Below are positions 1 to 64,000 of a DNA stretch of 64,000 nt, piece by piece. Positions within the stretch are counted from its first letter, which is position 1, and each line of letters opens with the position of its first letter. This DNA comes from Cyclobacteriaceae bacterium (GTDB lineage Bacteria; Bacteroidota; Bacteroidia; Cytophagales; Cyclobacteriaceae): contig JAEUTZ010000015.1 of assembly GCA_016787725.1 (NCBI GenBank), positions 62,001 to 126,000 on the forward strand, given 5' to 3'. Below the pieces are notes generated by a model, which did no database searches, was not told where the DNA came from, and saw only the letters and a program-made list of their open reading frames with translations. The translations under genes and the position numbers were made by a program.

Positions 1-63
1 GGTACCCAGGCATAATTCTGACACCCGCAAGCCTGACTGGCCAAATAATTTTTGATTCATAGA

Positions 64-756
64 TTAGTAATAGTTCATCCCTATAACAAATTTCCCCGGC
101 TTTTGATTATCCCTTTTAAAACCCACTCTCTTGCACTGTGCATGGACACACGATGCCGGATCTCCAAAATACACTTTACGCCTGTAAATGCGGAGAACTC
201 CTTTCGAGTTAAGATTTTTCATAACCCGAATCACGGTTTCTACCCGAAGACCGGTCATTTCCGCAATCTGCCTGCGGGTAAGTTGTACCTGATTGCAGGT
301 GGCGCAGATGTGTGATTTTTGTTCTGATAAATACTCTAACAAGGTTTCTATGATATCTTCCGGATCATGCTGAGCCATTTTTTTAAGCATGAAAAATTTG
401 AAACGCAATCGTTGCGCTAACAAGGAAGAAAAAGAAAAGTGAATCTGCGGAAAGTCGATCAGCAAACGATGAAAATCCTCTTTCGGAAGCCTTAACAGAC
501 AGGTGGGTTTATTCGCAATGGCTGTTGCTGCATACAGTTTCCCATCAAACAAGGGTAACTCGCCAATGCTTTCACCTTGCTCCACGAGTGTTTGCAGATA
601 TTCGTTCCCGGCCTGATTAATATTCACCCAACGTACCTGTCCGCTAACCACCTGAAAATAATACCGGCACTGACTCCCCTCCTGGAATAAAACCTCCTCC
701 GGTGGCAAGTTGAGATACGTGGCCCCTCGTTCAATTAATAACTGTGTATCGATCAT
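64..756 (-). CDS. Crp/Fnr-family transcriptional regulator, Fnr-like helix
   Basis: A cyclic-nucleotide-binding-like beta-barrel (about residues 15-110), a dimer helix and a C-terminal winged helix-turn-helix (about 157-195) are visible. The recognition helix carries V172-E173-T174 and R177, the pattern E. coli FNR uses to read TTGAT half-sites. Unusual features are C151-x-x-C154 just before the HTH and C203-x-H-x-x-C208 in a roughly 30-residue tail after the wing, which could bind a metal or sense redox; that is inference. I prefer the ATG at 756 (230 aa) because an upstream ATG at 810 would add 18 residues outside the domain. It is transcribed divergently from the PfpI-like gene. The effector is unknown. 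Confidence 0.85.
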   Translation of the reverse strand: MIDTQLLIERGATYLNLPPEEVLFQEGSQCRYYFQVVSGQVRWVNINQAGNEYLQTLVEQGESIGELPLFDGKLYAATAIANKPTCLLRLPKEDFHRLLIDFPQIHFSFSSLLAQRLRFKFFMLKKMAQHDPEDIIETLLEYLSEQKSHICATCNQVQLTRRQIAEMTGLRVETVIRVMKNLNSKGVLRIYRRKVYFGDPASCVHAQCKRVGFKRDNQKPGKFVIGMNYY

Positions 757-878
757 CGTAATAACAGATAACTTACCCAAAAAATAATTAACAAAGAAAT
801 TCGCAATCAACCAATAAGGGTATCGTTCCTCATTTGACTCGTATCTTCACTTGGGTTTAACTTCCGAAAATTCCAATC

Positions 879-1484
879 ATGAAAAAGATTGCCATTGTCC
901 TTTTTGATGACGTTGAAGTACTTGATTTTGCCGGCCCGTTTGAAGTCTTTTCGGTAACCGGAAAAAGAAAGGCCGGACAGCCCTATGAAGTGGTTACGGT
1001 AGCTGAAAAAGATACCATTACTGCACGCAATCAACTCGTGGTTAAACCCTTGTATACCTTTGCCGATATGCCTGCCCCGGATATACTTCTGATTCCCGGA
1101 GGGGGTGGATACCATGCCGATGGTCGACCGTTTGGTTCAAGAAAGGAGATGGATAATCCGGTAATGATCCAATGGGTGCAGTTGCAAGCGAAACATACTG
1201 AATTGATCTTATCGGTTTGTACCGGAGCACTCATTCTGGCCAAAGCCGGATTATTGGAAAACCTGGAAGCAACTACGCATTTCATGGCCCTTGACACATT
1301 GAAACTACTTGCCCCAAATACCCGGGTTGTCAGCGACAAACGCTATGTTGACAATGGTAAAATCATTTTGTCTGCCGGGGTATCAGCCGGTATGGATATG
1401 GCCTTTTACGTAGTATCAAAACTACAAAGCCCGGAAGTAGCCCGGGAGACTGCACAGTATATGCAGTATGATTATTGGAAATAA
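879..1484 (+). CDS. DJ-1/PfpI family protein (isonitrile hydratase/GlxA-like)
   Basis: This is a 201-residue single-domain protein of the DJ-1/PfpI glutamine-amidotransferase-like fold. The start reads KKIAIVLFDDVEVLDFAGP, typical of the GlxA/isonitrile hydratase branch, with the acidic pair in the first strand. The nucleophile elbow is S-V-C114-T-G-A, so the catalytic cysteine is present. There is no C-terminal AraC HTH, so it is not a GlxA regulator. The substrate cannot be told from sequence; members include isonitrile hydratases, glyoxalases and chaperones. It ends in a strong hairpin terminator and is divergent from the Fnr-like gene, which might regulate it. Confidence 0.85.
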   Translation: MKKIAIVLFDDVEVLDFAGPFEVFSVTGKRKAGQPYEVVTVAEKDTITARNQLVVKPLYTFADMPAPDILLIPGGGGYHADGRPFGSRKEMDNPVMIQWVQLQAKHTELILSVCTGALILAKAGLLENLEATTHFMALDTLKLLAPNTRVVSDKRYVDNGKIILSAGVSAGMDMAFYVVSKLQSPEVARETAQYMQYDYWK

Positions 1485-1486
1485 TA

Positions 1487-1512
1487 AAAGCCACCTTTGC
1501 AGGTGGCTTTTT
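1487..1512 (+). terminator. Intrinsic terminator after the PfpI-like gene
   Basis: A perfect 9-bp stem, AAAGCCACC/GGTGGCTTT, with a 6-base loop is followed by a T-run, 2 bases after the stop codon. It also lies at the 3' end of the convergent tRNA-Val and may stop both transcripts. Confidence 0.85.
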
Positions 1513-1513
1513 G

Positions 1514-1588
1514 TGGGAGCTGAGGGGTTCGAACCCCCGACCCTCTGCTTGTAAGGCAGATGCTCTGAACCAGCTGAGCTAAGCTCCC
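1514..1588 (-). tRNA. tRNA-Val (anticodon TAC)
   Basis: A complete cloverleaf on the minus strand: acceptor GGGAGCT/AGCTCCC, a D-arm with AGCTCAG and GGTT, an anticodon stem TCTGC/GCAGA around the loop CTTACAA, and a T-arm with GGTTCGAACC. The anticodon TAC reads valine GTA/GTG codons. The discriminator base is A and the 3' CCA is not encoded (CAA follows), so CCA must be added by nucleotidyltransferase, as is common in Bacteroidota. Confidence 0.97.
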
Positions 1589-1602
1589 TTCTTTTGGGAC
1601 TG

Positions 1603-1633
1603 CAAAGGTAAAAGAGAATTGGAATTGTGCAAA
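1603..1633 (-). promoter_or_regulatory. tRNA-Val promoter, TTTG-N19-TACCTTTG
   Basis: On the minus strand TTTG (1633-1630) lies exactly 19 bases before TACCTTTG (1610-1603), a perfect match to the Bacteroidota housekeeping promoter (-33 TTTG, -7 TAnnTTTG). The predicted start near 1597 gives a precursor only a few bases longer than the tRNA. Confidence 0.85.
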
Positions 1634-1733
1634 AAAATAAATTTTCTAACAAGCTGGCTTTCAATAAAAGACCACTTTGCCCGTTTTGCAGTTCTAATGC
1701 GGTGAGCACTGCCCGTATCGTTTAATTCTTCCC

Positions 1734-1741
1734 TATTTTTG
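1734..1741 (+). promoter_or_regulatory. Candidate -7 box for the AsmA-like gene
   Basis: TATTTTTG fits TAnnTTTG 20 bases before the TTG start at 1762. No clear TTTG lies 19 bases upstream, so this is a half-supported promoter. Confidence 0.4.
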
Positions 1742-1761
1742 CCTAACCATTTTTTAAACTT

Positions 1762-4233
1762 TTGAAACGACTTCGGAAAATCCTGCTCTACTTCTTCCTT
1801 TCGATAGCGGTGATCATTGGCGGAATTATGATCTCTGTTTTTTTATTCAAAGACAGAATCATTCGTCAGTTTGTAAATGAAGCGAATAAGCACCTGAATA
1901 CACCTGTTAAAATCGGGAAAATCGATATTTCGACTTTCTCTGATTTCCCTAACCTGGCCATTGTATTTACGGACGTCTATGTTGAAGACAGCCATCCGGG
2001 AAATTATCCTTTACTAACTGCGGAGCGATTGGCCTTTACGCTCAACCCCATTGAGTTGTGGAAGGGAAATTATTCCATCCGGGGCCTGACGGTAACCGAC
2101 AGTGAAACCAATTTTAAAGTGAATGCAGCCGGGAAAGGGAATTTTATCATTCTCAAAGACACTCCGGGAGAAGGCGGTACGGTTCGCTTTGATTTAAGAA
2201 ATGTTCACCTGCTTAAAACCGTTGTCAGCTACCAGGACCAACAAGTGCGCCAACACCATGTCTTTAACAGTGATAAACTCACGGCCTCAATTGCGGTCAA
2301 TGGTGATCAGTATAAAATTGCAGCGCAAGGCGATGTTATCACAGAACAAATTAGCATCGGTCAAACCCTTTTTCTTACCAACAAAACGTTTGCAGTAGAT
2401 GCCAATTTGGATTACGATGATGAAAAAAAAGAGGTGATCTTTCACTCCTCGGTGCTAAAAACAGGCACTTCACAATTTGACATTACCGGCAACTACCTCT
2501 TCAAAGAAAAAAACCTGATCGACCTAAAGGCAGAAGGGAAAGACACCGACATCCAAACCTTGCTGTCGCTATTGCCGGAGGAAACCAGTAAAAAACTTAA
2601 ACAATATCGAAGCGAGGGGGATGTATTCTTCAATCTCACCCTGAAAGGCGAAATCAGCGATCGAAAAAGTCCTTACATTTCAGCTGCCTTTGGCTGTAAC
2701 AAGGCTACCCTGTACCATCCCGACTACCAATCCAGAATCTCAAAAGCGAATCTGAACGGATCCTTTGCAAGTCCTTCCCTCACCAATTTCTCGGATGCAA
2801 AACTTTTTCTAAGGGATATAAAGGGTGAACTCAATGGCAAAATATTCACAGCCAATCTTAGCATTAGCGAATTTGATGATCCCTATGTCACGTTTGACTT
2901 TAACGGTGAACTAGATGCCGCCTCCATAAATAATTTCTATCCCATTGCAGAGGTGAAAGAACTGAGTGGGACTTTGCATGCCGATATTTTGTTTGAGGGT
3001 CGTATCTCGCTGCTTCGAAAAAAAGCAACCGCGCAGCAAGTTTCAACGAGTGGAGCCATCACCATGAAGGAAATTAATTTTGTTTACGGAAAGCAAAACA
3101 TTCATTTCAAAGACATTGGAGGGGCACTGCATTTCAACAACAATGATCTGGCATTAAGCAATGTCAAAGGTTTTTTTGAGAATAGTGACTTTCGTTTGAA
3201 TGGGTTCTTTAAAAACATCATCACGTTCCTGCTTTTTGAAAACCAACCCATTGGCATTGAAACAGATTTGAAATCGGATTTTCTGGATCTGGATCAATTA
3301 TTTGCCATCGGGTTTGGACAGGAAGAATCAAAAGAATATCAGTTTAGTATTTCACCCGATTTACAAATGAACTTTAATTGCGATGTAAAACGTATGAAGT
3401 ACAGGCGATTTGAGCCGCAGAATATCAAAGGTGATTTGCTGGTGAAAAATCAAGTGGCGGTTTCGCGAAACATTACCATGCGAACAATGGGCGGCCAATT
3501 GACGCTGAATGGCATTGTAGATGCAAAAAATCCTAAAGCCATCGATGTGATCTCTTCCTTCAAACTAAATGGTATTCATTTGGATAGCGTTTTCTATGTA
3601 TTTGAAAATTTCTATCAGGATTTCATTATCGACAAGCATTTGAAAGGACAAGCCTTTGCGGATGTTGAATTGGAAATGGTATTGAATGAAAAACTCAATT
3701 TGATTCCCTCCACCTTAATTGCCGACATCAGTGCCACCCTACGGAATGGCGAACTCAACAACTTTGAGCCGTTAAAAAAATTGAATAAGTACCTGGATGA
3801 TGAAAGTCTGAATCATATGCGTTTTGCTGATCTTAAGAATGAGATTCACATCGAGAAGCAAACTATCTATTTACCGCAAATGGAAATCAAGAGTAATGCT
3901 ACCACCATTCAATTAAGCGGTACCCACACGTTTGATCAACACATTGATTACCGGGTGGTGGCACCTTTTCGCAACAAGAAGAAAATCGATCCCGATGAAG
4001 CTTTTGGGGCCGTGGAGGATGACGGTACGGGTACTCCAAAGATTTTTTTAAAAATTACCGGCACCACCGATCAGTATGAAGTGAGTCTGGACAAAGATGC
4101 CGTCAAGAAAAAAATTGCCTCTGATTTCAAAAAAGAAGTTCAGGAATTGAAAGACGCCTTTAAATTGAAAGGGCAAAAAAAGAAAAAAGAGTTGGAATTA
4201 TCAGAGGAAGAATTTGATTGGGATAATAACTGA
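1762..4233 (+). CDS. AsmA-like outer-membrane biogenesis protein
   Basis: An 823-residue protein with an N-terminal membrane helix (about residues 7-30) followed by a long beta-rich body with the AsmA opening pattern (short helix, then NTPVKIGKIDIS and repeating beta-strand motifs) and a C-terminal AsmA-like region (about 560-770). The tail is rich in Lys and Glu. The AsmA/TamB/YhdP superfamily forms periplasmic bridges thought to carry phospholipid to the outer membrane; the same role is inferred here. The start is TTG, chosen because the membrane helix begins right after it. The stop codon abuts the convergent mazG stop with no gap. Confidence 0.8.
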   Translation: MKRLRKILLYFFLSIAVIIGGIMISVFLFKDRIIRQFVNEANKHLNTPVKIGKIDISTFSDFPNLAIVFTDVYVEDSHPGNYPLLTAERLAFTLNPIELWKGNYSIRGLTVTDSETNFKVNAAGKGNFIILKDTPGEGGTVRFDLRNVHLLKTVVSYQDQQVRQHHVFNSDKLTASIAVNGDQYKIAAQGDVITEQISIGQTLFLTNKTFAVDANLDYDDEKKEVIFHSSVLKTGTSQFDITGNYLFKEKNLIDLKAEGKDTDIQTLLSLLPEETSKKLKQYRSEGDVFFNLTLKGEISDRKSPYISAAFGCNKATLYHPDYQSRISKANLNGSFASPSLTNFSDAKLFLRDIKGELNGKIFTANLSISEFDDPYVTFDFNGELDAASINNFYPIAEVKELSGTLHADILFEGRISLLRKKATAQQVSTSGAITMKEINFVYGKQNIHFKDIGGALHFNNNDLALSNVKGFFENSDFRLNGFFKNIITFLLFENQPIGIETDLKSDFLDLDQLFAIGFGQEESKEYQFSISPDLQMNFNCDVKRMKYRRFEPQNIKGDLLVKNQVAVSRNITMRTMGGQLTLNGIVDAKNPKAIDVISSFKLNGIHLDSVFYVFENFYQDFIIDKHLKGQAFADVELEMVLNEKLNLIPSTLIADISATLRNGELNNFEPLKKLNKYLDDESLNHMRFADLKNEIHIEKQTIYLPQMEIKSNATTIQLSGTHTFDQHIDYRVVAPFRNKKKIDPDEAFGAVEDDGTGTPKIFLKITGTTDQYEVSLDKDAVKKKIASDFKKEVQELKDAFKLKGQKKKKELELSEEEFDWDNN

Positions 4234-5049
4234 TCAAAGCGTTTTTGCGCGATTCCAGTACGCGTCCATTTCAGCCAGTGTCATCTCCCCCATCTTTTTT
4301 CCCTCTTTCGCAGATTCCGATTCCAAATATTGAAACCGCTTAATGAATTTTTTATTGGTTCGTTCAAGGGCTTCCTCCGGGTCGATGTTGATAAACCGTG
4401 CGTAGTTCACCAGTGAAAACAACAAATCACCAAACTCGGCCATGGCCTTCTCTTTGTCAACCGCATCATTGGATTCGGCATTGAATTCCTTTTTAAACTC
4501 CCGCATCTCCTCTTCCACCTTTTCCCAAACCTGCTCCTTTCGCTCCCAATCAAAGCCAACGCCTCGTGCCTTGTCTTGAATGCGAATGGCCTTCACGAGG
4601 GCCGGTAATGACTTGGGCACGCCTTCCAAGACCGACTTATTTCCCGTTCTTAGCTTGATCTTCTCCCAATTCTCCTTCACGGTCTGTTCATCAGTGGCTA
4701 TCACATCACCATACACATGCGGATGGCGCTCTATCAGCTTATCACAAATCGAGTTGAGAACATCGGCTACATCAAATAATCCGGCTTCAGCAGCAATGCG
4801 TGCATAAAAGACATTGTGCAGCATTAAGTCGCCTAACTCCTTTTTCACTTCGCTATAATTCTTTTCCAGAATAGCATCGGAAAGCTCATACGTTTCTTCA
4901 ATGGTTAGATGCCGCAGGGTCTCCATCGTTTGCTTTTTATCCCAGGGGCAATTTTCACGCAATTCATTCATGACCGTCAACAACCGATCAAAGGCTTGCA
5001 GCTTGGCTTCGCGGTGGGGGTCCGGAGCAGAAAGAGGTGTCTTTTTCAT
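4234..5049 (-). CDS. mazG: Nucleoside triphosphate pyrophosphohydrolase MazG
   Basis: A 271-residue protein with two MazG all-alpha domains, the usual size of the housekeeping enzyme. The first domain has CPWDKKQT and the metal-binding pattern E-E-x-x-E (TIEETYELSDAI) followed by E-x-G-D-L (KKELGDLMLHNV); the second repeats it as EFGDLLFSLVNYARF. It hydrolyses (d)NTPs to monophosphate and pyrophosphate and is thought to clean damaged nucleotides from the pool. It is convergent with the AsmA-like gene, with stops directly abutting. Confidence 0.95.
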   Translation of the reverse strand: MKKTPLSAPDPHREAKLQAFDRLLTVMNELRENCPWDKKQTMETLRHLTIEETYELSDAILEKNYSEVKKELGDLMLHNVFYARIAAEAGLFDVADVLNSICDKLIERHPHVYGDVIATDEQTVKENWEKIKLRTGNKSVLEGVPKSLPALVKAIRIQDKARGVGFDWERKEQVWEKVEEEMREFKKEFNAESNDAVDKEKAMAEFGDLLFSLVNYARFINIDPEEALERTNKKFIKRFQYLESESAKEGKKMGEMTLAEMDAYWNRAKTL

Positions 5050-5133
5050 AACCAGGAAACTTAATAATAAGGGTTATCTGTTGTAATATTGTGTCGTAAA
5101 AGTCGCAATTAGGGAACGCAATTTGTATTCGCC

Positions 5134-5376
5134 ATGGCTGTTTTTCTATTAACCCTCGGAATATTTGGGCTCTTCTTTCTGCTGATGTCAGTTCGTTTGC
5201 TTTTTGTAAAGAATGGTGAGTTTAGGGGTACTTGCGCAACACAAAGTCCGTTTCTTGCAAAAGAAGGGATTACCTGTGGATACTGTGGTAAAGTTATTGG
5301 CGAAGGTGAGGCTTGCGGGGATCCCGATAAAGCTAATGCAGGAGCCGAACTGCCCGCGATTAACAAGAAGCCATAA
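5134..5376 (+). CDS. Four-cysteine mini membrane protein (NqrM/DUF539-like)
   Basis: An 80-residue protein with one N-terminal transmembrane helix (about residues 2-24), then a short cytoplasmic or periplasmic segment with four cysteines in the order G-T-C, C-x-x-C-G and A-C-G, and a low-complexity end. Size, layout and cysteine spacing resemble NqrM (DUF539), which delivers iron to Na+-translocating NADH:quinone reductase. No nqr genes lie in the window, so this is a resemblance and not a proven assignment. It sits 53 bases upstream of glmM on the same strand. Confidence 0.7.
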   Translation: MAVFLLTLGIFGLFFLLMSVRLLFVKNGEFRGTCATQSPFLAKEGITCGYCGKVIGEGEACGDPDKANAGAELPAINKKP

Positions 5377-5396
5377 TTCGCCTCCCTCAATTTTAT

Positions 5397-5404
5397 TAGA
5401 TTTG
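5397..5404 (+). promoter_or_regulatory. Candidate -7 box for glmM
   Basis: TAGATTTG matches TAnnTTTG 25 bases before the GTG start at 5430. The -33 region is poor. Confidence 0.45.
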
Positions 5405-5429
5405 CGGTCACAAAATTCAATTTCACTCT

Positions 5430-6818
5430 GTGACGTTAATTAAATCTATTTCGGGTATCCGAGGAACTATCGGAGGTGCACCCGGAGATGCCCTGACACC
5501 CGTTGATACGGTAAAATTTGCTGCTGCTTTCGGAACCTGGATCAAAGCCCGAAAGGGAAAGAAAGTGGTGATCGGACGCGATGCTCGGCCTTCCGGTGAA
5601 ATGGTCAGCCAATTAGTGGCCGCTACGCTACAGGGTTTGGGATTGCATGTTGTGGATCTGGGCTTATCCACCACCCCCACCGTTGAACTGGCCGTTACAT
5701 TGGAAAAAGCAGGGGGTGGCATCATCCTGACTGCCAGTCATAATCCAGTGCAGTGGAATGCACTGAAACTTCTGAATGAAAAAGGAGAGTTCATTTCAGC
5801 CGAAGATGGGGCCGTGGTGTTGCAACTCGCTCAAAAAGAAAGTTTCAATTTTGCCCCGGTTGAATTACTAGGAAGTTATCTGAAAAATGATACCTATATC
5901 CAAAAACACATTCAACTGATTCTTAAATATAAGCTGGTAGATGTAAAGGCCATACGAAATTCAAAATTCAAAATTGCCGTAGACGCTGTAAACTCTACAG
6001 GCGGCATTGCTGTACCCAGGTTATTGAAAGCGTTGGGTGTAAAGAATGTGGTTGAACTTTACTGTGAGCCGAATGGAAAATTTCCACACAATCCTGAGCC
6101 CCTGCCGGAACATCTCAAAAAAATCTCCAGCGTTGTTAAAAAACAACGTTGTGATTTAGGAATCGTAGTCGACCCGGATGTAGACCGGCTGGCGTTGATT
6201 CAGGAAGACGGAAAACCTTTTGGAGAAGAATATACCCTGGTGGCCGTTGCCGATTACATCCTTCGCAAAAAGAAAGGCAATACCGTATCCAACCTCTCCT
6301 CCACCCGGGCCTTGCGCGATGTAACAGAACTACACAATGGACTTTACCATGCAGCGGCTGTGGGTGAAGTTAATGTGGTCAATAAAATGAAAGAAACGGG
6401 TGCCGTGATTGGTGGCGAAGGCAATGGCGGTGTAATTGTGCCAGATTTTCATTACGGCCGTGATGCCCTGATGGGAATTGCGCTTTTTCTCAGTCATCTC
6501 GCTAAATCAAAATTGAAAGCCTCTGAATTACGAAAAACCTATCCTGCCTATTTCATCTCTAAAAACAAAATTGAGTTAACCCCGCAGATCAACGTTGATG
6601 CCGTGTTGGAGAAAATAAAATCGAAATATGCGCATGAAAATATCAATACAACTGATGGGGTAAAAATTGACTTTGAAAAGGAAAAGGAATGGGTGCACTT
6701 GCGCAAGAGTAATACGGAACCCATCATTCGCATTTATGCCGAATCGGAAAACGAGCAGAAGGCAAATGAATTGGCCCAGCGTATTATCAACGACATCAAG
6801 GAAATCATTGGGCAATGA
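5430..6818 (+). CDS. glmM: Phosphoglucosamine mutase
   Basis: A 462-residue alpha-D-phosphohexomutase with all four domains: the active-site serine loop T-A-S103-H-N-P, the metal-binding loop D-P-D-V-D-R-L, the sugar-binding GEGNGGV loop and the C-terminal phosphate loop R-K-S-N-T-E-P. The GEGNGG and SNTEP forms point to phosphoglucosamine or phosphomannomutase specificity; glmM, making glucosamine-1-phosphate for UDP-GlcNAc, is the likely role, but some Bacteroidota paralogues are annotated only as phosphomutases. The start is GTG. The stop overlaps the cysteine desulfurase start (ATGA), so the two are co-translated. Confidence 0.85.
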   Translation: MTLIKSISGIRGTIGGAPGDALTPVDTVKFAAAFGTWIKARKGKKVVIGRDARPSGEMVSQLVAATLQGLGLHVVDLGLSTTPTVELAVTLEKAGGGIILTASHNPVQWNALKLLNEKGEFISAEDGAVVLQLAQKESFNFAPVELLGSYLKNDTYIQKHIQLILKYKLVDVKAIRNSKFKIAVDAVNSTGGIAVPRLLKALGVKNVVELYCEPNGKFPHNPEPLPEHLKKISSVVKKQRCDLGIVVDPDVDRLALIQEDGKPFGEEYTLVAVADYILRKKKGNTVSNLSSTRALRDVTELHNGLYHAAAVGEVNVVNKMKETGAVIGGEGNGGVIVPDFHYGRDALMGIALFLSHLAKSKLKASELRKTYPAYFISKNKIELTPQINVDAVLEKIKSKYAHENINTTDGVKIDFEKEKEWVHLRKSNTEPIIRIYAESENEQKANELAQRIINDIKEIIGQ

Positions 6819-7954
6819 GAGTTTATTTGGATAACGCAGCCACCACCCCCCTCGACCCCGAAGTATTCGAGGCGATGAAACCCTTTCTGTTGGAAGATTT
6901 TGGCAACCCCTCTTCAACCCATTCGCATGGACGTAAAGTAAGAGCCGCCATTGAATCGGCAAGGAAAAAAATAGCGGAACTTCTGAACTGTACCCCGGGG
7001 GAAATCATCTTTACTTCGGGTGGTACCGAAGCCGATAACGCCATCATTCGCAGTGCGGTTGAAACGTATTCCATTCAACATGCTATTTCTTCGCCCATTG
7101 AGCACCATGCGGTAACTCATACCCTTAACCTATTAGAGAAGCAGGGCGCGTTAAAAGTTAGCCATGTACAGTTGACTTCTTCGGGCGATGTAGACCTGAA
7201 TCACCTGGAAGATCTGTTAAAAGCACATCCCAATGCCTTGGTTTCTTTGATGCATGCCAACAATGAAATTGGCAACCTGCTGGACATTGAAGCAGTGGGT
7301 GCATTATGTGAAAAATACAAAGCCTACTTTCACTCGGATACCGTCCAAACGATCGGACATTACCGGCATGATTTAAAAAAGTTGAAAGTTCATGGTATGG
7401 CCGCTGCGGCCCACAAATTTCACGGCCCGAAAGGAGTAGGGTTCATGTACATCCATAAGGATAAAAAGATACATCCCTTTATGCAGGGGGGTGCCCAGGA
7501 GCGAAACCTGCGCGGGGGTACTGAAAATGTTTCCGGAATTATGGGCCTGGCAAAGGCGCTTGAAATTTGCTATCAGCACCTGGATGAGCACCGCACCTTG
7601 ATTGAAGGACTTAAGAAACGGATGATTAAAAAACTTAATGATACGATGCCTGGAGTGAGTTTTCATGGAAACTCTGGAAATCTTGAAACCAGTTTGTATA
7701 CGGTTTTAAATGTTTCATTACCGGAGTCGGAAGAAAACGAGATGCTGCTGTTTAATCTTGATCTGGCAGGCATTTCTGCCTCCGGAGGGAGCGCCTGCTC
7801 GAGTGGGGCAACAACGGGATCGCATGTGCTGGGCGCGTTGTATCCAAGCTCTAAACGCGGTGCCGTGCGATTCTCATTCAGTAAGTATAATACCCCAGAA
7901 GAGGTTGATTATGTTGTTGATAAGCTGGCTGAAATTTACAAGGTATCAGTTTAG
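6815..7954 (+). CDS. Cysteine desulfurase (NifS/IscS family)
   Basis: A 379-residue class V PLP aminotransferase-fold enzyme. It opens with YLDNAATTPLDPEV, carries the PLP-binding lysine K201 in A-H-K-F-H-G-P-K-G, and the persulfide-forming cysteine C328 in S-G-G-S-A-C-S-S-G. It takes sulfur from cysteine for Fe-S clusters or thio-cofactors. The insertion around C328 is short (SACSSG), as in group I enzymes. No iscU, iscA or sufE neighbour is present; its partner is glmM, with a 4-base overlap, so a specific isc/suf symbol is not justified. Confidence 0.92.
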   Translation: MRVYLDNAATTPLDPEVFEAMKPFLLEDFGNPSSTHSHGRKVRAAIESARKKIAELLNCTPGEIIFTSGGTEADNAIIRSAVETYSIQHAISSPIEHHAVTHTLNLLEKQGALKVSHVQLTSSGDVDLNHLEDLLKAHPNALVSLMHANNEIGNLLDIEAVGALCEKYKAYFHSDTVQTIGHYRHDLKKLKVHGMAAAAHKFHGPKGVGFMYIHKDKKIHPFMQGGAQERNLRGGTENVSGIMGLAKALEICYQHLDEHRTLIEGLKKRMIKKLNDTMPGVSFHGNSGNLETSLYTVLNVSLPESEENEMLLFNLDLAGISASGGSACSSGATTGSHVLGALYPSSKRGAVRFSFSKYNTPEEVDYVVDKLAEIYKVSV

Positions 7955-9246
7955 CTCACTGCAAACTGGCGAGATCCGAAGCGCTTAATGATTTCTTTTT
8001 CCAACATCGCACGGTTGGCCGGATGAGCAATGTTCATCAAGGCTAAAGCCCGTTGGTGAAGGTTCTTTCCGTACAAATTGGCAATACCATATTCGGTAAC
8101 CACATAGTGTACATGCGCCCGAGTGGAAACCACGCCAGCCCCGGGCTTCAGAAACGGAACGATTTTCGATTCTCCTTTTCGGGTAGTGGATGCCAATGTG
8201 ATGATCGATTTGCCCCCTTCCGATAAGGAGGCTCCACGAATAAAATCCATCTGACCACCCACGCCACTGTATTGATAGGTGCCAATGGAATCAGCACACA
8301 CTTGACCGGTGATATCAATTTCTATGGCACTGTTGATGGCCACCACCTTTGGATTAGATCGGATAACCCGGGTATCGTTTACATAATCTGCTTCCAGGAA
8401 AGCGAAACTGGGATTATCGTCAATGAAGTGGTATAACTTATCCGTACCGATGGCAAAAGCGGTGACAACTTTGCCCCGATGTTTTTTCTTATAGGCATTC
8501 GTAACCACCCCTTTTTTCACCAGGTCAATCACCCCGTCTGAAAACATTTCAGTATGGATGCCCAGGTCCTTACAATGGCCCAGTGATTGTAGGACCGCAT
8601 CCGGAATCGCCCCAATCCCCATTTGCAACGTGGATCGGTCTTCAATCAGCTCTGCAACCTTTTTGCCAATCGTCATCTCCGATTCTGAAATTCTGCTTCC
8701 ATAATTAACCTGCGGCAACACATCATTGGCTTCTACCATGGCATCAATCCGGCTCACATGCACAAATCCATCTCCGTGGGTACGGGGCATTTTCGGATTT
8801 ATTTGCGCCACAATTTTCTTCGCATGCTTCACTGCCGACTTGGCAACATCCACGGATGTGCCCAGAGAACAATACCCATGCTTATCGGGTGGACAAACAT
8901 GAATCAAGGCCACGTCAATCGGTAACATTCCTTTTTCAAAGAGTCTTGAGATCTCGCTCAGGAAGATGGGAATATAGTCACCGTTGTCGCTGTTAACACA
9001 TTCCCTGATATTTTCAGAAACAAAAAGCGAGTTAAAGTAAAACCGGTCTTTATAGGCAGGCTTGGTAAGATCCAATTGACCCAGCGTACTCACCGCAATC
9101 AGTTCCACATTTCGCAACTGCTCCGAGTTTTCGGCCAGCGCCTGTAGCAACGTACCGGGCGTTGCAGCACTGCCATGCACGTATACCCGGTCTCCGGATT
9201 TGATAAGCTTCACGGCCTTCGCAGGGGTTGTATAGGGAAGTTCCAT
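7951..9246 (-). CDS. Acetyl-CoA hydrolase/4-hydroxybutyrate CoA-transferase family protein
   Basis: A 431-residue family I-type CoA transferase with the N- and C-terminal acetyl-CoA hydrolase/transferase domains. The catalytic glutamate is in G-I-H-T-E-M-F-S-D-G, and the C-terminal domain has Y-S-G-V-G-G-Q-M-D-F and the glycine-rich CoA loop near 340. The family moves CoA between acetyl-CoA and short carboxylic acids such as 4-hydroxybutyrate, succinate or butyrate. Substrate choice cannot be read from sequence. It overlaps the convergent cysteine desulfurase by 4 bases and is monocistronic. Confidence 0.88.
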   Translation of the reverse strand: MELPYTTPAKAVKLIKSGDRVYVHGSAATPGTLLQALAENSEQLRNVELIAVSTLGQLDLTKPAYKDRFYFNSLFVSENIRECVNSDNGDYIPIFLSEISRLFEKGMLPIDVALIHVCPPDKHGYCSLGTSVDVAKSAVKHAKKIVAQINPKMPRTHGDGFVHVSRIDAMVEANDVLPQVNYGSRISESEMTIGKKVAELIEDRSTLQMGIGAIPDAVLQSLGHCKDLGIHTEMFSDGVIDLVKKGVVTNAYKKKHRGKVVTAFAIGTDKLYHFIDDNPSFAFLEADYVNDTRVIRSNPKVVAINSAIEIDITGQVCADSIGTYQYSGVGGQMDFIRGASLSEGGKSIITLASTTRKGESKIVPFLKPGAGVVSTRAHVHYVVTEYGIANLYGKNLHQRALALMNIAHPANRAMLEKEIIKRFGSRQFAVS

Positions 9247-9351
9247 TATTGTTTTGATAAGACCGGAAAGTTACAAACCGGGTTTTACTAAAGCGGATGA
9301 TTTATGTCAGTTAATTGGCTATTTTTATTCACACATCATTGTCGATAAAAA

Positions 9352-10143
9352 GTGGCCTCTTCCTCCTTTGTTTCATTTATTGGTTCGGGTAACCTGGCCT
9401 GGCACCTGGCTCCGGCTCTGGACAATGCCGGCTTTGTTGTGAAGGAGGTTTATAGTCCTAATCCAAGTCATGCCGAAGCCCTTACTGAACGACTTTATCA
9501 AGCCGAGGTAAAAGCCTCTCTGGATTTCTCAACCAGTGTCTCCAGGTTGTTTATTATGGCGGTTACCGATGATGCGATCCGGCAAGTGGCGCAGGAAATC
9601 ATTTTGCCCGATGAGGCCATACTGGTTCATACCTCCGGGAGCCAACCGATTAATGAACTTCAGTATGCAGCCACCCCACACCTTGGCGTTCTCTATTTTC
9701 TCCAAACCTTCACCAAAAATCGAAAAGTTGACTTTCGCTCCGTCCCCCTCTTTATTGAAACGAATACGGCTGAGGCCGAGGCATTACTTTCGGGGATTGC
9801 TAAATCATTAAGCAATCAGGTACGGAAGATTGCCTCCGAAGAACGAAAGGCATTGCATGTGGCCGCTGTCTTTGCTTCCAACTTCGTCAACCATATGCTC
9901 ACCATTTCTAAAGATGTTTTAAAACAAAACAGTCTTGAATTTGAATGGCTCAAACCCTTGATTACGGAGACCATCAATAAAAGCCTGACCTTGGGTCCCG
10001 AACAGGCACAAACCGGACCGGCAAAAAGAGGCGACCTTGAAATTTTAGACCGCCATATTGAGTTTCTTCAAGATGATGAACCGGTTGCAGAAATCTATAA
10101 AATCATTTCGCAACACATCATTGATTCCTACTATCAAGAATAG
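9352..10143 (+). CDS. Rossmann-fold/DUF2520 protein (ProC-like NADP oxidoreductase relative)
   Basis: A 263-residue protein with an N-terminal nucleotide-binding Rossmann fold (F-I-G-S-G-N-L-A at about residues 9-16) and a C-terminal all-helical DUF2520 domain (about 130-255, with H-V-A-A-V-F-A-S-N-F-V-N-H). It resembles F420/NADP-dependent and pyrroline-5-carboxylate-type reductases, but the reaction is unknown. GTG is taken as the start because the dinucleotide motif begins only a few residues later. It is convergent with the DUF1573 gene. Confidence 0.82.
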   Translation: MASSSFVSFIGSGNLAWHLAPALDNAGFVVKEVYSPNPSHAEALTERLYQAEVKASLDFSTSVSRLFIMAVTDDAIRQVAQEIILPDEAILVHTSGSQPINELQYAATPHLGVLYFLQTFTKNRKVDFRSVPLFIETNTAEAEALLSGIAKSLSNQVRKIASEERKALHVAAVFASNFVNHMLTISKDVLKQNSLEFEWLKPLITETINKSLTLGPEQAQTGPAKRGDLEILDRHIEFLQDDEPVAEIYKIISQHIIDSYYQE

Positions 10144-10146
10144 ATA

Positions 10147-10177
10147 CAAAAAAGGGGTCAGGAAAAATCCTAACCCC
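10147..10177 (-). terminator. Intrinsic terminator of the DUF1573 gene
   Basis: Read on the minus strand, GGGGTTAGG pairs with CCTGACCCC (one G-U) and is followed by a run of seven T. On the plus strand the stem has a C-A mismatch and a poor T-run, so it mainly serves the minus-strand gene. Confidence 0.8.
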
Positions 10178-10200
10178 CTATTTGAGAATGAGATCCGGTA

Positions 10201-10629
10201 CTATTTACCTGCTTGCGTTGGCTGAACTTCCCCTTTAATGACCAGTTGAACGAACCCGGCTTCAATGTTGGCAGTAACGGTAACCGTTTTATTGAACGCG
10301 CCTACCGAGGCGGCATTGTAGGTAGCTTTAATAAACCCCTGACCACCAGGCATCACGGGATCCTTCGTCCAGGCCGGGGTGGTGCAACCGCAGGAGGCCT
10401 GCACATTGGTGATTACCAGGGGTGCTTTGCCTGTATTGGTGAACTTGAATTCGTGTGTAACCGGGGTTCCCTGCTTAATTTTTCCGAAATCATGCGTGGT
10501 GTTGTCCCAGGCAAAAACGGCCACATCGCTTTTCACTTCATCTTTACTCAACGTAGTGGCAGGAATTTGTTGTGCAGCAGCAACGCCTGCAAAAAGTGCG
10601 AAAACGGCCAGAAAGAGGAATTTTTTCAT
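10201..10629 (-). CDS. Exported DUF1573 domain protein
   Basis: A 142-residue protein with a classical signal peptide ending near AAAQ (about residue 20) and one DUF1573 domain with the family marks F-D-F-G-x-I-x-x-G (here HDFGKIKQGTPV) and the invariant S-C-G-C-T-T-P motif. The fold is an immunoglobulin-like (ASPM/SPD2/hydin-like) beta-sandwich. These proteins are abundant in Bacteroidota and of unknown function; the CGC cysteines are nearly invariant. It stands alone, with its own terminator. Confidence 0.88.
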   Translation of the reverse strand: MKKFLFLAVFALFAGVAAAQQIPATTLSKDEVKSDVAVFAWDNTTHDFGKIKQGTPVTHEFKFTNTGKAPLVITNVQASCGCTTPAWTKDPVMPGGQGFIKATYNAASVGAFNKTVTVTANIEAGFVQLVIKGEVQPTQAGK

Positions 10630-10771
10630 TGCTTCAATATTTTAGGGTTAAACTTAGTTTGTTCTGTTGAACGATACAAACATCCGATTCAAAAACCAGA
10701 CCACGTGTTAACGAAGGCCTAAATAATGTTAAGGACTTGTTAATCAATCGTTCGCGACTCTGAATACTCTC

Positions 10772-10779
10772 TACCTTTG
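10772..10779 (+). promoter_or_regulatory. -7 box for the histidine kinase gene; probably leaderless
   Basis: TACCTTTG matches the Bacteroidota -7 consensus exactly and ends 4 bases before the GTG start at 10784, so the transcript should start at or very near the start codon. The -33 element is weak. Confidence 0.6.
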
Positions 10780-10783
10780 TAAG

Positions 10784-12049
10784 GTGAGTCGTTTAACCCT
10801 GAGAATTGTTATCGTCCTGGCTGCCGTGAGCATTTTAGGTATTACGGCCATTCAGGTGTACTGGGTTCGCAGGGCTTTCGATCTGAAAGAAAATCAATTT
10901 AATCAGGATGTAACCCGGGCGCTCACGAATGTCTCCACCAAAATCCTGGATATCACCAAAACTCCTTCTCCGGCCAACAACCCTGTAAAGCAATTGTCCA
11001 CCAACTACTTTGTGGTGTTGGTAAACGGACCCATCGACAACAACCTGCTTGAATTTCTCCTGGTTACAGAATTTGAAAAACGGAACCTGCCGACTGATTT
11101 TGAATTTGGTGTTTACGATTGTGTGGAAAAATGCATGAAGGGCGGAAATTCCGTTTCACCGAAAAGAATCGTGCCGGTTAGTTTTTCGGAACTCCCTACG
11201 TGGCAAAATGATGGCTATTATTTTGGCGTGCGCTTTCCGATGGTAGAGGCGAACCTGATCAGTCAAATGGGCATCTGGGGATTCTCATCGGCAGTGTTGC
11301 TGATCGTTATTTTCTTTTTCATTTACACCCTGTTGGTCATTCTAAAACAAAGGCGATTATCCGAAATTCAAAAGGACTTCATCAACAACATGACACACGA
11401 GTTTAAAACCCCGTTGTCCACCATCGCTATTTCAACGGCTGTGTTGAAAGATCCCAACATTGTGCAAACACCCGAACGCTTATTGAACTATGCCACCATT
11501 ATCGAAAATGAAAATCAACGCCTGAAGCAACAAGTTGAGCGCGTGCTGCAAATGGCCAGGTTGGAAAAGGAAGACATTGGACTGAAGAAGGAAATTTACG
11601 ATGTGCATGAACTGATTCAGGAAGCAGCAAAGAACAACTCCATCAGCTCGAAAGCAACGCTATCGCTTTCGCTGCAAGCCAAAAACTCAACGGTGCTGGC
11701 CGATAAACTGCACCTGATCAATGTTCTTTTCAACCTCTTTGACAACGCCATCAAATACAATCAGCAAGCGCCCATGATTTCCATCTACACGTACAACGTC
11801 AATGGCAGCATCGGCATCAACATTCAGGACAATGGCATCGGTATTCGTCCGGAAGATCAACGCAAAATATTTTACCGGTTTTACCGCGTACCGACCGGCA
11901 ACCTGCACGATGTTAAAGGCTTCGGATTGGGTTTAAGCTATGTGAAACTGATCGTAGAGGCACACAAAGGAAAAATATCAGTAAGCAGCGAACCCGGCAA
12001 CGGAAGTTGCTTTTCCATCGTATTACCCCTTACAACCGCATGCGTGTAA
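10784..12049 (+). CDS. Two-component sensor histidine kinase
   Basis: A 421-residue membrane kinase. Two transmembrane helices (about residues 7-27 and 165-187) flank a periplasmic sensor of roughly 135 residues with no known domain that I can name and a C-x-x-x-C pair (DCVEKCMKG). There is no HAMP domain. The phospho-accepting H205 lies in N-N-M-T-H-E-F-K-T-P-L, and the ATPase domain has N-A-I-K-Y, D-N-G-I-G-I and G-F-G-L-G-L-S-Y. It overlaps the response regulator start by 10 bases, so the two are one signalling pair. The ligand is unknown. Confidence 0.93.
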   Translation: MSRLTLRIVIVLAAVSILGITAIQVYWVRRAFDLKENQFNQDVTRALTNVSTKILDITKTPSPANNPVKQLSTNYFVVLVNGPIDNNLLEFLLVTEFEKRNLPTDFEFGVYDCVEKCMKGGNSVSPKRIVPVSFSELPTWQNDGYYFGVRFPMVEANLISQMGIWGFSSAVLLIVIFFFIYTLLVILKQRRLSEIQKDFINNMTHEFKTPLSTIAISTAVLKDPNIVQTPERLLNYATIIENENQRLKQQVERVLQMARLEKEDIGLKKEIYDVHELIQEAAKNNSISSKATLSLSLQAKNSTVLADKLHLINVLFNLFDNAIKYNQQAPMISIYTYNVNGSIGINIQDNGIGIRPEDQRKIFYRFYRVPTGNLHDVKGFGLGLSYVKLIVEAHKGKISVSSEPGNGSCFSIVLPLTTACV

Positions 12050-12729
12050 AAATTCTATTGGTGGAAGACGACCCGAATCTCGGGTTTGTCATTAAAGATA
12101 ACCTGGCCATAAAGGGATACGAAGTCACTTTGTCTGAAAACGGTGACGATGGACTGCGTCTTTTTAATGAAAATATATTTGACTTGTGTATTCTGGATGT
12201 GATGATGCCGAAGAAAGACGGTTTTACCCTCGCACAACAAATCCGGGAAAAAGACCAGAATGTTCCGATTCTTTTTGTTACTGCCAAAGGCATGCTGGAG
12301 GATAAAATCACGGGCTTCCAAAGCGGTGGAGACGATTACCTGGTGAAGCCGTTCAGCATGGAAGAACTCTGTTTGCGTATTGAAGTATTCTTGCGGAGGA
12401 GTGCTGCCCCCATCAAGGATGAAAATTTCGCATTGGGCGAGTTCAACTTTGATTGCCATAATTTTACCTTGCGCCATACCAGCGGTGAAAAAACACTTAC
12501 ACAAAAAGAGGCCGAGGTTTTAAAATTGCTGTGCACCAACAAAGACCGGGTGCTGAAACGGGAAGAGATTCTGAAAGCCGTGTGGGGTAATGATGATTAT
12601 TTTTTAGGCCGCTCGATGGATGTCTTCATTTCCAAGCTCAGAAAATACCTGAAAGAAGATCCGCGCGTTCAAATTGTGAACTACCACGGGGTGGGGTTCA
12701 AACTGGAAGTTGAGGCAGCCCGCCATTAA
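12040..12729 (+). CDS. OmpR/PhoB-family response regulator
   Basis: A 229-residue regulator with receiver domain (acidic D10/D11, phospho-acceptor D53 in I-L-D-V-M-M-P, the T-A-K-G threonine, lysine in L-V-K-P-F) and a C-terminal winged-helix DNA-binding domain (about residues 130-225, R-S-M-D-V-F-I-S-K-L-R). The ATG at 12040 is chosen over an upstream ATG at 12007, because the receiver begins immediately with RVKILLVEDD; it overlaps the kinase gene by 10 bases. It is the partner of that kinase and overlaps the convergent MoxR gene by 4 bases. Confidence 0.94.
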   Translation: MRVKILLVEDDPNLGFVIKDNLAIKGYEVTLSENGDDGLRLFNENIFDLCILDVMMPKKDGFTLAQQIREKDQNVPILFVTAKGMLEDKITGFQSGGDDYLVKPFSMEELCLRIEVFLRRSAAPIKDENFALGEFNFDCHNFTLRHTSGEKTLTQKEAEVLKLLCTNKDRVLKREEILKAVWGNDDYFLGRSMDVFISKLRKYLKEDPRVQIVNYHGVGFKLEVEAARH

Positions 12730-13691
12730 ATCAGTTTTCCAATCAGACTATCCACCGTCATCCCTTCCGCTTCCGCCTTGAAGTTGCGAACGATGCGATG
12801 TCGTAATACAGGTCTTGCGACAGCCTGCACATCTTCTATATCCGGAGAGTATTTGCCATTGATTAAAGCATTGCATTTTGCACCCAACACCAAATATTGC
12901 GAAGCCCGCGGGCCTGCACCCCATTCCAGAAATTCATTCGCTATAGTTGCACCATTCTGGCCGGGCCGTGTTGCCTGACTTAACTTTACTGCATACTCAA
13001 TTACATTGTCCGCCACTGGAACTCTGCGAACCAAATGCTGGAAGGAAACGATCTCCTCGGCATTCAATACTTTAGAGACTTTCAGTAGATCATCCGTAGT
13101 GGTATTCTTTACAATATCCACTTCCTGTTGATAGGACGGGTAATCCAAAAAGATATTAAACATAAACCGATCCAGCTGGGCTTCCGGTAAGGGATAGGTA
13201 CCTTCCTGTTCAATGGGGTTTTGTGTGGCCAAAACAAAAAATGGCTTTGGCAAATCGTAGTGCTTGCCAGCAATGGTTACGGCATACTCCTGCATCGATT
13301 CCAGCAAGGCGGCTTGTGTCTTGGGTGGCGTTCGGTTGATCTCGTCAGCCAGAATGATATTCGCAAAGATCGGGCCCTTTACAAATTGAAAGTTGCGCTC
13401 TTTATCCATGGTCTCCGCGCCAACAATATCCGATGGCATCAGGTCAGGGGTAAACTGGATTCGCTTGAATTGAAGATCCAGGGAGGTGGCGATGGTGTTT
13501 ACGAGCAACGTCTTGGCTAACCCCGGTACACCCACCAACAGGGAGTGCCCCTGGCAAAAGATCGCGGTAAGCACCAGACGAACAACTTCATCCTGCCCCA
13601 CAACCACTTTGGCAATTTCTGCCTTCAATTTTTGATAAGCCTGCTTCAGTGCATCGGCAGCCTCCACATCGTTCGAATAAATCTGAGCCAT
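12726..13691 (-). CDS. MoxR-family AAA+ ATPase
   Basis: A 321-residue AAA+ ATPase of the MoxR/RavA branch: VVGQDEVV lead-in, Walker A G-V-P-G-L-A-K-T, Walker B I-I-L-A-D-E-I-N-R, sensor 1 A-T-Q-N-P-I-E-Q-E-G-T-Y-P-L-P-E-A-Q-L-D-R and a C-terminal lid. MoxR proteins act as chaperones with von Willebrand A partners, usually encoded beside them with DUF58 proteins. Here no such partner is adjacent; it lies 67 bases downstream of the three folding-factor genes on the same strand and may belong to their operon. Confidence 0.93.
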   Translation of the reverse strand: MAQIYSNDVEAADALKQAYQKLKAEIAKVVVGQDEVVRLVLTAIFCQGHSLLVGVPGLAKTLLVNTIATSLDLQFKRIQFTPDLMPSDIVGAETMDKERNFQFVKGPIFANIILADEINRTPPKTQAALLESMQEYAVTIAGKHYDLPKPFFVLATQNPIEQEGTYPLPEAQLDRFMFNIFLDYPSYQQEVDIVKNTTTDDLLKVSKVLNAEEIVSFQHLVRRVPVADNVIEYAVKLSQATRPGQNGATIANEFLEWGAGPRASQYLVLGAKCNALINGKYSPDIEDVQAVARPVLRHRIVRNFKAEAEGMTVDSLIGKLI

Positions 13692-13758
13692 ACAATATCG
13701 TTAAACGAAAGATAAAGGTTTTTGTCTAAGGCCTTTGTTCAGAACTACACCAACGGCA

Positions 13759-15114
13759 CTACTCCAGAATTTTGCAATAGTTATAGGCCGGGTCGATGTT
13801 GATAAAAACATCCTGACGGGCTTTGATAAACCAGCGGTCAAGCGCCTTGTCCTTTTTCTCGGCCAAAGCAGCCGATTGAATGCGGTTCCAGTCATCCGTA
13901 AGGTTGGCTACGTGGGGTGGTAACTTCCGCTTGAAATATAAAATCCGCACGGCATCCTTGCCATCATCGGTACGATACCGAAGGGGCCGGGAAATGTTTC
14001 CCACCTTCATGGTATCAATATTCAGGTAAACGACCGGATCAATGTCGCGCATGGAAATCTTGGTCGAACCATCATCATCGGTGAAAAAGCCACCCATGCC
14101 TTTGGTATTGCCATCATCGGAATACTCCTTCGCAACCTGCTCAAACTTCAGTTTTTCATTAATGATGCGGGAACGAACGCTGTCCAGATCATGGGCAGCT
14201 TTCTGAATATCGGCTTCGGATGGAACAGCCGAAATCAAGATGTGGCGGGAGTTGTACTCATTTCCCCTGCGGTCCAACAGTTGCATGATGTGAAAACCAA
14301 AAGGCGACTTGAAGGGCTGGGAGATATCCCCGATTTTTAATTTGAAAGCTTGCGCCTCAAATTGAGGGACCATCGCCCCACGGCCCACGTACCCCATTTC
14401 ACCTCCGTTGTACTGAGCACTTGGATCCTCCGAATATTTTGCGGCCAATTGATTGAAGTTCTCCCCCTGTAAAATCCGATCTCGTATTTCGTGGAGTTTC
14501 TTGATAGCTTCCTGTTCCTGGGCCGCACTTACTTTGGCCACCCGCACAATCTGTGCAACCTCCACATCCGATGAATAGAAAGGCAAACTGTCCTCCGGGA
14601 TTTTGTTGTAGAACTTCTTAATCTCAGCAGGCGTTACCGTAATACCTTTTGTAATGCGACTCGTCATTTCGCGCGCGATTAACTGTTCGCGCACCTGCTC
14701 GCGCAATTCTAATTTGATCTGATCGAGTGACTTGCCATAGGCGCGCTCGAGTTGTTCGGGTGAATTTCCTGAATTTTGAAGGATCATCGCCATCCGCTGC
14801 TCTGTATTGCCATCCACTTCCACGTCCGTCACAATCACCGAGTCAATTTCCGCCTTGGCCACCATCAGTTTATTCAAGATGAGCCGGTTAAACAATTCAC
14901 ACCGGGCATCATCGGAATTCGGATTCCCCTCTGCCAAATAGGCCTGGTAGGCAAGCTCTAATTCCGACTTGAGGACGATATAATTATCAACTTTGGCGAT
15001 GATCTTATCCACGACAAACCCGGTATCCTGGGCCTGGATGGCAGGCGCTAAAAACAGCAGCCCAATTATCAGATTATTTGTCAAATACCTCAAAATCCTG
15101 TCTTTTTGCAGCAT
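13759..15114 (-). CDS. SurA-like periplasmic peptidyl-prolyl isomerase
   Basis: About 451 residues: signal peptide (hydrophobic run ending A-I-Q-A-Q), SurA N-domain (about 20-150, VVDKIIAKVDNYIVLKSEL is typical), then two parvulin domains (about 165-265 and 270-375). The first parvulin is well kept (S-E-D-P-S-A, N-G-G-E-M-G-Y, F-G-F-H-I-M); the second is less conserved. SurA escorts outer-membrane barrels through the periplasm. The start is uncertain: ATG at 15114 or a TTG at 15093 would suit the signal peptide better than the farther upstream ATG at 15147. It overlaps the upstream gene by about 40 bases. Confidence 0.88.
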   Translation of the reverse strand: MLQKDRILRYLTNNLIIGLLFLAPAIQAQDTGFVVDKIIAKVDNYIVLKSELELAYQAYLAEGNPNSDDARCELFNRLILNKLMVAKAEIDSVIVTDVEVDGNTEQRMAMILQNSGNSPEQLERAYGKSLDQIKLELREQVREQLIAREMTSRITKGITVTPAEIKKFYNKIPEDSLPFYSSDVEVAQIVRVAKVSAAQEQEAIKKLHEIRDRILQGENFNQLAAKYSEDPSAQYNGGEMGYVGRGAMVPQFEAQAFKLKIGDISQPFKSPFGFHIMQLLDRRGNEYNSRHILISAVPSEADIQKAAHDLDSVRSRIINEKLKFEQVAKEYSDDGNTKGMGGFFTDDDGSTKISMRDIDPVVYLNIDTMKVGNISRPLRYRTDDGKDAVRILYFKRKLPPHVANLTDDWNRIQSAALAEKKDKALDRWFIKARQDVFINIDPAYNYCKILE

Positions 15115-15967
15115 TCTCATACACTTCGTCTTCCAATTTCTTCGCAAGTTCTACTTTTCTTTTGTTTAAAATAATGTTTTTAATGTCCTGCTTAACGAAT
15201 TCCAACGGTGATACGTTATCCGAAATTTTGTACGCGTCAATTTTTAAATAATAGAGAAATTCCGAATCACTCGTTTCGTAGTAATTATAGCTCCGTAAAA
15301 ACTGAATCTTATTGGGGATTTCAGCCAGGGGTGAGTTAACCACCAGTTTATCAAATTCAATCCAGGATGAATCCGCCAGGTGATAGGCTGCTGAAAAACT
15401 GAGACAATACGATTTCAATTCAGCAAGATCTTTTTCTTTGGTGGAATACATCAGCTCTTTAATCCTTTTTGTACGCGGAGCTTCCTTAGGCACCTTTAAA
15501 TAGGTACCCCGTATGATGTTCTGTTTCAGAATAAAGTTGTCCAGGCGCTCTTTATAATACGCTTCAATTTCCTTGTCGGTAACACTGTCGTTCAGGTTCT
15601 GTTTAATATAGTAGTTCTGATATTCATAGCCGATTAAACTATAGCGATAATCAAGCACTTTTCGTTCTACCTCCGCTTCGTTGATATCGATGTTCTTCAT
15701 GGCTTCATTGATCACCAACTGCTTCCGGATCCAACTGTTGATGTAGGCTGTAACGCGGGCAATGCTGTCTTCAGCACTGGAACTTGGAGGCGTGATTCCA
15801 ATTAATTCATCCTGATATAAAAATGAGTTGCTGACACGGGCCACTGCTTTTCGTACGTTTTCCGGCTCGGCTTGTTCCTGCTTCATGCGAATAAACTCAC
15901 AGCCAACCAGGAGAAAGCACGACCATCCAGCGATTAATAGATTCAATACGAAACGTGATATTTTCAT
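15074..15967 (-). CDS. SurA-N-like lipoprotein with degenerate parvulin region
   Basis: A 297-residue lipoprotein (lipobox L-V-G-C23). The middle resembles the SurA/PrsA N-terminal helical chaperone domain (INSWIRKQLVINEA, then V-T-D-K-E-I-E-A-Y-Y). Residues 145-260 sit where a parvulin domain would be but keep none of its glycine-rich motifs, so this looks like a chaperone-only member. It is the middle gene of three: its ATG overlaps the upstream parvulin gene (ATGA) and its end overlaps the downstream SurA-like gene. The family call is by context and weak resemblance. Confidence 0.72.
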   Translation of the reverse strand: MKISRFVLNLLIAGWSCFLLVGCEFIRMKQEQAEPENVRKAVARVSNSFLYQDELIGITPPSSSAEDSIARVTAYINSWIRKQLVINEAMKNIDINEAEVERKVLDYRYSLIGYEYQNYYIKQNLNDSVTDKEIEAYYKERLDNFILKQNIIRGTYLKVPKEAPRTKRIKELMYSTKEKDLAELKSYCLSFSAAYHLADSSWIEFDKLVVNSPLAEIPNKIQFLRSYNYYETSDSEFLYYLKIDAYKISDNVSPLEFVKQDIKNIILNKRKVELAKKLEDEVYENAAKRQDFEVFDK

Positions 15968-17916
15968 TTGGTAGTTAGCTGAGCCATAACAAACTTTTTT
16001 CCTTTTTTATTGATTTTAACCCGATACGTTTCTCGTAATCCGGTCACCCAGTTTTTCTCCAGGTAATCCTGATAATCAGCAATAACCTGGGGCCGGGCCT
16101 CCTCGTAGGTTTTTAAACCAGGCGAAATCAACCGTTTCACCTCCACAAGGTAGAACAACCCTTCCATTTCTGCTTTATGCAACCCCGTTGACCAACTGAT
16201 TTGATCAATTACCTTATTGTCCTTCCGCTCGTAGGTTCGGAAATTTTGAAGAGACTTGAATTTTTTGAGGTCACTGTCTTTTAACGTGTCGCCCCGGGCA
16301 ATCTTGTTTTGAATATCTTCAATTACCGATTTATCAGAGGCAGAAAAAATGCGGGCCTCCAATCGCTCTCCGGCCTGATAGCGGGATTGATTTTGTTCAA
16401 AGTATTGTTTCTGACCCGTGGAATCGGCTGAAGCCTTCCCCCAGATTTCCGTTTCCATGATTTCAAAGAGGAGAATTCCCTCGCGGTACTCATTCAGGAG
16501 ATTTCTAAAATCCGGATGCTCACGCATCAACTTTGCTTCCTCTGCTTCTGCGATTTTTTCCTCAACCAAGGCCTCGTACAATTGAGTTAGTATCGAAACG
16601 GGAGAACCGGCAGTGGGCTTTTGATGTGTATAGATGTACTGTATTAGCTCGTTCACTTGCGTGCCATTCCCCTCAACAGAAAATAATGTTTGTGTGCTCA
16701 ACTCCTTGGCACCGGTGTACTTCCATGTCCCGCGAATCAAACTTGAATCGGCCAATGCAACCACCTGCTGCTTGATTGCTTCATTCTCAAGAAACAAAAA
16801 TTCCTTCCTGCGTTTAGCCTGAAGGATTTGTTGTGATAGTTGAAGTCGCTCATCGCGACTAACTCTTCTTCGCAAAGAAGGTTCCATCTCTTTGAACGAA
16901 GGCAACGGAATCTTGCTTTCCAACCGAATAATGTGCCAACCAAGGGCCGATTGAAAAGGATCTGAGATATCTCCGGGCTGTTGCATGGAAAATGCCATGG
17001 CTTCAAATTCAGGTACGGATGAAAGTGCACCCACCCCAAATGGTTTTAACCGGCCTCCTGCTTCTCTGGTGTTGGTGTCTTCGGAATACTCTTGGCACAC
17101 GTCATCCCAACTGCGGCCACCTTTTAGTTGATCATATACCGAAAAAATGGTGTTCTTAACTTTCGCTTCATCCCGTGCCGACCGAATTAAAATATGGGAT
17201 ACCTCTACTTCACCACGGGTTGGTTTTCGATCCTTAACCTTAATCAAATGATACCCAAACCGGGTCCTTACGATGTCCGACAATTCACCTACCGGAGTTT
17301 TATAGGCCGCATCCTCAAACGGAAAAACCATTTGAAGTGCTGTGAAATATCCCAGGTCTCCTCCATTGTACTTGGCGGAAGGATCTTCCGAGAGTTCACG
17401 GGCTAGTTTTTCAAAGTCTTCGCCAGCCAGGACTCTGCTTTTGAGGTGCAGAATCTTTTGATAGGCTATTGTTGTGTCGGCTGGCGTTGCATCCGGCTTT
17501 AACGCGACCAGGATGTGAGCAGCCCGAATCTCTTCTGTCAGCCGCTGGTACGTTTCCTTCGTTAATTTTTCCAGGGCATCCGGCTCGGTGCGATAGGGCT
17601 TTTTTAATTCTTCGCGATACGTTTTAAATTCCGTTTCAAACTTGGCGGTAGTATCCAGGCCCCGGGCACGGGCCTCCATTACCTTAAGCTTGAAGTTGAT
17701 GAACAACTCCAGGTACTCATCAATCTTGTTTTCGGTAAAATCCTGTTTGTTCGGATGATTTTTCTTGTACGTATATAAAAATTCATCCGTTGTTACCTGC
17801 TGTTCACCTACCGAAAACAAGGGCAATGGTACCGTTTCGGTTTTAGGTTGACCGGTCGCAGCGATTGCACTCCCAAAAAATACTACCCACATGAAAACGC
17901 GCATAAATCCGTCCAT
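15964..17916 (-). CDS. Exported peptidyl-prolyl isomerase with two parvulin domains
   Basis: A 650-residue exported protein with a signal peptide ending near A-T-G-Q, an N-terminal SurA-like helical segment (about 30-110), two tandem parvulin domains (about 120-220 with A-A-H-I-L-V, D-P-S-A-K-Y-N-G-G-D-L-G-Y, F-G-Y-H-L-I; and about 225-325 with V-S-H-I-L-I, G-W-H-I-I-R) and a long C-terminal helical part of unknown fold. It should help fold outer-membrane or secreted proteins. It is the first gene of the three-gene folding-factor operon. Confidence 0.88.
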   Translation of the reverse strand: MDGFMRVFMWVVFFGSAIAATGQPKTETVPLPLFSVGEQQVTTDEFLYTYKKNHPNKQDFTENKIDEYLELFINFKLKVMEARARGLDTTAKFETEFKTYREELKKPYRTEPDALEKLTKETYQRLTEEIRAAHILVALKPDATPADTTIAYQKILHLKSRVLAGEDFEKLARELSEDPSAKYNGGDLGYFTALQMVFPFEDAAYKTPVGELSDIVRTRFGYHLIKVKDRKPTRGEVEVSHILIRSARDEAKVKNTIFSVYDQLKGGRSWDDVCQEYSEDTNTREAGGRLKPFGVGALSSVPEFEAMAFSMQQPGDISDPFQSALGWHIIRLESKIPLPSFKEMEPSLRRRVSRDERLQLSQQILQAKRRKEFLFLENEAIKQQVVALADSSLIRGTWKYTGAKELSTQTLFSVEGNGTQVNELIQYIYTHQKPTAGSPVSILTQLYEALVEEKIAEAEEAKLMREHPDFRNLLNEYREGILLFEIMETEIWGKASADSTGQKQYFEQNQSRYQAGERLEARIFSASDKSVIEDIQNKIARGDTLKDSDLKKFKSLQNFRTYERKDNKVIDQISWSTGLHKAEMEGLFYLVEVKRLISPGLKTYEEARPQVIADYQDYLEKNWVTGLRETYRVKINKKGKKFVMAQLTTK

Positions 17917-17934
17917 TAACTAAAGACAAGATCG

Positions 17935-17942
17935 CAAAAATA
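17935..17942 (-). promoter_or_regulatory. Candidate -7 box for the folding-factor operon
   Basis: TATTTTTG on the minus strand fits TAnnTTTG 18 bases before the ATG at 17916. No clear -33 box. Confidence 0.4.
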
Positions 17943-17989
17943 GGATATTTCGGGGGGAATTCGGGGTCAGGTGTGTGCCTGAATGATGG

Positions 17990-18409
17990 CTACTCTGATT
18001 TGATGAGTTTGGTCAGGCGGCACACGTTTTTATCATCTCGCTTCAGGTATTCCACATCGTCCATGATGGCCTTTACCAGGCGAATCCCTAAGCCCCCCTT
18101 CCGTTTTTGATGGATCAGGTTATCCAGTTCGGGCTCATGAAACTGATTGATGTTAAACACCGAACCGTCATCAATAATTTCAAAAATGAATTTTCCCTTG
18201 GTGGGAATATCGATATGAAGTTCCAATAAATGATCGGGATTGCAATGATGGGCATGAATCATCAGGTTTGAGCACATCTCATCCAGGGCCAATACAATGG
18301 CGCTCATTTCAATCTCAGGAATATGCTGGTCTTTCAACGAGTTTCGTACAAACTCGCGAATCCCTTTCAGATTGCTGAGGCTACACCCTATGTTATACTG
18401 ATAATTCAT
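17990..18409 (-). CDS. RsbW/SpoIIAB-like anti-sigma serine kinase (HATPase)
   Basis: A 139-residue stand-alone GHKL ATPase domain. It has the N-box A-L-D-E-M-C-S-N, the G1 box I-D-D-G-S and the G2 box K-G-G-L-G-I-R-L-V-K. Proteins of this size are the serine kinases of partner-switching systems, which phosphorylate a STAS antagonist and hold a sigma factor or other target. It overlaps the STAS gene by 17 bases and is third in the SpoIIE-STAS-HATPase operon. The target is not encoded nearby. Confidence 0.9.
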   Translation of the reverse strand: MNYQYNIGCSLSNLKGIREFVRNSLKDQHIPEIEMSAIVLALDEMCSNLMIHAHHCNPDHLLELHIDIPTKGKFIFEIIDDGSVFNINQFHEPELDNLIHQKRKGGLGIRLVKAIMDDVEYLKRDDKNVCRLTKLIKSE

Positions 18410-18743
18410 CCGCTAAATTCTTTGCGTCTTGTTTGGTATTGCGTATGTGCAACAAATCCGCCAAGCCAAGTATTTGAAACGTATTCGCTACTTTCTCCTT
18501 CAACCCAAACAAAACAAGGGGTATATTTTTGTCCTTCATTTCTTCAATGTAGGACATAAACACGCCCAACCCGGCCGAAGAGATGTATTCCAAAGCACTG
18601 CAGTCCACCAGGATTTTTCTAAAACCCTCACCCACGCTTTTGGCAATGGCCAGGTCCAGTTCAATCGAAGAGCTGGCGTCAATTTCTCCAATGACTGAGA
18701 TGATATCCGCCCCATCTTCCTGCAGTCGCTTTATGTGAACCAT
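18393..18743 (-). CDS. STAS-domain anti-sigma factor antagonist (RsbV-like)
   Basis: A 116-residue single STAS domain. The motif I-S-S56-A-G-L-G-V-F places a serine (S56, with S55 beside it) at the position that the partner kinase phosphorylates in RsbV/SpoIIAA. Unphosphorylated, such proteins bind the kinase and free its target. It lies between the SpoIIE phosphatase (41-base gap) and the HATPase (17-base overlap), giving a complete switch of phosphatase, switch protein and kinase. Confidence 0.93.
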   Translation of the reverse strand: MVHIKRLQEDGADIISVIGEIDASSSIELDLAIAKSVGEGFRKILVDCSALEYISSAGLGVFMSYIEEMKDKNIPLVLFGLKEKVANTFQILGLADLLHIRNTKQDAKNLADELSV

Positions 18744-18784
18744 GTTTCAATGTGTTTAACGATTTATTTTTTTTATAGTTCTGT

Positions 18785-20848
18785 CTATTTAAACTTGATG
18801 GTCATGGATGTATAATCATCATTAATTTCTAATGATCCGGTGAATTCATGCAGCCGCTGGATAATGTGATTTTCTATTTCCTGGGAACTTTTTTCAGGAA
18901 CTTCCATAAGGGCAGCCGCCAGGCGGTCATAGTCAAATTCTTCGCCCCGGGCATTTTTTGCCTCGGTAATTCCATCGGTATAGAGTACCATGATATCCCC
19001 AGACTTATATCGAATTTCATTCGTCTCCAGCAGCTTGCAATAGTCGTGATTGCGCACCATGCCCAGGGCCGTACCACGGTCTTTGAGGAACTGGGCTTTG
19101 CCTGTCGCGGCCTCATAATACAATACCGGGCAATGGCCGGCCCGCGAATACCGGATCACCTTCTCTTGCGAGTCGACAATAAAATAGGTGGCCGAGATAA
19201 AAGACCCTCGCTCCAGGCAGAAACTCAGCGCCCGGTTAGCCCGATCCATAAATTCCTTTGGATCCAATTGCAATTGCGCCAGGCTGTGGAAAATTCCTTT
19301 CATCTGCGACATGTGAAACGCTGCCGTAGTTCCTTTTCCGGATACGTCCGCGATGATCAGCGCAACCTGATTCGCATTGATTCGCAGGGTATCAAAATAA
19401 TCACCCCCCACTTCATCGGCCGATTCGGCAAATGCGGAAATGTCAAAATCAGCATCCTTTTCTAAAGACGTAGGAAGTAAACTTTTCTGTACGTTTTTGG
19501 CAATTTTTAATTCCTCTTTATAGCGCTCTGTTTGAAAAGCCTCTTCCATTAACCGGAAGTTTTCGATGGAAATACCCGCCTGGTTCGCAAATGCAGAAAC
19601 TATGCGGGTCATCTCCTTATTAAATCCATCGGGAAGTTCTTTCAATAAAGCCAGTGTACCGATGGTTTCCCCTTTTACAATAATCGGAAAGGCAAGCAAG
19701 GAGCGGAACCGTGATCCTTTGAGGGAGGCCAGGTGCCGGGAAAGATTTTTAGTCCGGTCACTGCTTTGTTCCAACGCGCCTTTTACATTGTGGCTCTTTA
19801 AATGATCACGAATGTCTTTTGACTCCCGCTCCGTGATTTTATAGGTAAATAATTTATGGCCATCGTTCGCACTTTGTATCTCCAGCCAGGCGGCATCGGC
19901 AAACACTGAACTAACCGAACTTTCCAATAAAATATTATAAACACTCTCTTCATTCTGTTCCGTCTGGATGGATTGACTGATCCGTTGAAAGTTGACTACC
20001 TCCTCCAGCTTTTGCTCAAAAACGGAAGAGGTGGGAAGATTAAAGAGAATGACGAGAAACGAAAAAATGCTGTATACCAAGACAAATACAAGCAGGCACA
20101 AATTGAAAATGTGCCCGTTAAAGCCCATGAAAGTTGCCGATTCCGAACTGATGGAATCGGACAGGCGGGTTACCGTGTACATGAAATAGCCCAGGTAGAA
20201 GAAGGAAAGCAACAACAGCAGTAAGGAGGTCCACTTTTGCTTGAAGTTAAGGTAGGCAACCCAGCGCATGTTGGCCGAAAGCACAATGACGAGCAAGCCA
20301 ATAACTACCAGGATGATGGTGGTGGCGGTTTCCGGAATTGAAATCTGCAGGCTGTCATAGATCAGGACGGCAAACAAGCAAAGCTCAAACACCATCCAGG
20401 TGCGAATGAGCCATTTTGATTTCTGATATAAAATAAGTCGCTTCCAGGAAGTAAAAGCAGCCAATAAAAAGCTGATGAATAACGCCAGGTTGATCTGGTA
20501 AATGAAGTCGGTAAATAGAATGTTCGAAACCAGCTTGGTAGTTCCTAACAAAGACGCGCCTAAACGGAAGACCAGTGAAACAACTGTGGCAATCAACCCG
20601 GTGGCAAAAACCTTCCACAATAAATCAGTGAAGTTCAGGCTTTCATCGCGATCAACCCGATACTTGTAATAGTAGTAAAGACAAATGATAAAAAGATCAA
20701 GCGTAAGCCGGGGTAACCATTCAGGTACACCGGGGGGCAGCCCCTTCATTACACTGAAGAGCACCGTGATATCAGAAAACACCAATACGAACCACAGGAT
20801 AATGGACCCCAGGAAGGTTAGTCGTATGATGGCTTTTGATTTTAACAC
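18785..20848 (-). CDS. Membrane-bound SpoIIE-family serine phosphatase with GAF domain
   Basis: A 687-residue protein. The N-terminal 265 residues hold about eight transmembrane helices, followed by a coiled linker, a GAF domain (about 300-440) and a PP2C-type SpoIIE domain (about 460-685) with the metal ligands in V-G-G-D-Y-F-D, I-A-D-V-S-G-K-G, Y-T-D-G-I-T-E-A and N-D-D-Y-T. It would dephosphorylate the STAS protein encoded next, in response to a signal sensed in the membrane or GAF domain. It is the first gene of the partner-switching operon. Confidence 0.92.
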   Translation of the reverse strand: MLKSKAIIRLTFLGSIILWFVLVFSDITVLFSVMKGLPPGVPEWLPRLTLDLFIICLYYYYKYRVDRDESLNFTDLLWKVFATGLIATVVSLVFRLGASLLGTTKLVSNILFTDFIYQINLALFISFLLAAFTSWKRLILYQKSKWLIRTWMVFELCLFAVLIYDSLQISIPETATTIILVVIGLLVIVLSANMRWVAYLNFKQKWTSLLLLLLSFFYLGYFMYTVTRLSDSISSESATFMGFNGHIFNLCLLVFVLVYSIFSFLVILFNLPTSSVFEQKLEEVVNFQRISQSIQTEQNEESVYNILLESSVSSVFADAAWLEIQSANDGHKLFTYKITERESKDIRDHLKSHNVKGALEQSSDRTKNLSRHLASLKGSRFRSLLAFPIIVKGETIGTLALLKELPDGFNKEMTRIVSAFANQAGISIENFRLMEEAFQTERYKEELKIAKNVQKSLLPTSLEKDADFDISAFAESADEVGGDYFDTLRINANQVALIIADVSGKGTTAAFHMSQMKGIFHSLAQLQLDPKEFMDRANRALSFCLERGSFISATYFIVDSQEKVIRYSRAGHCPVLYYEAATGKAQFLKDRGTALGMVRNHDYCKLLETNEIRYKSGDIMVLYTDGITEAKNARGEEFDYDRLAAALMEVPEKSSQEIENHIIQRLHEFTGSLEINDDYTSMTIKFK

Positions 20849-20944
20849 AACAATGGAGCTCGCTTATTCGCGATTCGTTTCAAAAAATTGCACTATGCAA
20901 TAATAACCATAAGACATGAAAAATGGACCCGAAATAATTCAGGC

Positions 20945-22417
20945 TTACTTCCGACTGTAATTAGGGGCTTCGCGAGTAATGGTTACATCGTGTGGGTGAC
21001 TCTCATTTACCCCGGCCGCAGTGATCTTTACAAATTTGGCCGTCTTTAACTTTTCAAGGTTTTTAGCACCACAATATCCCATCCCGGCCCGCAAGCCACC
21101 CACCAATTGATACAACACTTCTGCTACCGAGCCTTTGAATGGAACACGACCTGAAATTCCTTCCGGCACCAACTTCTTAATATCATCTTCAGCATCTTGA
21201 AAATACCGATCTTTTGAGCCATCATCCATGGCTTCCAGAGACCCCATACCCCGATAGGTTTTAAACTTCCGGCCTTCATAAATGATTACTTCACCGGGTG
21301 CCTCTTCCGTACCGGCCAGGAGCGACCCAATCATGACACTGTCTGCTCCAGCAGCCAATGCTTTTACAACATCTCCTGAGAAGCGAATTCCACCGTCTGC
21401 GATCACCTTTACTGGAGAACCTTTGAGGGCCTTTGCCGATTCATACACCGCGGAAAGCTGCGGCAATCCAATTCCGGCAACAATACGGGTTGTACAAATA
21501 CTTCCCGGTCCTACACCCACCTTAATCGCATTGGCACCGGATTTTGCAAGCGCCTTTGCTGCTTCTCCGGTGGCAATATTTCCAACAATCAATTCCAGAT
21601 CGGGATACTTCTTCCGTACGCTCTTGGCCGCTTCCATCACTCCGCGCGAGTGGCCGTGTGCCGTATCGATGCTGATGACATCCACGCCCGAAGTCTTTAA
21701 TGCACTGATCCGATCCAGAATATCAGGGGTAACGCCAACCGCTGCTCCTACCCGCAATCTTCCATACTCATCATGGCAGGCATTCGGCTTATTTTTCTTT
21801 TTCAAAATATCCTTGTAGGTAACCAGGCCGGTGAGCTTTCCTCGCTTATTTACGATTGGGAGTTTCTCAATTTTATATTGCTGCAAAATTAACTCCGCTT
21901 TGGCTAACGTTATCCCTTCAGGAGCTGTGATCAGATTTTCCTTTGTCATGATCCGCTCAATCGGCATCGACATGTCCTTTTGAAAACGCAAATCGCGGTT
22001 GGTAATGATCCCCGCCAGTTTACCTTGACCATCAATTACGGGAATACCTCCAATCTTATATTCGCGCATGATTTTTTCCGCATCTCGCACCGTAGAATTG
22101 ATCGGTAAGGTGACCGGATCCTGAATCATTCCGCTTTGCGAGCGTTTTACTTTGCGAACCTGCTCTGCCTGCTCTGTGATGGTCATGTTCTTATGAATGA
22201 AACCCATGCCTCCTTCCAGGGCAATTCCAATGGCCAGTTCTGCTTCTGTAACGGTGTCCATAGCCGCAGAAACAATAGGAATGTTAAGTTTGATGTTTTC
22301 CGTTAGGTGACTGATGGTGCTGGTTTCGCGCGGAAGCACCTCGCTGTAGGCGGGCACCAAAAGCACATCATCGTAGGTGAGTGCTTCATACAGGAATTTA
22401 GAAGGATCGAGGGCCAT
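20945..22417 (-). CDS. guaB: Inosine-5'-monophosphate dehydrogenase
   Basis: A 490-residue enzyme of full length. The TIM barrel is interrupted by two CBS domains (about residues 95-210, SQSGMIQDPVTL and ERIMTKENLIT). The catalytic cysteine is C308 in G-P-G-S-I-C-T-T-R, with the finger motif Y-R-G-M-G-S-L and the flap nearby. It oxidises IMP to XMP with NAD+, the first committed step of GMP synthesis. It is transcribed alone from a strong promoter, divergent from the rlpA-like gene. Confidence 0.98.
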   Translation of the reverse strand: MALDPSKFLYEALTYDDVLLVPAYSEVLPRETSTISHLTENIKLNIPIVSAAMDTVTEAELAIGIALEGGMGFIHKNMTITEQAEQVRKVKRSQSGMIQDPVTLPINSTVRDAEKIMREYKIGGIPVIDGQGKLAGIITNRDLRFQKDMSMPIERIMTKENLITAPEGITLAKAELILQQYKIEKLPIVNKRGKLTGLVTYKDILKKKNKPNACHDEYGRLRVGAAVGVTPDILDRISALKTSGVDVISIDTAHGHSRGVMEAAKSVRKKYPDLELIVGNIATGEAAKALAKSGANAIKVGVGPGSICTTRIVAGIGLPQLSAVYESAKALKGSPVKVIADGGIRFSGDVVKALAAGADSVMIGSLLAGTEEAPGEVIIYEGRKFKTYRGMGSLEAMDDGSKDRYFQDAEDDIKKLVPEGISGRVPFKGSVAEVLYQLVGGLRAGMGYCGAKNLEKLKTAKFVKITAAGVNESHPHDVTITREAPNYSRK

Positions 22418-22450
22418 GGCAAATAAGATTAGGATTCATTATTTGCCGGG

Positions 22451-22480
22451 CAAAGTTAACTGAATTGCATGATTAACCAA
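22451..22480 (-). promoter_or_regulatory. guaB promoter, TTG-N19-TAACTTTG
   Basis: On the minus strand TTG (22480-22478) lies 19 bases before TAACTTTG (22458-22451). The spacing equals that of the tRNA-Val promoter. The expected start near 22445 gives a leader of about 28 bases. Confidence 0.75.
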
Positions 22481-22510
22481 TCCGTAAATTCATATTTACC
22501 CAAAGCCTCT

Positions 22511-22518
22511 TACCTTTG
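22511..22518 (+). promoter_or_regulatory. -7 box for the rlpA-like gene; probably leaderless
   Basis: TACCTTTG, an exact consensus match, ends 3 bases before ATG 22522. A transcript starting at the usual distance would begin at the start codon. The -33 region is weak. Confidence 0.55.
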
Positions 22519-22521
22519 TTT

Positions 22522-23211
22522 ATGATGAAATTTGCAATCCTGACAGGACTACTGAGCTTGTCCTTATTTGCTGCCGCTCAGGTACAAACCGGCAAAGCGT
22601 CTTTTTATGCCGATAAATTTGAAGGTCACCCCACCGCCAGTGGTGAAAAATACAAACACTCCAAATTGACGGCCGCCCATAAGACCTTGCCGTTTGGCAC
22701 CAAAGTGAAAGTGACTAACCTGGCCAACAATGAAACGGTTGAGGTAGTCGTAAACGACCGGGGTCCGTATGTCGAGGGCCGCGTTATTGATCTGTCAAAA
22801 TCAGCGGCAGAGAGATTAGGATTTCTAAATCAAGGTCTGGCCGAAGTAAAAATTGAAGTAGTTGATGCCGGTGATGGAAAGACTAAAACGGGCCAAAGCC
22901 CGACCACCATTGACCATGTTACGGTAGAGGAAAAGGAATTTTACGATTTTGAAATATCCAGACAGCAACCCAAGGGCTTTGGTATCCAGGTAGGAACCTA
23001 TCAGGAACTTGTTAATCTGATGCGGCTTTCGGACAACCTTAAAAGCTCCTACAAGAAAAAAGTAACCGTTCAGGTGAAGGTCGTGAACGGGGTTAAATAT
23101 TATAGCTTGATTATCGGTCAGTTCCCCACCCGGCCGAAAGCTGAGGTATTTCTGAATGAAATAAAGCCCAAATTCCCCGATTCCTTCCTGGTGGATTTTA
23201 CCAGATTATGA
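22522..23211 (+). CDS. rlpA: RlpA-like double-psi beta-barrel protein with SPOR domain
   Basis: About 229 residues: a signal peptide ending A-A-A-Q, an RlpA double-psi barrel (about 20-115; Q-T-G-K-A-S-F-Y-A, T-A-A-H-K-T-L-P-F-G-T, V-V-N-D-R-G-P-Y, R-V-I-D-L-S) with the catalytic Asp in N-D-R-G-P, and a C-terminal SPOR domain (about 152-229, G-F-G-I-Q-V-G-T-Y) that binds denuded glycan at the septum. RlpA proteins are lytic transglycosylases in Pseudomonas; the same activity is inferred. ATG at 22522 or 22525 is preferred over an upstream TTG. Confidence 0.88.
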   Translation: MMKFAILTGLLSLSLFAAAQVQTGKASFYADKFEGHPTASGEKYKHSKLTAAHKTLPFGTKVKVTNLANNETVEVVVNDRGPYVEGRVIDLSKSAAERLGFLNQGLAEVKIEVVDAGDGKTKTGQSPTTIDHVTVEEKEFYDFEISRQQPKGFGIQVGTYQELVNLMRLSDNLKSSYKKKVTVQVKVVNGVKYYSLIIGQFPTRPKAEVFLNEIKPKFPDSFLVDFTRL

Positions 23212-23309
23212 CTTTTCTTAAGAAAACCTAAAATTCTAAAGAATTAGAGGGATTTCTTTTGGTTTCCTACCGGGTATGAAACAAAGTTAAGATTACTTCG
23301 TTTTATGAT

Positions 23310-23341
23310 AGTAATACTATTATATTTGTAAGTAATATTAT
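23310..23341 (+). promoter_or_regulatory. TetR promoter (TATATTTG) flanked by paired AGTAATAYTAT repeats
   Basis: TATATTTG (23321-23328) is a consensus -7 box 18 bases before the TetR ATG. AGTAATACTAT (23310-23320) and AGTAATATTAT (23331-23341) flank it, 21 bases start to start. The first copy is part of the perfect palindrome ATAGTA-A-TACTAT (23308-23320). TTCG 20 bases upstream could be a weak -33. This is the likely operator of the TetR protein. Confidence 0.6.
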
Positions 23342-23346
23342 CACGT

Positions 23347-24024
23347 ATGCCTACCCTTACTTTTAAGTTAAACCCGCTTCTCTATTTGCGCGATCCGCAA
23401 CATACGGAGCTCGGTCAAAAGATCATCAGCGCCAGCGTAACCCTCATTGATAAGCTTGGGTTTGAACAGTTCACTTTTAAAAAGCTTGCCGAGGAAATTG
23501 ATTCAACGGAGGCATCAATCTACCGCTATTTCGAAAACAAGCACCGCCTGTTGTTGTATCTCATTGGCTGGTATTGGAACTGGCTTGAGTACCGAATCGA
23601 TCTTTTTACCAGTGTGCTCACCGATCCTGTGGAAAAACTAAAAGCCTGTATTCGGGTAATTGCGGAGAAGAAAAAGTATGATACCAACTTTGACTTTATT
23701 GATGAAGAGGCCTTATATCGCATTGTCCTGGCCGAACTGGATAAGACGTACTTAACCAAGCAAGTTGATGTGGATAATAAAGACGGACTCTTCGGAGGGT
23801 TTAAATCTATCTGCAAGAAAATTGCTGAGTGGATCAAGGAAATCAATCCGGATTATCCTTATCCCCATGCGCTTATCAGTACGACCCTGCTCACCGCCAA
23901 GCAGCAAATCTTTTTTGCCGATCATTTACCTTCGCTTACGGATTTCAAAAAGGTTTCTGATCAAGCGGGAGCGTTAGAGGATTTCTTATTGAACCTGATA
24001 TTTCAATCCATTAAAAAGTCATAG
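23347..24024 (+). CDS. TetR/AcrR-family regulator of the exporter operon
   Basis: A 225-residue protein with an N-terminal TetR HTH (about residues 20-70: A-S-V-T-L-I-D-K-L-G-F-E-Q-F-T-F-K-K-L-A, then S-I-Y-R-Y-F-E-N-K) and an all-helical ligand domain. It lies 3 bases upstream of the ABC exporter gene on the same strand, so it is the first gene of a four-gene operon and probably controls it through the repeats at its own promoter. The ligand is unknown. Confidence 0.9.
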   Translation: MPTLTFKLNPLLYLRDPQHTELGQKIISASVTLIDKLGFEQFTFKKLAEEIDSTEASIYRYFENKHRLLLYLIGWYWNWLEYRIDLFTSVLTDPVEKLKACIRVIAEKKKYDTNFDFIDEEALYRIVLAELDKTYLTKQVDVDNKDGLFGGFKSICKKIAEWIKEINPDYPYPHALISTTLLTAKQQIFFADHLPSLTDFKKVSDQAGALEDFLLNLIFQSIKKS

Positions 24025-24027
24025 ACC

Positions 24028-26196
24028 GTGCTTACGAACGACCAAATATTACGATGCCTTCGTGAAGTTGCGTTTCACTTGAAACACGATTATTCCACCG
24101 ATGACCTGCATCACGTGGAAATCAACCAACGCACCTACTCCGATAACGAGGTAAGTGAATTTAAACGCGATCTGGTGGAAGCCGGAAACAAACTTCGGAT
24201 TCTCTTCCTGCCCTACCGTGTTGATGCAGAAACCTTGCAGGAGTTTCACGCAAGTCAATCGTCTCCCATCCTTGCTTTTTCAAAAGGCACCCGAATTAAT
24301 CCGGTACTGATCTTGCCCCCCCAACGAAAGAAGATTCCGGTTGTTTACATAGATAAAGCTTCGGATGTCTCGGCCGATGTAAGTTCCCTGAGTGAACTTA
24401 GTCTGGTAACCCAGGAAAACGGTGAGGTGGAGTTCTTTGCCATTTTCGCCTACGAAAGTCCGTTAACGATTGAAACCCTGGAAGGTGAAAAGCCGAGCCC
24501 GGTAACTCGATTGTTCCGCTTGTTGGCCACTGAAAAAAAAGAAATCTTTTATATTTTCTTCTACGCCATTATTGTCGGGTTAATCAGTCTGGTTATTCCG
24601 CTGGGTATTCAAACCACGGTGGAACTCATCTCAGGAGGTGTATTTTTCAGTTCCGTGTATGTGTTGATTACCCTGGTCATTCTGGGCGTTTTGTTGAGCG
24701 GTGGTTTACAGGTGGTTCAGATCAGTTTAGTGGAATTTCTGCAGCGTAGAATCTTTACGCGGGCTTCTCTTGAATTCGCCTTCCGTATCCCCAGAATCCG
24801 CATGGAAGCCATTCAACGGAATTATGCCCCCGAGTTAATCAACCGGTTTTTTGATGTGATCACCATCCAAAAGGGGTTACCAAAACTATTGATTGACTTA
24901 TCCTCGGCAGTTATTCAGATTTTGTTCGGCTTGCTGCTGATCTCGCTTTACCATCCGTTTTTTGTCTTCTTCGGATTTTTTTTGGTGGGTACATTGGTTT
25001 TGATTTTCTATTTAACCGGCCCCCGGGGGTTACATTCTTCCATTGAAGAATCTAAATATAAATACAAGGTAGCGCAGTGGCTTGAAGAACTAGCTCGCGC
25101 GTTGCATTCATTTAAGTTGGCAGGAAGTACCGATCTGCCATTGCGCAAAACAGATTACAATGTCAACAACTACTTAAAAAACAGGAAGGTTCACTTCCGA
25201 ACACTGGTAACACAATTTTCATTTATTGTTGTTTTCAAAGCACTCATTACAGGCGGATTGCTCATCATGGGCACCTTGCTGGTCGTTGACCGCCAAATCA
25301 CCCTGGGTCAGTTCGTGGCTTCTGAAATCGTCATCATCCTGATTTTGACTGCCGTTGAGAAAATAATCATGTACATGGATGTGGTCTACGATTTATTAAC
25401 CGCAGTGGATAAGGTGGCTCATATTACCGATCTTCCCATTGAAAAAGTTGGCGGGCTTGATTTTCCGGCTACGCTAACGCATGGATTCGATGTGCGCACC
25501 AAAAATCTGAAGTATAAATACTCAGCTTCAGGATACTACGCCCTGAAAGGTATTGATTTGGAAATAAAATCCGGTGAAACGATTTGTATTACCGGCCAGG
25601 GCAATTCCGGAAAAACCACTCTGATGAATATTCTCAGTGGACTGTATGCCGACTACGAAGGGGTGGTAACGATCAACAATTATTCATTGCGCGATTTGGA
25701 TCTTACCCACATGCGCGATCAGGTGGCCAAGAACATTTCCCAGGAAGATATCTTTGACGGAACATTGCTTGAGAATATTACCCTTGGAAGGTCCACCACT
25801 ACGATCCAGGATGCAATTGAAGCCATTAATCTTGTTGGGTTGAGCGATGAGGTAAACGCCTTGCCCAAAGGGTTGGATACACCCATTATCAGTGGCGGTA
25901 AAGGTCTTACCAAAACCATGATTCATAAAATTATTCTGGCACGCTGTATGGCCAAAAAGCCAAGGCTTCTGATTTTGAACGACTTCTTCGTTACCCTTGC
26001 CAAATCCGATAAACTGAACTTGCTGAGATGTGTTACGAATACCCAAAAAGCCTGCACCGTCATCATTGTATCCAAAGATCCCATCGTGATGTATGCGTGT
26101 GACCGGATAATTATCATGGAGGATGGCATGATCCGTGCCGAAGGCACGATGGAAGAATTAACCAAAATGGAAATTATCAAAGACATGATCCTGTAA
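24028..26196 (+). CDS. ABC exporter (permease-ATPase fusion) with degenerate ATPase motifs
   Basis: A 722-residue type I secretion-style half-transporter: a cytoplasmic N-terminal region (about 1-165, unrecognised, no C39 catalytic motif), a six-helix ABC membrane domain (about 170-460) and a nucleotide-binding domain (about 490-720). Walker A is intact (G523-x5-G-K529-T-T) and the Q-loop glutamine is present. The signature reads I-S-G-G-K-G rather than LSGGQ; Walker B reads L-L-I-L-N651-D652 rather than hhhhDE; the D-loop Asp is replaced by Ala; the H-loop His is K683. The protein can probably bind but not hydrolyse ATP in the usual way. The start is GTG. It is followed at 4 bases by an HlyD partner. 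Confidence 0.9.
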   Translation: MLTNDQILRCLREVAFHLKHDYSTDDLHHVEINQRTYSDNEVSEFKRDLVEAGNKLRILFLPYRVDAETLQEFHASQSSPILAFSKGTRINPVLILPPQRKKIPVVYIDKASDVSADVSSLSELSLVTQENGEVEFFAIFAYESPLTIETLEGEKPSPVTRLFRLLATEKKEIFYIFFYAIIVGLISLVIPLGIQTTVELISGGVFFSSVYVLITLVILGVLLSGGLQVVQISLVEFLQRRIFTRASLEFAFRIPRIRMEAIQRNYAPELINRFFDVITIQKGLPKLLIDLSSAVIQILFGLLLISLYHPFFVFFGFFLVGTLVLIFYLTGPRGLHSSIEESKYKYKVAQWLEELARALHSFKLAGSTDLPLRKTDYNVNNYLKNRKVHFRTLVTQFSFIVVFKALITGGLLIMGTLLVVDRQITLGQFVASEIVIILILTAVEKIIMYMDVVYDLLTAVDKVAHITDLPIEKVGGLDFPATLTHGFDVRTKNLKYKYSASGYYALKGIDLEIKSGETICITGQGNSGKTTLMNILSGLYADYEGVVTINNYSLRDLDLTHMRDQVAKNISQEDIFDGTLLENITLGRSTTTIQDAIEAINLVGLSDEVNALPKGLDTPIISGGKGLTKTMIHKIILARCMAKKPRLLILNDFFVTLAKSDKLNLLRCVTNTQKACTVIIVSKDPIVMYACDRIIIMEDGMIRAEGTMEELTKMEIIKDMIL

Positions 26197-26200
26197 GGCT

Positions 26201-27499
26201 ATGCTAAAAATCTCATCGAAGTCTGTTGAAAAAATGATGCCGCAGGATCGGCTCTATTCCTTGCGTTCTCTGGATACACCCATGGCCGGTAAACTCCTGG
26301 CCCGCTGGCTAATGGGTATTGGCCTCATCTTTTTAATAGTTCTTTTTCTTCCTTGGCAACAAAATATCCGGGGAAATGGCAAAGTAACTGCTTTAGATCC
26401 TTCCAACAGACCTCAAACAGTGGAAACAGCTATTCCCGGTCGGATTCAGAAATGGAATGTGCGCGAAGGCCAGTATGTAAACAAAGGTGATACCCTGGTG
26501 GTGTTAAGTGAGATCAAAGACAAGTTTTTTGATCCCAACCTCTTGTTGCGGTTGCGCGAGCAAATCAACGCCAAGACCAGCAGTTTAAGTTCCAAAAATC
26601 AAAAAGCGAAAGCGCTTCAGCGACAGATTGATGCGTTGCGGGAGGCCATGCAAAACAAAATCGATCAGTCGAAAGCGAAGTTGGAGGCTGAGCGTGTACG
26701 CTACCAGAATGCTGAGAACCAATTTCAACGGAACAAAAAACTTTACGAAGCGGGAAACATTCCGCTCACCAAGTTCCAGGACATTGAGTATAAGTTTCAA
26801 GGCGCAAAGGCGGATTTTGAAAATGCGAATATTGAACTGACGCGGGTAGAAGCCGAATACCTGGACAAAATCAGTAAAGCCGAATCCGATTTGAGCAATA
26901 CACTGGCAGAAATTTTTGATGCGGAAGGTGAGATCGCCAAATTGAAGAACGAGTACGCCAATATGCAAATTCGAAATGAACAATACCAGGTGATTGCCCC
27001 TCAGAGTGGCGTGGTGGTAAAAGCCCTTAAAGCCGGTATTGGTGAAACCATTAAAGAACAGGAAGCCGTGTGCACCATCATGCCCGATGCCCAGGACCTG
27101 GCGGTAGAAATGTATGTGAAGGCAATGGACGTACCGCTCATTGCTAAAGGGCGGAAAGTGCGCGTGATGTTTGATGGATGGCCTGCCATACAGTTTTCAG
27201 GTTGGCCAAGTGTTTCGGTAGGAACGTTTGGCGGGCAGGTTGAAGTCATTGACTTTGTGAATAGCAGACCGGGGGAGTTCCGCATTCTGGTGATTCCCGA
27301 TAAAACTGAAGAATCCTGGCCCAAACAATTGCGGATGGGTTCGGGCACAAAGGGTTGGGTGATGCTGAACGATGTACCTGTTTGGTTTGAAATCTGGCGT
27401 CAGCTGAATGGCTTCCCGGCTACGTTGTATGAGGAACCAGAAGATCCTTTGTACGAAATGAAGAAGGCCAACGAAGAAAAGAGTAAAGACACCGAATAA
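26201..27499 (+). CDS. HlyD-family membrane fusion protein
   Basis: A 432-residue periplasmic adaptor: one transmembrane helix (about 35-55), a split biotinyl-lipoyl-like domain (T-V-E-T-A-I-P-G-R-I-Q-K-W and I-A-P-Q-S-G-V-V-V-K), a long alpha-helical coiled-coil hairpin (about 115-265) and a beta-barrel domain. It joins the ABC exporter in the inner membrane to the TolC-like channel encoded next. Spacing to neighbours is 4 and 7 bases, so they are one operon. Confidence 0.93.
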   Translation: MLKISSKSVEKMMPQDRLYSLRSLDTPMAGKLLARWLMGIGLIFLIVLFLPWQQNIRGNGKVTALDPSNRPQTVETAIPGRIQKWNVREGQYVNKGDTLVVLSEIKDKFFDPNLLLRLREQINAKTSSLSSKNQKAKALQRQIDALREAMQNKIDQSKAKLEAERVRYQNAENQFQRNKKLYEAGNIPLTKFQDIEYKFQGAKADFENANIELTRVEAEYLDKISKAESDLSNTLAEIFDAEGEIAKLKNEYANMQIRNEQYQVIAPQSGVVVKALKAGIGETIKEQEAVCTIMPDAQDLAVEMYVKAMDVPLIAKGRKVRVMFDGWPAIQFSGWPSVSVGTFGGQVEVIDFVNSRPGEFRILVIPDKTEESWPKQLRMGSGTKGWVMLNDVPVWFEIWRQLNGFPATLYEEPEDPLYEMKKANEEKSKDTE

Positions 27500-27506
27500 G
27501 AGTGCC

Positions 27507-28958
27507 ATGAAGAAAGTTTTGCACATTCTTGTTGCGCTGTTAGCGGGCTTCGCGGGGATCAACGCCCAGGCCCAGCCAAGCATGGATTCGGTTTTTGTCC
27601 TGCCCGATTCGGTGACTGCTATGACGTTACAGCAGTTTTATGCTGCCATTCTGGAATATCACCCCGTGGTGAAGCAAGCTAAACTGCTGCCCGAAAATGC
27701 CCGGCAGGAAATTCGATTGGCGCGGGGTGCTTTTGATCCCAAACTGGAGGTGCTTATCGACCAGAAGGAATTCCAGGATAAGAGTTACTACAACTACACC
27801 GACATTTACTTATCATTTCCGAACCGAACGTTTATTGAGCCCAAAATTGGTCTCGAAGATAACAGTGGCGAGTTGCTGAACCCCGAGAGCATTATTCCTG
27901 GCAACCGACAATATTTTGCGGGTGTTAATATACCCATCGGACGCGGACTATTTACGGATGATCGCAGAACAGCAATCCGCCAGGCAGAATTATTTCAAAC
28001 TATTGCTGAGGCCGACCAAGTCAAACTCGTCAACAAAATTTTGTTAGCGGCTGCCAAAGATTATTGGAACTGGTACAATAGCTATTATAATTTCCGGTTG
28101 CTTACACGGGGTGCGGATATTGCCCGTGAAATTTTCAGCAGGGTGAAAATGAATGTGGCGTTGGGCGAACAGGCGGCCATCGACTCGGTGCAAGCTAAAA
28201 TCACGCTGCAAACCCGGTTGGTTGAGCGACAGGAAGCCTGGCTGGCTTTTCAAAATGCGGGTATTCATCTTTCCAATTACCTGTGGGATGATCAAAGTTA
28301 TCCGTTGGTGCTCACCTCGCGCGTAGCCCCTGTACTCGAAGTTTCCGATCTAAGCAGTCTCAATTTGCAGACATTGAGTGCGCTGGCAGACAGTGCGCGC
28401 GTCAATCATCCGGAACTCATAAAGCTTCGCACCAAGATCAATCAACTTGAATTGGAGCGGTCATTGGCCCGTGAGTTTCTCAAACCGCGTCTCGACCTGA
28501 GTTATTATTTGTTAAGTCAGCCATCGGCTGAGAAGGTGATTGATCCGGCTAATGATTACAAGTTTGGATTGGAGTTTTCGATGCCCATCTTGTTGCGCAA
28601 AGAGCGGTCGAAAGTGGCTATAACGAACCTGAAAATTCAGTCCACTGAATTTGAGCAAACTCAGGCCGAGCGGGAAATCCTAAACGGAATCACTTCCGTG
28701 TTTAATGATATCACCAATACCTCGATCATCATTGGCCAGCAAACGGATATGGTTAACCTATACGACCGGCTGTTACAGGCTGAATTCCTCAACCTTGAGA
28801 ACGGAGAAAGTGATTTGTTCAAGCTCAATATTCAACAGGAAAAATTGATTCAGGCCCAAAGCAAATTATTGAAGCTGAAATCCGAGTATGAAAAATTAAA
28901 GGCTGAGTTGTACTGGGCAGCCGGTATTCGCAACCTGAACTTTAACAATCAGGATTGA
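27507..28958 (+). CDS. TolC-family outer-membrane efflux protein
   Basis: A 483-residue protein with a signal peptide ending near I-N-A-Q-A-Q and the two repeated helical/strand segments of TolC proteins (about 45-270 and 285-475; L-A-R-G-A-F-D-P-K-L and Q-A-E-F-L-N-L-E-N-G-E-S are family-like). It forms the outer-membrane duct of the tripartite exporter and is the last gene of the TetR-ABC-HlyD-TolC operon. Confidence 0.92.
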   Translation: MKKVLHILVALLAGFAGINAQAQPSMDSVFVLPDSVTAMTLQQFYAAILEYHPVVKQAKLLPENARQEIRLARGAFDPKLEVLIDQKEFQDKSYYNYTDIYLSFPNRTFIEPKIGLEDNSGELLNPESIIPGNRQYFAGVNIPIGRGLFTDDRRTAIRQAELFQTIAEADQVKLVNKILLAAAKDYWNWYNSYYNFRLLTRGADIAREIFSRVKMNVALGEQAAIDSVQAKITLQTRLVERQEAWLAFQNAGIHLSNYLWDDQSYPLVLTSRVAPVLEVSDLSSLNLQTLSALADSARVNHPELIKLRTKINQLELERSLAREFLKPRLDLSYYLLSQPSAEKVIDPANDYKFGLEFSMPILLRKERSKVAITNLKIQSTEFEQTQAEREILNGITSVFNDITNTSIIIGQQTDMVNLYDRLLQAEFLNLENGESDLFKLNIQQEKLIQAQSKLLKLKSEYEKLKAELYWAAGIRNLNFNNQD

Positions 28959-28987
28959 GGATTGATTTCAGAGTTTAATTTCATCGA

Positions 28988-30427
28988 TCAGGCCGAAAGG
29001 ATTGTTTGAATCAATTCCTCCGCCACACGCTCAGCGGAATTCAATGCTCCATTGATCGTGCCGGCATCTCCCTTTACATCGGTGGCTTCTCCGGCAAAAA
29101 ATATCTTATTGTTGATCGGAGCAGCCAGTGCTTCCCGGTCGGCAACGGAAGCCCCTACTTTCAGATAAGACATCCCCCCCTTGAAAAATTCATCTTTACC
29201 CCAGTCAGCCAAAAACCAAATCCGGTTGCCTTCGGTACCATCAGGATTAATCACCTTACTGATAAATAACGATGCCTGATTATTATAAATAGCGTCCAAC
29301 TCGGCCAATACCGCATCCAGTATGCCATCTCCCATGGCTGATAACTCCTGAGCTTTTGGACCGTGGACGGTAACTGTGAGGGTTCTGTAAAATTCACTGC
29401 GATCCACGCCACTATTCAACATCAACGGACCCAGGGTTGCTCCCCAAATATAGCCGCTGTCTTCACCCCAGAAATTTTTCTTGAAATCGATCGCCAGGCG
29501 CACACAATGATCCATGCCGATTTTGTTCATGCCGGCTACCTTGGCTGCGGGCAAGCCCGGACTAAATGTTACACCACCACTTTTCAACACCCCTAATGAT
29601 GTGGTAACAATTACCTTATCGGCCTCATACTCGATACCCTCTTTATCGGTAATCAGTATCTTTTCGCCTGCATAATTAATTGACTTAACCACCGCATTCA
29701 ATTGAACCTTGTTGGTAATCTGACTGAACCGGGAAGCAATTATATCCTGTAAAGGATTGGTTTTTATTATAAAGGGGTTGTTTTCATGTTCAATCAACCC
29801 CAGGGCTTCGCTTACCCCTTTTGCCCCTACCTGATCACTGGAAGATCCATAAAAATTTCCAGCCATTGAATTCAGTAAGGCGTCTGCGCGGGGACTTACA
29901 CCGGCTGCCTGTTTCATCGAAACATCACCCCCACCATAGGTGGGTAGTGCGGCTACAAAATTCCTTACCGCAGCCAGGTCGGAATCGCCACCCCAATCAG
30001 TAGCCGACTTAGCCTGACTGTCAAGGATGAACTGTTCCGTTGCCTGAGTATTCAGTTCAATTTTTGTCAGGGCGTACTTTTCAATAATCTTTCCAAAGGC
30101 TGAACTGTTGCCGTATATGATCTCTGCGCCCAGTTCTACAGGAAAATCGGCTGACGTTTGAACCAAGATTTCTTTTTGATTCCGCAGCGAGCGGATGCGG
30201 CCGCCCAATTGATTGCTGGCTTCCAGTACCTTCACAGAAATTCCTTTTGAATGAAGTATATCGGCTGCATACAACCCTGCGGCCCCGGCTCCAATGATGA
30301 TGACCGTACCATCATACGGAACTTCCGGCCCAGGATCATCCTTTGAACAGGAAACAATCATGCCGGGCATCAAAGCACCCGCAGTGAAACCAATACCAAT
30401 CTTTTTAAGTGCCTTTCTGCGCTTCAC
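28988..30427 (-). CDS. Tat-exported flavin amine oxidase family lipoprotein
   Basis: About 479 residues from a GTG at 30427. The N-terminus has K-R-R-K-A-L-K-K, a hydrophobic stretch and lipobox I-V-S-C27, which together look like a twin-arginine lipoprotein signal (lysine before RR is atypical). The FAD-binding fold follows (V-I-I-I-G-A-G-A-A-G-L, about 42-70), with G-G-R-I-R-S downstream and the C-terminal FAD motif F-F-A-G-E-A-T. The family oxidises amines; the substrate is unknown. A longer open frame reaches 30559 but would overlap the divergent NadR-like gene, so the shorter start is chosen. Confidence 0.85.
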   Translation of the reverse strand: MKRRKALKKIGIGFTAGALMPGMIVSCSKDDPGPEVPYDGTVIIIGAGAAGLYAADILHSKGISVKVLEASNQLGGRIRSLRNQKEILVQTSADFPVELGAEIIYGNSSAFGKIIEKYALTKIELNTQATEQFILDSQAKSATDWGGDSDLAAVRNFVAALPTYGGGDVSMKQAAGVSPRADALLNSMAGNFYGSSSDQVGAKGVSEALGLIEHENNPFIIKTNPLQDIIASRFSQITNKVQLNAVVKSINYAGEKILITDKEGIEYEADKVIVTTSLGVLKSGGVTFSPGLPAAKVAGMNKIGMDHCVRLAIDFKKNFWGEDSGYIWGATLGPLMLNSGVDRSEFYRTLTVTVHGPKAQELSAMGDGILDAVLAELDAIYNNQASLFISKVINPDGTEGNRIWFLADWGKDEFFKGGMSYLKVGASVADREALAAPINNKIFFAGEATDVKGDAGTINGALNSAERVAEELIQTILSA

Positions 30428-30537
30428 AGAATATGATTTAAGCGAAAGATAATTATACCGGACCGATTCGCGAAACCCGTACTCGTTTCGCCTTCCGATT
30501 AGCCGGTAAATAACTAATTTGGCAAAAAAGTAAGCGC

Positions 30538-31080
30538 ATGTTTGTTTCCAAAGAGGCACAACCCAGTATTAAAAAGGTTTGCATCACCGGACCGGAATGC
30601 ACCGGCAAGTCAGCGCTTGCAAAATTCCTGGCTCAACATTATGCCACCTGCTGGATTCCCGAGTATGCCCGGGCTTACCTGGATAAACTGGGGCATCCCT
30701 ATGCTGAATCCGATCTGGTTAAAATTGCCCACGGCCAGCTCCGGCTGGAAGATGAGTGGCTGCGGGAAGCAAACCAGATAATGATCTGTGATACCAACTT
30801 GCTCACCATTAAAATCTGGAGCGAGCATAAATTTGGCCGTTGCGATGCCGATTTAGTTAAACAACTTCACACAAGGCCGTACGATCTCTATCTTTTGTGT
30901 TACATCGATGTGCCGTGGGAAAATGATCCACAACGCGAACATCCGGATAAGCGCGAACATTTTTGGCAGGTTTATAAAAATGAAACCATCAACACGGGGG
31001 TGCCATATGTTGAGATAAAGGGAGACAGAACAACCCGGCAACAACTAGCGGTGACGGCCATCGATAATCTCTTGTCCTAA
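30538..31080 (+). CDS. NadR/Ttd14-type P-loop kinase
   Basis: A 180-residue AAA_28 P-loop protein matching the C-terminal kinase half of NadR: Walker A G-P-E-C-T-G-K-S, E-Y-A-R-A-Y-L after it, C-D-T-N as Walker B, and D-V-P-W-E-N-D-P-Q-R-E lid. It has no N-terminal adenylyltransferase or HTH. It would phosphorylate nicotinamide riboside in NAD salvage; this is inferred from the family. It lies 2 bases upstream of an MFS gene, with which it is co-transcribed. Confidence 0.85.
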   Translation: MFVSKEAQPSIKKVCITGPECTGKSALAKFLAQHYATCWIPEYARAYLDKLGHPYAESDLVKIAHGQLRLEDEWLREANQIMICDTNLLTIKIWSEHKFGRCDADLVKQLHTRPYDLYLLCYIDVPWENDPQREHPDKREHFWQVYKNETINTGVPYVEIKGDRTTRQQLAVTAIDNLLS

Positions 31081-31082
31081 AC

Positions 31083-32318
31083 ATGATACCCTCAGATCCG
31101 TACGCAGCTATTCGCATACGTGACTTTCGTTTGTTCATTCTTTCCCGTCTGTTCATTACGCTGGCCATTCAAATTCAAGGGGTGGTTGTTGGATGGCAGA
31201 TTTACGAGTTAACGAAAGACCCGCTGTCGCTGGGTCTGATCGGACTAGCCGAAGCCATTCCTGCCATTACCGTTTCGCTCTATGCTGGTCATTTGGCGGA
31301 TGTGGTGGAACGAAAGAAAATTATTCTTGCTTGTGTTGGGTTGCTTTCCTTTTGCTCCATGGCACTGCTTTATTTCACAACGCACCTGGGTGCACATTTA
31401 ATTCAAACCAGTGCGTTTGCCATTTATGCTGTCATTTTTGTGAGCGGTATTGCCCGGGGGTTTCTCTCACCCGCTAATTTCTCTTTTATGCCGCAGCTGG
31501 TGGACCGATCCCTCTATCAGAATGCAATTACCTGGAACAGCACGATTTGGGAAAGTGCCTCGGTGGGTGGTCCTATGGTGGGTGGTCTTGTGTATGGATT
31601 CTTTGGGATTACTGCAGCCTATTCGGTCGATGCATTCCTGGTGGTTGCTGCCCTGCTTTGTTATTTGTCAATTCCAAACCGGCCCCTGCCTCCGATGAGT
31701 GAAGAACAAGGCATGTGGGAAAAGATTAAAGCTGGAATCAAATTCGTTTTTAAAAACCAGATCATTTTAAGTGCTATTTCCCTCGATCTGTTTGCCGTGT
31801 TGTTTGGCGGAGCGGTGGCCCTGTTGCCCATTTTCGCAGCGGATATTCTGCACACTAACGAAATCGGGCTTGGCTTTCTCCGGTCAGCTCCGGCAATTGG
31901 TGCCGTCATAATGGCCGTATACATTACTCACCATCCGATCAAACGAAACATTGGAAAAATTTTATTGTGGTGTGTTGCCGGGTTCGGGCTGTGTATGATC
32001 GGATTCAGTTTGTCTACCTGGTTCTGGCTCTCCATGGCACTGCTCATCGTAAGTGGGATGTTTGACTGTGTCAGTGTGATTGTGCGGGGCACGTTGATCC
32101 ACACCTTGACTCCTGAAAATATGAAAGGGCGGGTGGCGGCAGTCAATAGCATGTTCATTGGTTCTTCCAACGAAATCGGGATGTTGGAATCGGGGATTGC
32201 CGCCAAACTTCTAGGAGTTGTGCCTTCGGTTATCTTTGGTGGATTGATGACACTGAGTGTGGTTGGTATAACTGCGTGGAAAGCTCCTTCGTTGCGAAGG
32301 CTGCAGCAGGTTAAATGA
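31083..32318 (+). CDS. MFS transporter (EntS/MFS_3-like exporter)
   Basis: A 411-residue protein with about 12 transmembrane helices and the MFS loop 2-3 motif G-H-L-A-D-V-V-E-R-K-K. The N-terminal segment (R-I-R-D-F-R-L-F-I-L-S-R) and the S-A-P-A-I-G-A loop resemble the MFS_3/enterobactin-exporter branch. The substrate is unknown. Its place 2 bases after the NadR-like kinase could suggest a nucleoside or vitamin link, but the branch is usually an exporter. Confidence 0.88.
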   Translation: MIPSDPYAAIRIRDFRLFILSRLFITLAIQIQGVVVGWQIYELTKDPLSLGLIGLAEAIPAITVSLYAGHLADVVERKKIILACVGLLSFCSMALLYFTTHLGAHLIQTSAFAIYAVIFVSGIARGFLSPANFSFMPQLVDRSLYQNAITWNSTIWESASVGGPMVGGLVYGFFGITAAYSVDAFLVVAALLCYLSIPNRPLPPMSEEQGMWEKIKAGIKFVFKNQIILSAISLDLFAVLFGGAVALLPIFAADILHTNEIGLGFLRSAPAIGAVIMAVYITHHPIKRNIGKILLWCVAGFGLCMIGFSLSTWFWLSMALLIVSGMFDCVSVIVRGTLIHTLTPENMKGRVAAVNSMFIGSSNEIGMLESGIAAKLLGVVPSVIFGGLMTLSVVGITAWKAPSLRRLQQVK

Positions 32319-32409
32319 ATTAAATATTGCCCGTTAATCTAAGAATATTGTATTTACTTTAACTCATTGGGCAATTAATGATAACTTCACTTCAATAATC
32401 ATTGAAAAA

Positions 32410-33702
32410 ATGTTGACCTCCCGCAGATCCTTCTTTCAAAAAGCCATCCGTGCAACCGGCACCCTTTCTTTAACTCCCCTGGCCGCGCAGGCTGCAGCCG
32501 AAGATATCTCTGATGCCTTGTACTCTTTAAATCAACTCAGTCCGTTGGCAGCTGCCAATGATGAAGAGCTGTGGGCGCGCATGGCGCAGGCTTACACGGT
32601 AAGTCCAACCCTGCTGAACCTGAACAATGGCGGGGTAAGTCCACAACCTAAAGTGGTTCAGGATGCCGTGGACCGGTATTATCATCTCAGCAATGAAGCG
32701 CCCAGCTATTATATGTGGCGCATTTTGGATGCCGGTCGCGAACCCCTCAGGCGCAAACTGGCTGACCTGGCGGGATCTGATGCGGAAGAACTTGCCATTA
32801 ACCGCAACACCACAGAGGCACTCGGTACCTTTACCTGGGGAATTGACTTGAAGCGAGGCGATGAGATTGTAATGACCAAACAGGATTATCCAAACATGAT
32901 TCACGCGTGGAAACAGCGCGAACTGCGCGAGGGCGTGAAAATCAACTGGATCAATTTATCCTTACCTATTGAGAACGATGATATCGTCATCAAAGCCTAT
33001 ATAGATGCCACCACCAGCAAAACCAAAATCTGGCACATTACCCACCTGATTACGTGGACCGGGCAAATCTTACCGGCTGCCAAACTTTGTACTGAAGCCC
33101 GAAAACGCGGCATCACCACATTGGTAGACGCAGCCCACTCCTTTGCGCATCTTGATTATAAAATCTCCGATCTCAACTGCGACTACTTTGGCACCAGCTT
33201 GCATAAGTGGCTGTGTGCGCCATTTGGCACCGGCATGATGTATGTCCGCAAACCGTTGATTGAAAAAACCTGGCCTATTTTCCCTACTGAAAAACCTCAA
33301 AGCCCCGACATTCGTAAGTTTGAAGCCTTAGGTACCCGGTCGTTTGCCCCTGAACAAGCCATTGGTCAGGCCATTGATTTTCACCTTGCGATTGGTGCTA
33401 AACGCAAGCAAGAGCGATTGCATTATCTGAAGCGGTACTGGTGCGATGCGGTTTCGCAGCATCCCCGCGTTAAACTACACATCTCGCTAAAACCTGAGTA
33501 CTCCTGTGCTCTGGGTACTTTTAGCATTGATGGATTGGATGTCAGCGATGTAGCTAACAAGCTCCACTCGGATTACTCGATTCATGTGGTGCCCATCAAA
33601 TGGGAAAATGTCAATGCTGTGCGGGTTACTCCGCACGTGTACACCTCAACGAAAGATCTGGATCGGTTAATTGAGGCTGTTCGTAAAATAGCCGCATCCT
33701 GA
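32410..33702 (+). CDS. Exported class V aminotransferase (isopenicillin N epimerase-like)
   Basis: A 430-residue PLP enzyme with a twin-arginine-type signal (S-R-R-S-F-F-Q-K-A at residues 4-12, cleavage near A-A-Q-A). The aminotransferase class V domain carries D-A-A-H-S-F-A-H and the PLP lysine K266 in S-L-H-K-W. The closest named relatives by eye are isopenicillin N epimerase-like proteins; the real substrate is unknown. Tat export fits, because PLP enzymes fold in the cytoplasm. Confidence 0.86.
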   Translation: MLTSRRSFFQKAIRATGTLSLTPLAAQAAAEDISDALYSLNQLSPLAAANDEELWARMAQAYTVSPTLLNLNNGGVSPQPKVVQDAVDRYYHLSNEAPSYYMWRILDAGREPLRRKLADLAGSDAEELAINRNTTEALGTFTWGIDLKRGDEIVMTKQDYPNMIHAWKQRELREGVKINWINLSLPIENDDIVIKAYIDATTSKTKIWHITHLITWTGQILPAAKLCTEARKRGITTLVDAAHSFAHLDYKISDLNCDYFGTSLHKWLCAPFGTGMMYVRKPLIEKTWPIFPTEKPQSPDIRKFEALGTRSFAPEQAIGQAIDFHLAIGAKRKQERLHYLKRYWCDAVSQHPRVKLHISLKPEYSCALGTFSIDGLDVSDVANKLHSDYSIHVVPIKWENVNAVRVTPHVYTSTKDLDRLIEAVRKIAAS

Positions 33703-33795
33703 GATCTGTTCTTGATGGGCAAATGCCCATTCATCACTTTCCTCTTTTGATTCCGGCCATCCGCTAGTAGAATTACTTTTTTAGAATTCCTTCTT

Positions 33796-36192
33796 ATGCA
33801 AAGAACTTATCCCCTTCTGATCTTCCTGCTGATGGCAAGCTGCCTGACCCCATCCTCTGACAATGAATTAATACTCTCCGGATTGGAAGGAACTGTTGAA
33901 GTGCTGCGCGATGAAAATGGTGTTAACCACATCTATGCGCAAAATGAGCACGACCTATTTTTTGCCCAGGGATATTGTGCTGCCAAAGACCGGCTCTTTC
34001 AATTTGAAGTGTGGCGCAGGCAGGCCACTGGAACCACGGCTGAAATTTGGGGCGAAGCTGAACTGAAACGCGACATCGGAGCCCGCCTTTTTAAATATCG
34101 GGGTGATTTGACAAAGGAGTTTAATCATTATCACCCCCGTGGCGCTGCCATTATCAAGGCCTTTACAGACGGCATCAACGCTTACATCGCGGCAACAGAA
34201 AAAGATCCCACCCTACTCCCTCTTGAATTTCAACTTCTGGGCATTTCTGCCGGTCGCTGGACTCCGGATATGATCATTTCCAGACACCAGGGTTTGTTGG
34301 GCAACCTGCCTGATGAAATAAACCACGCCCGTGCGGTAGTGCGGCTTGGCGCAGAAAAAGTAAAAGCACTGCGGGTTTTTGAACCCGGCAACCCCCGCCT
34401 GGCCTTGGATCCCAACATTGATCCGGAAGGACTCTTTGAAAATATCCTGGAAGTGTATGAGGCTTTTCGCAAGCCACTGTCTTTTAAACCGGAGCACCTC
34501 GTAATGGCCCGGAACACAAATAATGAACTATACCAACAATTGGCTGCCGAGGATGCGCGTGCCTATAAAGAAATGATCGACACCGAATTGCGTTCCATTG
34601 GCAGTAACAATTGGATTGTAAGCGGGTCCAGAACCGATACAGGTTTGCCAATGCTCGCGAATGATCCCCACCGCGCGGTTGCCGTTCCTTCGCTCCGATA
34701 CATGGTACACCTGAACGCTCCGGGTTGGAATGTAGTGGGCGGTGGCGAACCCACCATCCCCGGTGTTTCCATTGGGCACAATGAATCCGGATCCTGGGGC
34801 CTTACCATTTTTGATATCGACAGTGAAGACCTGATGGTGTATGACCTGAATCCAAAAAACCAAAATCAATATCTGTACCGGGGTGCCTGGGAGGAAATGA
34901 CGATTATTCCGGATACAATTCACGTCAAAAATTCAGAGCTTGTTAGGATTGACCATAAGTATACACGACACGGCCCGGTAACCTTCATTGATTCAAAACG
35001 AAATAAAGCTTACGCTGTACGCGCTGCCTGGTTGGAGCCGGGCGGTGCGCCTTACCTTGCCAGCCTTCGCATGAATGGGGCCTCCACCTGGGAAGAATTT
35101 CGGGAGGCCTGCTCCTACAGCCACATTCCAGGCGAAAACATGATCTGGGCCGACAAGCAAGGAAATATTGGCTGGCAAACGGTGGGCATCGCACCCATCC
35201 GTAAAAATTGGGATGGCTTGGTGCCCGTGCCTGGAGACGGTCGCTATGAATGGGAAGGATTTCTACCGATAAATGAACTACCCCATGTGTTTAATCCTGA
35301 TAAAGGCTATTGGGTTACCGCCAACGAAAACTTAGTAGCTCCTGATTATCCGCATCGGTATGCCGTGGGTTGGGAATGGGCCGACAGCAGCCGGGCCAAT
35401 CGTATCAATTCGGTACTGAGTTTAACGGATAAAGTCAGTAGTACCGACATGCAACAACTGCAATTTGATTACTTCAGCAATCCCGCGAAACAATTAGTTC
35501 CTTACCTAAAAAATATAGACCCCGAAAATTCCGATACCGGCCAGCTGATCAAAATGCTGTTGGCATGGGATTACATCATGGATAAAAATTCAGTAGCGGC
35601 CGGTATTTATGCTGCCTGGGAAAAGAAACTGGTGGAGAATGCCTACCCTTTATTTGTTCCGGAACAGGGGCGTGAGGTTATCAAATCAGTTTCGTTAAAA
35701 AAGGTTATCAGTTGGGTAAAGGTTGATCGCCCCGAACTACAAGGTCGCAATCAGTTTTTATTGGCTTGCCTGGAAGAGGCTGTGGAGAACTTGAAAAAGA
35801 AGCTTGGTACCGATGTGTCGAAATGGCACTACGGCCAGCCAGCGTACCATCACGTATTGATAAAACATCCGTTAAGCAATGCTGTGAATGATTCCCTTCG
35901 GTCTATTTTAGAATGTGGTCCGCTTGCCCGTGGTGGTTCATCTTCCACTCCAGGGGTTACCAGCAATAACGACAACCAAAGCCATGGTGCAACCTTTCGC
36001 ATGGTGGCTGATCTGACTGATTGGGACAAAACATTATTCACCAACGCACCCGGGCAAAGTGGAAACCCGGAAAGTCCATACTATAAAAACCTGTTTGAAC
36101 GCTGGGCTAATGATCAACACGTTCCCGTGTACTTTAGCCGTGATAAGATTGAACGGGCATCGAAAGAGAAATGGGTCTTGAAGGCCAGGTAA
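33796..36192 (+). CDS. Penicillin acylase family lipoprotein
   Basis: A 798-residue N-terminal nucleophile hydrolase precursor. The lipobox is L-M-A-S-C16. The alpha chain (about 30-269) is followed by the self-cleavage site I-G-S270-N-N-W, with S270 the expected N-terminal nucleophile of the beta chain; H-D-P-H-R-like (ANDPHRAV) and other family motifs follow. These enzymes cleave amide bonds of beta-lactams, acyl-homoserine lactones or other acylated amines. It is anchored to a membrane on the periplasmic side. The gene stands alone. Confidence 0.92.
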   Translation: MQRTYPLLIFLLMASCLTPSSDNELILSGLEGTVEVLRDENGVNHIYAQNEHDLFFAQGYCAAKDRLFQFEVWRRQATGTTAEIWGEAELKRDIGARLFKYRGDLTKEFNHYHPRGAAIIKAFTDGINAYIAATEKDPTLLPLEFQLLGISAGRWTPDMIISRHQGLLGNLPDEINHARAVVRLGAEKVKALRVFEPGNPRLALDPNIDPEGLFENILEVYEAFRKPLSFKPEHLVMARNTNNELYQQLAAEDARAYKEMIDTELRSIGSNNWIVSGSRTDTGLPMLANDPHRAVAVPSLRYMVHLNAPGWNVVGGGEPTIPGVSIGHNESGSWGLTIFDIDSEDLMVYDLNPKNQNQYLYRGAWEEMTIIPDTIHVKNSELVRIDHKYTRHGPVTFIDSKRNKAYAVRAAWLEPGGAPYLASLRMNGASTWEEFREACSYSHIPGENMIWADKQGNIGWQTVGIAPIRKNWDGLVPVPGDGRYEWEGFLPINELPHVFNPDKGYWVTANENLVAPDYPHRYAVGWEWADSSRANRINSVLSLTDKVSSTDMQQLQFDYFSNPAKQLVPYLKNIDPENSDTGQLIKMLLAWDYIMDKNSVAAGIYAAWEKKLVENAYPLFVPEQGREVIKSVSLKKVISWVKVDRPELQGRNQFLLACLEEAVENLKKKLGTDVSKWHYGQPAYHHVLIKHPLSNAVNDSLRSILECGPLARGGSSSTPGVTSNNDNQSHGATFRMVADLTDWDKTLFTNAPGQSGNPESPYYKNLFERWANDQHVPVYFSRDKIERASKEKWVLKAR

Positions 36193-36233
36193 CACATGTC
36201 AATACCGATCAAAAAGTTTGGCTACCTTGAATT

Positions 36234-36860
36234 ATGACCGATCCCGATCTTATTCGAACCTCCCTGCCTCACCTTGGGAGTGAATTGCAAGCGGCCTTTG
36301 CCCGCGAAGGGGTGATTAAAGAATTCCCATCTCAAACTGAAATTCTGCATGAAGGACAGCATGTAACAATGATTCCACTGGTATTGGAGGGTCTCATTAA
36401 AGTGTTTACCCGCAATGAAGAACGCGAACTGCTGCTTTATTATATCGAGCCCCGCGAAAGTTGTGTGATGTCTTTTTTGGCTGGAATAAAAAATCAACCG
36501 AGCAAAATCTTTGCAGTAACCGAGTCCCCGTCAACGCTGCTATTGTTACCTGCCCGCAATGTGGAGACCTGGATACAGGAATTTCCCCGCCTCAATAATC
36601 TCTTTTATGATCTTTATAATACCCGGTACTCGGAGTTAATTGATACACTGAATCAACTTATCTTTCAACGATTGGATACCCGCATCTATGAATACCTGAA
36701 AGAAAAAAGTCGGGTGAAGACGTCACGCTTCCTGGATTTGCGACACCGCGAAATTGCATCCGAGTTGGGCACTTCGCGTGAAGTAATTACGCGGGTGTTG
36801 AAAAAGCTGGAAAAGGAAGGCAAAGTTCGGCAAACAGAAAAAGGTATTGAATTGATTTGA
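36234..36860 (+). CDS. Crp/Fnr-family regulator, CRP-like helix
   Basis: A 208-residue regulator with a cyclic-nucleotide-binding-like barrel (about 20-115), dimer helix, and HTH (about 155-195). The recognition helix S-R-E-V-I-T-R-V-L has the R-E-x-x-x-R arrangement with which E. coli CRP reads GTGA half-sites, unlike the Fnr-like protein at the window start. A GTGA-N6-TCAC palindrome lies 37 bases downstream of its stop, before two small membrane protein genes, suggesting a local target. There is no cysteine cluster for Fe-S. Confidence 0.9.
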   Translation: MTDPDLIRTSLPHLGSELQAAFAREGVIKEFPSQTEILHEGQHVTMIPLVLEGLIKVFTRNEERELLLYYIEPRESCVMSFLAGIKNQPSKIFAVTESPSTLLLLPARNVETWIQEFPRLNNLFYDLYNTRYSELIDTLNQLIFQRLDTRIYEYLKEKSRVKTSRFLDLRHREIASELGTSREVITRVLKKLEKEGKVRQTEKGIELI

Positions 36861-36897
36861 TTCTTTTCTTCTGTCATTCAACATGTTACAACCTGTG

Positions 36898-36913
36898 GTG
36901 ACCAGAGTCACCG
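36898..36913 (+). promoter_or_regulatory. CRP-like operator GGTGAC-CAGA-GTCACC
   Basis: A perfect 6-4-6 palindrome containing GTGA-N6-TCAC, the core of CRP-type sites. It lies between the CRP-like regulator gene and the two small membrane protein genes, about 47 bases before ATG 36960. Confidence 0.6.
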
Positions 36914-36959
36914 CTTTCCAAGGGAAGCATCCCCGACATTCGTATCAACAACGTCAACC

Positions 36960-37052
36960 ATGAGCAAAGTTCTGAAACTGCTGATCGTTTGTGTCATCTG
37001 TGTGGGACTTGCCTATGGAGTCGTAAAAGCAATCGAATTATTTATCAACTAA
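36960..37052 (+). CDS. 30-residue single-helix membrane peptide
   Basis: A very short reading frame: ATG, two polar residues, a helix rich in L, I, V, C and G (about residues 4-24) and a short charged tail, ending in TAA. It has two cysteines inside the helix (C11 and C14). It lies 12 bases before the DUF2892 gene, downstream of the CRP-like operator, so it may be the first gene of a two-gene unit. There is no family that I recognise; the case rests on context and composition. Confidence 0.5.
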   Translation: MSKVLKLLIVCVICVGLAYGVVKAIELFIN

Positions 37053-37064
37053 AAAAATTGAGTT

Positions 37065-37277
37065 ATGAAAAAGAATGTAGGAAACATGGACAAAGTCATC
37101 CGAATTGTACTCTCCATCATTTTTGGGGTACTCTATTTTACTGGAACGGTTACCGGAACCCTGGGCCTCGCACTGGTTATTCTAGGTGGGATATTTGTTC
37201 TTACCAGCCTGGTTGGCTTTTGTCCGATTTACTCGATCGTAGGCTTAAATACGTGTCCCACAAAGAAAGTGGTTTGA
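37065..37277 (+). CDS. DUF2892 inner-membrane protein
   Basis: A 70-residue protein with the DUF2892 pattern: K-N-V-G-N-M-D-K-V-I-R-I at the start, two transmembrane helices, and a C-terminal L-V-G-F-C-P-I-Y-S-I-V-G-L-N-T-C with two conserved cysteines. DUF2892 also occurs fused to rhodanese domains (YgaP), which hints at sulfur or redox chemistry; here it is alone. It ends in a clear terminator. Confidence 0.88.
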   Translation: MKKNVGNMDKVIRIVLSIIFGVLYFTGTVTGTLGLALVILGGIFVLTSLVGFCPIYSIVGLNTCPTKKVV

Positions 37278-37301
37278 GAAGAATTTCTATCGATGAGAAC
37301 T

Positions 37302-37329
37302 ATGCCACTCAACCGGGTGGCATTTTTTT
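37302..37329 (+). terminator. Terminator of the small membrane protein unit
   Basis: ATGCCAC pairs with GTGGCAT across an 8-base loop and is followed by a run of seven T. It touches the stop codon of the convergent VTT gene. Confidence 0.85.
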
Positions 37330-37921
37330 ATCCATTAAACCAATTGGGAGAACTCCACACCAACCATCCATATAGCGCAAAACGGAACAGCCTGGAAATA
37401 CAAATCAATAGAAAAATTCTGAAGTTCATGTTAACCGAACCAGCCAGCATACAGGTGGCAGAAAATGGCACGGGTGTAACGGCTCCAACAAAAACGAGAA
37501 AGCCACCAAACTTTTTCAGGCTCTTATCATACTGCTTTAAATACTTCTCGCGAAGCCGGGTCTGATAAAATTCCGTCTTTGAAAAATTTTTTCCAATGGA
37601 ATACCCCAATATTCCCGCCCCATAGGAGATCACCGTCAAAATGGAAAGGTTGATCACAAACCCGGTTACATCAATGTCATCCAGAATCCAGATCATCATG
37701 AATAGCTCTGGAGGAATGATTCCAAAAATAATTTCTGACAGCGTATAGATACCATAGAGGATGGCCGGGTTGGCCCGGATGTCGTCAATATGACTGCGAA
37801 AATTATCCTGTATATATTCCTCCAGTAATATAAAGGCAGTGATGATAATGGCGAACCAAATCAATCCCTTGACCAGGTTGCGGAATAAAAAACTGGAGTG
37901 GGTCTCTTCTTGTTCCTGCAT
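37328..37921 (-). CDS. VTT/DedA-like membrane protein
   Basis: A 197-residue integral membrane protein with about five helices and the VTT (SNARE-associated/DedA) features: E-I-I-F-G-I-I-P-P-E-L re-entrant loop, G-Y-S-I-G-K-N-F after the next helix, and F-V-G-A-V-T-P-V-P-F-S. Relatives move lipids such as undecaprenyl phosphate or help keep membrane potential. It is the last gene of the PAS kinase-GNAT-VTT unit, 3 bases after the GNAT gene. Confidence 0.8.
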   Translation of the reverse strand: MQEQEETHSSFLFRNLVKGLIWFAIIITAFILLEEYIQDNFRSHIDDIRANPAILYGIYTLSEIIFGIIPPELFMMIWILDDIDVTGFVINLSILTVISYGAGILGYSIGKNFSKTEFYQTRLREKYLKQYDKSLKKFGGFLVFVGAVTPVPFSATCMLAGSVNMNFRIFLLICISRLFRFALYGWLVWSSPNWFNG

Positions 37922-37924
37922 ACC

Positions 37925-39094
37925 TTAATTCAAAATTGGCATTCGTTTAAATGGTTTCGATTCATCAAAAAGTTTCCGATAGGTGGCATGCTTCTTAACT
38001 ACCTGGGTGTTTATTTGTTCCGCCACCCGAATCATCTTTGGATTAAAATCTCCGATCCAGTTCATCTCATACTCCGTATAGGGAAACCCCTTTCCGTGCG
38101 CCAACTTCCTGAAATTTTCAATCATGGCGCCATCTACACCTTTGCCATGGTGTTCAGGTACAATTCCAAATAATATCCCAAAAGCCTTTTTGTTGGTGCT
38201 GCGGAACCGGTGCCAGACAAACTTAAGTTTGCCAAGCCAATCCATTTTTCCATTCACAAATTGAAAAATCTGGTTGACTTCCGGAAGGGATAGAAAGAAA
38301 GCAATAGGCTCCTTTTTATAATAGCCAAACCACAACAACTTTTCATCCATGACCGGCTTCATTTGCTTTATCAGGTGTTTGGCTTGAACTTCGGTTAGTT
38401 CGGGGATTTCGCCCCGTTTTGCCCATGCTTTGTTGTATACAAAACGAATCATTTCCGGCAACTTGCCCCATTCCGATTTTCGCAAATAACTAAAAGAATA
38501 TTCCGGATCTTTTTCAATCAACGCTGCTTTTTCATTGAGTCGATCCCCTATCGGACCTTTGATGGGTCGTCCGAAGGTAAGTTGGTAGAAATAAACCTGA
38601 AATCCATACGCTTCAAAAAGCTGCTGGTAGTAAGGAAAATTGTAATTGCATTGGTAGTTTGGCTGCCGGTCAAATCCGTCAATTAAAAGGCCCCACCACC
38701 GATCGCGATTTCCAAAATTGATAGGTCCGTCCATAGCTTCCATTCCGCGTTCCTGAAGCCACGTTTTACATTTGTCGAAAAGCATAAACGCGCCCCGCTG
38801 ATCATCGATGCATTCAAAGAAACCCAGGCCTCCGGTAGGCTGCTCATTTCCTTTGTTGGCTGTTTTCTGATTGACAAATGCAGCTACCCGGCCAATCGAT
38901 TTTCCCTGGTCATCAACGAGCAACCAGCGATTACAGGATCCGTGTTGAAAGGTCTTATTCTTATGGCTATCAAACACTCCTTCCACATCCACATCCAGGG
39001 GCCGAATCCATTTTTCAGAATTCTTATAGAGACGTACGGGAAGGTGAATAAACTCCTGCTTGTCACTTTCCGATTGTACCTCCTTGATTTGCAT
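37925..39094 (-). CDS. GNAT-like N-acetyltransferase, large form
   Basis: A 389-residue protein with a GNAT-like fold in the C-terminal half (about 200-375; F-G-I-V-P-E-H-H-G-K-G-V-D-G-A-M acetyl-CoA loop) and an N-terminal part with a second, degenerate GNAT-like region (G-R-V-A-A-F-V-N). Such proteins are common in Bacteroidota, often labelled hypothetical or YghO-like; the substrate is unknown. It lies 10 bases after the PAS kinase gene and 3 before the VTT gene. Confidence 0.75.
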   Translation of the reverse strand: MQIKEVQSESDKQEFIHLPVRLYKNSEKWIRPLDVDVEGVFDSHKNKTFQHGSCNRWLLVDDQGKSIGRVAAFVNQKTANKGNEQPTGGLGFFECIDDQRGAFMLFDKCKTWLQERGMEAMDGPINFGNRDRWWGLLIDGFDRQPNYQCNYNFPYYQQLFEAYGFQVYFYQLTFGRPIKGPIGDRLNEKAALIEKDPEYSFSYLRKSEWGKLPEMIRFVYNKAWAKRGEIPELTEVQAKHLIKQMKPVMDEKLLWFGYYKKEPIAFFLSLPEVNQIFQFVNGKMDWLGKLKFVWHRFRSTNKKAFGILFGIVPEHHGKGVDGAMIENFRKLAHGKGFPYTEYEMNWIGDFNPKMIRVAEQINTQVVKKHATYRKLFDESKPFKRMPILN

Positions 39095-39104
39095 GAGCCG
39101 ATTA

Positions 39105-40595
39105 CTAACTGGCAGCTACCAATTTATTGGGCAGGGTAATTTGAAATGTCGTTCCTGCATCCGGTTTGCTGGTAACCTTTAACTGGCCTCCCAACTTCTC
39201 TACCGCGTTTTTGACAATATACAATCCCAGTCCGGAACCTTCCGATTGCTCACTTGCTCGGTAAAACATCTCAAATATCTTGTTTAAGCTCTCGGCATGG
39301 ATTCCAATGCCATTATCCTTAAAAATAATAGATGCCTTGACAGAATCAATCTTTATCTGGACGTAAACCCGACAAATTTCTTCGTCAATTTTCCGGTACT
39401 TGATGGCATTCGAAATCAGATTCCTGAAAATCTCTCCAATCCGCCAGGGGTCACTGTAAAATTCGGATCCTTCAATGTGTAGCTCGCGTTTCACCTGATC
39501 AGCCCCGTGCATATAACTAAGGTCCTGGAAGGTCTTTTCAATTACAGCCTGAAAGTCGATCGCTCCGGTTTTAACATCCAGCTTCAAATTTTTGGAATGG
39601 CTGAGTACATCGCTTATGAAATTATCCAGCTGTCCCACTTTGTTGCCGATGATTTTTAAATACTCAGCTGGATTATCATGATTGCCGGGCATCCGTGCCA
39701 GGTTCACCAACCCTAATACCGAGGAAAGCGGAGCGCGAAGATCGTGCGAAACTTTATAGACAAAGTTGTCCAACTCGGAGTTCCGGATCTTCAGCTCTTC
39801 CTCAATTTTTTTCTGATCGGTGATGTCTACGTAAACACCAAAAATGCCAATGGTCTCGTTCTCAAAATGGATGGGTACTCCGTAAATAATAACGGAAACG
39901 GGAATGTCGTCTCTTCGCAGGCGGGTTGTTTCTATTCGAACAACTTGTTCTGACGAGATGAGCGTATTTAAATCATTCCCTTCCGATTCCAACGCCTCAG
40001 GAACGATAAACTGGTTCAGACTTTTACCTTTCAGTTCGGTGATGGTATACCCGAATAATTGCTCAAATCCCGGATTAACCTGTTGAACATTGCCGGAGCT
40101 ATCCAACAGAACAATGGCCATCGGAGAACTATTGAACAGTTCTGAAAAAAGGGTAGCTGCTTCGCGATAGCGCACCTCTGCTTCTTTTTGTTTGATCTCC
40201 AATTCCTTGCGTTCACGAATGTCACTGATCACGCCACTCCACGCGATCCGTCCATCCGGTAGCTGAACAGGTTCACACGATGCCTCCACCCACTTAATTT
40301 GTCCTAAAGCCGTAACAACCCGGCCTTCCCATTGGATGGGCTTTACCCCATTTATCGCATCTTCCATGATCGCCTCAAACTCCGTCCAGTCATCACGGTG
40401 AATGAAAATCTTCATCGGATAGGACCCGCTGAGCAAAACGTCTTGAGAAATCCCAAGGATCTTTTCACACGACCCGCTCAAATAGGTAAAATCGCGCGCT
40501 CCATCCGGATAAACGGTATACTCAAACACGACAACAGGCAGGTTGTCAATGATCTGTTGCATGCTGAGCGTCTCGGTTCGCTTATTCGTACTCAT
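39105..40595 (-). CDS. PAS-domain sensor histidine kinase (cytoplasmic)
   Basis: A 496-residue soluble kinase: a PAS fold (about 10-140, PAS_3-like with the PAC tail WSGVISDIRERKE), a second PAS (about 150-275, S-P-M-A-I-V-L-L-D), then HisKA with K-V-S-H-D-L-R-A-P-L and HATPase with N-A-I-K-Y, D-N-G-I-G-I and G-S-G-L-G-L-Y. No transmembrane helix, no receiver domain and no adjacent response regulator, so its partner is elsewhere. It is the first gene of a likely operon with GNAT and VTT genes. Confidence 0.92.
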   Translation of the reverse strand: MSTNKRTETLSMQQIIDNLPVVVFEYTVYPDGARDFTYLSGSCEKILGISQDVLLSGSYPMKIFIHRDDWTEFEAIMEDAINGVKPIQWEGRVVTALGQIKWVEASCEPVQLPDGRIAWSGVISDIRERKELEIKQKEAEVRYREAATLFSELFNSSPMAIVLLDSSGNVQQVNPGFEQLFGYTITELKGKSLNQFIVPEALESEGNDLNTLISSEQVVRIETTRLRRDDIPVSVIIYGVPIHFENETIGIFGVYVDITDQKKIEEELKIRNSELDNFVYKVSHDLRAPLSSVLGLVNLARMPGNHDNPAEYLKIIGNKVGQLDNFISDVLSHSKNLKLDVKTGAIDFQAVIEKTFQDLSYMHGADQVKRELHIEGSEFYSDPWRIGEIFRNLISNAIKYRKIDEEICRVYVQIKIDSVKASIIFKDNGIGIHAESLNKIFEMFYRASEQSEGSGLGLYIVKNAVEKLGGQLKVTSKPDAGTTFQITLPNKLVAAS

Positions 40596-40747
40596 CGAAA
40601 AATATACCCAACGGGTAAGATAAATACTTTTTAATAAATAGACAGGGTTACGTAAGAGTTAAGTAAGAATGATGAATTAAAGCGAAGATCACTAAAGCCG
40701 AAATGAAGATCGCTTCAAAATCCCCAAACACCTTTACCCTTACATGG

Positions 40748-41362
40748 TCAAAATAGATAAACACAAGAAGTAATGAGCCCTTCTCTCCAATTTTTTTCAG
40801 CGATTAGTTTCCCGCCTGCCTCGTGCAGGATGTTTTTCCAGGCAGGTAATCGAGTGGTTCTTAATCCGGTAATTAACCAAAAGAATAAGTACATCATTCT
40901 TATCTGGACTCTCTGCCATGTACTATTCGCTGTAAATTCCGTTACCAACCAACAGGCACCGGGAACGATGCGGTTTGCAAGGTCCCCTGTAAATTTCTTA
41001 AGCTCCACATTTTCAAAATGGTCGAGATAAAAGTTAGTCATCACGCAGTCATAATCCCGGTCGGGAATGTCCCCTTCCGTGCCGCAGATCCAACGGATAT
41101 TTGGCAACACAGTATTCTTTCGGGCCCTGGTAATCATTCCGGGTGATGCATCGATATAATGAATTTCCAATTGTTGGTTTACTTTTTCAATGGCAGGTAA
41201 GATCCAACCCGTGCCTCCCCCCAACAAGAGCAACTTCTTCCTTGCAGCCAGGTACGGGATAAAATTCCGTTGAGAATCCTGAATACTTTTGCCTATGACA
41301 ATCCTCGCAAGATCATCATAAAATGGAGCCAACTGGCTATATCCCCTTGAAAGCCTGTTCAT
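40748..41362 (-). CDS. Class I SAM-dependent methyltransferase
   Basis: A 204-residue Rossmann-type methyltransferase with motif I L-L-L-G-G-G-T-G-W-I, acidic ribose-binding D in Y-I-D-A-S-P-G-M and motif IV C-V-M-T-N-F-Y-L-D-H-F. It resembles UbiE/COQ5-like enzymes, which methylate quinone rings. Its start overlaps the UbiA-like gene stop (ATGA), so the pair may act on one prenyl-lipid or quinone-like product; this is inferred. The C-terminus has a hydrophobic stretch. Confidence 0.85.
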   Translation of the reverse strand: MNRLSRGYSQLAPFYDDLARIVIGKSIQDSQRNFIPYLAARKKLLLLGGGTGWILPAIEKVNQQLEIHYIDASPGMITRARKNTVLPNIRWICGTEGDIPDRDYDCVMTNFYLDHFENVELKKFTGDLANRIVPGACWLVTEFTANSTWQRVQIRMMYLFFWLITGLRTTRLPAWKNILHEAGGKLIAEKNWREGLITSCVYLF

Positions 41363-42165
41363 CGCATGACTTCCAGCATGGGTAAAAGAAAAACCGAATC
41401 GCCCCAGAGGCGGTAGCGATCATCCCCCCTGAAATAATCGGGATAATAAAATATGATAAACAATATTGCTATCATAATCATCAGTGGAATCCACATCGGT
41501 GATCTAAAAACAATAAACATCCCTGTCGCCATCGTGCCTGTGGCAAGAAACAAAGTAAAGAGTATTCTCTCCGCTTTTCGCTTACCCCATCGGGTTACAA
41601 AGGACAACCGTCTATCTTGTTGATCGCTTTCTAGTTCAAACCAGGAGAACAGCAGTAAGTTGATCAGGGCAATTAAAAATGTAAAGAAGATGGCGAAGAC
41701 CTGATCAACCGAAAGTGTTACAACTTGTACGGTTGAAGAGGGAAACAACACGCCTGCGGTGTATAGGAGAGCCACCATTATCTCTTTCCATGGCAATCTG
41801 TTTTGGATAAGTAGATAAATCCCCACCAGGGTGCCGAGCACAAAACCGTATAACAAGACGGGTGGGCGTAAAAAGAAAATCAAAGAAAGGACAATGCCGG
41901 TGGCAAGCAGGGTGATTATCCAAAGTGTGCGATGATGCTGCTGATGAAACCGGTGTCGTTTGGTAGACGCTGGCATTTCCATCCTTCTCACATCCAGCAA
42001 TCGATCAACCGTATAAATAATCCAAACGGCTAATCCCAGGGCAAGAATCCCCTGAAACCGGGGCTCAACTTGCAATACTTTTGAAAAATAAAGCGCCACC
42101 ACCACTGCCCCTCCTGCAACATCCAGACTTAGCAAATTCACAGCACGGTAAAATCGTAGCAGCAT
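41359..42165 (-). CDS. UbiA-like prenyltransferase family membrane protein
   Basis: A 268-residue protein with about eight transmembrane helices. It has Y-T-V-D-R-L-L-D-V in place of the first UbiA NDxxDxxxD motif and S-W-F-E-L-E-S-D-Q-Q-D-R-R in place of the second, so both acidic clusters exist in modified form. UbiA enzymes attach isoprenoid chains to aromatic or other acceptors. The modified motif means that the activity is unsure. It is coupled by a 4-base overlap to a SAM methyltransferase. Confidence 0.72.
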   Translation of the reverse strand: MLLRFYRAVNLLSLDVAGGAVVVALYFSKVLQVEPRFQGILALGLAVWIIYTVDRLLDVRRMEMPASTKRHRFHQQHHRTLWIITLLATGIVLSLIFFLRPPVLLYGFVLGTLVGIYLLIQNRLPWKEIMVALLYTAGVLFPSSTVQVVTLSVDQVFAIFFTFLIALINLLLFSWFELESDQQDRRLSFVTRWGKRKAERILFTLFLATGTMATGMFIVFRSPMWIPLMIMIAILFIIFYYPDYFRGDDRYRLWGDSVFLLPMLEVMR

Positions 42166-42169
42166 GGTG

Positions 42170-42177
42170 CAAATGTA
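42170..42177 (-). promoter_or_regulatory. -7 box for the UbiA-like gene; probably leaderless
   Basis: TACATTTG on the minus strand fits the consensus and ends 4 bases before the ATG at 42165. Confidence 0.5.
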
Positions 42178-42183
42178 AAGAAG

Positions 42184-42209
42184 AAGCCCTCCGGATTCCA
42201 GAGGGCTTT
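42184..42209 (-). terminator. Terminator of the ATP synthase operon
   Basis: AAGCCCTC pairs with GAGGGCTT (8 bp, 9-base loop), followed on the minus strand by a T-rich CTTCTTT, 24 bases after the atpG stop. Confidence 0.75.
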
Positions 42210-42232
42210 GTACACGTGTTTTTTCAATATTG

Positions 42233-43111
42233 TTAAGAAGCTTTTAGCGCCTCAGCACCTGCTACAATTTCAAGAATCTCCTTCGTAATGGCTGCCTGCC
42301 GGGTACGATTATAGGTTAACTTCAACTCCTTCAAAAGTTCTCCGGCATTCTCGGTGGCCTTATCCATCGCGGTCATGCGGGCTCCGTTCTCGGCAGCATT
42401 GCTATCCAAAACTGACTTATACAATTGAATCTTCAATGCCTTTGGAACCAACCCTACCACAATGTCCTCTTGATTCGGAAGGTAGATGTAATCTGTTTCG
42501 GCATCCTTCACTTGCTTCTTCAACGGGAGCACAGGCAGGAATTGTTCTGTGCGCAGGATTTGCGTAGCTACATTCTTAAACTCATTATAGACAATCTCAA
42601 TCTTGTCGTACTCACCTTTTTTAAAGGCATCCATTAGGTACTCTCCCACCAAGGCCACACCTTCATAGGAGAGACCGTGAAAAATATTCCAGTAATCGCT
42701 CACGATTTTGTAGTTGCGTTTACTGAAAAACTCAAACGCCTTTTTCCCTAACGGGAGAATGGTGACATTTTTCTTTGCGTGTTGCCCAGCATAGTTCTCC
42801 GTCATCAATTTGATGGCAGCCTTGATAATGGTGCTATTAAAGGATCCGCACAGCCCACGATCTGAGCTGATCACTACCAGCAAGATCTTCTCCTCCGGGC
42901 GTTGCTGGCTATACCAACTTTGTCCATCTTGATTGGCTGCCGAAAGGTTTTGAAAAAGTTGAGTCATCTTCTTCGCATAGGGCCGCATTTGGGTAATACG
43001 GTCCTGCGATTTTCTCAACTTGGCAGCCGCCACCATTTTCATGGCCTTCGTGATCTGCTGGGTGGAGATTACTGAGGTGATCCTGCTTTTTACTTCCTTT
43101 AAACTTGGCAT
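42233..43111 (-). CDS. atpG: ATP synthase subunit gamma
   Basis: A 292-residue F1 central-stalk subunit. The N-terminal helix M-P-S-L-K-E-V-K-S-R-I-T-S-V and the C-terminal T-Y-N-R-T-R-Q-A-A-I-T-K-E-I form the coiled coil that turns inside alpha3beta3; S-S-D-R-G-L-C-G-S-F-N is the family signature. It is the last gene of the operon. A 72-base gap with a 10-bp hairpin separates it from atpA, and a terminator follows. No atpD or atpC comes after it, unlike in E. coli. Confidence 0.98.
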   Translation of the reverse strand: MPSLKEVKSRITSVISTQQITKAMKMVAAAKLRKSQDRITQMRPYAKKMTQLFQNLSAANQDGQSWYSQQRPEEKILLVVISSDRGLCGSFNSTIIKAAIKLMTENYAGQHAKKNVTILPLGKKAFEFFSKRNYKIVSDYWNIFHGLSYEGVALVGEYLMDAFKKGEYDKIEIVYNEFKNVATQILRTEQFLPVLPLKKQVKDAETDYIYLPNQEDIVVGLVPKALKIQLYKSVLDSNAAENGARMTAMDKATENAGELLKELKLTYNRTRQAAITKEILEIVAGAEALKAS

Positions 43112-43129
43112 ACTCTTTATTCTTCAAGA

Positions 43130-43172
43130 TTCAAGGTTCCTGATTCAAATTTCTGAACTGTTGAACCTTGAA
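43130..43172 (-). repeat. 10-bp inverted repeat between atpA and atpG
   Basis: TTCAAGGTTC (43130-43139) and GAACCTTGAA (43163-43172) are perfectly complementary, with a 23-base loop, inside the 72-base atpA-atpG gap. There is no T-run after it on the minus strand, so it is not a standard terminator. Confidence 0.7.
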
Positions 43173-43183
43173 ACTTTAAATGA

Positions 43184-44758
43184 TCAATACTTTGACGCTA
43201 ACTCGGTAGCTGTCTTTTTAACTACCTCTACATCTGCATCCTCAAATTTACCAGCACGGAAATTATCCAATACCTGTCTGTGCTGCGCCTTCATCAATCC
43301 GATAAACTCCTTCTCAAACTCCTTCACTTTGACTACCGGTACCTTATCGATGTAGCCTTTGGTGGAGGCCAGGATCATTGCAACCTGCTCCTCTACCGGA
43401 ACCGGTGCATACTGAGGCTGCTTCAACACCTCCGTGTTTCTCCGGCCCCGCTCAATGGTTAACTTGGTGGCCGCATCAAGATCCGAACCGAACTTGGAAA
43501 AGGCCTCCAATTCGCGGAACTGAGCCTGATCCAATTTCAAGGTTCCAGCCACCTTCTTCATAGATTTAATCTGGGCATTACCCCCTACGCGGGATACCGA
43601 AATACCCACGTTGATTGCTGGACGTATACCCGAATTAAAGAGGTTTGTTTCCAGGAAGATCTGACCATCCGTAATGGAAATTACGTTTGTAGGGATATAA
43701 GCCGACACGTCATTGGCCTGGGTTTCAATAATAGGAAGTGCAGTAAGCGAGCCTCCACCTTTTACAATGGCTTTCAAAGAAGGCGGAAGATCATTCATAT
43801 TGGCAGCGATGCCATCGTTGTTAATGATCTTGGCTGCACGCTCCAGCAACCGTGAGTGCAGATAGAACACATCACCCGGATACGCTTCACGACCCGGAGG
43901 TCTTCTCAGCAACAGGGAAACTTCGCGATAGGCAACAGCCTGCTTAGACAAGTCATCATAGATCACCAATGCCGGGCGACCGGTATCGCGGAAATATTCA
44001 CCGATAGCAGCCCCTGTAAACGGAGCAAAGAACTGCATCGGAGCCGGATCGGAAGCGGACGCTGAAACAATAACTGTATAATTCAATGCTCCGGCCTTCT
44101 CCAAGGTGGCCGCTACGTTGGCCACAGTAGAGGCTTTCTGCCCAATCGCAACATAAATACAATAGACCGGTTGTCCCTTTTCAAAAAATTCGCGCTGGTT
44201 AATAATGGCATCAATCGCCACAGCCGTCTTGCCGGTCTGACGGTCGCCAATGATTAACTCGCGCTGTCCACGTCCAATAGGGATCATCGCATCAATCGCT
44301 TTAATACCGGTTTGCAGCGGTTCATTTACCGGCTGCCGGAAAATTACTCCGGGAGCTTTGCGCTCCAAGGGCATTTCATACAGTTTCCCTTCAATCGGTC
44401 CTTTGCCATCGATGGGTTGTGCCAGGGTATTCACCACGCGCCCCAAAAGACCATCGCCTGCTTGAATGGCAGCAATTTGTCCGGTGCGCTTTACTGTGGC
44501 CCCTTCTTTGATTCCCTTTCCATCGCCCAGCAACACAGCCCCCACATTGTCTTCCTCCAGGTTCAACACCAATGCTTTGAGTCCGTTCTCAAACTCAATT
44601 AATTCACCGGCTTGTGCTTTGGTGAGTCCATAAATTCGGGCCACCCCATCACCAATGGTAAGAACAGTGCCTACTTCTTGTAATTCGGTGGCGGTACGGG
44701 ATTGTGAAAGCTGCTCGCGGAGGATAGCCGAGATTTCTTCGGGTCTGATTTCTGCCAT
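43184..44758 (-). CDS. atpA: ATP synthase subunit alpha
   Basis: A 524-residue F1 subunit with beta-barrel N-domain, P-loop G-D-R-Q-T-G-K-T, and the alpha-subunit signature [14 protein letters not shown]. Length and motifs are normal. It binds nucleotide at the non-catalytic sites. It follows atpH at 26 bases. Confidence 0.99.
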
Positions 44759-44784
44759 AACTTATTAATAATTCTTAATTGTCT

Positions 44785-45345
44785 CTAAAATTCCTTTATG
44801 TACGGGTTCTCACTGAATTTTAACTTCAGTGCTTTGAGTTTACTGCGGACGGAAGCATCCACCTGCTGGTCGCCTACGTTCAGGATAAACCCACCAATTA
44901 AATCTTTGTCCACTTTTTCATCCAACTCCACCTGCTTCAGGTTGCTGAGCTTTCGTACAATGGTTTCAATCTCCATGCGAAGATTGGCATCCAGTGGTTG
45001 TGTGGTAATGACCGATGCCTTGCCAATGCCCATATAATCGTTATAAGCAGTATGAAACTCGGTGGCAATGGCAGGTAATAAGGGTTCCCGATTCTTCAGG
45101 GTAAGGATATCAATGATCGCCATGGTAAGTGCATGCACTTTGCCCTTGAAAAGGGTCTCCAGCACCACGCGTTTTTTCTCATGCCGAATAACCGGGCTAT
45201 TCAACATCAGGACAAACTCACGACTGGAGCGGCAAACCTGAGCAAACAGTTGCATATCGCTATGCACCGCTTCTACCGCTTTTTGTTCCACCGCAAGGCT
45301 TAGCAGTGATTTCACATATCTGGAAGCAACCCGGGAATAAGCCAT
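44785..45345 (-). CDS. atpH: ATP synthase subunit delta
   Basis: A 186-residue OSCP/delta subunit joining the peripheral stalk to F1. Start M-A-Y-S-R-V-A-S-R-Y-V-K-S-L-L-S-L-A and the C-terminal D-K-D-L-I-G-G-F-I-L-N-V-G are typical. It is 3 bases downstream of atpF. Confidence 0.96.
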   Translation of the reverse strand: MAYSRVASRYVKSLLSLAVEQKAVEAVHSDMQLFAQVCRSSREFVLMLNSPVIRHEKKRVVLETLFKGKVHALTMAIIDILTLKNREPLLPAIATEFHTAYNDYMGIGKASVITTQPLDANLRMEIETIVRKLSNLKQVELDEKVDKDLIGGFILNVGDQQVDASVRSKLKALKLKFSENPYIKEF

Positions 45346-45348
45346 GAA

Positions 45349-45843
45349 TTAGTTCAACTTAAGTTCTTTGATGTAGGTTTCTGCCAGCTCCTTCTGAGCC
45401 TTGTCATCCGACAGGTTTTTCTTAATCAATTTTTCAGCAATCTCCAGTGAGAACATCGCAACCTGTGCCTTCACTTCGCGCAAGGCCGCATTCTTCTCGG
45501 TATGAATGATTGCCTTTGCGTCTTCTATGATTTTATCCGCATTTTTCTTGGCATCAGCCTGGGCCTGGTCGTGCATCCGATTGGCGGCTTCGCGGGCCTC
45601 TTTCAAGATCTTGTCGCGCTCTTCGCGGGCTTCGCGTAAAAGTTTTTCATTGTCGGCCTTCAGGCTTGCCATTTCCTTTTTGGCATTCTCCGCTGAATCC
45701 AACGCTTGTTGAATAGAGGCTTCCCGTTCTTTCAGCGAGCCCAGAATAGGCTTCCATGCCAACTTGGACAGAAGAAGAAACAATAACAAAAAGACAAAGG
45801 CTTGCCAGATAATGAGGCCAGGGCCGGGGGTTAGTAAATCCAT
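45349..45843 (-). CDS. atpF: ATP synthase subunit b
   Basis: A 164-residue peripheral-stalk subunit: an N-terminal transmembrane helix (about 8-26) and a long charged coiled coil (about 35-160) rich in A, E and K. It starts M-D-L-L-T-P-G-P-G-L-I-I-W-Q. It follows atpE after an 87-base gap that holds a strong hairpin. Confidence 0.96.
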   Translation of the reverse strand: MDLLTPGPGLIIWQAFVFLLLFLLLSKLAWKPILGSLKEREASIQQALDSAENAKKEMASLKADNEKLLREAREERDKILKEAREAANRMHDQAQADAKKNADKIIEDAKAIIHTEKNAALREVKAQVAMFSLEIAEKLIKKNLSDDKAQKELAETYIKELKLN

Positions 45844-45885
45844 ACTTCTTTGTTTTTACTTCACTAGGTTGACGAGAATTTGGAT

Positions 45886-45923
45886 AAAAGACTGCCCCAG
45901 TCCAGTACTGAGGCAAGTCTTTT
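45886..45923 (-). ncRNA. Strong hairpin between atpE and atpF
   Basis: On the minus strand AAAAGAC-T-TGCC-TCAGT pairs with ACTGG-GGCA-GTCTTTT: 16 pairs with one bulged T and a 5-base loop, starting 7 bases after the atpE stop. It has no separate T-run. It is an RNA structure inside the operon and not a separate gene; a role in atpE mRNA stability or partial termination is inferred. Confidence 0.65.
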
Positions 45924-45930
45924 GTTTTCC

Positions 45931-46188
<258 letters not shown>

Positions 46189-46241
46189 TTAAGTTAAACA
46201 CGCCTTCGGTTACACACCGGAGGATTTCTTTAATTTATTTT

Positions 46242-47270
46242 TCAATGATCATGTCCATGGTCGGCCACCGCCATGCCAATGTACATCGATGAAAACATCG
46301 TGAACACATAGGCCTGGATTCCAGCCACCAACAACTCGATCAGGTTGATAAACAATACAATCAGCGATGATCCTAATCCAACCAAAATACTTCCGAAAAT
46401 AAACGTCAGACAGATCAGGCTTAATAACACAATATGACCAGCCGTAATCGCTACGAACAAACGAATCATTAACGAAAATGGCTTGGTGAAAATCCCGATG
46501 ATTTCTACCGGCAGAATAACAATCCGCAAAGGCAATGGCACACCGGGCGTCCAGAAAATATGACCCCAATAGCCTTTGTTGCCGCTGAAGTTGGTGATCA
46601 AAAAAGTAAATACCGCCAACGTCATGGTCACGGCAATATTCCCGGTCAGGTTACCGGCCCCTGGCAATAACCCCAATAAGTTTCCGAACAGGATGAAGAA
46701 AAACAGGGTAAGCATGTAAGGTAGGTACTTCTCGTAATGATGTCCGATGTTCGGCTTCACAATCTCATCGCGAACAAACAAAATGATGGGTTCAAAGAAT
46801 GACTGCAAGCCCTTCGGGGCTTTGCCTTGATTGCGCTGAAAACCCCTCGCCACGGAAAGGAAAACAAAAAGCAACAACCCGGCATTGATGAAGAGCATGG
46901 CTACATTCTTGGTGATGGAAAGGTCGAATACGGCCTTGCCTGAATCAGCTAAATAAATATGGTTGTGTTCCAGCTTATACCCGTTGTATTCCACTACCTG
47001 GTGGTGATCGTCATAGAAACGGCTGGACGAAAAGATGTCTAATCCCTGTTCTTCAGAGTACACGATTACCGGAAGGGGCAAAACCAACCAATCGGCAAAG
47101 TGCCATTGGTGATCGTCCATAACGTGATGCAGGATTACCTCACTGGCATTAAAAGGCTCGGCTTCATGTTCCTGCTCTTCAGCAGCCAAAACAGGTGAAA
47201 AAACGCTTGCAAAAACAACTAAAATGAAGCCAAAAAACGTTGACTTTGTTGCAAAAAAAGGCTTTTTCAT
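46242..47270 (-). CDS. atpB: ATP synthase subunit a
   Basis: A 342-residue Fo subunit. It has an N-terminal signal-like helix (cleavage near V-L-A-A), a roughly 100-residue His/Asp/Glu-rich periplasmic extension seen in Bacteroidota, then five to six helices with the essential arginine in S-L-M-I-R-L-F-V-A-I-T-A-G-H and the last helix Q-A-Y-V-F-T-M-F. It forms the proton half-channels against the c-ring. It has its own -7 box. Confidence 0.97.
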   Translation of the reverse strand: MKKPFFATKSTFFGFILVVFASVFSPVLAAEEQEHEAEPFNASEVILHHVMDDHQWHFADWLVLPLPVIVYSEEQGLDIFSSSRFYDDHHQVVEYNGYKLEHNHIYLADSGKAVFDLSITKNVAMLFINAGLLLFVFLSVARGFQRNQGKAPKGLQSFFEPIILFVRDEIVKPNIGHHYEKYLPYMLTLFFFILFGNLLGLLPGAGNLTGNIAVTMTLAVFTFLITNFSGNKGYWGHIFWTPGVPLPLRIVILPVEIIGIFTKPFSLMIRLFVAITAGHIVLLSLICLTFIFGSILVGLGSSLIVLFINLIELLVAGIQAYVFTMFSSMYIGMAVADHGHDH

Positions 47271-47302
47271 CGGAAACAGTACAGAGGCTTTTAATTGGAC
47301 TG

Positions 47303-47310
47303 CAAAAGTA
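47303..47310 (-). promoter_or_regulatory. -7 box for atpB
   Basis: TACTTTTG on the minus strand fits TAnnTTTG 32 bases before the atpB start. The -33 position reads TTTT at 19 bases and TTTG at 15, so the promoter is weak or atypical. Confidence 0.5.
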
Positions 47311-47384
47311 TCAATTATACCTTCTCAAAAAAATGTTTTGCTTGAATTTTGGGGCAATCAAAGGGCATTCAGGCGGTGGTGGAA

Positions 47385-47747
47385 TCACCCATCCCTTCTC
47401 ACTAAAAACAAGACCTCCAGGACTGTAAATAGTATGTAGGAAATGATAAACAAAGCTGCGCTTCCAAAAGCTTCGTTGGGAGAATCGATGACCAGAAAAA
47501 AAATGAATGCCAGACCCGCTCCCATTTTCAAGGCAATGGAGAGCAGGTAAAATTGAACGAAGACATCCGGCTGTTTTTTTCTCAGCCGCAGCAGGTTATA
47601 CCCAATTACCAAGGTGATAAACAAAATGAAGAGCAGGATTTCCATCCAAAACGCAGGCAACGGCCACCAGGCCTGACGGGAACCTAGGAAAACGAATGTT
47701 GCAACAGCAACAAACAAAGCGAGCATACTTGACAGGTAGCGGATCAC
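47385..47747 (-). CDS. Membrane protein of the ATP synthase cluster (AtpI-like position)
   Basis: A 120-residue protein with four transmembrane helices and few charged residues (R-L-R-K-K-Q in the loop after helix 2). It has the size and place of AtpI/UncI-type proteins but I cannot match it by motif. The start is GTG, directly abutting the stop of the AtpZ-like gene, so the two are translated together. It lies 114 bases upstream of atpB. Confidence 0.75.
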   Translation of the reverse strand: MIRYLSSMLALFVAVATFVFLGSRQAWWPLPAFWMEILLFILFITLVIGYNLLRLRKKQPDVFVQFYLLSIALKMGAGLAFIFFLVIDSPNEAFGSAALFIISYILFTVLEVLFLVRRDG

Positions 47748-47960
47748 TCAATCTTTATTAAGGGACCGGTAAAGCTGATACATGATCCCACCAAAAAGAA
47801 GAAATACAAAGGTGATCAGGAAAACAGGAAATTTCAGTTCAAAGTATTGGTCGAGTTTAATGCCCAGCCAGGCTCCCACACCGATGGTCACTAGCATTTG
47901 CAGTCCCAGTCCGCTGTACTTTAAAAACGTGTTTACTGGTTTATCGGGTTCTTTCTTCAC
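47748..47960 (-). CDS. AtpZ/AtpI-family protein
   Basis: A 70-residue protein with two transmembrane helices: L-G-L-Q-M-L-V-T-I-G-V-G-A-W-L-G-I-K-L-D-Q is the AtpZ/AtpI (ATPase gene 1) pattern. Such proteins help c-ring assembly or carry Mg2+/Ca2+. It is first in the ATP synthase cluster, with a GTG start, downstream of the bactofilin terminator. Confidence 0.85.
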   Translation of the reverse strand: MKKEPDKPVNTFLKYSGLGLQMLVTIGVGAWLGIKLDQYFELKFPVFLITFVFLLFGGIMYQLYRSLNKD

Positions 47961-47975
47961 AATGCAATGAAACTA

Positions 47976-48010
47976 TAAAAGCCACAACACTGCAGAACAG
48001 AATTGTGGCT
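47976..48010 (-). terminator. Terminator of the M23-bactofilin unit
   Basis: AGCCACAA pairs with TTGTGGCT (8 bp, 15-base loop), followed on the minus strand by TTTTATAG, 20 bases after the bactofilin stop. It separates this unit from the ATP synthase genes. Confidence 0.75.
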
Positions 48011-48029
48011 GACTACTGTTTCAAAAATC

Positions 48030-48461
48030 TTAGTTTGCCTGGGCCCCTTCAGGACGCAAGGCATGCATCCCATTGTTTTCGCCAATCTTTATGTCTTTGA
48101 TAATGGCTCCCATTTTACAGCTTCCGTTGAAGACGGCCCCCGGTTCAACCACTAATTTGCCCGTAATAATATCGCCATGAATTTTAGCCGTGGCTTTCAA
48201 TACCAACAACTCTGAAATTTCCAGTTTGCCCTTTACTTCACCTTCAATATCGGCATTTTGCGCAACGATATTTCCTTCGATGTAACAGGAGTGACCCAAT
48301 GCAATTTTGGATTTGGACTTAACACTCCCTATTACCTTTCCCTCAATGCGAATGTTGCCATACGTCTCAACATTGCCTTCCAGTACAGTACCTTTACCAA
48401 TAACGTTACTGGAATTGCTGATCTCGTCTGCTACGCGTTTCTGTTCTTTTGTTGTTAACAT
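48030..48461 (-). CDS. Bactofilin
   Basis: A 143-residue polymer-forming cytoskeletal protein with short disordered ends and a central right-handed beta-helix (about residues 18-118) seen as repeating I-x-G-x-V and I-E-G-N/I-x-G-x-I motifs. Bactofilins polymerise without nucleotide and often recruit cell-wall enzymes. It lies 12 bases after the M23 peptidase gene, the pairing seen for shape control in other bacteria. Confidence 0.93.
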   Translation of the reverse strand: MLTTKEQKRVADEISNSSNVIGKGTVLEGNVETYGNIRIEGKVIGSVKSKSKIALGHSCYIEGNIVAQNADIEGEVKGKLEISELLVLKATAKIHGDIITGKLVVEPGAVFNGSCKMGAIIKDIKIGENNGMHALRPEGAQAN

Positions 48462-48473
48462 GGCTGTGGTTTT

Positions 48474-49340
48474 TTAAAACGTTACAAAATCTTCCGGGTT
48501 AAGCGAGTTCCCATTGTACCACATTTCAAAATGCAAATGAGGGCCATCGGTCATCTCTCCACTATTGCCAACTATAGAGATTATATCACCGGCATTCACA
48601 AAACTACCAACTTTTTTTAATAATCCGGCATTGTGCTTGTATACGGACACCAAATTGCCCTGGTGTTGTACGGCAATCACATGGCCGGAGTCTTGTGTCC
48701 AGGATGCTAAGACCACCATTCCATCGGCCACGCATTTCACGGGTTCGTTTGTCTTGGCCACTATGTCTACTCCATAGTGCCCTTTCTTTATATCATAGTG
48801 ATCCGAAACAAATCCCGTGATGGGCGTAAAGAAAAACATCTCCTGCAACTCGCGATACTTGCCGCTGGATAGGGTTACCAGGGAAAATTCACTTTTCTCA
48901 AATTCTTGTCTGAACTGAGAATCGGATGCGGCTAACTTCATGTTTCCAACGGCCTTCACCGGTTGGTTGTCGCTACCAAAGGCTTCAGCCGGATCCGTAA
49001 ATCCAGTGGAAGTGTCTCCGCTCAATACCCGCTGAAAATTTTGAATAAACATATCCTTGCGATTTACTTCCACCGCCAGGGAATCCACCTTCAATGCCAG
49101 CTCGTATAATTTCTTATTAGCTTCCATTTGCGCGTGCTTGGGATCAAACCATTTGGCAAGCAACGTTTTTGACAAGAAGAGACTAAAAGCAAAAAGTAAG
49201 AGAAATACTGAAACTGAGAGTACCAATACTTTGGCGTAGGTAAACCCCAGGGTGGATTTCTCGGCCAGGTTCTCTTCGTTGCGAATCACCAACTGATATT
49301 TGGTGGTGAGGCGCTCGGATATGGTCTTTTTGGGTTTCAA
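48474..49340 (-). CDS. M23-family metallopeptidase (LytM-type)
   Basis: A 288-residue protein: an N-terminal cytoplasmic tail, one transmembrane helix (about 30-55), a short coiled coil, and an M23 domain (about 170-285) with zinc ligands in G-H-Y-G-V-D and D-G-P-H-L-H-F-E. It should cleave peptidoglycan cross-bridges or control a cell-wall amidase. It is encoded with bactofilin, probably its scaffold. Confidence 0.92.
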   Translation of the reverse strand: MKPKKTISERLTTKYQLVIRNEENLAEKSTLGFTYAKVLVLSVSVFLLLFAFSLFLSKTLLAKWFDPKHAQMEANKKLYELALKVDSLAVEVNRKDMFIQNFQRVLSGDTSTGFTDPAEAFGSDNQPVKAVGNMKLAASDSQFRQEFEKSEFSLVTLSSGKYRELQEMFFFTPITGFVSDHYDIKKGHYGVDIVAKTNEPVKCVADGMVVLASWTQDSGHVIAVQHQGNLVSVYKHNAGLLKKVGSFVNAGDIISIVGNSGEMTDGPHLHFEMWYNGNSLNPEDFVTF

Positions 49341-49393
49341 TGGAATATTTGTGCAAAATTAGATATTCCAGACGATTATAATATTGAATATCT
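49341..49393. promoter_or_regulatory. Divergent control region with three GAATAT/ATATTC arms
   Basis: TGGAATAT (49341-49348), ATATTCCA (49363-49370) and GAATATCT (49386-49393) give two overlapping 8-bp inverted repeats, centre to centre about 22 bases. The minus-strand -7 box TAATTTTG (49361-49354) of the M23 gene lies inside. The layout suits an operator between the M23 and SprE genes. Confidence 0.45.
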
Positions 49394-49399
49394 GTTTTT

Positions 49400-49407
49400 T
49401 ACGTTTG
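49400..49407 (+). promoter_or_regulatory. -7 box for the SprE/PorW gene
   Basis: TACGTTTG matches the consensus 22 bases before the TTG start at 49430. No clear -33 box. Confidence 0.45.
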
Positions 49408-49429
49408 TAATGGGAAAATAGGCTTTACC

Positions 49430-52000
49430 TTGATCAAACGCTTCCTTTTTATACCGGCCGTAATGCTGCTCGTCAGCCTGCTGATCTCAGGCTGCTCCAT
49501 TGAACAGAACAATATTACAAGCACACTTTTTCACAACACTACCGCCCACTACAACGGGTATTATTATGCGCTTGAAAAAACAAGGGAAGTAGAAAAGATC
49601 ATCCTAAAAAGTCTGGATGACGATCCCAATCAAATCCTTCGTCTTTTCCCAAAACTTGATACCGTGCTGGCAAAGAGCTTTACCAAAGACACCGATGAAA
49701 TTATCAAAATGGCATCGCTCTCCATCCAGCGACATCCCAACAGCAAATGGGTGGATGATAATTACGTCCTCGTGGGCAAAGCCCGATTGTTTGCTGGGGA
49801 TTACACCAATGCCATTCAAACATTCAAATACGTTAATACAAAAAGTACGGATGCCAATACCCGACACCGCGCACTGGTTCAATTGCTACGAACATTTACT
49901 GAGCAAAATGATTTTGACCGGGCAGAAGAAACTTTTCGTTTTTTGGAAAAGGAGAAACTCAACAAGCAAAATCGCAAAGACCTGTTTCTCGAAAAAGCTT
50001 ACTACTACCAAGTGCGCAACGACTATGACTACATGGTGCGCAACCTCACCGCGGCTGATTCCTTGCTCGAACGAAAGGACCGAAAAGGGCGGATTTATTT
50101 TTTGATTGGCCAGATCTATCAAAAATTAGGTTTTGATGCCGAAGCCTACAATTACTATCGCAAATGCATTGGCACCAGTCCTGAATATGAAATTGATTTC
50201 TATGCACGGTTGAATATGGCCCAGGTTGCCCGGCTGGATGATAAGCGGGACATTAAACAATTACGCGCTCAGTTTGAAAAAATGCTGGGCGATGCAAAGA
50301 ATGTTGAGTTTCGCGATAAAATCTATTATGAGTTGGGTGAATTTGATCGTAAGCAAGGCAACCTCAAACTAGCCATTGAAAGTTATACGCAGGCCGCCCA
50401 TGCCGGCACCAACAAACGAATTCAGGGCAGTTCTTATTTACGCATTGGCCAGCTGCAGTTTGACTCGTTGAAGAAATACACGCTCGCCAAACTTTACTAT
50501 GATAGTGCCATAGGTGCATTGCCAAAAGACTTCGAAGGCTATGACAATATTAAAAAGCGACAAGAAGTGCTGGGTGAATTTGCCCGGTATACGGAGGCGA
50601 TTGCCTGGAATGACAGTTTACTGATGCTCGCAACACTGGATACAGCAACGGTACGCGTGCGATTGGATTCTATATTGGCCAGTCGAAAAATTGTTGAGGA
50701 TGCCGGAAAGAAAAAGAAGAAGCGGAGTAATGGCGGCAGCGGAGGCTCGCAAGTTAGCTCGCTTTATCGGTCCGAATCTTCGGCTACTACGGATTGGTAT
50801 TTTGGAAATCCCTCTGCGGTTGCGCTGGGGCAATCGGAATTTCAACGGATCTGGGGAGCCATTCCGCTGGAAGACAACTGGCGTAGATCCAATCGAACAA
50901 CCGTTATCAGCGAGCCCGGGGCTTCCGTTGTAGACGCGCCTACACAGGAAAAAACCACGGAAAACTCGAAAGCCGCCACAGAAGTGGATGAAGTGGGTGC
51001 ATTGCTGAAGCAAATTCCACGTACAGCCGAACAGCAACAGGCGGCCCTGGCTAAAATCGAAGAAGGATATTTTAAGTTGGGAGATCTGTACTATTTCCAG
51101 CTAAACGAAAAGGAAAATGCATTTGATTCCTACGAAAAGTTATTGCAACGTTTTCCAGACTCGGAATTTAAACCCGAGGTTTTATATAAGTTATACCTTA
51201 TCGTATTTGAAAAAGATCCCACCCAGGCCGAACGGTATGCGTCCATGCTGAAGAGTAACTATCCGAATTCTCATTTTACACGGGTGCTGATCAACCCGGA
51301 TTACCAGCGCGAAACCAGTGTGGCTGCCGAGAAGCAGAAATTAATTTACAAGGAAGCGTTTGCCTACTATCAGGCCAACAACCTGCGAATGGCTCAGGAA
51401 AAAATTAAGGCCGCCTTGCAGGAAGGGGAAACCGCTTTTACTCCTCAAATTGAGTTGTTAAAAATTTTAGTGACCGGCCGAACGGAAGATGTTACCCGGT
51501 ATCAGTTCGAATTGGGTGAGTTTATTAAGAAATACCCGGATGAGGCATTGAAACCCTATGCCGAGCAATTGCTTGCCTCGTCTAAATCATTATTGGAAAA
51601 GCAAGAGCGCGCCAAGGGTATTCAGTTTATCCAATCTTTGGAGGGGCCTCATAATTTTGTGATCGTTTACAATACGGCCGAAAAAATAACGAATCCCGTT
51701 TCAACGGCTCTCGAAAAGTACAATGCTTCCCAATGGAAAGACTTGAAGCTAAACACGAGCAATATCATTTTGAATGATGAAAAAACGATCACCATCGTAA
51801 CCGAACTCCCTACGCTGGAAGCGGCATTAAGTTATTTCGACAAATTCCTCGCCCAGATCGCTATCGGCAAACCTTTTTCGAATTATAAATTCTATAGCTT
51901 TGTAATTACCAAAGATAATTTTCAAATTTTTTACCGAACTAAGGCACTGGATGAGTACCTCACCTTCTTTGATCGAAACTATCAAAAGCAAAATCAATAG
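49430..52000 (+). CDS. sprE: Type IX secretion lipoprotein SprE/PorW (TPR)
   Basis: An 856-residue lipoprotein (lipobox I-S-G-C22) with the family opening N-N-I-T-S-T-L-F-H-N-T-T-A-H-Y-N-G-Y-Y and many tetratricopeptide repeats (about 85-385 and 520-720), with a low-complexity stretch K-K-K-K-R-S-N-G-G-S-G-G (about 425). SprE/PorW joins T9SS complexes and is needed for secretion and gliding in Bacteroidota. The start is TTG. Its last 50 bases overlap the PBP1A gene. No other T9SS gene lies in the window. Confidence 0.85.
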   Translation: MIKRFLFIPAVMLLVSLLISGCSIEQNNITSTLFHNTTAHYNGYYYALEKTREVEKIILKSLDDDPNQILRLFPKLDTVLAKSFTKDTDEIIKMASLSIQRHPNSKWVDDNYVLVGKARLFAGDYTNAIQTFKYVNTKSTDANTRHRALVQLLRTFTEQNDFDRAEETFRFLEKEKLNKQNRKDLFLEKAYYYQVRNDYDYMVRNLTAADSLLERKDRKGRIYFLIGQIYQKLGFDAEAYNYYRKCIGTSPEYEIDFYARLNMAQVARLDDKRDIKQLRAQFEKMLGDAKNVEFRDKIYYELGEFDRKQGNLKLAIESYTQAAHAGTNKRIQGSSYLRIGQLQFDSLKKYTLAKLYYDSAIGALPKDFEGYDNIKKRQEVLGEFARYTEAIAWNDSLLMLATLDTATVRVRLDSILASRKIVEDAGKKKKKRSNGGSGGSQVSSLYRSESSATTDWYFGNPSAVALGQSEFQRIWGAIPLEDNWRRSNRTTVISEPGASVVDAPTQEKTTENSKAATEVDEVGALLKQIPRTAEQQQAALAKIEEGYFKLGDLYYFQLNEKENAFDSYEKLLQRFPDSEFKPEVLYKLYLIVFEKDPTQAERYASMLKSNYPNSHFTRVLINPDYQRETSVAAEKQKLIYKEAFAYYQANNLRMAQEKIKAALQEGETAFTPQIELLKILVTGRTEDVTRYQFELGEFIKKYPDEALKPYAEQLLASSKSLLEKQERAKGIQFIQSLEGPHNFVIVYNTAEKITNPVSTALEKYNASQWKDLKLNTSNIILNDEKTITIVTELPTLEAALSYFDKFLAQIAIGKPFSNYKFYSFVITKDNFQIFYRTKALDEYLTFFDRNYQKQNQ

Positions 52001-54293
52001 CCTGCTCAGGATTGAAAGACCCTGGATACGCAAAACTGTATTCTATGTGTGGGTAATCTTCCTTGCATTTCTTATTGGATTCCCTTTGTACATTCTTTCT
52101 GTGCGCGTAGATCTCCTCGGGCTATACGGGGGAATGCCCAGCACGATTGAAATTGAAAATCCCGAAAATGATTTGTCCTCCGAAATCATTTCTGCGGATG
52201 GCGTTTCCCTCGGTCGTTACTTCCGCTTCAATCGCAGCCAGGCACAATTCCATGAACTTTCCGAAGACCTGGTCAATACGCTGGTAATCTCCGAAGACCA
52301 TCGGTATTACAATCATTCAGGGCTTGACTTCGAGGCTTTTCTGCGGGTGATTTATGGAGCGTTGACCTTCAACATGCAGGGCGGGGGCAGTACCATCACC
52401 CAACAGCTCGCAAAAAACCTGTATACCCGCAACCCAGATAAAAGTCTGGATGGTTTAATTGCTAAACTGGGTGGGTATCCGAAACGAATTGTTGAGAAGA
52501 CCAAAGAGTGGATTATCTCCGTTGACCTTGAACGTAATTTTACCAAGGAAGAAATCATCGCCATGTACCTGAACACCGTGGAGTTTAGCAGTAACTCTTA
52601 TGGGATAAAAGTTGCTTCCGAAACCTACTTCAATAAGCCACCCGACAGCCTTAATCTTCAGGAGTCTGCTGTATTGGTGGGGATGCTTCAGAATCCTTCC
52701 TTTTACAATCCCAAACGGTGGCCGGACAGGGCCCTGGCAAAAAGGAATACCGTGCTGGCTAAAATTTATAAACACAGGTATAAGATTACTACCCAGGAAG
52801 AATTTGATTCATTGAAGGCCTTACCGCTGGGTCTTGATTTTAATATTCAGAACCAGAATGAAGGACTAGCTACCTATTTCCGGACCGTATTGAGTAACTA
52901 CCTGATGGGCTACTGCAACGAACGCGGTATTGACCTGTGGAACTCGGGATTGAAAATTTACACCACCATTGACAGCCGGCTGCAAAAGTATGCAGAGGAG
53001 GCTATGGCGGAACACATGAAACCCCTGCAGGCGCAATTTGATGAGGAATGGAAAAAACGGGGGCGCAACCCCTGGGTAGGTGAAGACGATAAGGAAATAA
53101 AAGATTTCCTACAGAGGCGGATCCGGCAAACCGATGCATATAAAATTTATGCAGAGAAATACGGAGAGAAGTCGGACTCATTAAAAATCATGCTCAACCT
53201 TAAAAAGCCCATGTCCATTTTTACCTGGGATGGTGAGCGCGATACGCTGTTCAGCAGTTACGACTCGTTGAATTATTATAAGCGCTTTATCCAGGCGGGC
53301 TTTATGGCCATGGACCCCTACACCGGCCATATCAAAGCGTGGGTGGGGGGCATCAATCACAAGTATTTCAAGTTCGATCACGTTAAGCAGGGAACACGCC
53401 AGCCAGGTTCAACATTCAAACCCTTTGTATATGGCCTGGCCATGGAAACGGGATGGTCACCGTGCGTAATAAAAAAAGACATTGCACCCCAATTTGATTT
53501 ACCGGGTCAGCCAGCGTGGTATCCCTTAAATGCTGATGGAACGCGCGGTCATGGCCAAAGCATGACGATCCGCAAGGCCATGGCACAATCGGTAAATTCT
53601 ATTACGGCTCAAGTCATGCAAGAACTGAAAGCCGAAAACGTGGTGGAGTTTGCGCATCGCGTTGGCATTCAAAGCAAATTGGATGCGGTACCCTCGCTAT
53701 GTTTGGGAACCAGTGATGTATCGTTGTATGAAATGGTGGGTGCCTATAGCACCTTCGTCAACAGCGGCATTTACACCGAACCTATTTACATCACCCGCAT
53801 AGAAGATAAGAATGGCAACGTGCTGGATATTTTCAATCCTAAAACCCGCGAAGCCATCCACGAACAAACGGCTTATAAAATGATTTACATGCTGCGTGGC
53901 GGAGCGGAAGAAGAAGGCGGAACGTCCCTGGGGTTAAGTCGCGACTTGCGTATTGACAATGAGATTGGCGGAAAAACCGGAACTACGAACGATGCCTCAG
54001 ACGGTTGGTATATTGGATTAACACATGATCTTGTTGCGGGCGTCTGGACGGGTGGTGATGAGCGGGCCATTCACTTCCCATCCTGGGTATTTGGACAGGG
54101 GGGCCGCACCGCCAGACCAATCTGGGATAAATTCATGATGAAAGTGTATGCCGACCCGGAATCAGGGATCGTGAAGGGTCAATTCAAACGCCCTGTCAGT
54201 GGATTGGATATGACGCTCGATTGCAGCAAACATGAAATCTCCGACTCCTTACAGATTCTGGATGAGGAGCCGTGGGATATTGACAATGAGTAG
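51951..54293 (+). CDS. Penicillin-binding protein 1A family (bifunctional)
   Basis: A 780-residue class A PBP: one transmembrane helix (about 28-48), a GT51 glycosyltransferase (about 85-270, catalytic E in S-E-D-H-R-Y-Y-N-H-S-G and G-G-S-T-I-T-Q-Q-L-A-K-N) and a transpeptidase (about 420-720, P-G-S-T-F-K serine-lysine, S-V-N and G-K-T-G-T). Both catalytic centres are intact. The only fitting ATG lies inside the SprE gene, a 50-base overlap in another frame, suggesting translational coupling. Confidence 0.95.
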   Translation: MSTSPSLIETIKSKINSLLRIERPWIRKTVFYVWVIFLAFLIGFPLYILSVRVDLLGLYGGMPSTIEIENPENDLSSEIISADGVSLGRYFRFNRSQAQFHELSEDLVNTLVISEDHRYYNHSGLDFEAFLRVIYGALTFNMQGGGSTITQQLAKNLYTRNPDKSLDGLIAKLGGYPKRIVEKTKEWIISVDLERNFTKEEIIAMYLNTVEFSSNSYGIKVASETYFNKPPDSLNLQESAVLVGMLQNPSFYNPKRWPDRALAKRNTVLAKIYKHRYKITTQEEFDSLKALPLGLDFNIQNQNEGLATYFRTVLSNYLMGYCNERGIDLWNSGLKIYTTIDSRLQKYAEEAMAEHMKPLQAQFDEEWKKRGRNPWVGEDDKEIKDFLQRRIRQTDAYKIYAEKYGEKSDSLKIMLNLKKPMSIFTWDGERDTLFSSYDSLNYYKRFIQAGFMAMDPYTGHIKAWVGGINHKYFKFDHVKQGTRQPGSTFKPFVYGLAMETGWSPCVIKKDIAPQFDLPGQPAWYPLNADGTRGHGQSMTIRKAMAQSVNSITAQVMQELKAENVVEFAHRVGIQSKLDAVPSLCLGTSDVSLYEMVGAYSTFVNSGIYTEPIYITRIEDKNGNVLDIFNPKTREAIHEQTAYKMIYMLRGGAEEEGGTSLGLSRDLRIDNEIGGKTGTTNDASDGWYIGLTHDLVAGVWTGGDERAIHFPSWVFGQGGRTARPIWDKFMMKVYADPESGIVKGQFKRPVSGLDMTLDCSKHEISDSLQILDEEPWDIDNE

Positions 54294-54369
54294 GTAGCCG
54301 TCATTCTCCTATTGCTTCCGGCACGAAGGAATCGAACCACCAATCTTTGTAAACTCTTAACTTAGCCGC

Positions 54370-56160
54370 GTGCAGGAGCAGGTAAAAGAATCCATTTCAT
54401 CCCTTCCCGATTCGCCCGGGATTTACCGCTATTACAATAAAGACGGTGAACTTATTTATGTAGGCAAAGCCAAGAGTTTAAAGAAACGGGTTAGCAGCTA
54501 TTTCAATAAACAATCGCAATACAATCGTAAAACTGAAAAACTCGTTTCGGAAATCAAGAAAATTGAATTTACGCTTGCCAATTCAGAGTTCGATGCGTTG
54601 CTGCTGGAAAACAACTTCATCAAGCAATACCAACCCAAGTACAACATCCTGTTAAAGGATGATAAGACCTTTCCTTACCTCTGCATTTTAAAAGAACGCT
54701 TTCCGCGAATCATCTATACGCGCAAGTACATTCCCAAACAAGGTGAGTACTTCGGGCCCTACACCAGTGTGGTCTCTATGAAAAGTGTATTGGAGCTTGT
54801 GCGGCAATTGTACTCCATCCGTACCTGCAACCTGCTGCTTTCGCAGGAAAACATTGTGCAGAAAAAATTCAAGGTGTGTCTGGAGTTTCACATTGGCAAC
54901 TGCAAAGGCCCGTGCGAAGGGCTTCAAAACGAAACTGAATACCTGGAAGACATTGCACAAGCACGAAACATCTTAAAAGGCGATTTGAGTGTGGTAGAGG
55001 ATGAGTTGATCCACCGTATGAAAACTGCTGCTGATGGGCTTGAATTTGAGAAAGCAGCCCTCTATAAACACAAGCTTGAGTTGCTGGAAAAATTCCAGAC
55101 CAAATCCATGGTGGTCAACCGCAAACTCACCAACATAGATGTGGTAACCATTACCGGCACCGAAACAGAGGCCTATGTCAACTACCTTCAGATCAAAGAA
55201 GGCGCCATCATCTTTTCAAAAAACCTGGAGATCAAAAAGAAGCTGGACGAAACCGATGATGAGATTCTGAGCATGGTGGTACAGGAGGTGCGCAGCACTT
55301 ACCACAGTACCAATCCGGAAGTATATACGAACCTGGCGCTTCCCGTAAAGTCCGATGACTTTGAGAATGTGGTGCCTCAGATTGGCGACAAAAAGAAGTT
55401 GGTTGATTTATCGCTAAAGAATGCATTGTATCAAAAGCGTGAGAAAGAAATCAACAAGGAAGAACAAAAAGGAAAGCGGAACAAAGTATTGCACATTCTG
55501 CAGGATAACTTGCGATTGCTTCAGTATCCCAGGATTATCGAATGTTTTGACAACTCTAATTTTCAGGGTACTTCACCGGTTGCCTCCATGGTTAGATTTG
55601 TGGATGGAAAGCCCGATAAAAAAGGGTATCGCCATTTTAATATCAAAACGGTTACGGGCCCCAATGACTTTGCTTCCATGAAGGAAATTGTGAGCAGGCG
55701 ATACAAACGGATCATGGAAGAACAAAGTGAGTATCCCCAGTTGATTATTGTGGATGGTGGCAAAGGACAGTTGAGCAGTGCCTGTGAAGCGTTGCAGGAA
55801 CTGGGCCTTTACGGAAAAATTCCCATCATCGGCATCGCTAAAAAGCTGGAAGAGATTTATTACCCCGAAGACAACCTGCCCTTGCTTATCAGTAAAAAAT
55901 CACCCGCCCTGTTATTGATCCAGCGCATTCGCGATGAAGCTCACCGGTTTGCCATCACCTTTCATCGGCAAAAACGAAGTCAGAATACTTTCGTTACCGA
56001 AATTGAACAGATACCGGGCATCGGTAAAAAAACAGCTGACAAATTATTGGCGCACTTCAAATCGGTGAAGAAAATCAAGGAAGCCAGTCTGGAAGAACTC
56101 ACCGAAGTGGTGGGAGAAAAAATTGCGCAGAAACTGAAAGCGGAAAGCGGAAAAACTTAG
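54370..56160 (+). CDS. uvrC: Excinuclease ABC subunit C
   Basis: A 596-residue UvrC of full length: GIY-YIG nuclease (about 15-95, G-I-Y-R-Y-Y and L-I-Y-V-G-K-A), UVR domain (about 205-240), the RNase H-like nuclease (about 375-520; E-C-F-D-N-S-N, D-G-G-K-G-Q) and a C-terminal helix-hairpin-helix (I-P-G-I-G-K-K-T-A). It makes both incisions in nucleotide excision repair. The start is GTG. It ends in a 13-bp hairpin. Confidence 0.98.
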   Translation: MQEQVKESISSLPDSPGIYRYYNKDGELIYVGKAKSLKKRVSSYFNKQSQYNRKTEKLVSEIKKIEFTLANSEFDALLLENNFIKQYQPKYNILLKDDKTFPYLCILKERFPRIIYTRKYIPKQGEYFGPYTSVVSMKSVLELVRQLYSIRTCNLLLSQENIVQKKFKVCLEFHIGNCKGPCEGLQNETEYLEDIAQARNILKGDLSVVEDELIHRMKTAADGLEFEKAALYKHKLELLEKFQTKSMVVNRKLTNIDVVTITGTETEAYVNYLQIKEGAIIFSKNLEIKKKLDETDDEILSMVVQEVRSTYHSTNPEVYTNLALPVKSDDFENVVPQIGDKKKLVDLSLKNALYQKREKEINKEEQKGKRNKVLHILQDNLRLLQYPRIIECFDNSNFQGTSPVASMVRFVDGKPDKKGYRHFNIKTVTGPNDFASMKEIVSRRYKRIMEEQSEYPQLIIVDGGKGQLSSACEALQELGLYGKIPIIGIAKKLEEIYYPEDNLPLLISKKSPALLLIQRIRDEAHRFAITFHRQKRSQNTFVTEIEQIPGIGKKTADKLLAHFKSVKKIKEASLEELTEVVGEKIAQKLKAESGKT

Positions 56161-56189
56161 AGGGCTTAAAGCATCCGCTTTAAGCCCTC
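56160..56189 (+). terminator. Hairpin terminator after uvrC
   Basis: GAGGGCTTAAAGC pairs perfectly with GCTTTAAGCCCTC (13 bp, 4-base loop), overlapping the last base of the uvrC stop. No T-run follows, so it may act as an mRNA 3' stabiliser or a bidirectional stop with the convergent small gene. Confidence 0.6.
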
Positions 56190-56214
56190 GCAAATATTCA
56201 AGCTGTTAAATTAA

Positions 56215-56427
56215 TTATTCTTTTTGGTCGATGCCGCCCTTTTTCCGTATGAGGAGATCATAACTTTTTGAGATTAACGCTGGACCTAATACACAGGCCA
56301 GAATTCCAACTCCTAAAAATTGTACTCTCGTTCCATAAGCATGATGTGCAATGGTCAAATAAACTCCGATAAAAAAGATAAGAATGCCAACTGCTCCGAT
56401 GAGATTTATTAAGCTCTTATTTTTCAT
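56215..56427 (-). CDS. Small two-helix membrane protein
   Basis: A 70-residue protein with two transmembrane helices (about 7-27 and 36-54), a histidine pair between them (A-H-H-A-Y-G) and a basic/acidic tail (R-K-K-G-G-I-D-Q-K-E). I recognise no family. It is alone between convergent uvrC and the prolyl oligopeptidase gene upstream on its strand (111-base gap). Its base composition matches a real gene. Confidence 0.65.
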   Translation of the reverse strand: MKNKSLINLIGAVGILIFFIGVYLTIAHHAYGTRVQFLGVGILACVLGPALISKSYDLLIRKKGGIDQKE

Positions 56428-56538
56428 ATCATTAAATATTTTTAGTTTTCATCACAAAAATAAAATGACTTAAAAAAACTAGTCAACTAAAAAATATTAA
56501 TAATTCCATAAAAATGGATTGTCAGGTTTGCGGCATTC

Positions 56539-58677
56539 TTATAAATCTTTCTTCGCCAAGGGTGGCACAATGCCCATGTTATACCAGGCGAAGGAATAAT
56601 AGTCAGCGATCAAATCTATTCCTTTGGTAATGTTCGATGAGCCATGGGCCGAGTTAACATCAATACGAATGAGAACCGGATTGGTTCCTGCCTGATGTTC
56701 CTGCAACGTAGCCGCAAACTTGAAGCTATGAGCGGGCACCACACGGTCATCGTGATCAGCCGTGGTAACCAGGGTAGCTGGGTAATTGACACCGGGTTTC
56801 AAGGCATGTACCGGTGAGTAGGCCTTCAGGTAGTCAAACATTTCCTTCGAATCTTCGGCCGTTCCATAATCGGAAGCCCAGGCTGCGCCAATGGTGAACT
56901 TATGGTAGCGCAGCATATCCATGACTCCCACCTGCGGCACCGCCACCTTCGCCAGATCGGGTCGCTGGGTCATCACGGCACCCACCAATAGCCCGCCATT
57001 TGAACCCCCGTTTATGGCCAGGTAATCGCTTGAAGTATACTTTTCCTGGATCAGGTATTCTCCGGCTGCAATAAAATCATCAAACACATTTTGCTTGTTG
57101 AGCTTGGTTCCTGCCAGGTGCCATTTCTCACCGTATTCACCACCCCCGCGTAAATTAGGCTGAGCAAAAACTCCACCGTTCTCTAACCAAACAATTCTTG
57201 ACGTACTGAAGGAGGGCGTCAAGCTAATGCTGAAGCCCCCATAGGCATATAGCCAGGTAGGATTTTTCCCATTCAGCTCAATCCCCTTTTTATGCACAAT
57301 GAACATGGGGATTTTCGTGCCGTCCTTGCTCGTATAAAAAACCTGCTTGGTTTCGTAGTCCTCCGGATTGAATTTCACGGCAGGTCGCTCATACTCACTG
57401 GACAGACCCGAAGCCACGTTGTATTTGAAAATGGTGGGCGGATAGGTGAAGGAGGTAAACGTGTAGTATAAATCCTGATCATCTCTCCAGCCGCCAAACC
57501 CAGAGGCGGTACCAATTCCTGGAAGTTCAATTTCGCGCTCCAACTTCCCATTTAAGTCATACTGTTTGATTTGGGTTTTAACATCCACCAGGTACCGGGC
57601 AAAGATCTTGCCGCCCCCGGTAGAAGTGCTCAAAGAGTTCTCCGTTTCCGGAATTAAGTTTTTCCAGTTCTCAAACGATGGATTGGCGGCATCCACCGAA
57701 ACTACTTTGGAATTAGGGGCATTGAAGTTTGTCTCAATGATAAGTTTTGAGCCATCATTATCAATTACATATTGATCGCTTTCAAATCCTGTCTTGATAG
57801 GCAGAATTTTACTGTTGGGGGTCGCTAAATCCTGAACAAACAACTCATTGCCGGTGGTGCTCTCCGAGGTGGTAATGATCAGGTAGCGCTCATCTTCGGT
57901 TAAGTAGCCACTAACAAATCTTCTTTTCTGCGTGTCTCCAAAAATTACTTTGTCCTGCGCGGGAGATGTTCCCAGTTTATGATAATACAGCTGCTGATAC
58001 TCATTCTTGGCAGCCAGGCTGCTCTTCAAGCCTTCTACAAAACGATTAATATAGTATCCGTCATTCCCTCTCCAGGAGATTCCACTTTGCTTCATGTTAC
58101 GGATCGTATCCTCAACCAGAGTTTTATCTGACGTTCTAATTACCACTGCCTCAGCCCGGTCGGCCCCACCCCTGGCAATTTGAAAAGCCAGCAGGGATCC
58201 ATCTTTGGAAAAGGATAATCCACGCATGGTGGTAGTTCCATCTTTAGAGAACGTATTGGGATCGAGAAAAAGCTCTGGCTCCCCTTGCTCACCTTTTTTG
58301 CGATAGAGTACGGACTGATTTTGCAATCCGCTGTTTTTATAAAAGTAGTAATACTCCCCACGTCTGAAGGGTGCACTCAACTTCTCATAGTCGTTCAATT
58401 CGAGCAATCGCTTTTTTACGGCATCGCGATAGGTAATGTTGTTGAGGTATGAAAATGTAACCTCGTTTTGAGCGGTGACCCAATCCGCCACTTGTTTGGT
58501 GGTGTCATTCTCCATCCAGCGATAGGGGTCTGCGACCGGAACATCGAAATAGGTATCCACGCTATCCACTTTTGCAGATACAGGATAATTTGAAACGGTC
58601 TCTGGTTTGGGGGCTTGTGTACAGGCAGCCAGGCTGGCTAATAGCCCAGTGATCAGGAATAATGAAATAGGTTTCAT
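56539..58677 (-). CDS. Prolyl oligopeptidase family serine peptidase (S9A), lipoprotein
   Basis: A 712-residue peptidase: lipobox L-A-A-C19, the family start P-V-A-D-P-Y-R-W-M-E, a seven-bladed propeller (about 85-430) and an alpha/beta-hydrolase domain with nucleophile S559 in N-G-G-S-N-G-G, Asp in D-H-D-D-R-V-V and His in N-S-A-H-G. It cleaves short peptides after proline at the cell surface or periplasm. Its minus-strand promoter lies in the palindrome region shared with the TspO-related gene. Confidence 0.95.
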   Translation of the reverse strand: MKPISLFLITGLLASLAACTQAPKPETVSNYPVSAKVDSVDTYFDVPVADPYRWMENDTTKQVADWVTAQNEVTFSYLNNITYRDAVKKRLLELNDYEKLSAPFRRGEYYYFYKNSGLQNQSVLYRKKGEQGEPELFLDPNTFSKDGTTTMRGLSFSKDGSLLAFQIARGGADRAEAVVIRTSDKTLVEDTIRNMKQSGISWRGNDGYYINRFVEGLKSSLAAKNEYQQLYYHKLGTSPAQDKVIFGDTQKRRFVSGYLTEDERYLIITTSESTTGNELFVQDLATPNSKILPIKTGFESDQYVIDNDGSKLIIETNFNAPNSKVVSVDAANPSFENWKNLIPETENSLSTSTGGGKIFARYLVDVKTQIKQYDLNGKLEREIELPGIGTASGFGGWRDDQDLYYTFTSFTYPPTIFKYNVASGLSSEYERPAVKFNPEDYETKQVFYTSKDGTKIPMFIVHKKGIELNGKNPTWLYAYGGFSISLTPSFSTSRIVWLENGGVFAQPNLRGGGEYGEKWHLAGTKLNKQNVFDDFIAAGEYLIQEKYTSSDYLAINGGSNGGLLVGAVMTQRPDLAKVAVPQVGVMDMLRYHKFTIGAAWASDYGTAEDSKEMFDYLKAYSPVHALKPGVNYPATLVTTADHDDRVVPAHSFKFAATLQEHQAGTNPVLIRIDVNSAHGSSNITKGIDLIADYYSFAWYNMGIVPPLAKKDL

Positions 58678-58695
58678 GGGATTTGTTTAAGGTGA

Positions 58696-58736
58696 CAAGT
58701 ATAGCCCCGTACACTTGATAAATCAAGCTACCTTTG
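58696..58736. promoter_or_regulatory. Divergent promoters around palindrome CTTGATAAATCAAG
   Basis: CTTGAT-AA-ATCAAG (58714-58727) is a perfect palindrome. On the minus strand its TTG (58726-58724) lies 20 bases before TATACTTG (58703-58696), a promoter for the peptidase. On the plus strand TACCTTTG (58729-58736) starts 2 bases after it, the -7 box for the TspO-related gene. A protein bound here would cover both promoters. Confidence 0.5.
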
Positions 58737-58761
58737 ATCAGTAAACTGAATCCTTTGCCCA

Positions 58762-59541
58762 ATGGATAAACGAACCATCATTTTATTAAATGGAATCGCA
58801 CTGGTAACTATTTTGATCATCAATGCGCTGGCCAATATCCTGCCCATTAATGGGATGAATACAGGCGAAATTTCCGCCCTCTATCCCAGCTTGTTTACTC
58901 CGGCTGGATTTACTTTTTCTATTTGGTCGGTAATCTACCTGCTGCTGATTGGGTTTGTGTTGGCACAACGTACCATTTCCACAAGTCCCAAGTTTTACGA
59001 GCTCTCTCTATGGTTCTGGCTGTCGTGCCTGGCCAATGGCGGTTGGATTCTTGCCTGGCATTATCACTACTTGGTTGCTTCCGTAGTGATCATGATTACT
59101 CTTTTGTTTTCGTTAGTCCGGATCTTTCTCTTGATGCAATCCATGCCTTTGTCAACGCCCGTACAAAAAGTCTTTGTCAAACTTCCGTTCACGTTCTATC
59201 TGTCGTGGATTTGTGTAGCCACCATCGCCAATTTGTCGGCTCTACTGGTTTCCTGGTCATGGGAAGGCGGGCCCCTGTCTGCTACATCCTGGACGATTGT
59301 GATGATGAGTGTGGCAACCGTACTGGCAATTTACATCGTTGCGCGTTTCCTCGATCCAGCCTTCTTACTGGTGTTGATTTGGGCGCTTTTTGGAATTTAC
59401 AGCAAATGGACAGGAACTGAAAACAACAGCATCGCGTGGGTGGCTTTCGCTGAGCTAATTATCCTCGCGCTCCTCTTTATTTTCTTTGTAATCAGAAAGA
59501 AATCGTCAGTTAATGATGTCAAACCCGGTGTAGGGTATTAA
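58762..59541 (+). CDS. TspO/MBR-related membrane protein
   Basis: A 259-residue protein with about eight transmembrane helices. The segment after helix 1 (I-S-A-L-Y-P-S-L-F-T-P-A-G-F-T-F-S-I-W-S) is the TspO-type start of helix 2 with its Trp, but the protein is about 100 residues longer than classical five-helix TspO. Such proteins are often called tryptophan-rich sensory proteins in Bacteroidota; ligand and role are unknown. Its last 36 bases overlap the convergent serS gene. Confidence 0.7.
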   Translation: MDKRTIILLNGIALVTILIINALANILPINGMNTGEISALYPSLFTPAGFTFSIWSVIYLLLIGFVLAQRTISTSPKFYELSLWFWLSCLANGGWILAWHYHYLVASVVIMITLLFSLVRIFLLMQSMPLSTPVQKVFVKLPFTFYLSWICVATIANLSALLVSWSWEGGPLSATSWTIVMMSVATVLAIYIVARFLDPAFLLVLIWALFGIYSKWTGTENNSIAWVAFAELIILALLFIFFVIRKKSSVNDVKPGVGY

Positions 59542-60780
59542 TACTTTGGGGATTTTTATGCCTTCAGCTGATTGATTGTTTTCGAGAATAGCGGCAACGA
59601 TCCGAGGAAGTGCAAGCGCACTGCCATTCAATGTGTGTAGTAACTGCATCTTGCCATCTTTATTCTTATACCGCAGCTTCAGCCGGTTGGCCTGAAAAGT
59701 CTCAAAGTTGCTCACCGAACTTACTTCCAGCCAGCGCTGTTGCGCTGCCGAAAACACTTCCATATCATACGTTAATGCCGAGTTAAATCCCATATCGCCA
59801 CCACAAAGCAACAGCTTGCGATACGGCAACTCCAGTTTTTCCAACAATCCTTGCACGTGGGCACACATGGCATCCAGGGTGTGGTACGAATCTTCCGGTT
59901 TGGTGATTTGAACGATCTCTACTTTATCAAACTGATGCAGCCGGTTTAATCCACGGACGTGGGCCCCCCAACTGCCGGCTTCTCTGCGAAAGCACGGTGT
60001 GTAACCGGCATTTTTTATTGGCAACTCCGCCTCGGATAGAATCACATCCCGGTACAAGTTGGTGATGGGCACCTCTGCAGTGGGAATCAGGTACAAGCCA
60101 TCTTCATTAACAAAATACATTTGGCCCTCTTTGTCTGGAAGTTGGCCGGTTCCGTAACCGCTGGCTTCATTCACCACAATGGGGGGTTGAATTTCCTTAT
60201 ACCCGGCCCGATCGGCCTCGTTCAGAAAGAAATTGATCAGCGCCCGTTGAAGACGCGCACCCTTCCCCTTGTACACCGGAAATCCTGCGCCTGAAATTTT
60301 TATACCCAGATCAAAATCAATGATGTCATACTTTTTGATCAGTTCCCAATGGGGCAAGGCATCGGCAGGCAGGTCGGGTACAACTCCATGCTGGTGCACG
60401 GTAATATTATCCTCCCCACTTTTACCAGCAGGTACGGGGGGCGCAGGAACATTGGGAATCTTATAGAGAATCTCTTGTTGCTTTTTTTCGAACTCAGCAA
60501 GGCTCTCCTCCAACACTTTTAGTTTATCTTTATCGGCAGCAATGGCTGAGCGAACGGCTGTTGCTTCCTCCGTCTTTCCGCTTTTCATCAATTCACCAAT
60601 TTTCTTTGAATCAGCGTTTGACTTTGCCTTGAGGGAATCCAGGAGGTTTTGCGTTTCTCTGCGGAGTTTATCGTTTTCCAGGATTTGATGTACCAAAATC
60701 TCCGCTTCTTTAAAGTTTCTTTTCTTCAATCCTTCCAATACAGTCTGGGTCTGGTCACGCAATAGTTGAAGTGTTAGCAT
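59506..60780 (-). CDS. serS: Serine--tRNA ligase
   Basis: A 424-residue class II synthetase of full length. The N-terminal coiled coil (about 25-105) that reads the long variable arm of tRNA-Ser is followed by the catalytic core with motif 2 F-R-R-E-A-G and motif 3 A-L-P-R-I-V-A-A-I-L-E-N. It ends P-Y-T-G-F-D-I-I-N. It is divergent from rho. Confidence 0.98.
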   Translation of the reverse strand: MLTLQLLRDQTQTVLEGLKKRNFKEAEILVHQILENDKLRRETQNLLDSLKAKSNADSKKIGELMKSGKTEEATAVRSAIAADKDKLKVLEESLAEFEKKQQEILYKIPNVPAPPVPAGKSGEDNITVHQHGVVPDLPADALPHWELIKKYDIIDFDLGIKISGAGFPVYKGKGARLQRALINFFLNEADRAGYKEIQPPIVVNEASGYGTGQLPDKEGQMYFVNEDGLYLIPTAEVPITNLYRDVILSEAELPIKNAGYTPCFRREAGSWGAHVRGLNRLHQFDKVEIVQITKPEDSYHTLDAMCAHVQGLLEKLELPYRKLLLCGGDMGFNSALTYDMEVFSAAQQRWLEVSSVSNFETFQANRLKLRYKNKDGKMQLLHTLNGSALALPRIVAAILENNQSAEGIKIPKVLIPYTGFDIIN

Positions 60781-60827
60781 ATTCGGCTCTTGAGCGGGTA
60801 AAATTAGCCAATAATTTACTGACCGGA

Positions 60828-60858
60828 TTTGATAATAATCAATTTTGCCTTATACTTG
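60828..60858 (+). promoter_or_regulatory. rho promoter with TTGAT-AATA-ATCAA palindrome on the -33 box
   Basis: TTTG (60828-60831), exactly 19 bases, then TATACTTG (60851-60858), one mismatch from the -7 consensus. The -33 box is part of TTGATAATAATCAA (60829-60842), an exact match to the FNR-type site. The start expected near 60863 leaves a leader of about 150 bases before the rho ATG; it holds GGCTG-TCTTT-CAGCC and GGCC-rich stems. The rest of this 234-base gap shows nothing else. Confidence 0.6.
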
Positions 60859-61014
60859 CATCGTCAATCGCGGCCTCCTCGGGCCAATTAGATATAAACC
60901 CTGTACTTTACGATCTCTTGCTAACGACCTGTTGAATGCATTTTGATATAGGCTGTCTTTCAGCCGGAATAACCTTATAATCTCAGAATTACAATTAATC
61001 TTTTTTAAACTCAC

Positions 61015-62547
61015 ATGTACACAATCGATGACCTGAATGTCAGGCTACTTTCTGAATTGAAAGATATAGCTGAGGGCATGGGCGTGAAGAACGCTAAGAA
61101 GCTGGCCAAGCAGGAACTGATCTACAAAATTCTGGATCAACAAGCCGTTACCGGTGAACCCACTCCTGCTAAAGCCAACGAAAATCCAGAGCGTAAAATG
61201 CGGCCCCGCAGACGCGAGAATGTAGCTCCCGAAGCTCCCAAGGTTGAAAAAGAACTTAGCAGCGAAGAAATGTTGCAGAGCATCGACCTGGAGGTGGATC
61301 AAAGCGTGACCCGTTTTGATGACACCAATGAACAACCCGTTATTACCGAAACGCCAAAAGAACCCCGGGAAGAAAAACCTTATCAAAACCCCAACCCGCA
61401 ACAACCGCGAAAAGAAAATCTGATTCGCGACTTTGATGGGGTTGTCGCAAACGAAGGCGTATTGGAAATCATGCAGGACGGCTACGGATTTCTGCGATCC
61501 TCCGATTACAATTATCTGGCCAGTCCGGATGACATTTATGTATCTCCTTCTCAGATTAAATTATTTGGTCTTAAAACCGGGGATACGGTAAAAGGTCAAA
61601 TCCGCCCACCGAAAGAAGGTGAAAAGTATTTCGCATTGCTCAAAGTGGATAGCATCAACGGCAAAACCACGGAAGAGATTCGCGACCGCGTTGCCTTTGA
61701 ATACTTGACCCCCTTGTTCCCTGAACAAAAATTAAAACTCAGCACGACTCCGGACAATATGTCGACCCGGATTCTTGATCTGTTCTCACCGATCGGCAAA
61801 GGCCAGCGCGGAATGATCGTGGCCCAGCCCAAAACCGGTAAAACCGTGCTGCTCAAAAATATCGCGAACGCCATCGCTGAAAATCATCCGGAGGTTTACC
61901 TGATCGTTCTTTTGATTGATGAACGCCCGGAAGAAGTTACTGACATGGCCCGCAGTGTAAAGGCTGAGGTTATTGCCTCTACCTTTGATGAGCAGGCCGA
62001 ACGCCACGTAAAAGTGGCCAGCATCGTATTGGAAAAAGCAAAACGGATGACTGAGTGCGGTCATGATGTGGTTATCCTGTTGGATTCCATCACCCGCCTG
62101 GCGCGTGCCTACAACACCGTAGTTCCCTCTTCCGGAAAAATCCTTTCTGGTGGTGTGGATGCCAACGCCTTGCACAAGCCAAAGCGTTTCTTCGGTGCAG
62201 CCCGTAAAATTGAAAATGGTGGTTCGTTAACCATTATTGCCACTGCCCTGATTGATACCGGCTCCAAAATGGACGAAGTAATTTTTGAGGAGTTTAAGGG
62301 CACCGGTAACATGGAATTGCAGCTGGATCGCAAACTTTCGAATCGCAGAATTTATCCTTCTATTGATGTGCCGGCATCGGGTACCAGACGGGAAGATCTG
62401 TTGATGAAAGAAGAGGAGTTACAACGCGTTTGGATCCTCCGCAAGTTTATGGCTGACATGAATTCGATTGAAGCGATGGAGTTCCTGCAAAGCAAGATGA
62501 AAGGCACCCGCAATAACGAAGAGTTTTTGACTTCGATGAACGGGTAA
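61015..62547 (+). CDS. rho: Transcription termination factor Rho
   Basis: A 510-residue RNA helicase. Rho N-terminal helices (about 1-45) are followed by a charged, probably disordered insertion (about 50-140: R-P-R-R-R-E, then acidic and P/Q-rich), the OSB RNA-binding domain (about 145-220, G-Y-G-F-L-R-S) and the RecA-like ATPase with Walker [17 protein letters not shown] and the R-loop. E. coli Rho has about 419 residues, so the extra length is the insertion, as in many Bacteroidota. A strong terminator follows. Confidence 0.98.
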
Positions 62548-62575
62548 TTCGATTCGCAATATCAAAACTGTCAGG

Positions 62576-62608
62576 TAGCCAATGATTTTCTCATTGGCTA
62601 TTTTTTTT
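62576..62608 (+). terminator. Intrinsic terminator of rho
   Basis: TAGCCAATGA pairs perfectly with TCATTGGCTA (10 bp, 5-base loop), followed by eight T. Confidence 0.95.
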
Positions 62609-62621
62609 CAGCCAGCCGAAT

Positions 62622-63872
62622 CTAATTTTTCTTCTCGTGAAACGCGCCCTTAAACTCGGGGTCTTCGTAACGCTTTTGACGATCAATCTCCCGGGCCATA
62701 GCCTGTGCCTCTTCGTAGGATGTTTCAGCCATCGGTATCTCCCGGGGTAATTTCCGAACTGGAATTTTCTCACGTATTATTTTCTCAATCCGCTCGATGT
62801 GATACTTCTCCGCATCGGTTACCAGGGTGATGGCTTTGCCATCCTGTAGCGCCCGGCCCGTACGACCCGTACGATGGACATAGTCTTCATACTGAATCGG
62901 CACATCGAAATTAATGACATGCGAAACGTTGGTTACATCAATACCGCGGGAAGCCACATCGGTGGAAACCAGTACCCGCAGCTTCCCCTCTTTAAATTCG
63001 TTCATCGCGTTGATGCGCGTGTTCTGACCCTTATTGGAATGAATAACTTTGACCGGCCCGAGTTTTTTGCGATCCAAAAATCTGTAGATTTGATTGGCCA
63101 TTTCTTTGGTGCGTGTAAATATCATTACCCGGTTCAGTTGCGTATCCTTTGTGAACAAGTGTTCCAGAAAATTGATTTTTGTAACAGCATTGGGTACATG
63201 ATATAGTTCCTGTGCAACTTTTACCGCCACGGTTGCCTGCGGGGTAATTTCAATCCGTACTGAAAAATCAAGAAATTCCTGCGCCAACCGCTCCACCTTT
63301 TCCGGGAAAGTGGCCGAGAACAATACGTTCTGCCGTTTGGCAGGAATTACTTCAAATATCTTCCGGAGCTGGGGCATGAAACCCATATCCATCATCCGAT
63401 CAGCTTCATCCAATACCAGGGTTTTAATTTGCTTTACGGTCAACTCGTTCCGTTGATACAGTTCTAAAAACCGACCTGGTGTGGCGATCAGCAAATCAAG
63501 TCCTGCCTGAATCCGTTCAATTTGTGCTTTAGGTCCAACACCCCCATAGATTTCAACTACCCGCAGATCGGTATACTTCGCGAGCGCACGGGTTTGTCCG
63601 GCCACTTGCACCACCAGTTCTTTGGTAGGAACAAGCACCAAAGCCCGGGCATCATTTCCTTGCGCATACCTGATTTTTAGTAGCACCGGCAACAGGTAGG
63701 CTGCGGTTTTACCGGTCCCGGTTTGCGCAATTCCAATAACGTGCTGCCCACCGGTTATTAACGGAATACACTTCTGCTGAATCTCCGTGGGATGTTGAAA
63801 GCCTGCATCCTTCACTGCATCCAGCAACTGTTTGTTCAATTTAAAATCATTCCAGTCGGCAGCGCTGTTCAT
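62622..63872 (-). CDS. DEAD-box RNA helicase (RhlE-type)
   Basis: A 416-residue helicase with both RecA-like domains and few extras: Q motif (G-F-Q-H-P-T-E-I-Q), motif I A-Q-T-G-T-G-K-T, motif II V-L-D-E-A-D-R-M-M-D-M-G-F, motif III S-A-T, motif VI H-R-T-G-R-T-G-R. The DEADRMMDMGF form is that of RhlE. The C-terminal tail is short (about 30 residues). It unwinds short RNA duplexes in ribosome assembly or decay. It is divergent from the dihydroorotase gene. Confidence 0.95.
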   Translation of the reverse strand: MNSAADWNDFKLNKQLLDAVKDAGFQHPTEIQQKCIPLITGGQHVIGIAQTGTGKTAAYLLPVLLKIRYAQGNDARALVLVPTKELVVQVAGQTRALAKYTDLRVVEIYGGVGPKAQIERIQAGLDLLIATPGRFLELYQRNELTVKQIKTLVLDEADRMMDMGFMPQLRKIFEVIPAKRQNVLFSATFPEKVERLAQEFLDFSVRIEITPQATVAVKVAQELYHVPNAVTKINFLEHLFTKDTQLNRVMIFTRTKEMANQIYRFLDRKKLGPVKVIHSNKGQNTRINAMNEFKEGKLRVLVSTDVASRGIDVTNVSHVINFDVPIQYEDYVHRTGRTGRALQDGKAITLVTDAEKYHIERIEKIIREKIPVRKLPREIPMAETSYEEAQAMAREIDRQKRYEDPEFKGAFHEKKN

Positions 63873-63904
63873 TAACCTTTATCTTTACACAACTTTACAA
63901 GGTA

Positions 63905-64000
63905 ATGAACTCCACGGTAATCACGAATGCGAAAATTGTTAATGAAGGGAAGGTTGTTGAAGGCGATGTGTTAATAAAAAACCAGCGAATAGAAAAGGTA
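63905..64000 (+). CDS. Dihydroorotase/amidohydrolase, N-terminal part (cut by window end)
   Basis: The first 32 codons of a gene that runs off the window. The peptide N-A-K-I-V-N-E-G-K-V-V-E-G-D-V-L-I-K-N followed by R-I-E-K-V is the opening beta-sandwich of amidohydrolases and closely fits Bacteroidota dihydroorotases. The metal-binding HxH motif would lie beyond the edge, so the exact enzyme is not proven. Confidence 0.7.
   Translation, partial: MNSTVITNAKIVNEGKVVEGDVLIKNQRIEKV

Follow-up and report, generated by a model that had tools for sequence, protein, structure and literature searches.

Heterodimeric ABC exporters in which one of the two sites is degenerate, such as TM287/288, TmrAB and MsRv1273c/72c, are common, and the roles of the Walker A and B motifs, the signature, the D-loop and the switch histidine of ABC transporters are established knowledge. 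The available text on TM287/288 assigns the signature that deviates from LSGGQ to the degenerate site (PMC5216877), while that on MsRv1273c/72c states that the signature of the degenerate half completes the consensus site (PMC12038006). Coupling helices are described, in the part of the source available, as the site of contact with the ATPase domains (PMC11267003). It is an open question how a pump driven by ATP can go on working once its motor is lost, and SbmA illustrates one end point. In the accessible portion of PMC13316013, SbmA is reported to carry out proton-driven transport via a glutamate ladder, YddA to have an incomplete ladder, and SbmA is proposed to derive from the ancestor of YddA; SbmA-like transporters (SLiPTs) are given as proton driven, with loss of the nucleotide-binding domain from an ABC transporter proposed as their origin. 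The literature that we searched gave general or neighboring papers, and no description of the exporter family analyzed here was found in it.

A half-transporter with an altered ATPase site

The window, a stretch of 64,000 nucleotides from a Cyclobacteriaceae genome, contains a tight operon for a TetR-family regulator, an ABC half-transporter, an HlyD-family adaptor and a TolC-family channel, with intergenic gaps of 3, 4 and 7 bases (Table 1). The transporter gene is a single open frame with a GTG start, and its product has the domain set of type IV ABC exporters, ABC_membrane plus ABC_tran, both above cut-off. As in type I secretion systems, HlyD and TolC genes adjoin it. Elsewhere in the window (17990 to 20848, minus strand), genes for an anti-sigma-like kinase, a STAS-like protein and a SpoIIE-type phosphatase follow each other and, judged from their translations, look like a partner-switching module.

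Table 1 Features of the exporter operon (window positions)
Feature	Coordinates	Strand	Evidence
TetR-family regulator, gene 1 of the operon	23347..24024	+	PF00440 35.3 bits
Degenerate ABC exporter half-transporter, 722 aa, gene 2 of the operon	24028..26196	+	PF00664 52.1 and PF00005 60.9 bits, both above cut-off; AlphaFold2 pLDDT 83.6, pTM 0.70
N-terminal alpha/beta domain, aa 1-150	24028..24477	+	AlphaFold2 secondary structure; C39-like by arrangement only
Membrane domain, elbow helix and TM1-TM6, aa 158-467	24499..25428	+	AlphaFold2 model and conservation
Coupling helix 2 region, aa 358-369	25099..25134	+	Model and conservation; kept in degenerate members, eroded in ATPase-less members
E433 codon, TM6	25324..25326	+	Glu/Asp in 314/315 rows
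Nucleotide-binding domain, aa 489-713, intact fold	25492..26166	+	Pfam, AlphaFold2 model, fold comparison
Walker A GQGNSGKTT, aa 523-531, retained	25594..25620	+	Sequence and alignment
Signature position, aa 627-631, LTKTM for LSGGQ	25906..25920	+	Alignments to P-glycoprotein and control exporters
Walker B LLILND, aa 647-652	25966..25983	+	Sequence and alignment
Switch (H-loop) residue K683	26074..26076	+	Sequence and alignment
HlyD-family periplasmic adaptor	26201..27499	+	PF13437 45 bits
TolC-family outer-membrane factor (TolC/OEP)	27507..28958	+	PF02321, two stretches, 110.1 bits

The AlphaFold2 model predicts an N-terminal alpha/beta domain, an elbow helix, six TM helices, coupling helices and an ATPase fold. 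Comparison with Foldseek matched it to PCAT1 (E value of 2.9e-36) and to HlyB (8dck_A, alignment over 712 columns); SbmA was not among the 50 matches listed. In a sequence comparison, five further PDB matches (E values of 0.11 to 0.52) appeared unrelated and were taken as chance. The N-terminal domain, with its C39-like order of helices and strands, gave no Pfam match at E values up to 0.001 and is absent from many family members of about 550 to 600 aa. The protein resembles the type I secretion and PCAT exporters (HlyB, PCAT1, ComA and NHLM ABC1) in its fold, its HlyD and TolC partners and the presence of an N-terminal domain. Unlike them, it has lost active-site residues and has no recognized cargo gene, and it scores far below the NCBIfam T1SS/PCAT cut-offs (best TIGR03796, 175 versus 853.3; TIGR03375, 174.5 versus 693.1).

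The first-pass annotation of this stretch had described a retained Walker A, a Walker B ending in N651-D652 in place of the expected Asp-Glu, an Ala at the D-loop Asp position (658) and K683 in place of the switch His, and reading frame and alignment bear out all of these. Its signature, ISGGKG, had to be moved: this motif (621 to 626) sits just upstream, and LTKTM occupies the true signature position, at which both the alignment to P-glycoprotein and 60/60 control exporters place LSGGQ. The Q-loop, listed as kept, is present in the window protein (Q572), although Gln is found at this column, whose position is uncertain by one residue due to a gap that shifts the control exporters, in only 66 of 247 degenerate members. 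By the same method, DE, His and LSGGQ were all present in 60/60 control exporters from relatives. Since the changes are family-wide while the controls are uniformly canonical, they exceed chance. If the window protein formed a homodimer, both sites would be damaged, as the signature is lost in the same chain as the Walker B and switch residues.

Three forms of one family

A first set of 110 orthologous loci, some of them from one genome fetched twice, had mostly ND or another non-DE pair at Walker B and Asn or Lys at the switch position. Aligning orthologues at N651, D652 and K683, the check proposed with the first reading, thus revealed degenerate states to be common. Of 392 genomes of the phylum searched with a profile, 99 had a match (E values up to 1e-60); the profile was built from degenerate members, so that distant relatives can be missed. 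Three further searches were made at the family level (151, 101 and 100 genomes). We left out two loci at contig ends (L313 and L314), two copies of the window gene (L009 and L119) and 28 exact duplicates (346 to 318 rows). The resulting 318 rows (315 classified and 3 partial, unclassified) are not independent, as near-identical rows were kept. For five loci (L028, L032, L058, L103 and L184) the family match was split over two open pieces, and the best-scoring one was used. One of these (L028; G016:C4:206954-209080) is an interrupted copy with one in-frame TGA.

Among the 315 classified rows, 247 carry a degenerate ATPase domain, 49 have no ATPase domain, and 19 have Walker B DE together with the switch His (DE+His), so that the degenerate form makes up 247 of the 266 rows bearing an ATPase domain. 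All 19 DE+His rows come from classes of the phylum other than that of the window. Twelve more rows of those classes are degenerate, and five of them retain DE with Asn or Asp in place of His. DE plus His was found in none of the 235 degenerate rows that comprise the class of the window, the named records and the window itself (DE alone in 2, His in 5). Judged from these alignments, the motif loss is an old state common to the family, conserved and unusual. Side by side with these counts, several individual loci deserve mention. At L162:4013-5668 (minus strand), Walker A itself is gone and PF00005 scores 22.2 bits, below cut-off; the sequence places this ATPase domain at a stage close to domain loss. 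Two members from the other classes (L185 and L186) have DS at Walker B and Phe at the switch position, so that the active site has decayed there too, perhaps separately. Plasmids of Persicobacter, Aureibacter and Riemerella also carry family members, with annotated genes for HlyD and TolC downstream of the Aureibacter one. A single scan of viral contigs found no relative.

A hand count in the search listings gave 83 places with an ATPase-less member, 49 of which were fetched and read and 34 not fetched. The encoded proteins have 330 to 352 aa (starts were chosen by script, and L324 got none) and stop at the expected beginning of the ATPase-domain linker. Seven of them, scanned at E values up to 0.001, matched only PF00664 (ABC_membrane) and not the Pfam family of SbmA/BacA. 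The 49 rows span 4 family codes and 15 genus codes, and among the fetched rows 6 genera hold both degenerate and ATPase-less forms. One genome (G648; L329, L330 and L335) has two ATPase-less copies, both accompanied by HlyD and TolC genes of their own, plus one full-length copy. A first reading of the listings suggested several independent losses of the domain, which was ruled out by the membrane-domain trees, as the ATPase-less rows form one clade (FastTree support of 1.0; SH-aLRT of 100 with 56 rows) that joins the degenerate L115 from Rhabdobacter roseus at 98. This points to a single loss of the ATPase domain followed by spread. A separate clade (100) unites the DE+His rows with three degenerate ones. 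The tree is weakly rooted (the outgroup branches measure 8.7 and 10 changes per column), and the direction from canonical to degenerate follows mainly from the fact that ABC exporters as a rule have canonical motifs.

The partner genes were retained in all three forms. Where at least 1,300 bases were available downstream, HlyD came next on the same strand in 234/241 degenerate, 19/19 DE+His and 49/49 ATPase-less loci, and where at least 3,000 bases were available both HlyD and TolC followed in 98/100, 17/18 and 49/49, respectively. The intact HlyD and TolC partners first noticed in the window are therefore a property of its relatives as well. A TetR gene was nearby in 159/240 degenerate, 12/49 ATPase-less and 0/18 DE+His loci (those with 900 bases upstream), an inconstancy that places regulation outside the core of the family.

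An ATPase may be supplied in trans to the ATPase-less members, and another ATPase-domain gene does occur in 3 of the 49 ATPase-less stretches (L149, L308 and L327), none of them between the transporter, HlyD and TolC genes. For those of L149 and L327 the top-scoring models are general ATPase ones, with scores below the cut-offs, and that of L308 is an ABC-F gene. Nine degenerate loci (L086, L089, L095, L097, L100, L104, L107, L108 and L111) have upstream, on the opposite strand, an ATPase of 237 to 254 aa; the three that were scanned are nearest to DarD/MacB/LolD-type models, below the cut-offs. We infer that the nearby ATPase genes of these two groups of loci are unrelated to the operon. There is also an MsbA-like exporter in the stretch of L195, and ABC matches were found in those of L077 and L078. 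Genes of about 1,000 aa with ATPase-domain matches, upstream in the DE+His lineage (L175, L180, L185 and L186), were considered as a partner ABC exporter and rejected, the three scanned (all but L186) being UvrA-like.

Constraint on the ATPase and membrane domains

Across 30 loci of relatives (406 pairs), identity was 0.659 in the membrane domain and 0.462 in the ATPase domain, the latter being more similar in 0.2% of the pairs. Two families of control exporters from the same 58 genomes gave 0.686 and 0.707 (ATPase domain ahead in 58% of 434 pairs) and 0.723 and 0.820 (92% of 434), in sets (the best 30 of 39 and of 54 matching genomes) that differ in make-up, the second being entirely of the genus of the window, but have similar overall divergence. 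Part of this inversion is already seen in the DE+His rows, as their values were 0.510 and 0.453, and 33% of the 171 pairs were more similar in the ATPase domain. Median dN/dS, a simple counting estimate on 71 close, non-independent pairs, was 0.089 for the ATPase domain (highest, 0.266) and 0.043 for the membrane domain. By these estimates the ATPase domain is relaxed yet still under purifying selection, weaker than that of the membrane domain.

Gene decay or sequencing error is ruled out by the open frame, the family-wide residues and the low dN/dS, and the earlier argument against decay gains from the motifs shared across orthologues, the retention of HlyD and TolC and a dN/dS of about 0.09. 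The first-pass annotation had named orthologues with canonical motifs and relaxed selection as evidence that would count against its reading; canonical relatives do exist, in other classes only, and selection is weaker but remains purifying.

When pairs were matched on membrane-domain identity (0.58 in both sets; 1,055 and 3,165 pairs), conservation in ATPase-less members dropped most at coupling helix 2 and the beginning of TM5, the top 9 of 304 twelve-column windows all lying within positions 357 to 377. Coupling helix 1 was not relaxed. Degenerate members keep F362 in 241/247, R357 in 229/247 and K363 in 226/247 rows, and ATPase-less members keep R357 in 9/49. In the ATPase-less L149 both helices are still predicted (114 to 129 and 214 to 218), although the second, coupling helix 2, is no longer conserved. 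The conservation of coupling helix 2 in degenerate members suggests that in proteins like that of the window the dead ATPase domain probably remains docked and important.

Several acidic residues of the membrane domain are nearly invariant. Besides E433 (Table 1), E444 is found in 311/315 rows and D455 (Asp/Glu) in 310/315, and E236 is acidic in every row with a letter at that column. In the control families the commonest entries at 433, 444, 455 and 236 are non-acidic, but many gaps make this comparison weak; opposite E269 and D276 both control families have acidic residues, and opposite E341 one of them does. In ComA, Asn is aligned with E433 and Glu with E444. These acids are about equally conserved in DE+His members, which rules out that they were gained together with the loss of the ATPase. 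By analogy, the TM acids resemble those of SbmA, a suggestive likeness that would be consistent with proton coupling.

Power source and evolutionary meaning

The loss of normal ATP hydrolysis is well supported by the sequences: in members of the class of the window the catalytic carboxylate pair, the switch His and the signature are gone, and the membrane domain is the more constrained. We favor, with moderate confidence, the interpretation that this protein is the inner-membrane part of a tripartite exporter (ABC-fold transporter, HlyD and TolC) no longer run by ATP hydrolysis. It would form a homodimer with membrane domains that switch or gate independently of hydrolysis; the energy would come from another source, most plausibly from the proton gradient via conserved acids such as E433, or from the cargo gradient. 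The remaining ATPase domain of the window protein probably still binds nucleotide via its intact Walker A and, docked on the coupling helices, would serve as a gate or brake that does not hydrolyze; it would have become dispensable in the ATPase-less clade. The earlier proposal of an ATP-gated or differently powered channel is thus supported indirectly, mostly by the clade without the domain.

The protein could still be an ATPase with an unorthodox site, in which D652 serves as base or Mg ligand and Asn or Lys stands in for the switch His, hydrolyzing slowly. The Walker A Lys is kept in 243/247 degenerate rows (the full G....GK[ST] in 194/247), position 652 is D or E in 203/247 and position 683 is Asn in 155/247, and both the purifying selection on the ATPase domain and the conserved coupling helix 2 would fit such a role. 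However, an intact LSGGQ is found in 0/266 ATPase-bearing rows, Gly at 630 in 18/19 DE+His versus 9/247 degenerate rows, and the Mg-ligand Ser/Thr at 530, retained in 201/247, is missing in 46/247; moreover, one clade lacks the whole domain, which also diverges faster than the membrane domain. We regard slow hydrolysis as rather unlikely. We give still less credence to the idea that the protein has ceased to be a transporter and serves as a scaffold or gate in HlyD-TolC assembly, which would accord with the persistence of both partner genes where the ATPase domain is absent.

The least probable explanation is that the window protein is the degenerate half of a heterodimer whose canonical half is encoded elsewhere, as the first-pass annotation had offered as one option. 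It shares with TM287/288, TmrAB and MsRv1273c/72c the non-catalytic Walker B and switch residues and the kept Walker A, heterodimers of this kind are widespread, and its genome has at least seven other half-exporters. Unlike those systems, it has no second half in its operon, and it departs from the heterodimer pattern because the signature that it would lend to complete the site of a partner is lost in the same chain. The search of the genome suggested earlier did find canonical half-exporters, five of the seven read having LSGGQ, DE and His. The other two are oppositely oriented neighbors (L423; C26:142600-149600), one with DD and LSGGQ and the other with DE/His and LSVGQ, which resemble a standard heterodimer in which one site is degenerate, so that the only complementary pair matches itself. 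In addition, the one exporter family that was profiled (that of L002) had no match at E values up to 1e-150 in four genomes (G016, G035, G041 and G051) that carry the present family. From the sequences at hand, a canonical partner half is unlikely.

The comparison with SbmA/BacA is one of likeness and difference. Both have an ABC-exporter membrane domain without an ATPase domain (here the 49-row clade) and conserved TM acids, and the proposed origin of SbmA is a full ABC transporter. In contrast to SLiPTs, the kin of this family by sequence are ComA, PCAT1 and NHLM-type exporters, and it has HlyD and TolC partners and surviving degenerate relatives. Prediction for L149 still gives an elbow helix and two coupling helices, elements that SLiPTs lack according to the available text of PMC13316013.

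More tentatively, at somewhat less than an even chance, one family may have moved from ATP-driven to ATP-independent transport with its stages still alive, namely, DE+His members, members with a dead but docked ATPase domain and members with no ATPase domain. A non-ATP transporter would then have arisen from an ABC exporter separately from SbmA, inside an HlyD-TolC system and in a family widespread in one phylum; no other such origin was found in the literature searched. As one gene family comprises members with DE+His, with a crippled motor and with none, which share HlyD and TolC as partners, the steps by which a pump loses its motor become directly comparable. If this is true, Bacteroidota genes of this family annotated as "ABC transporter ATP-binding protein," for example in plasmid records, may not encode ATPases.
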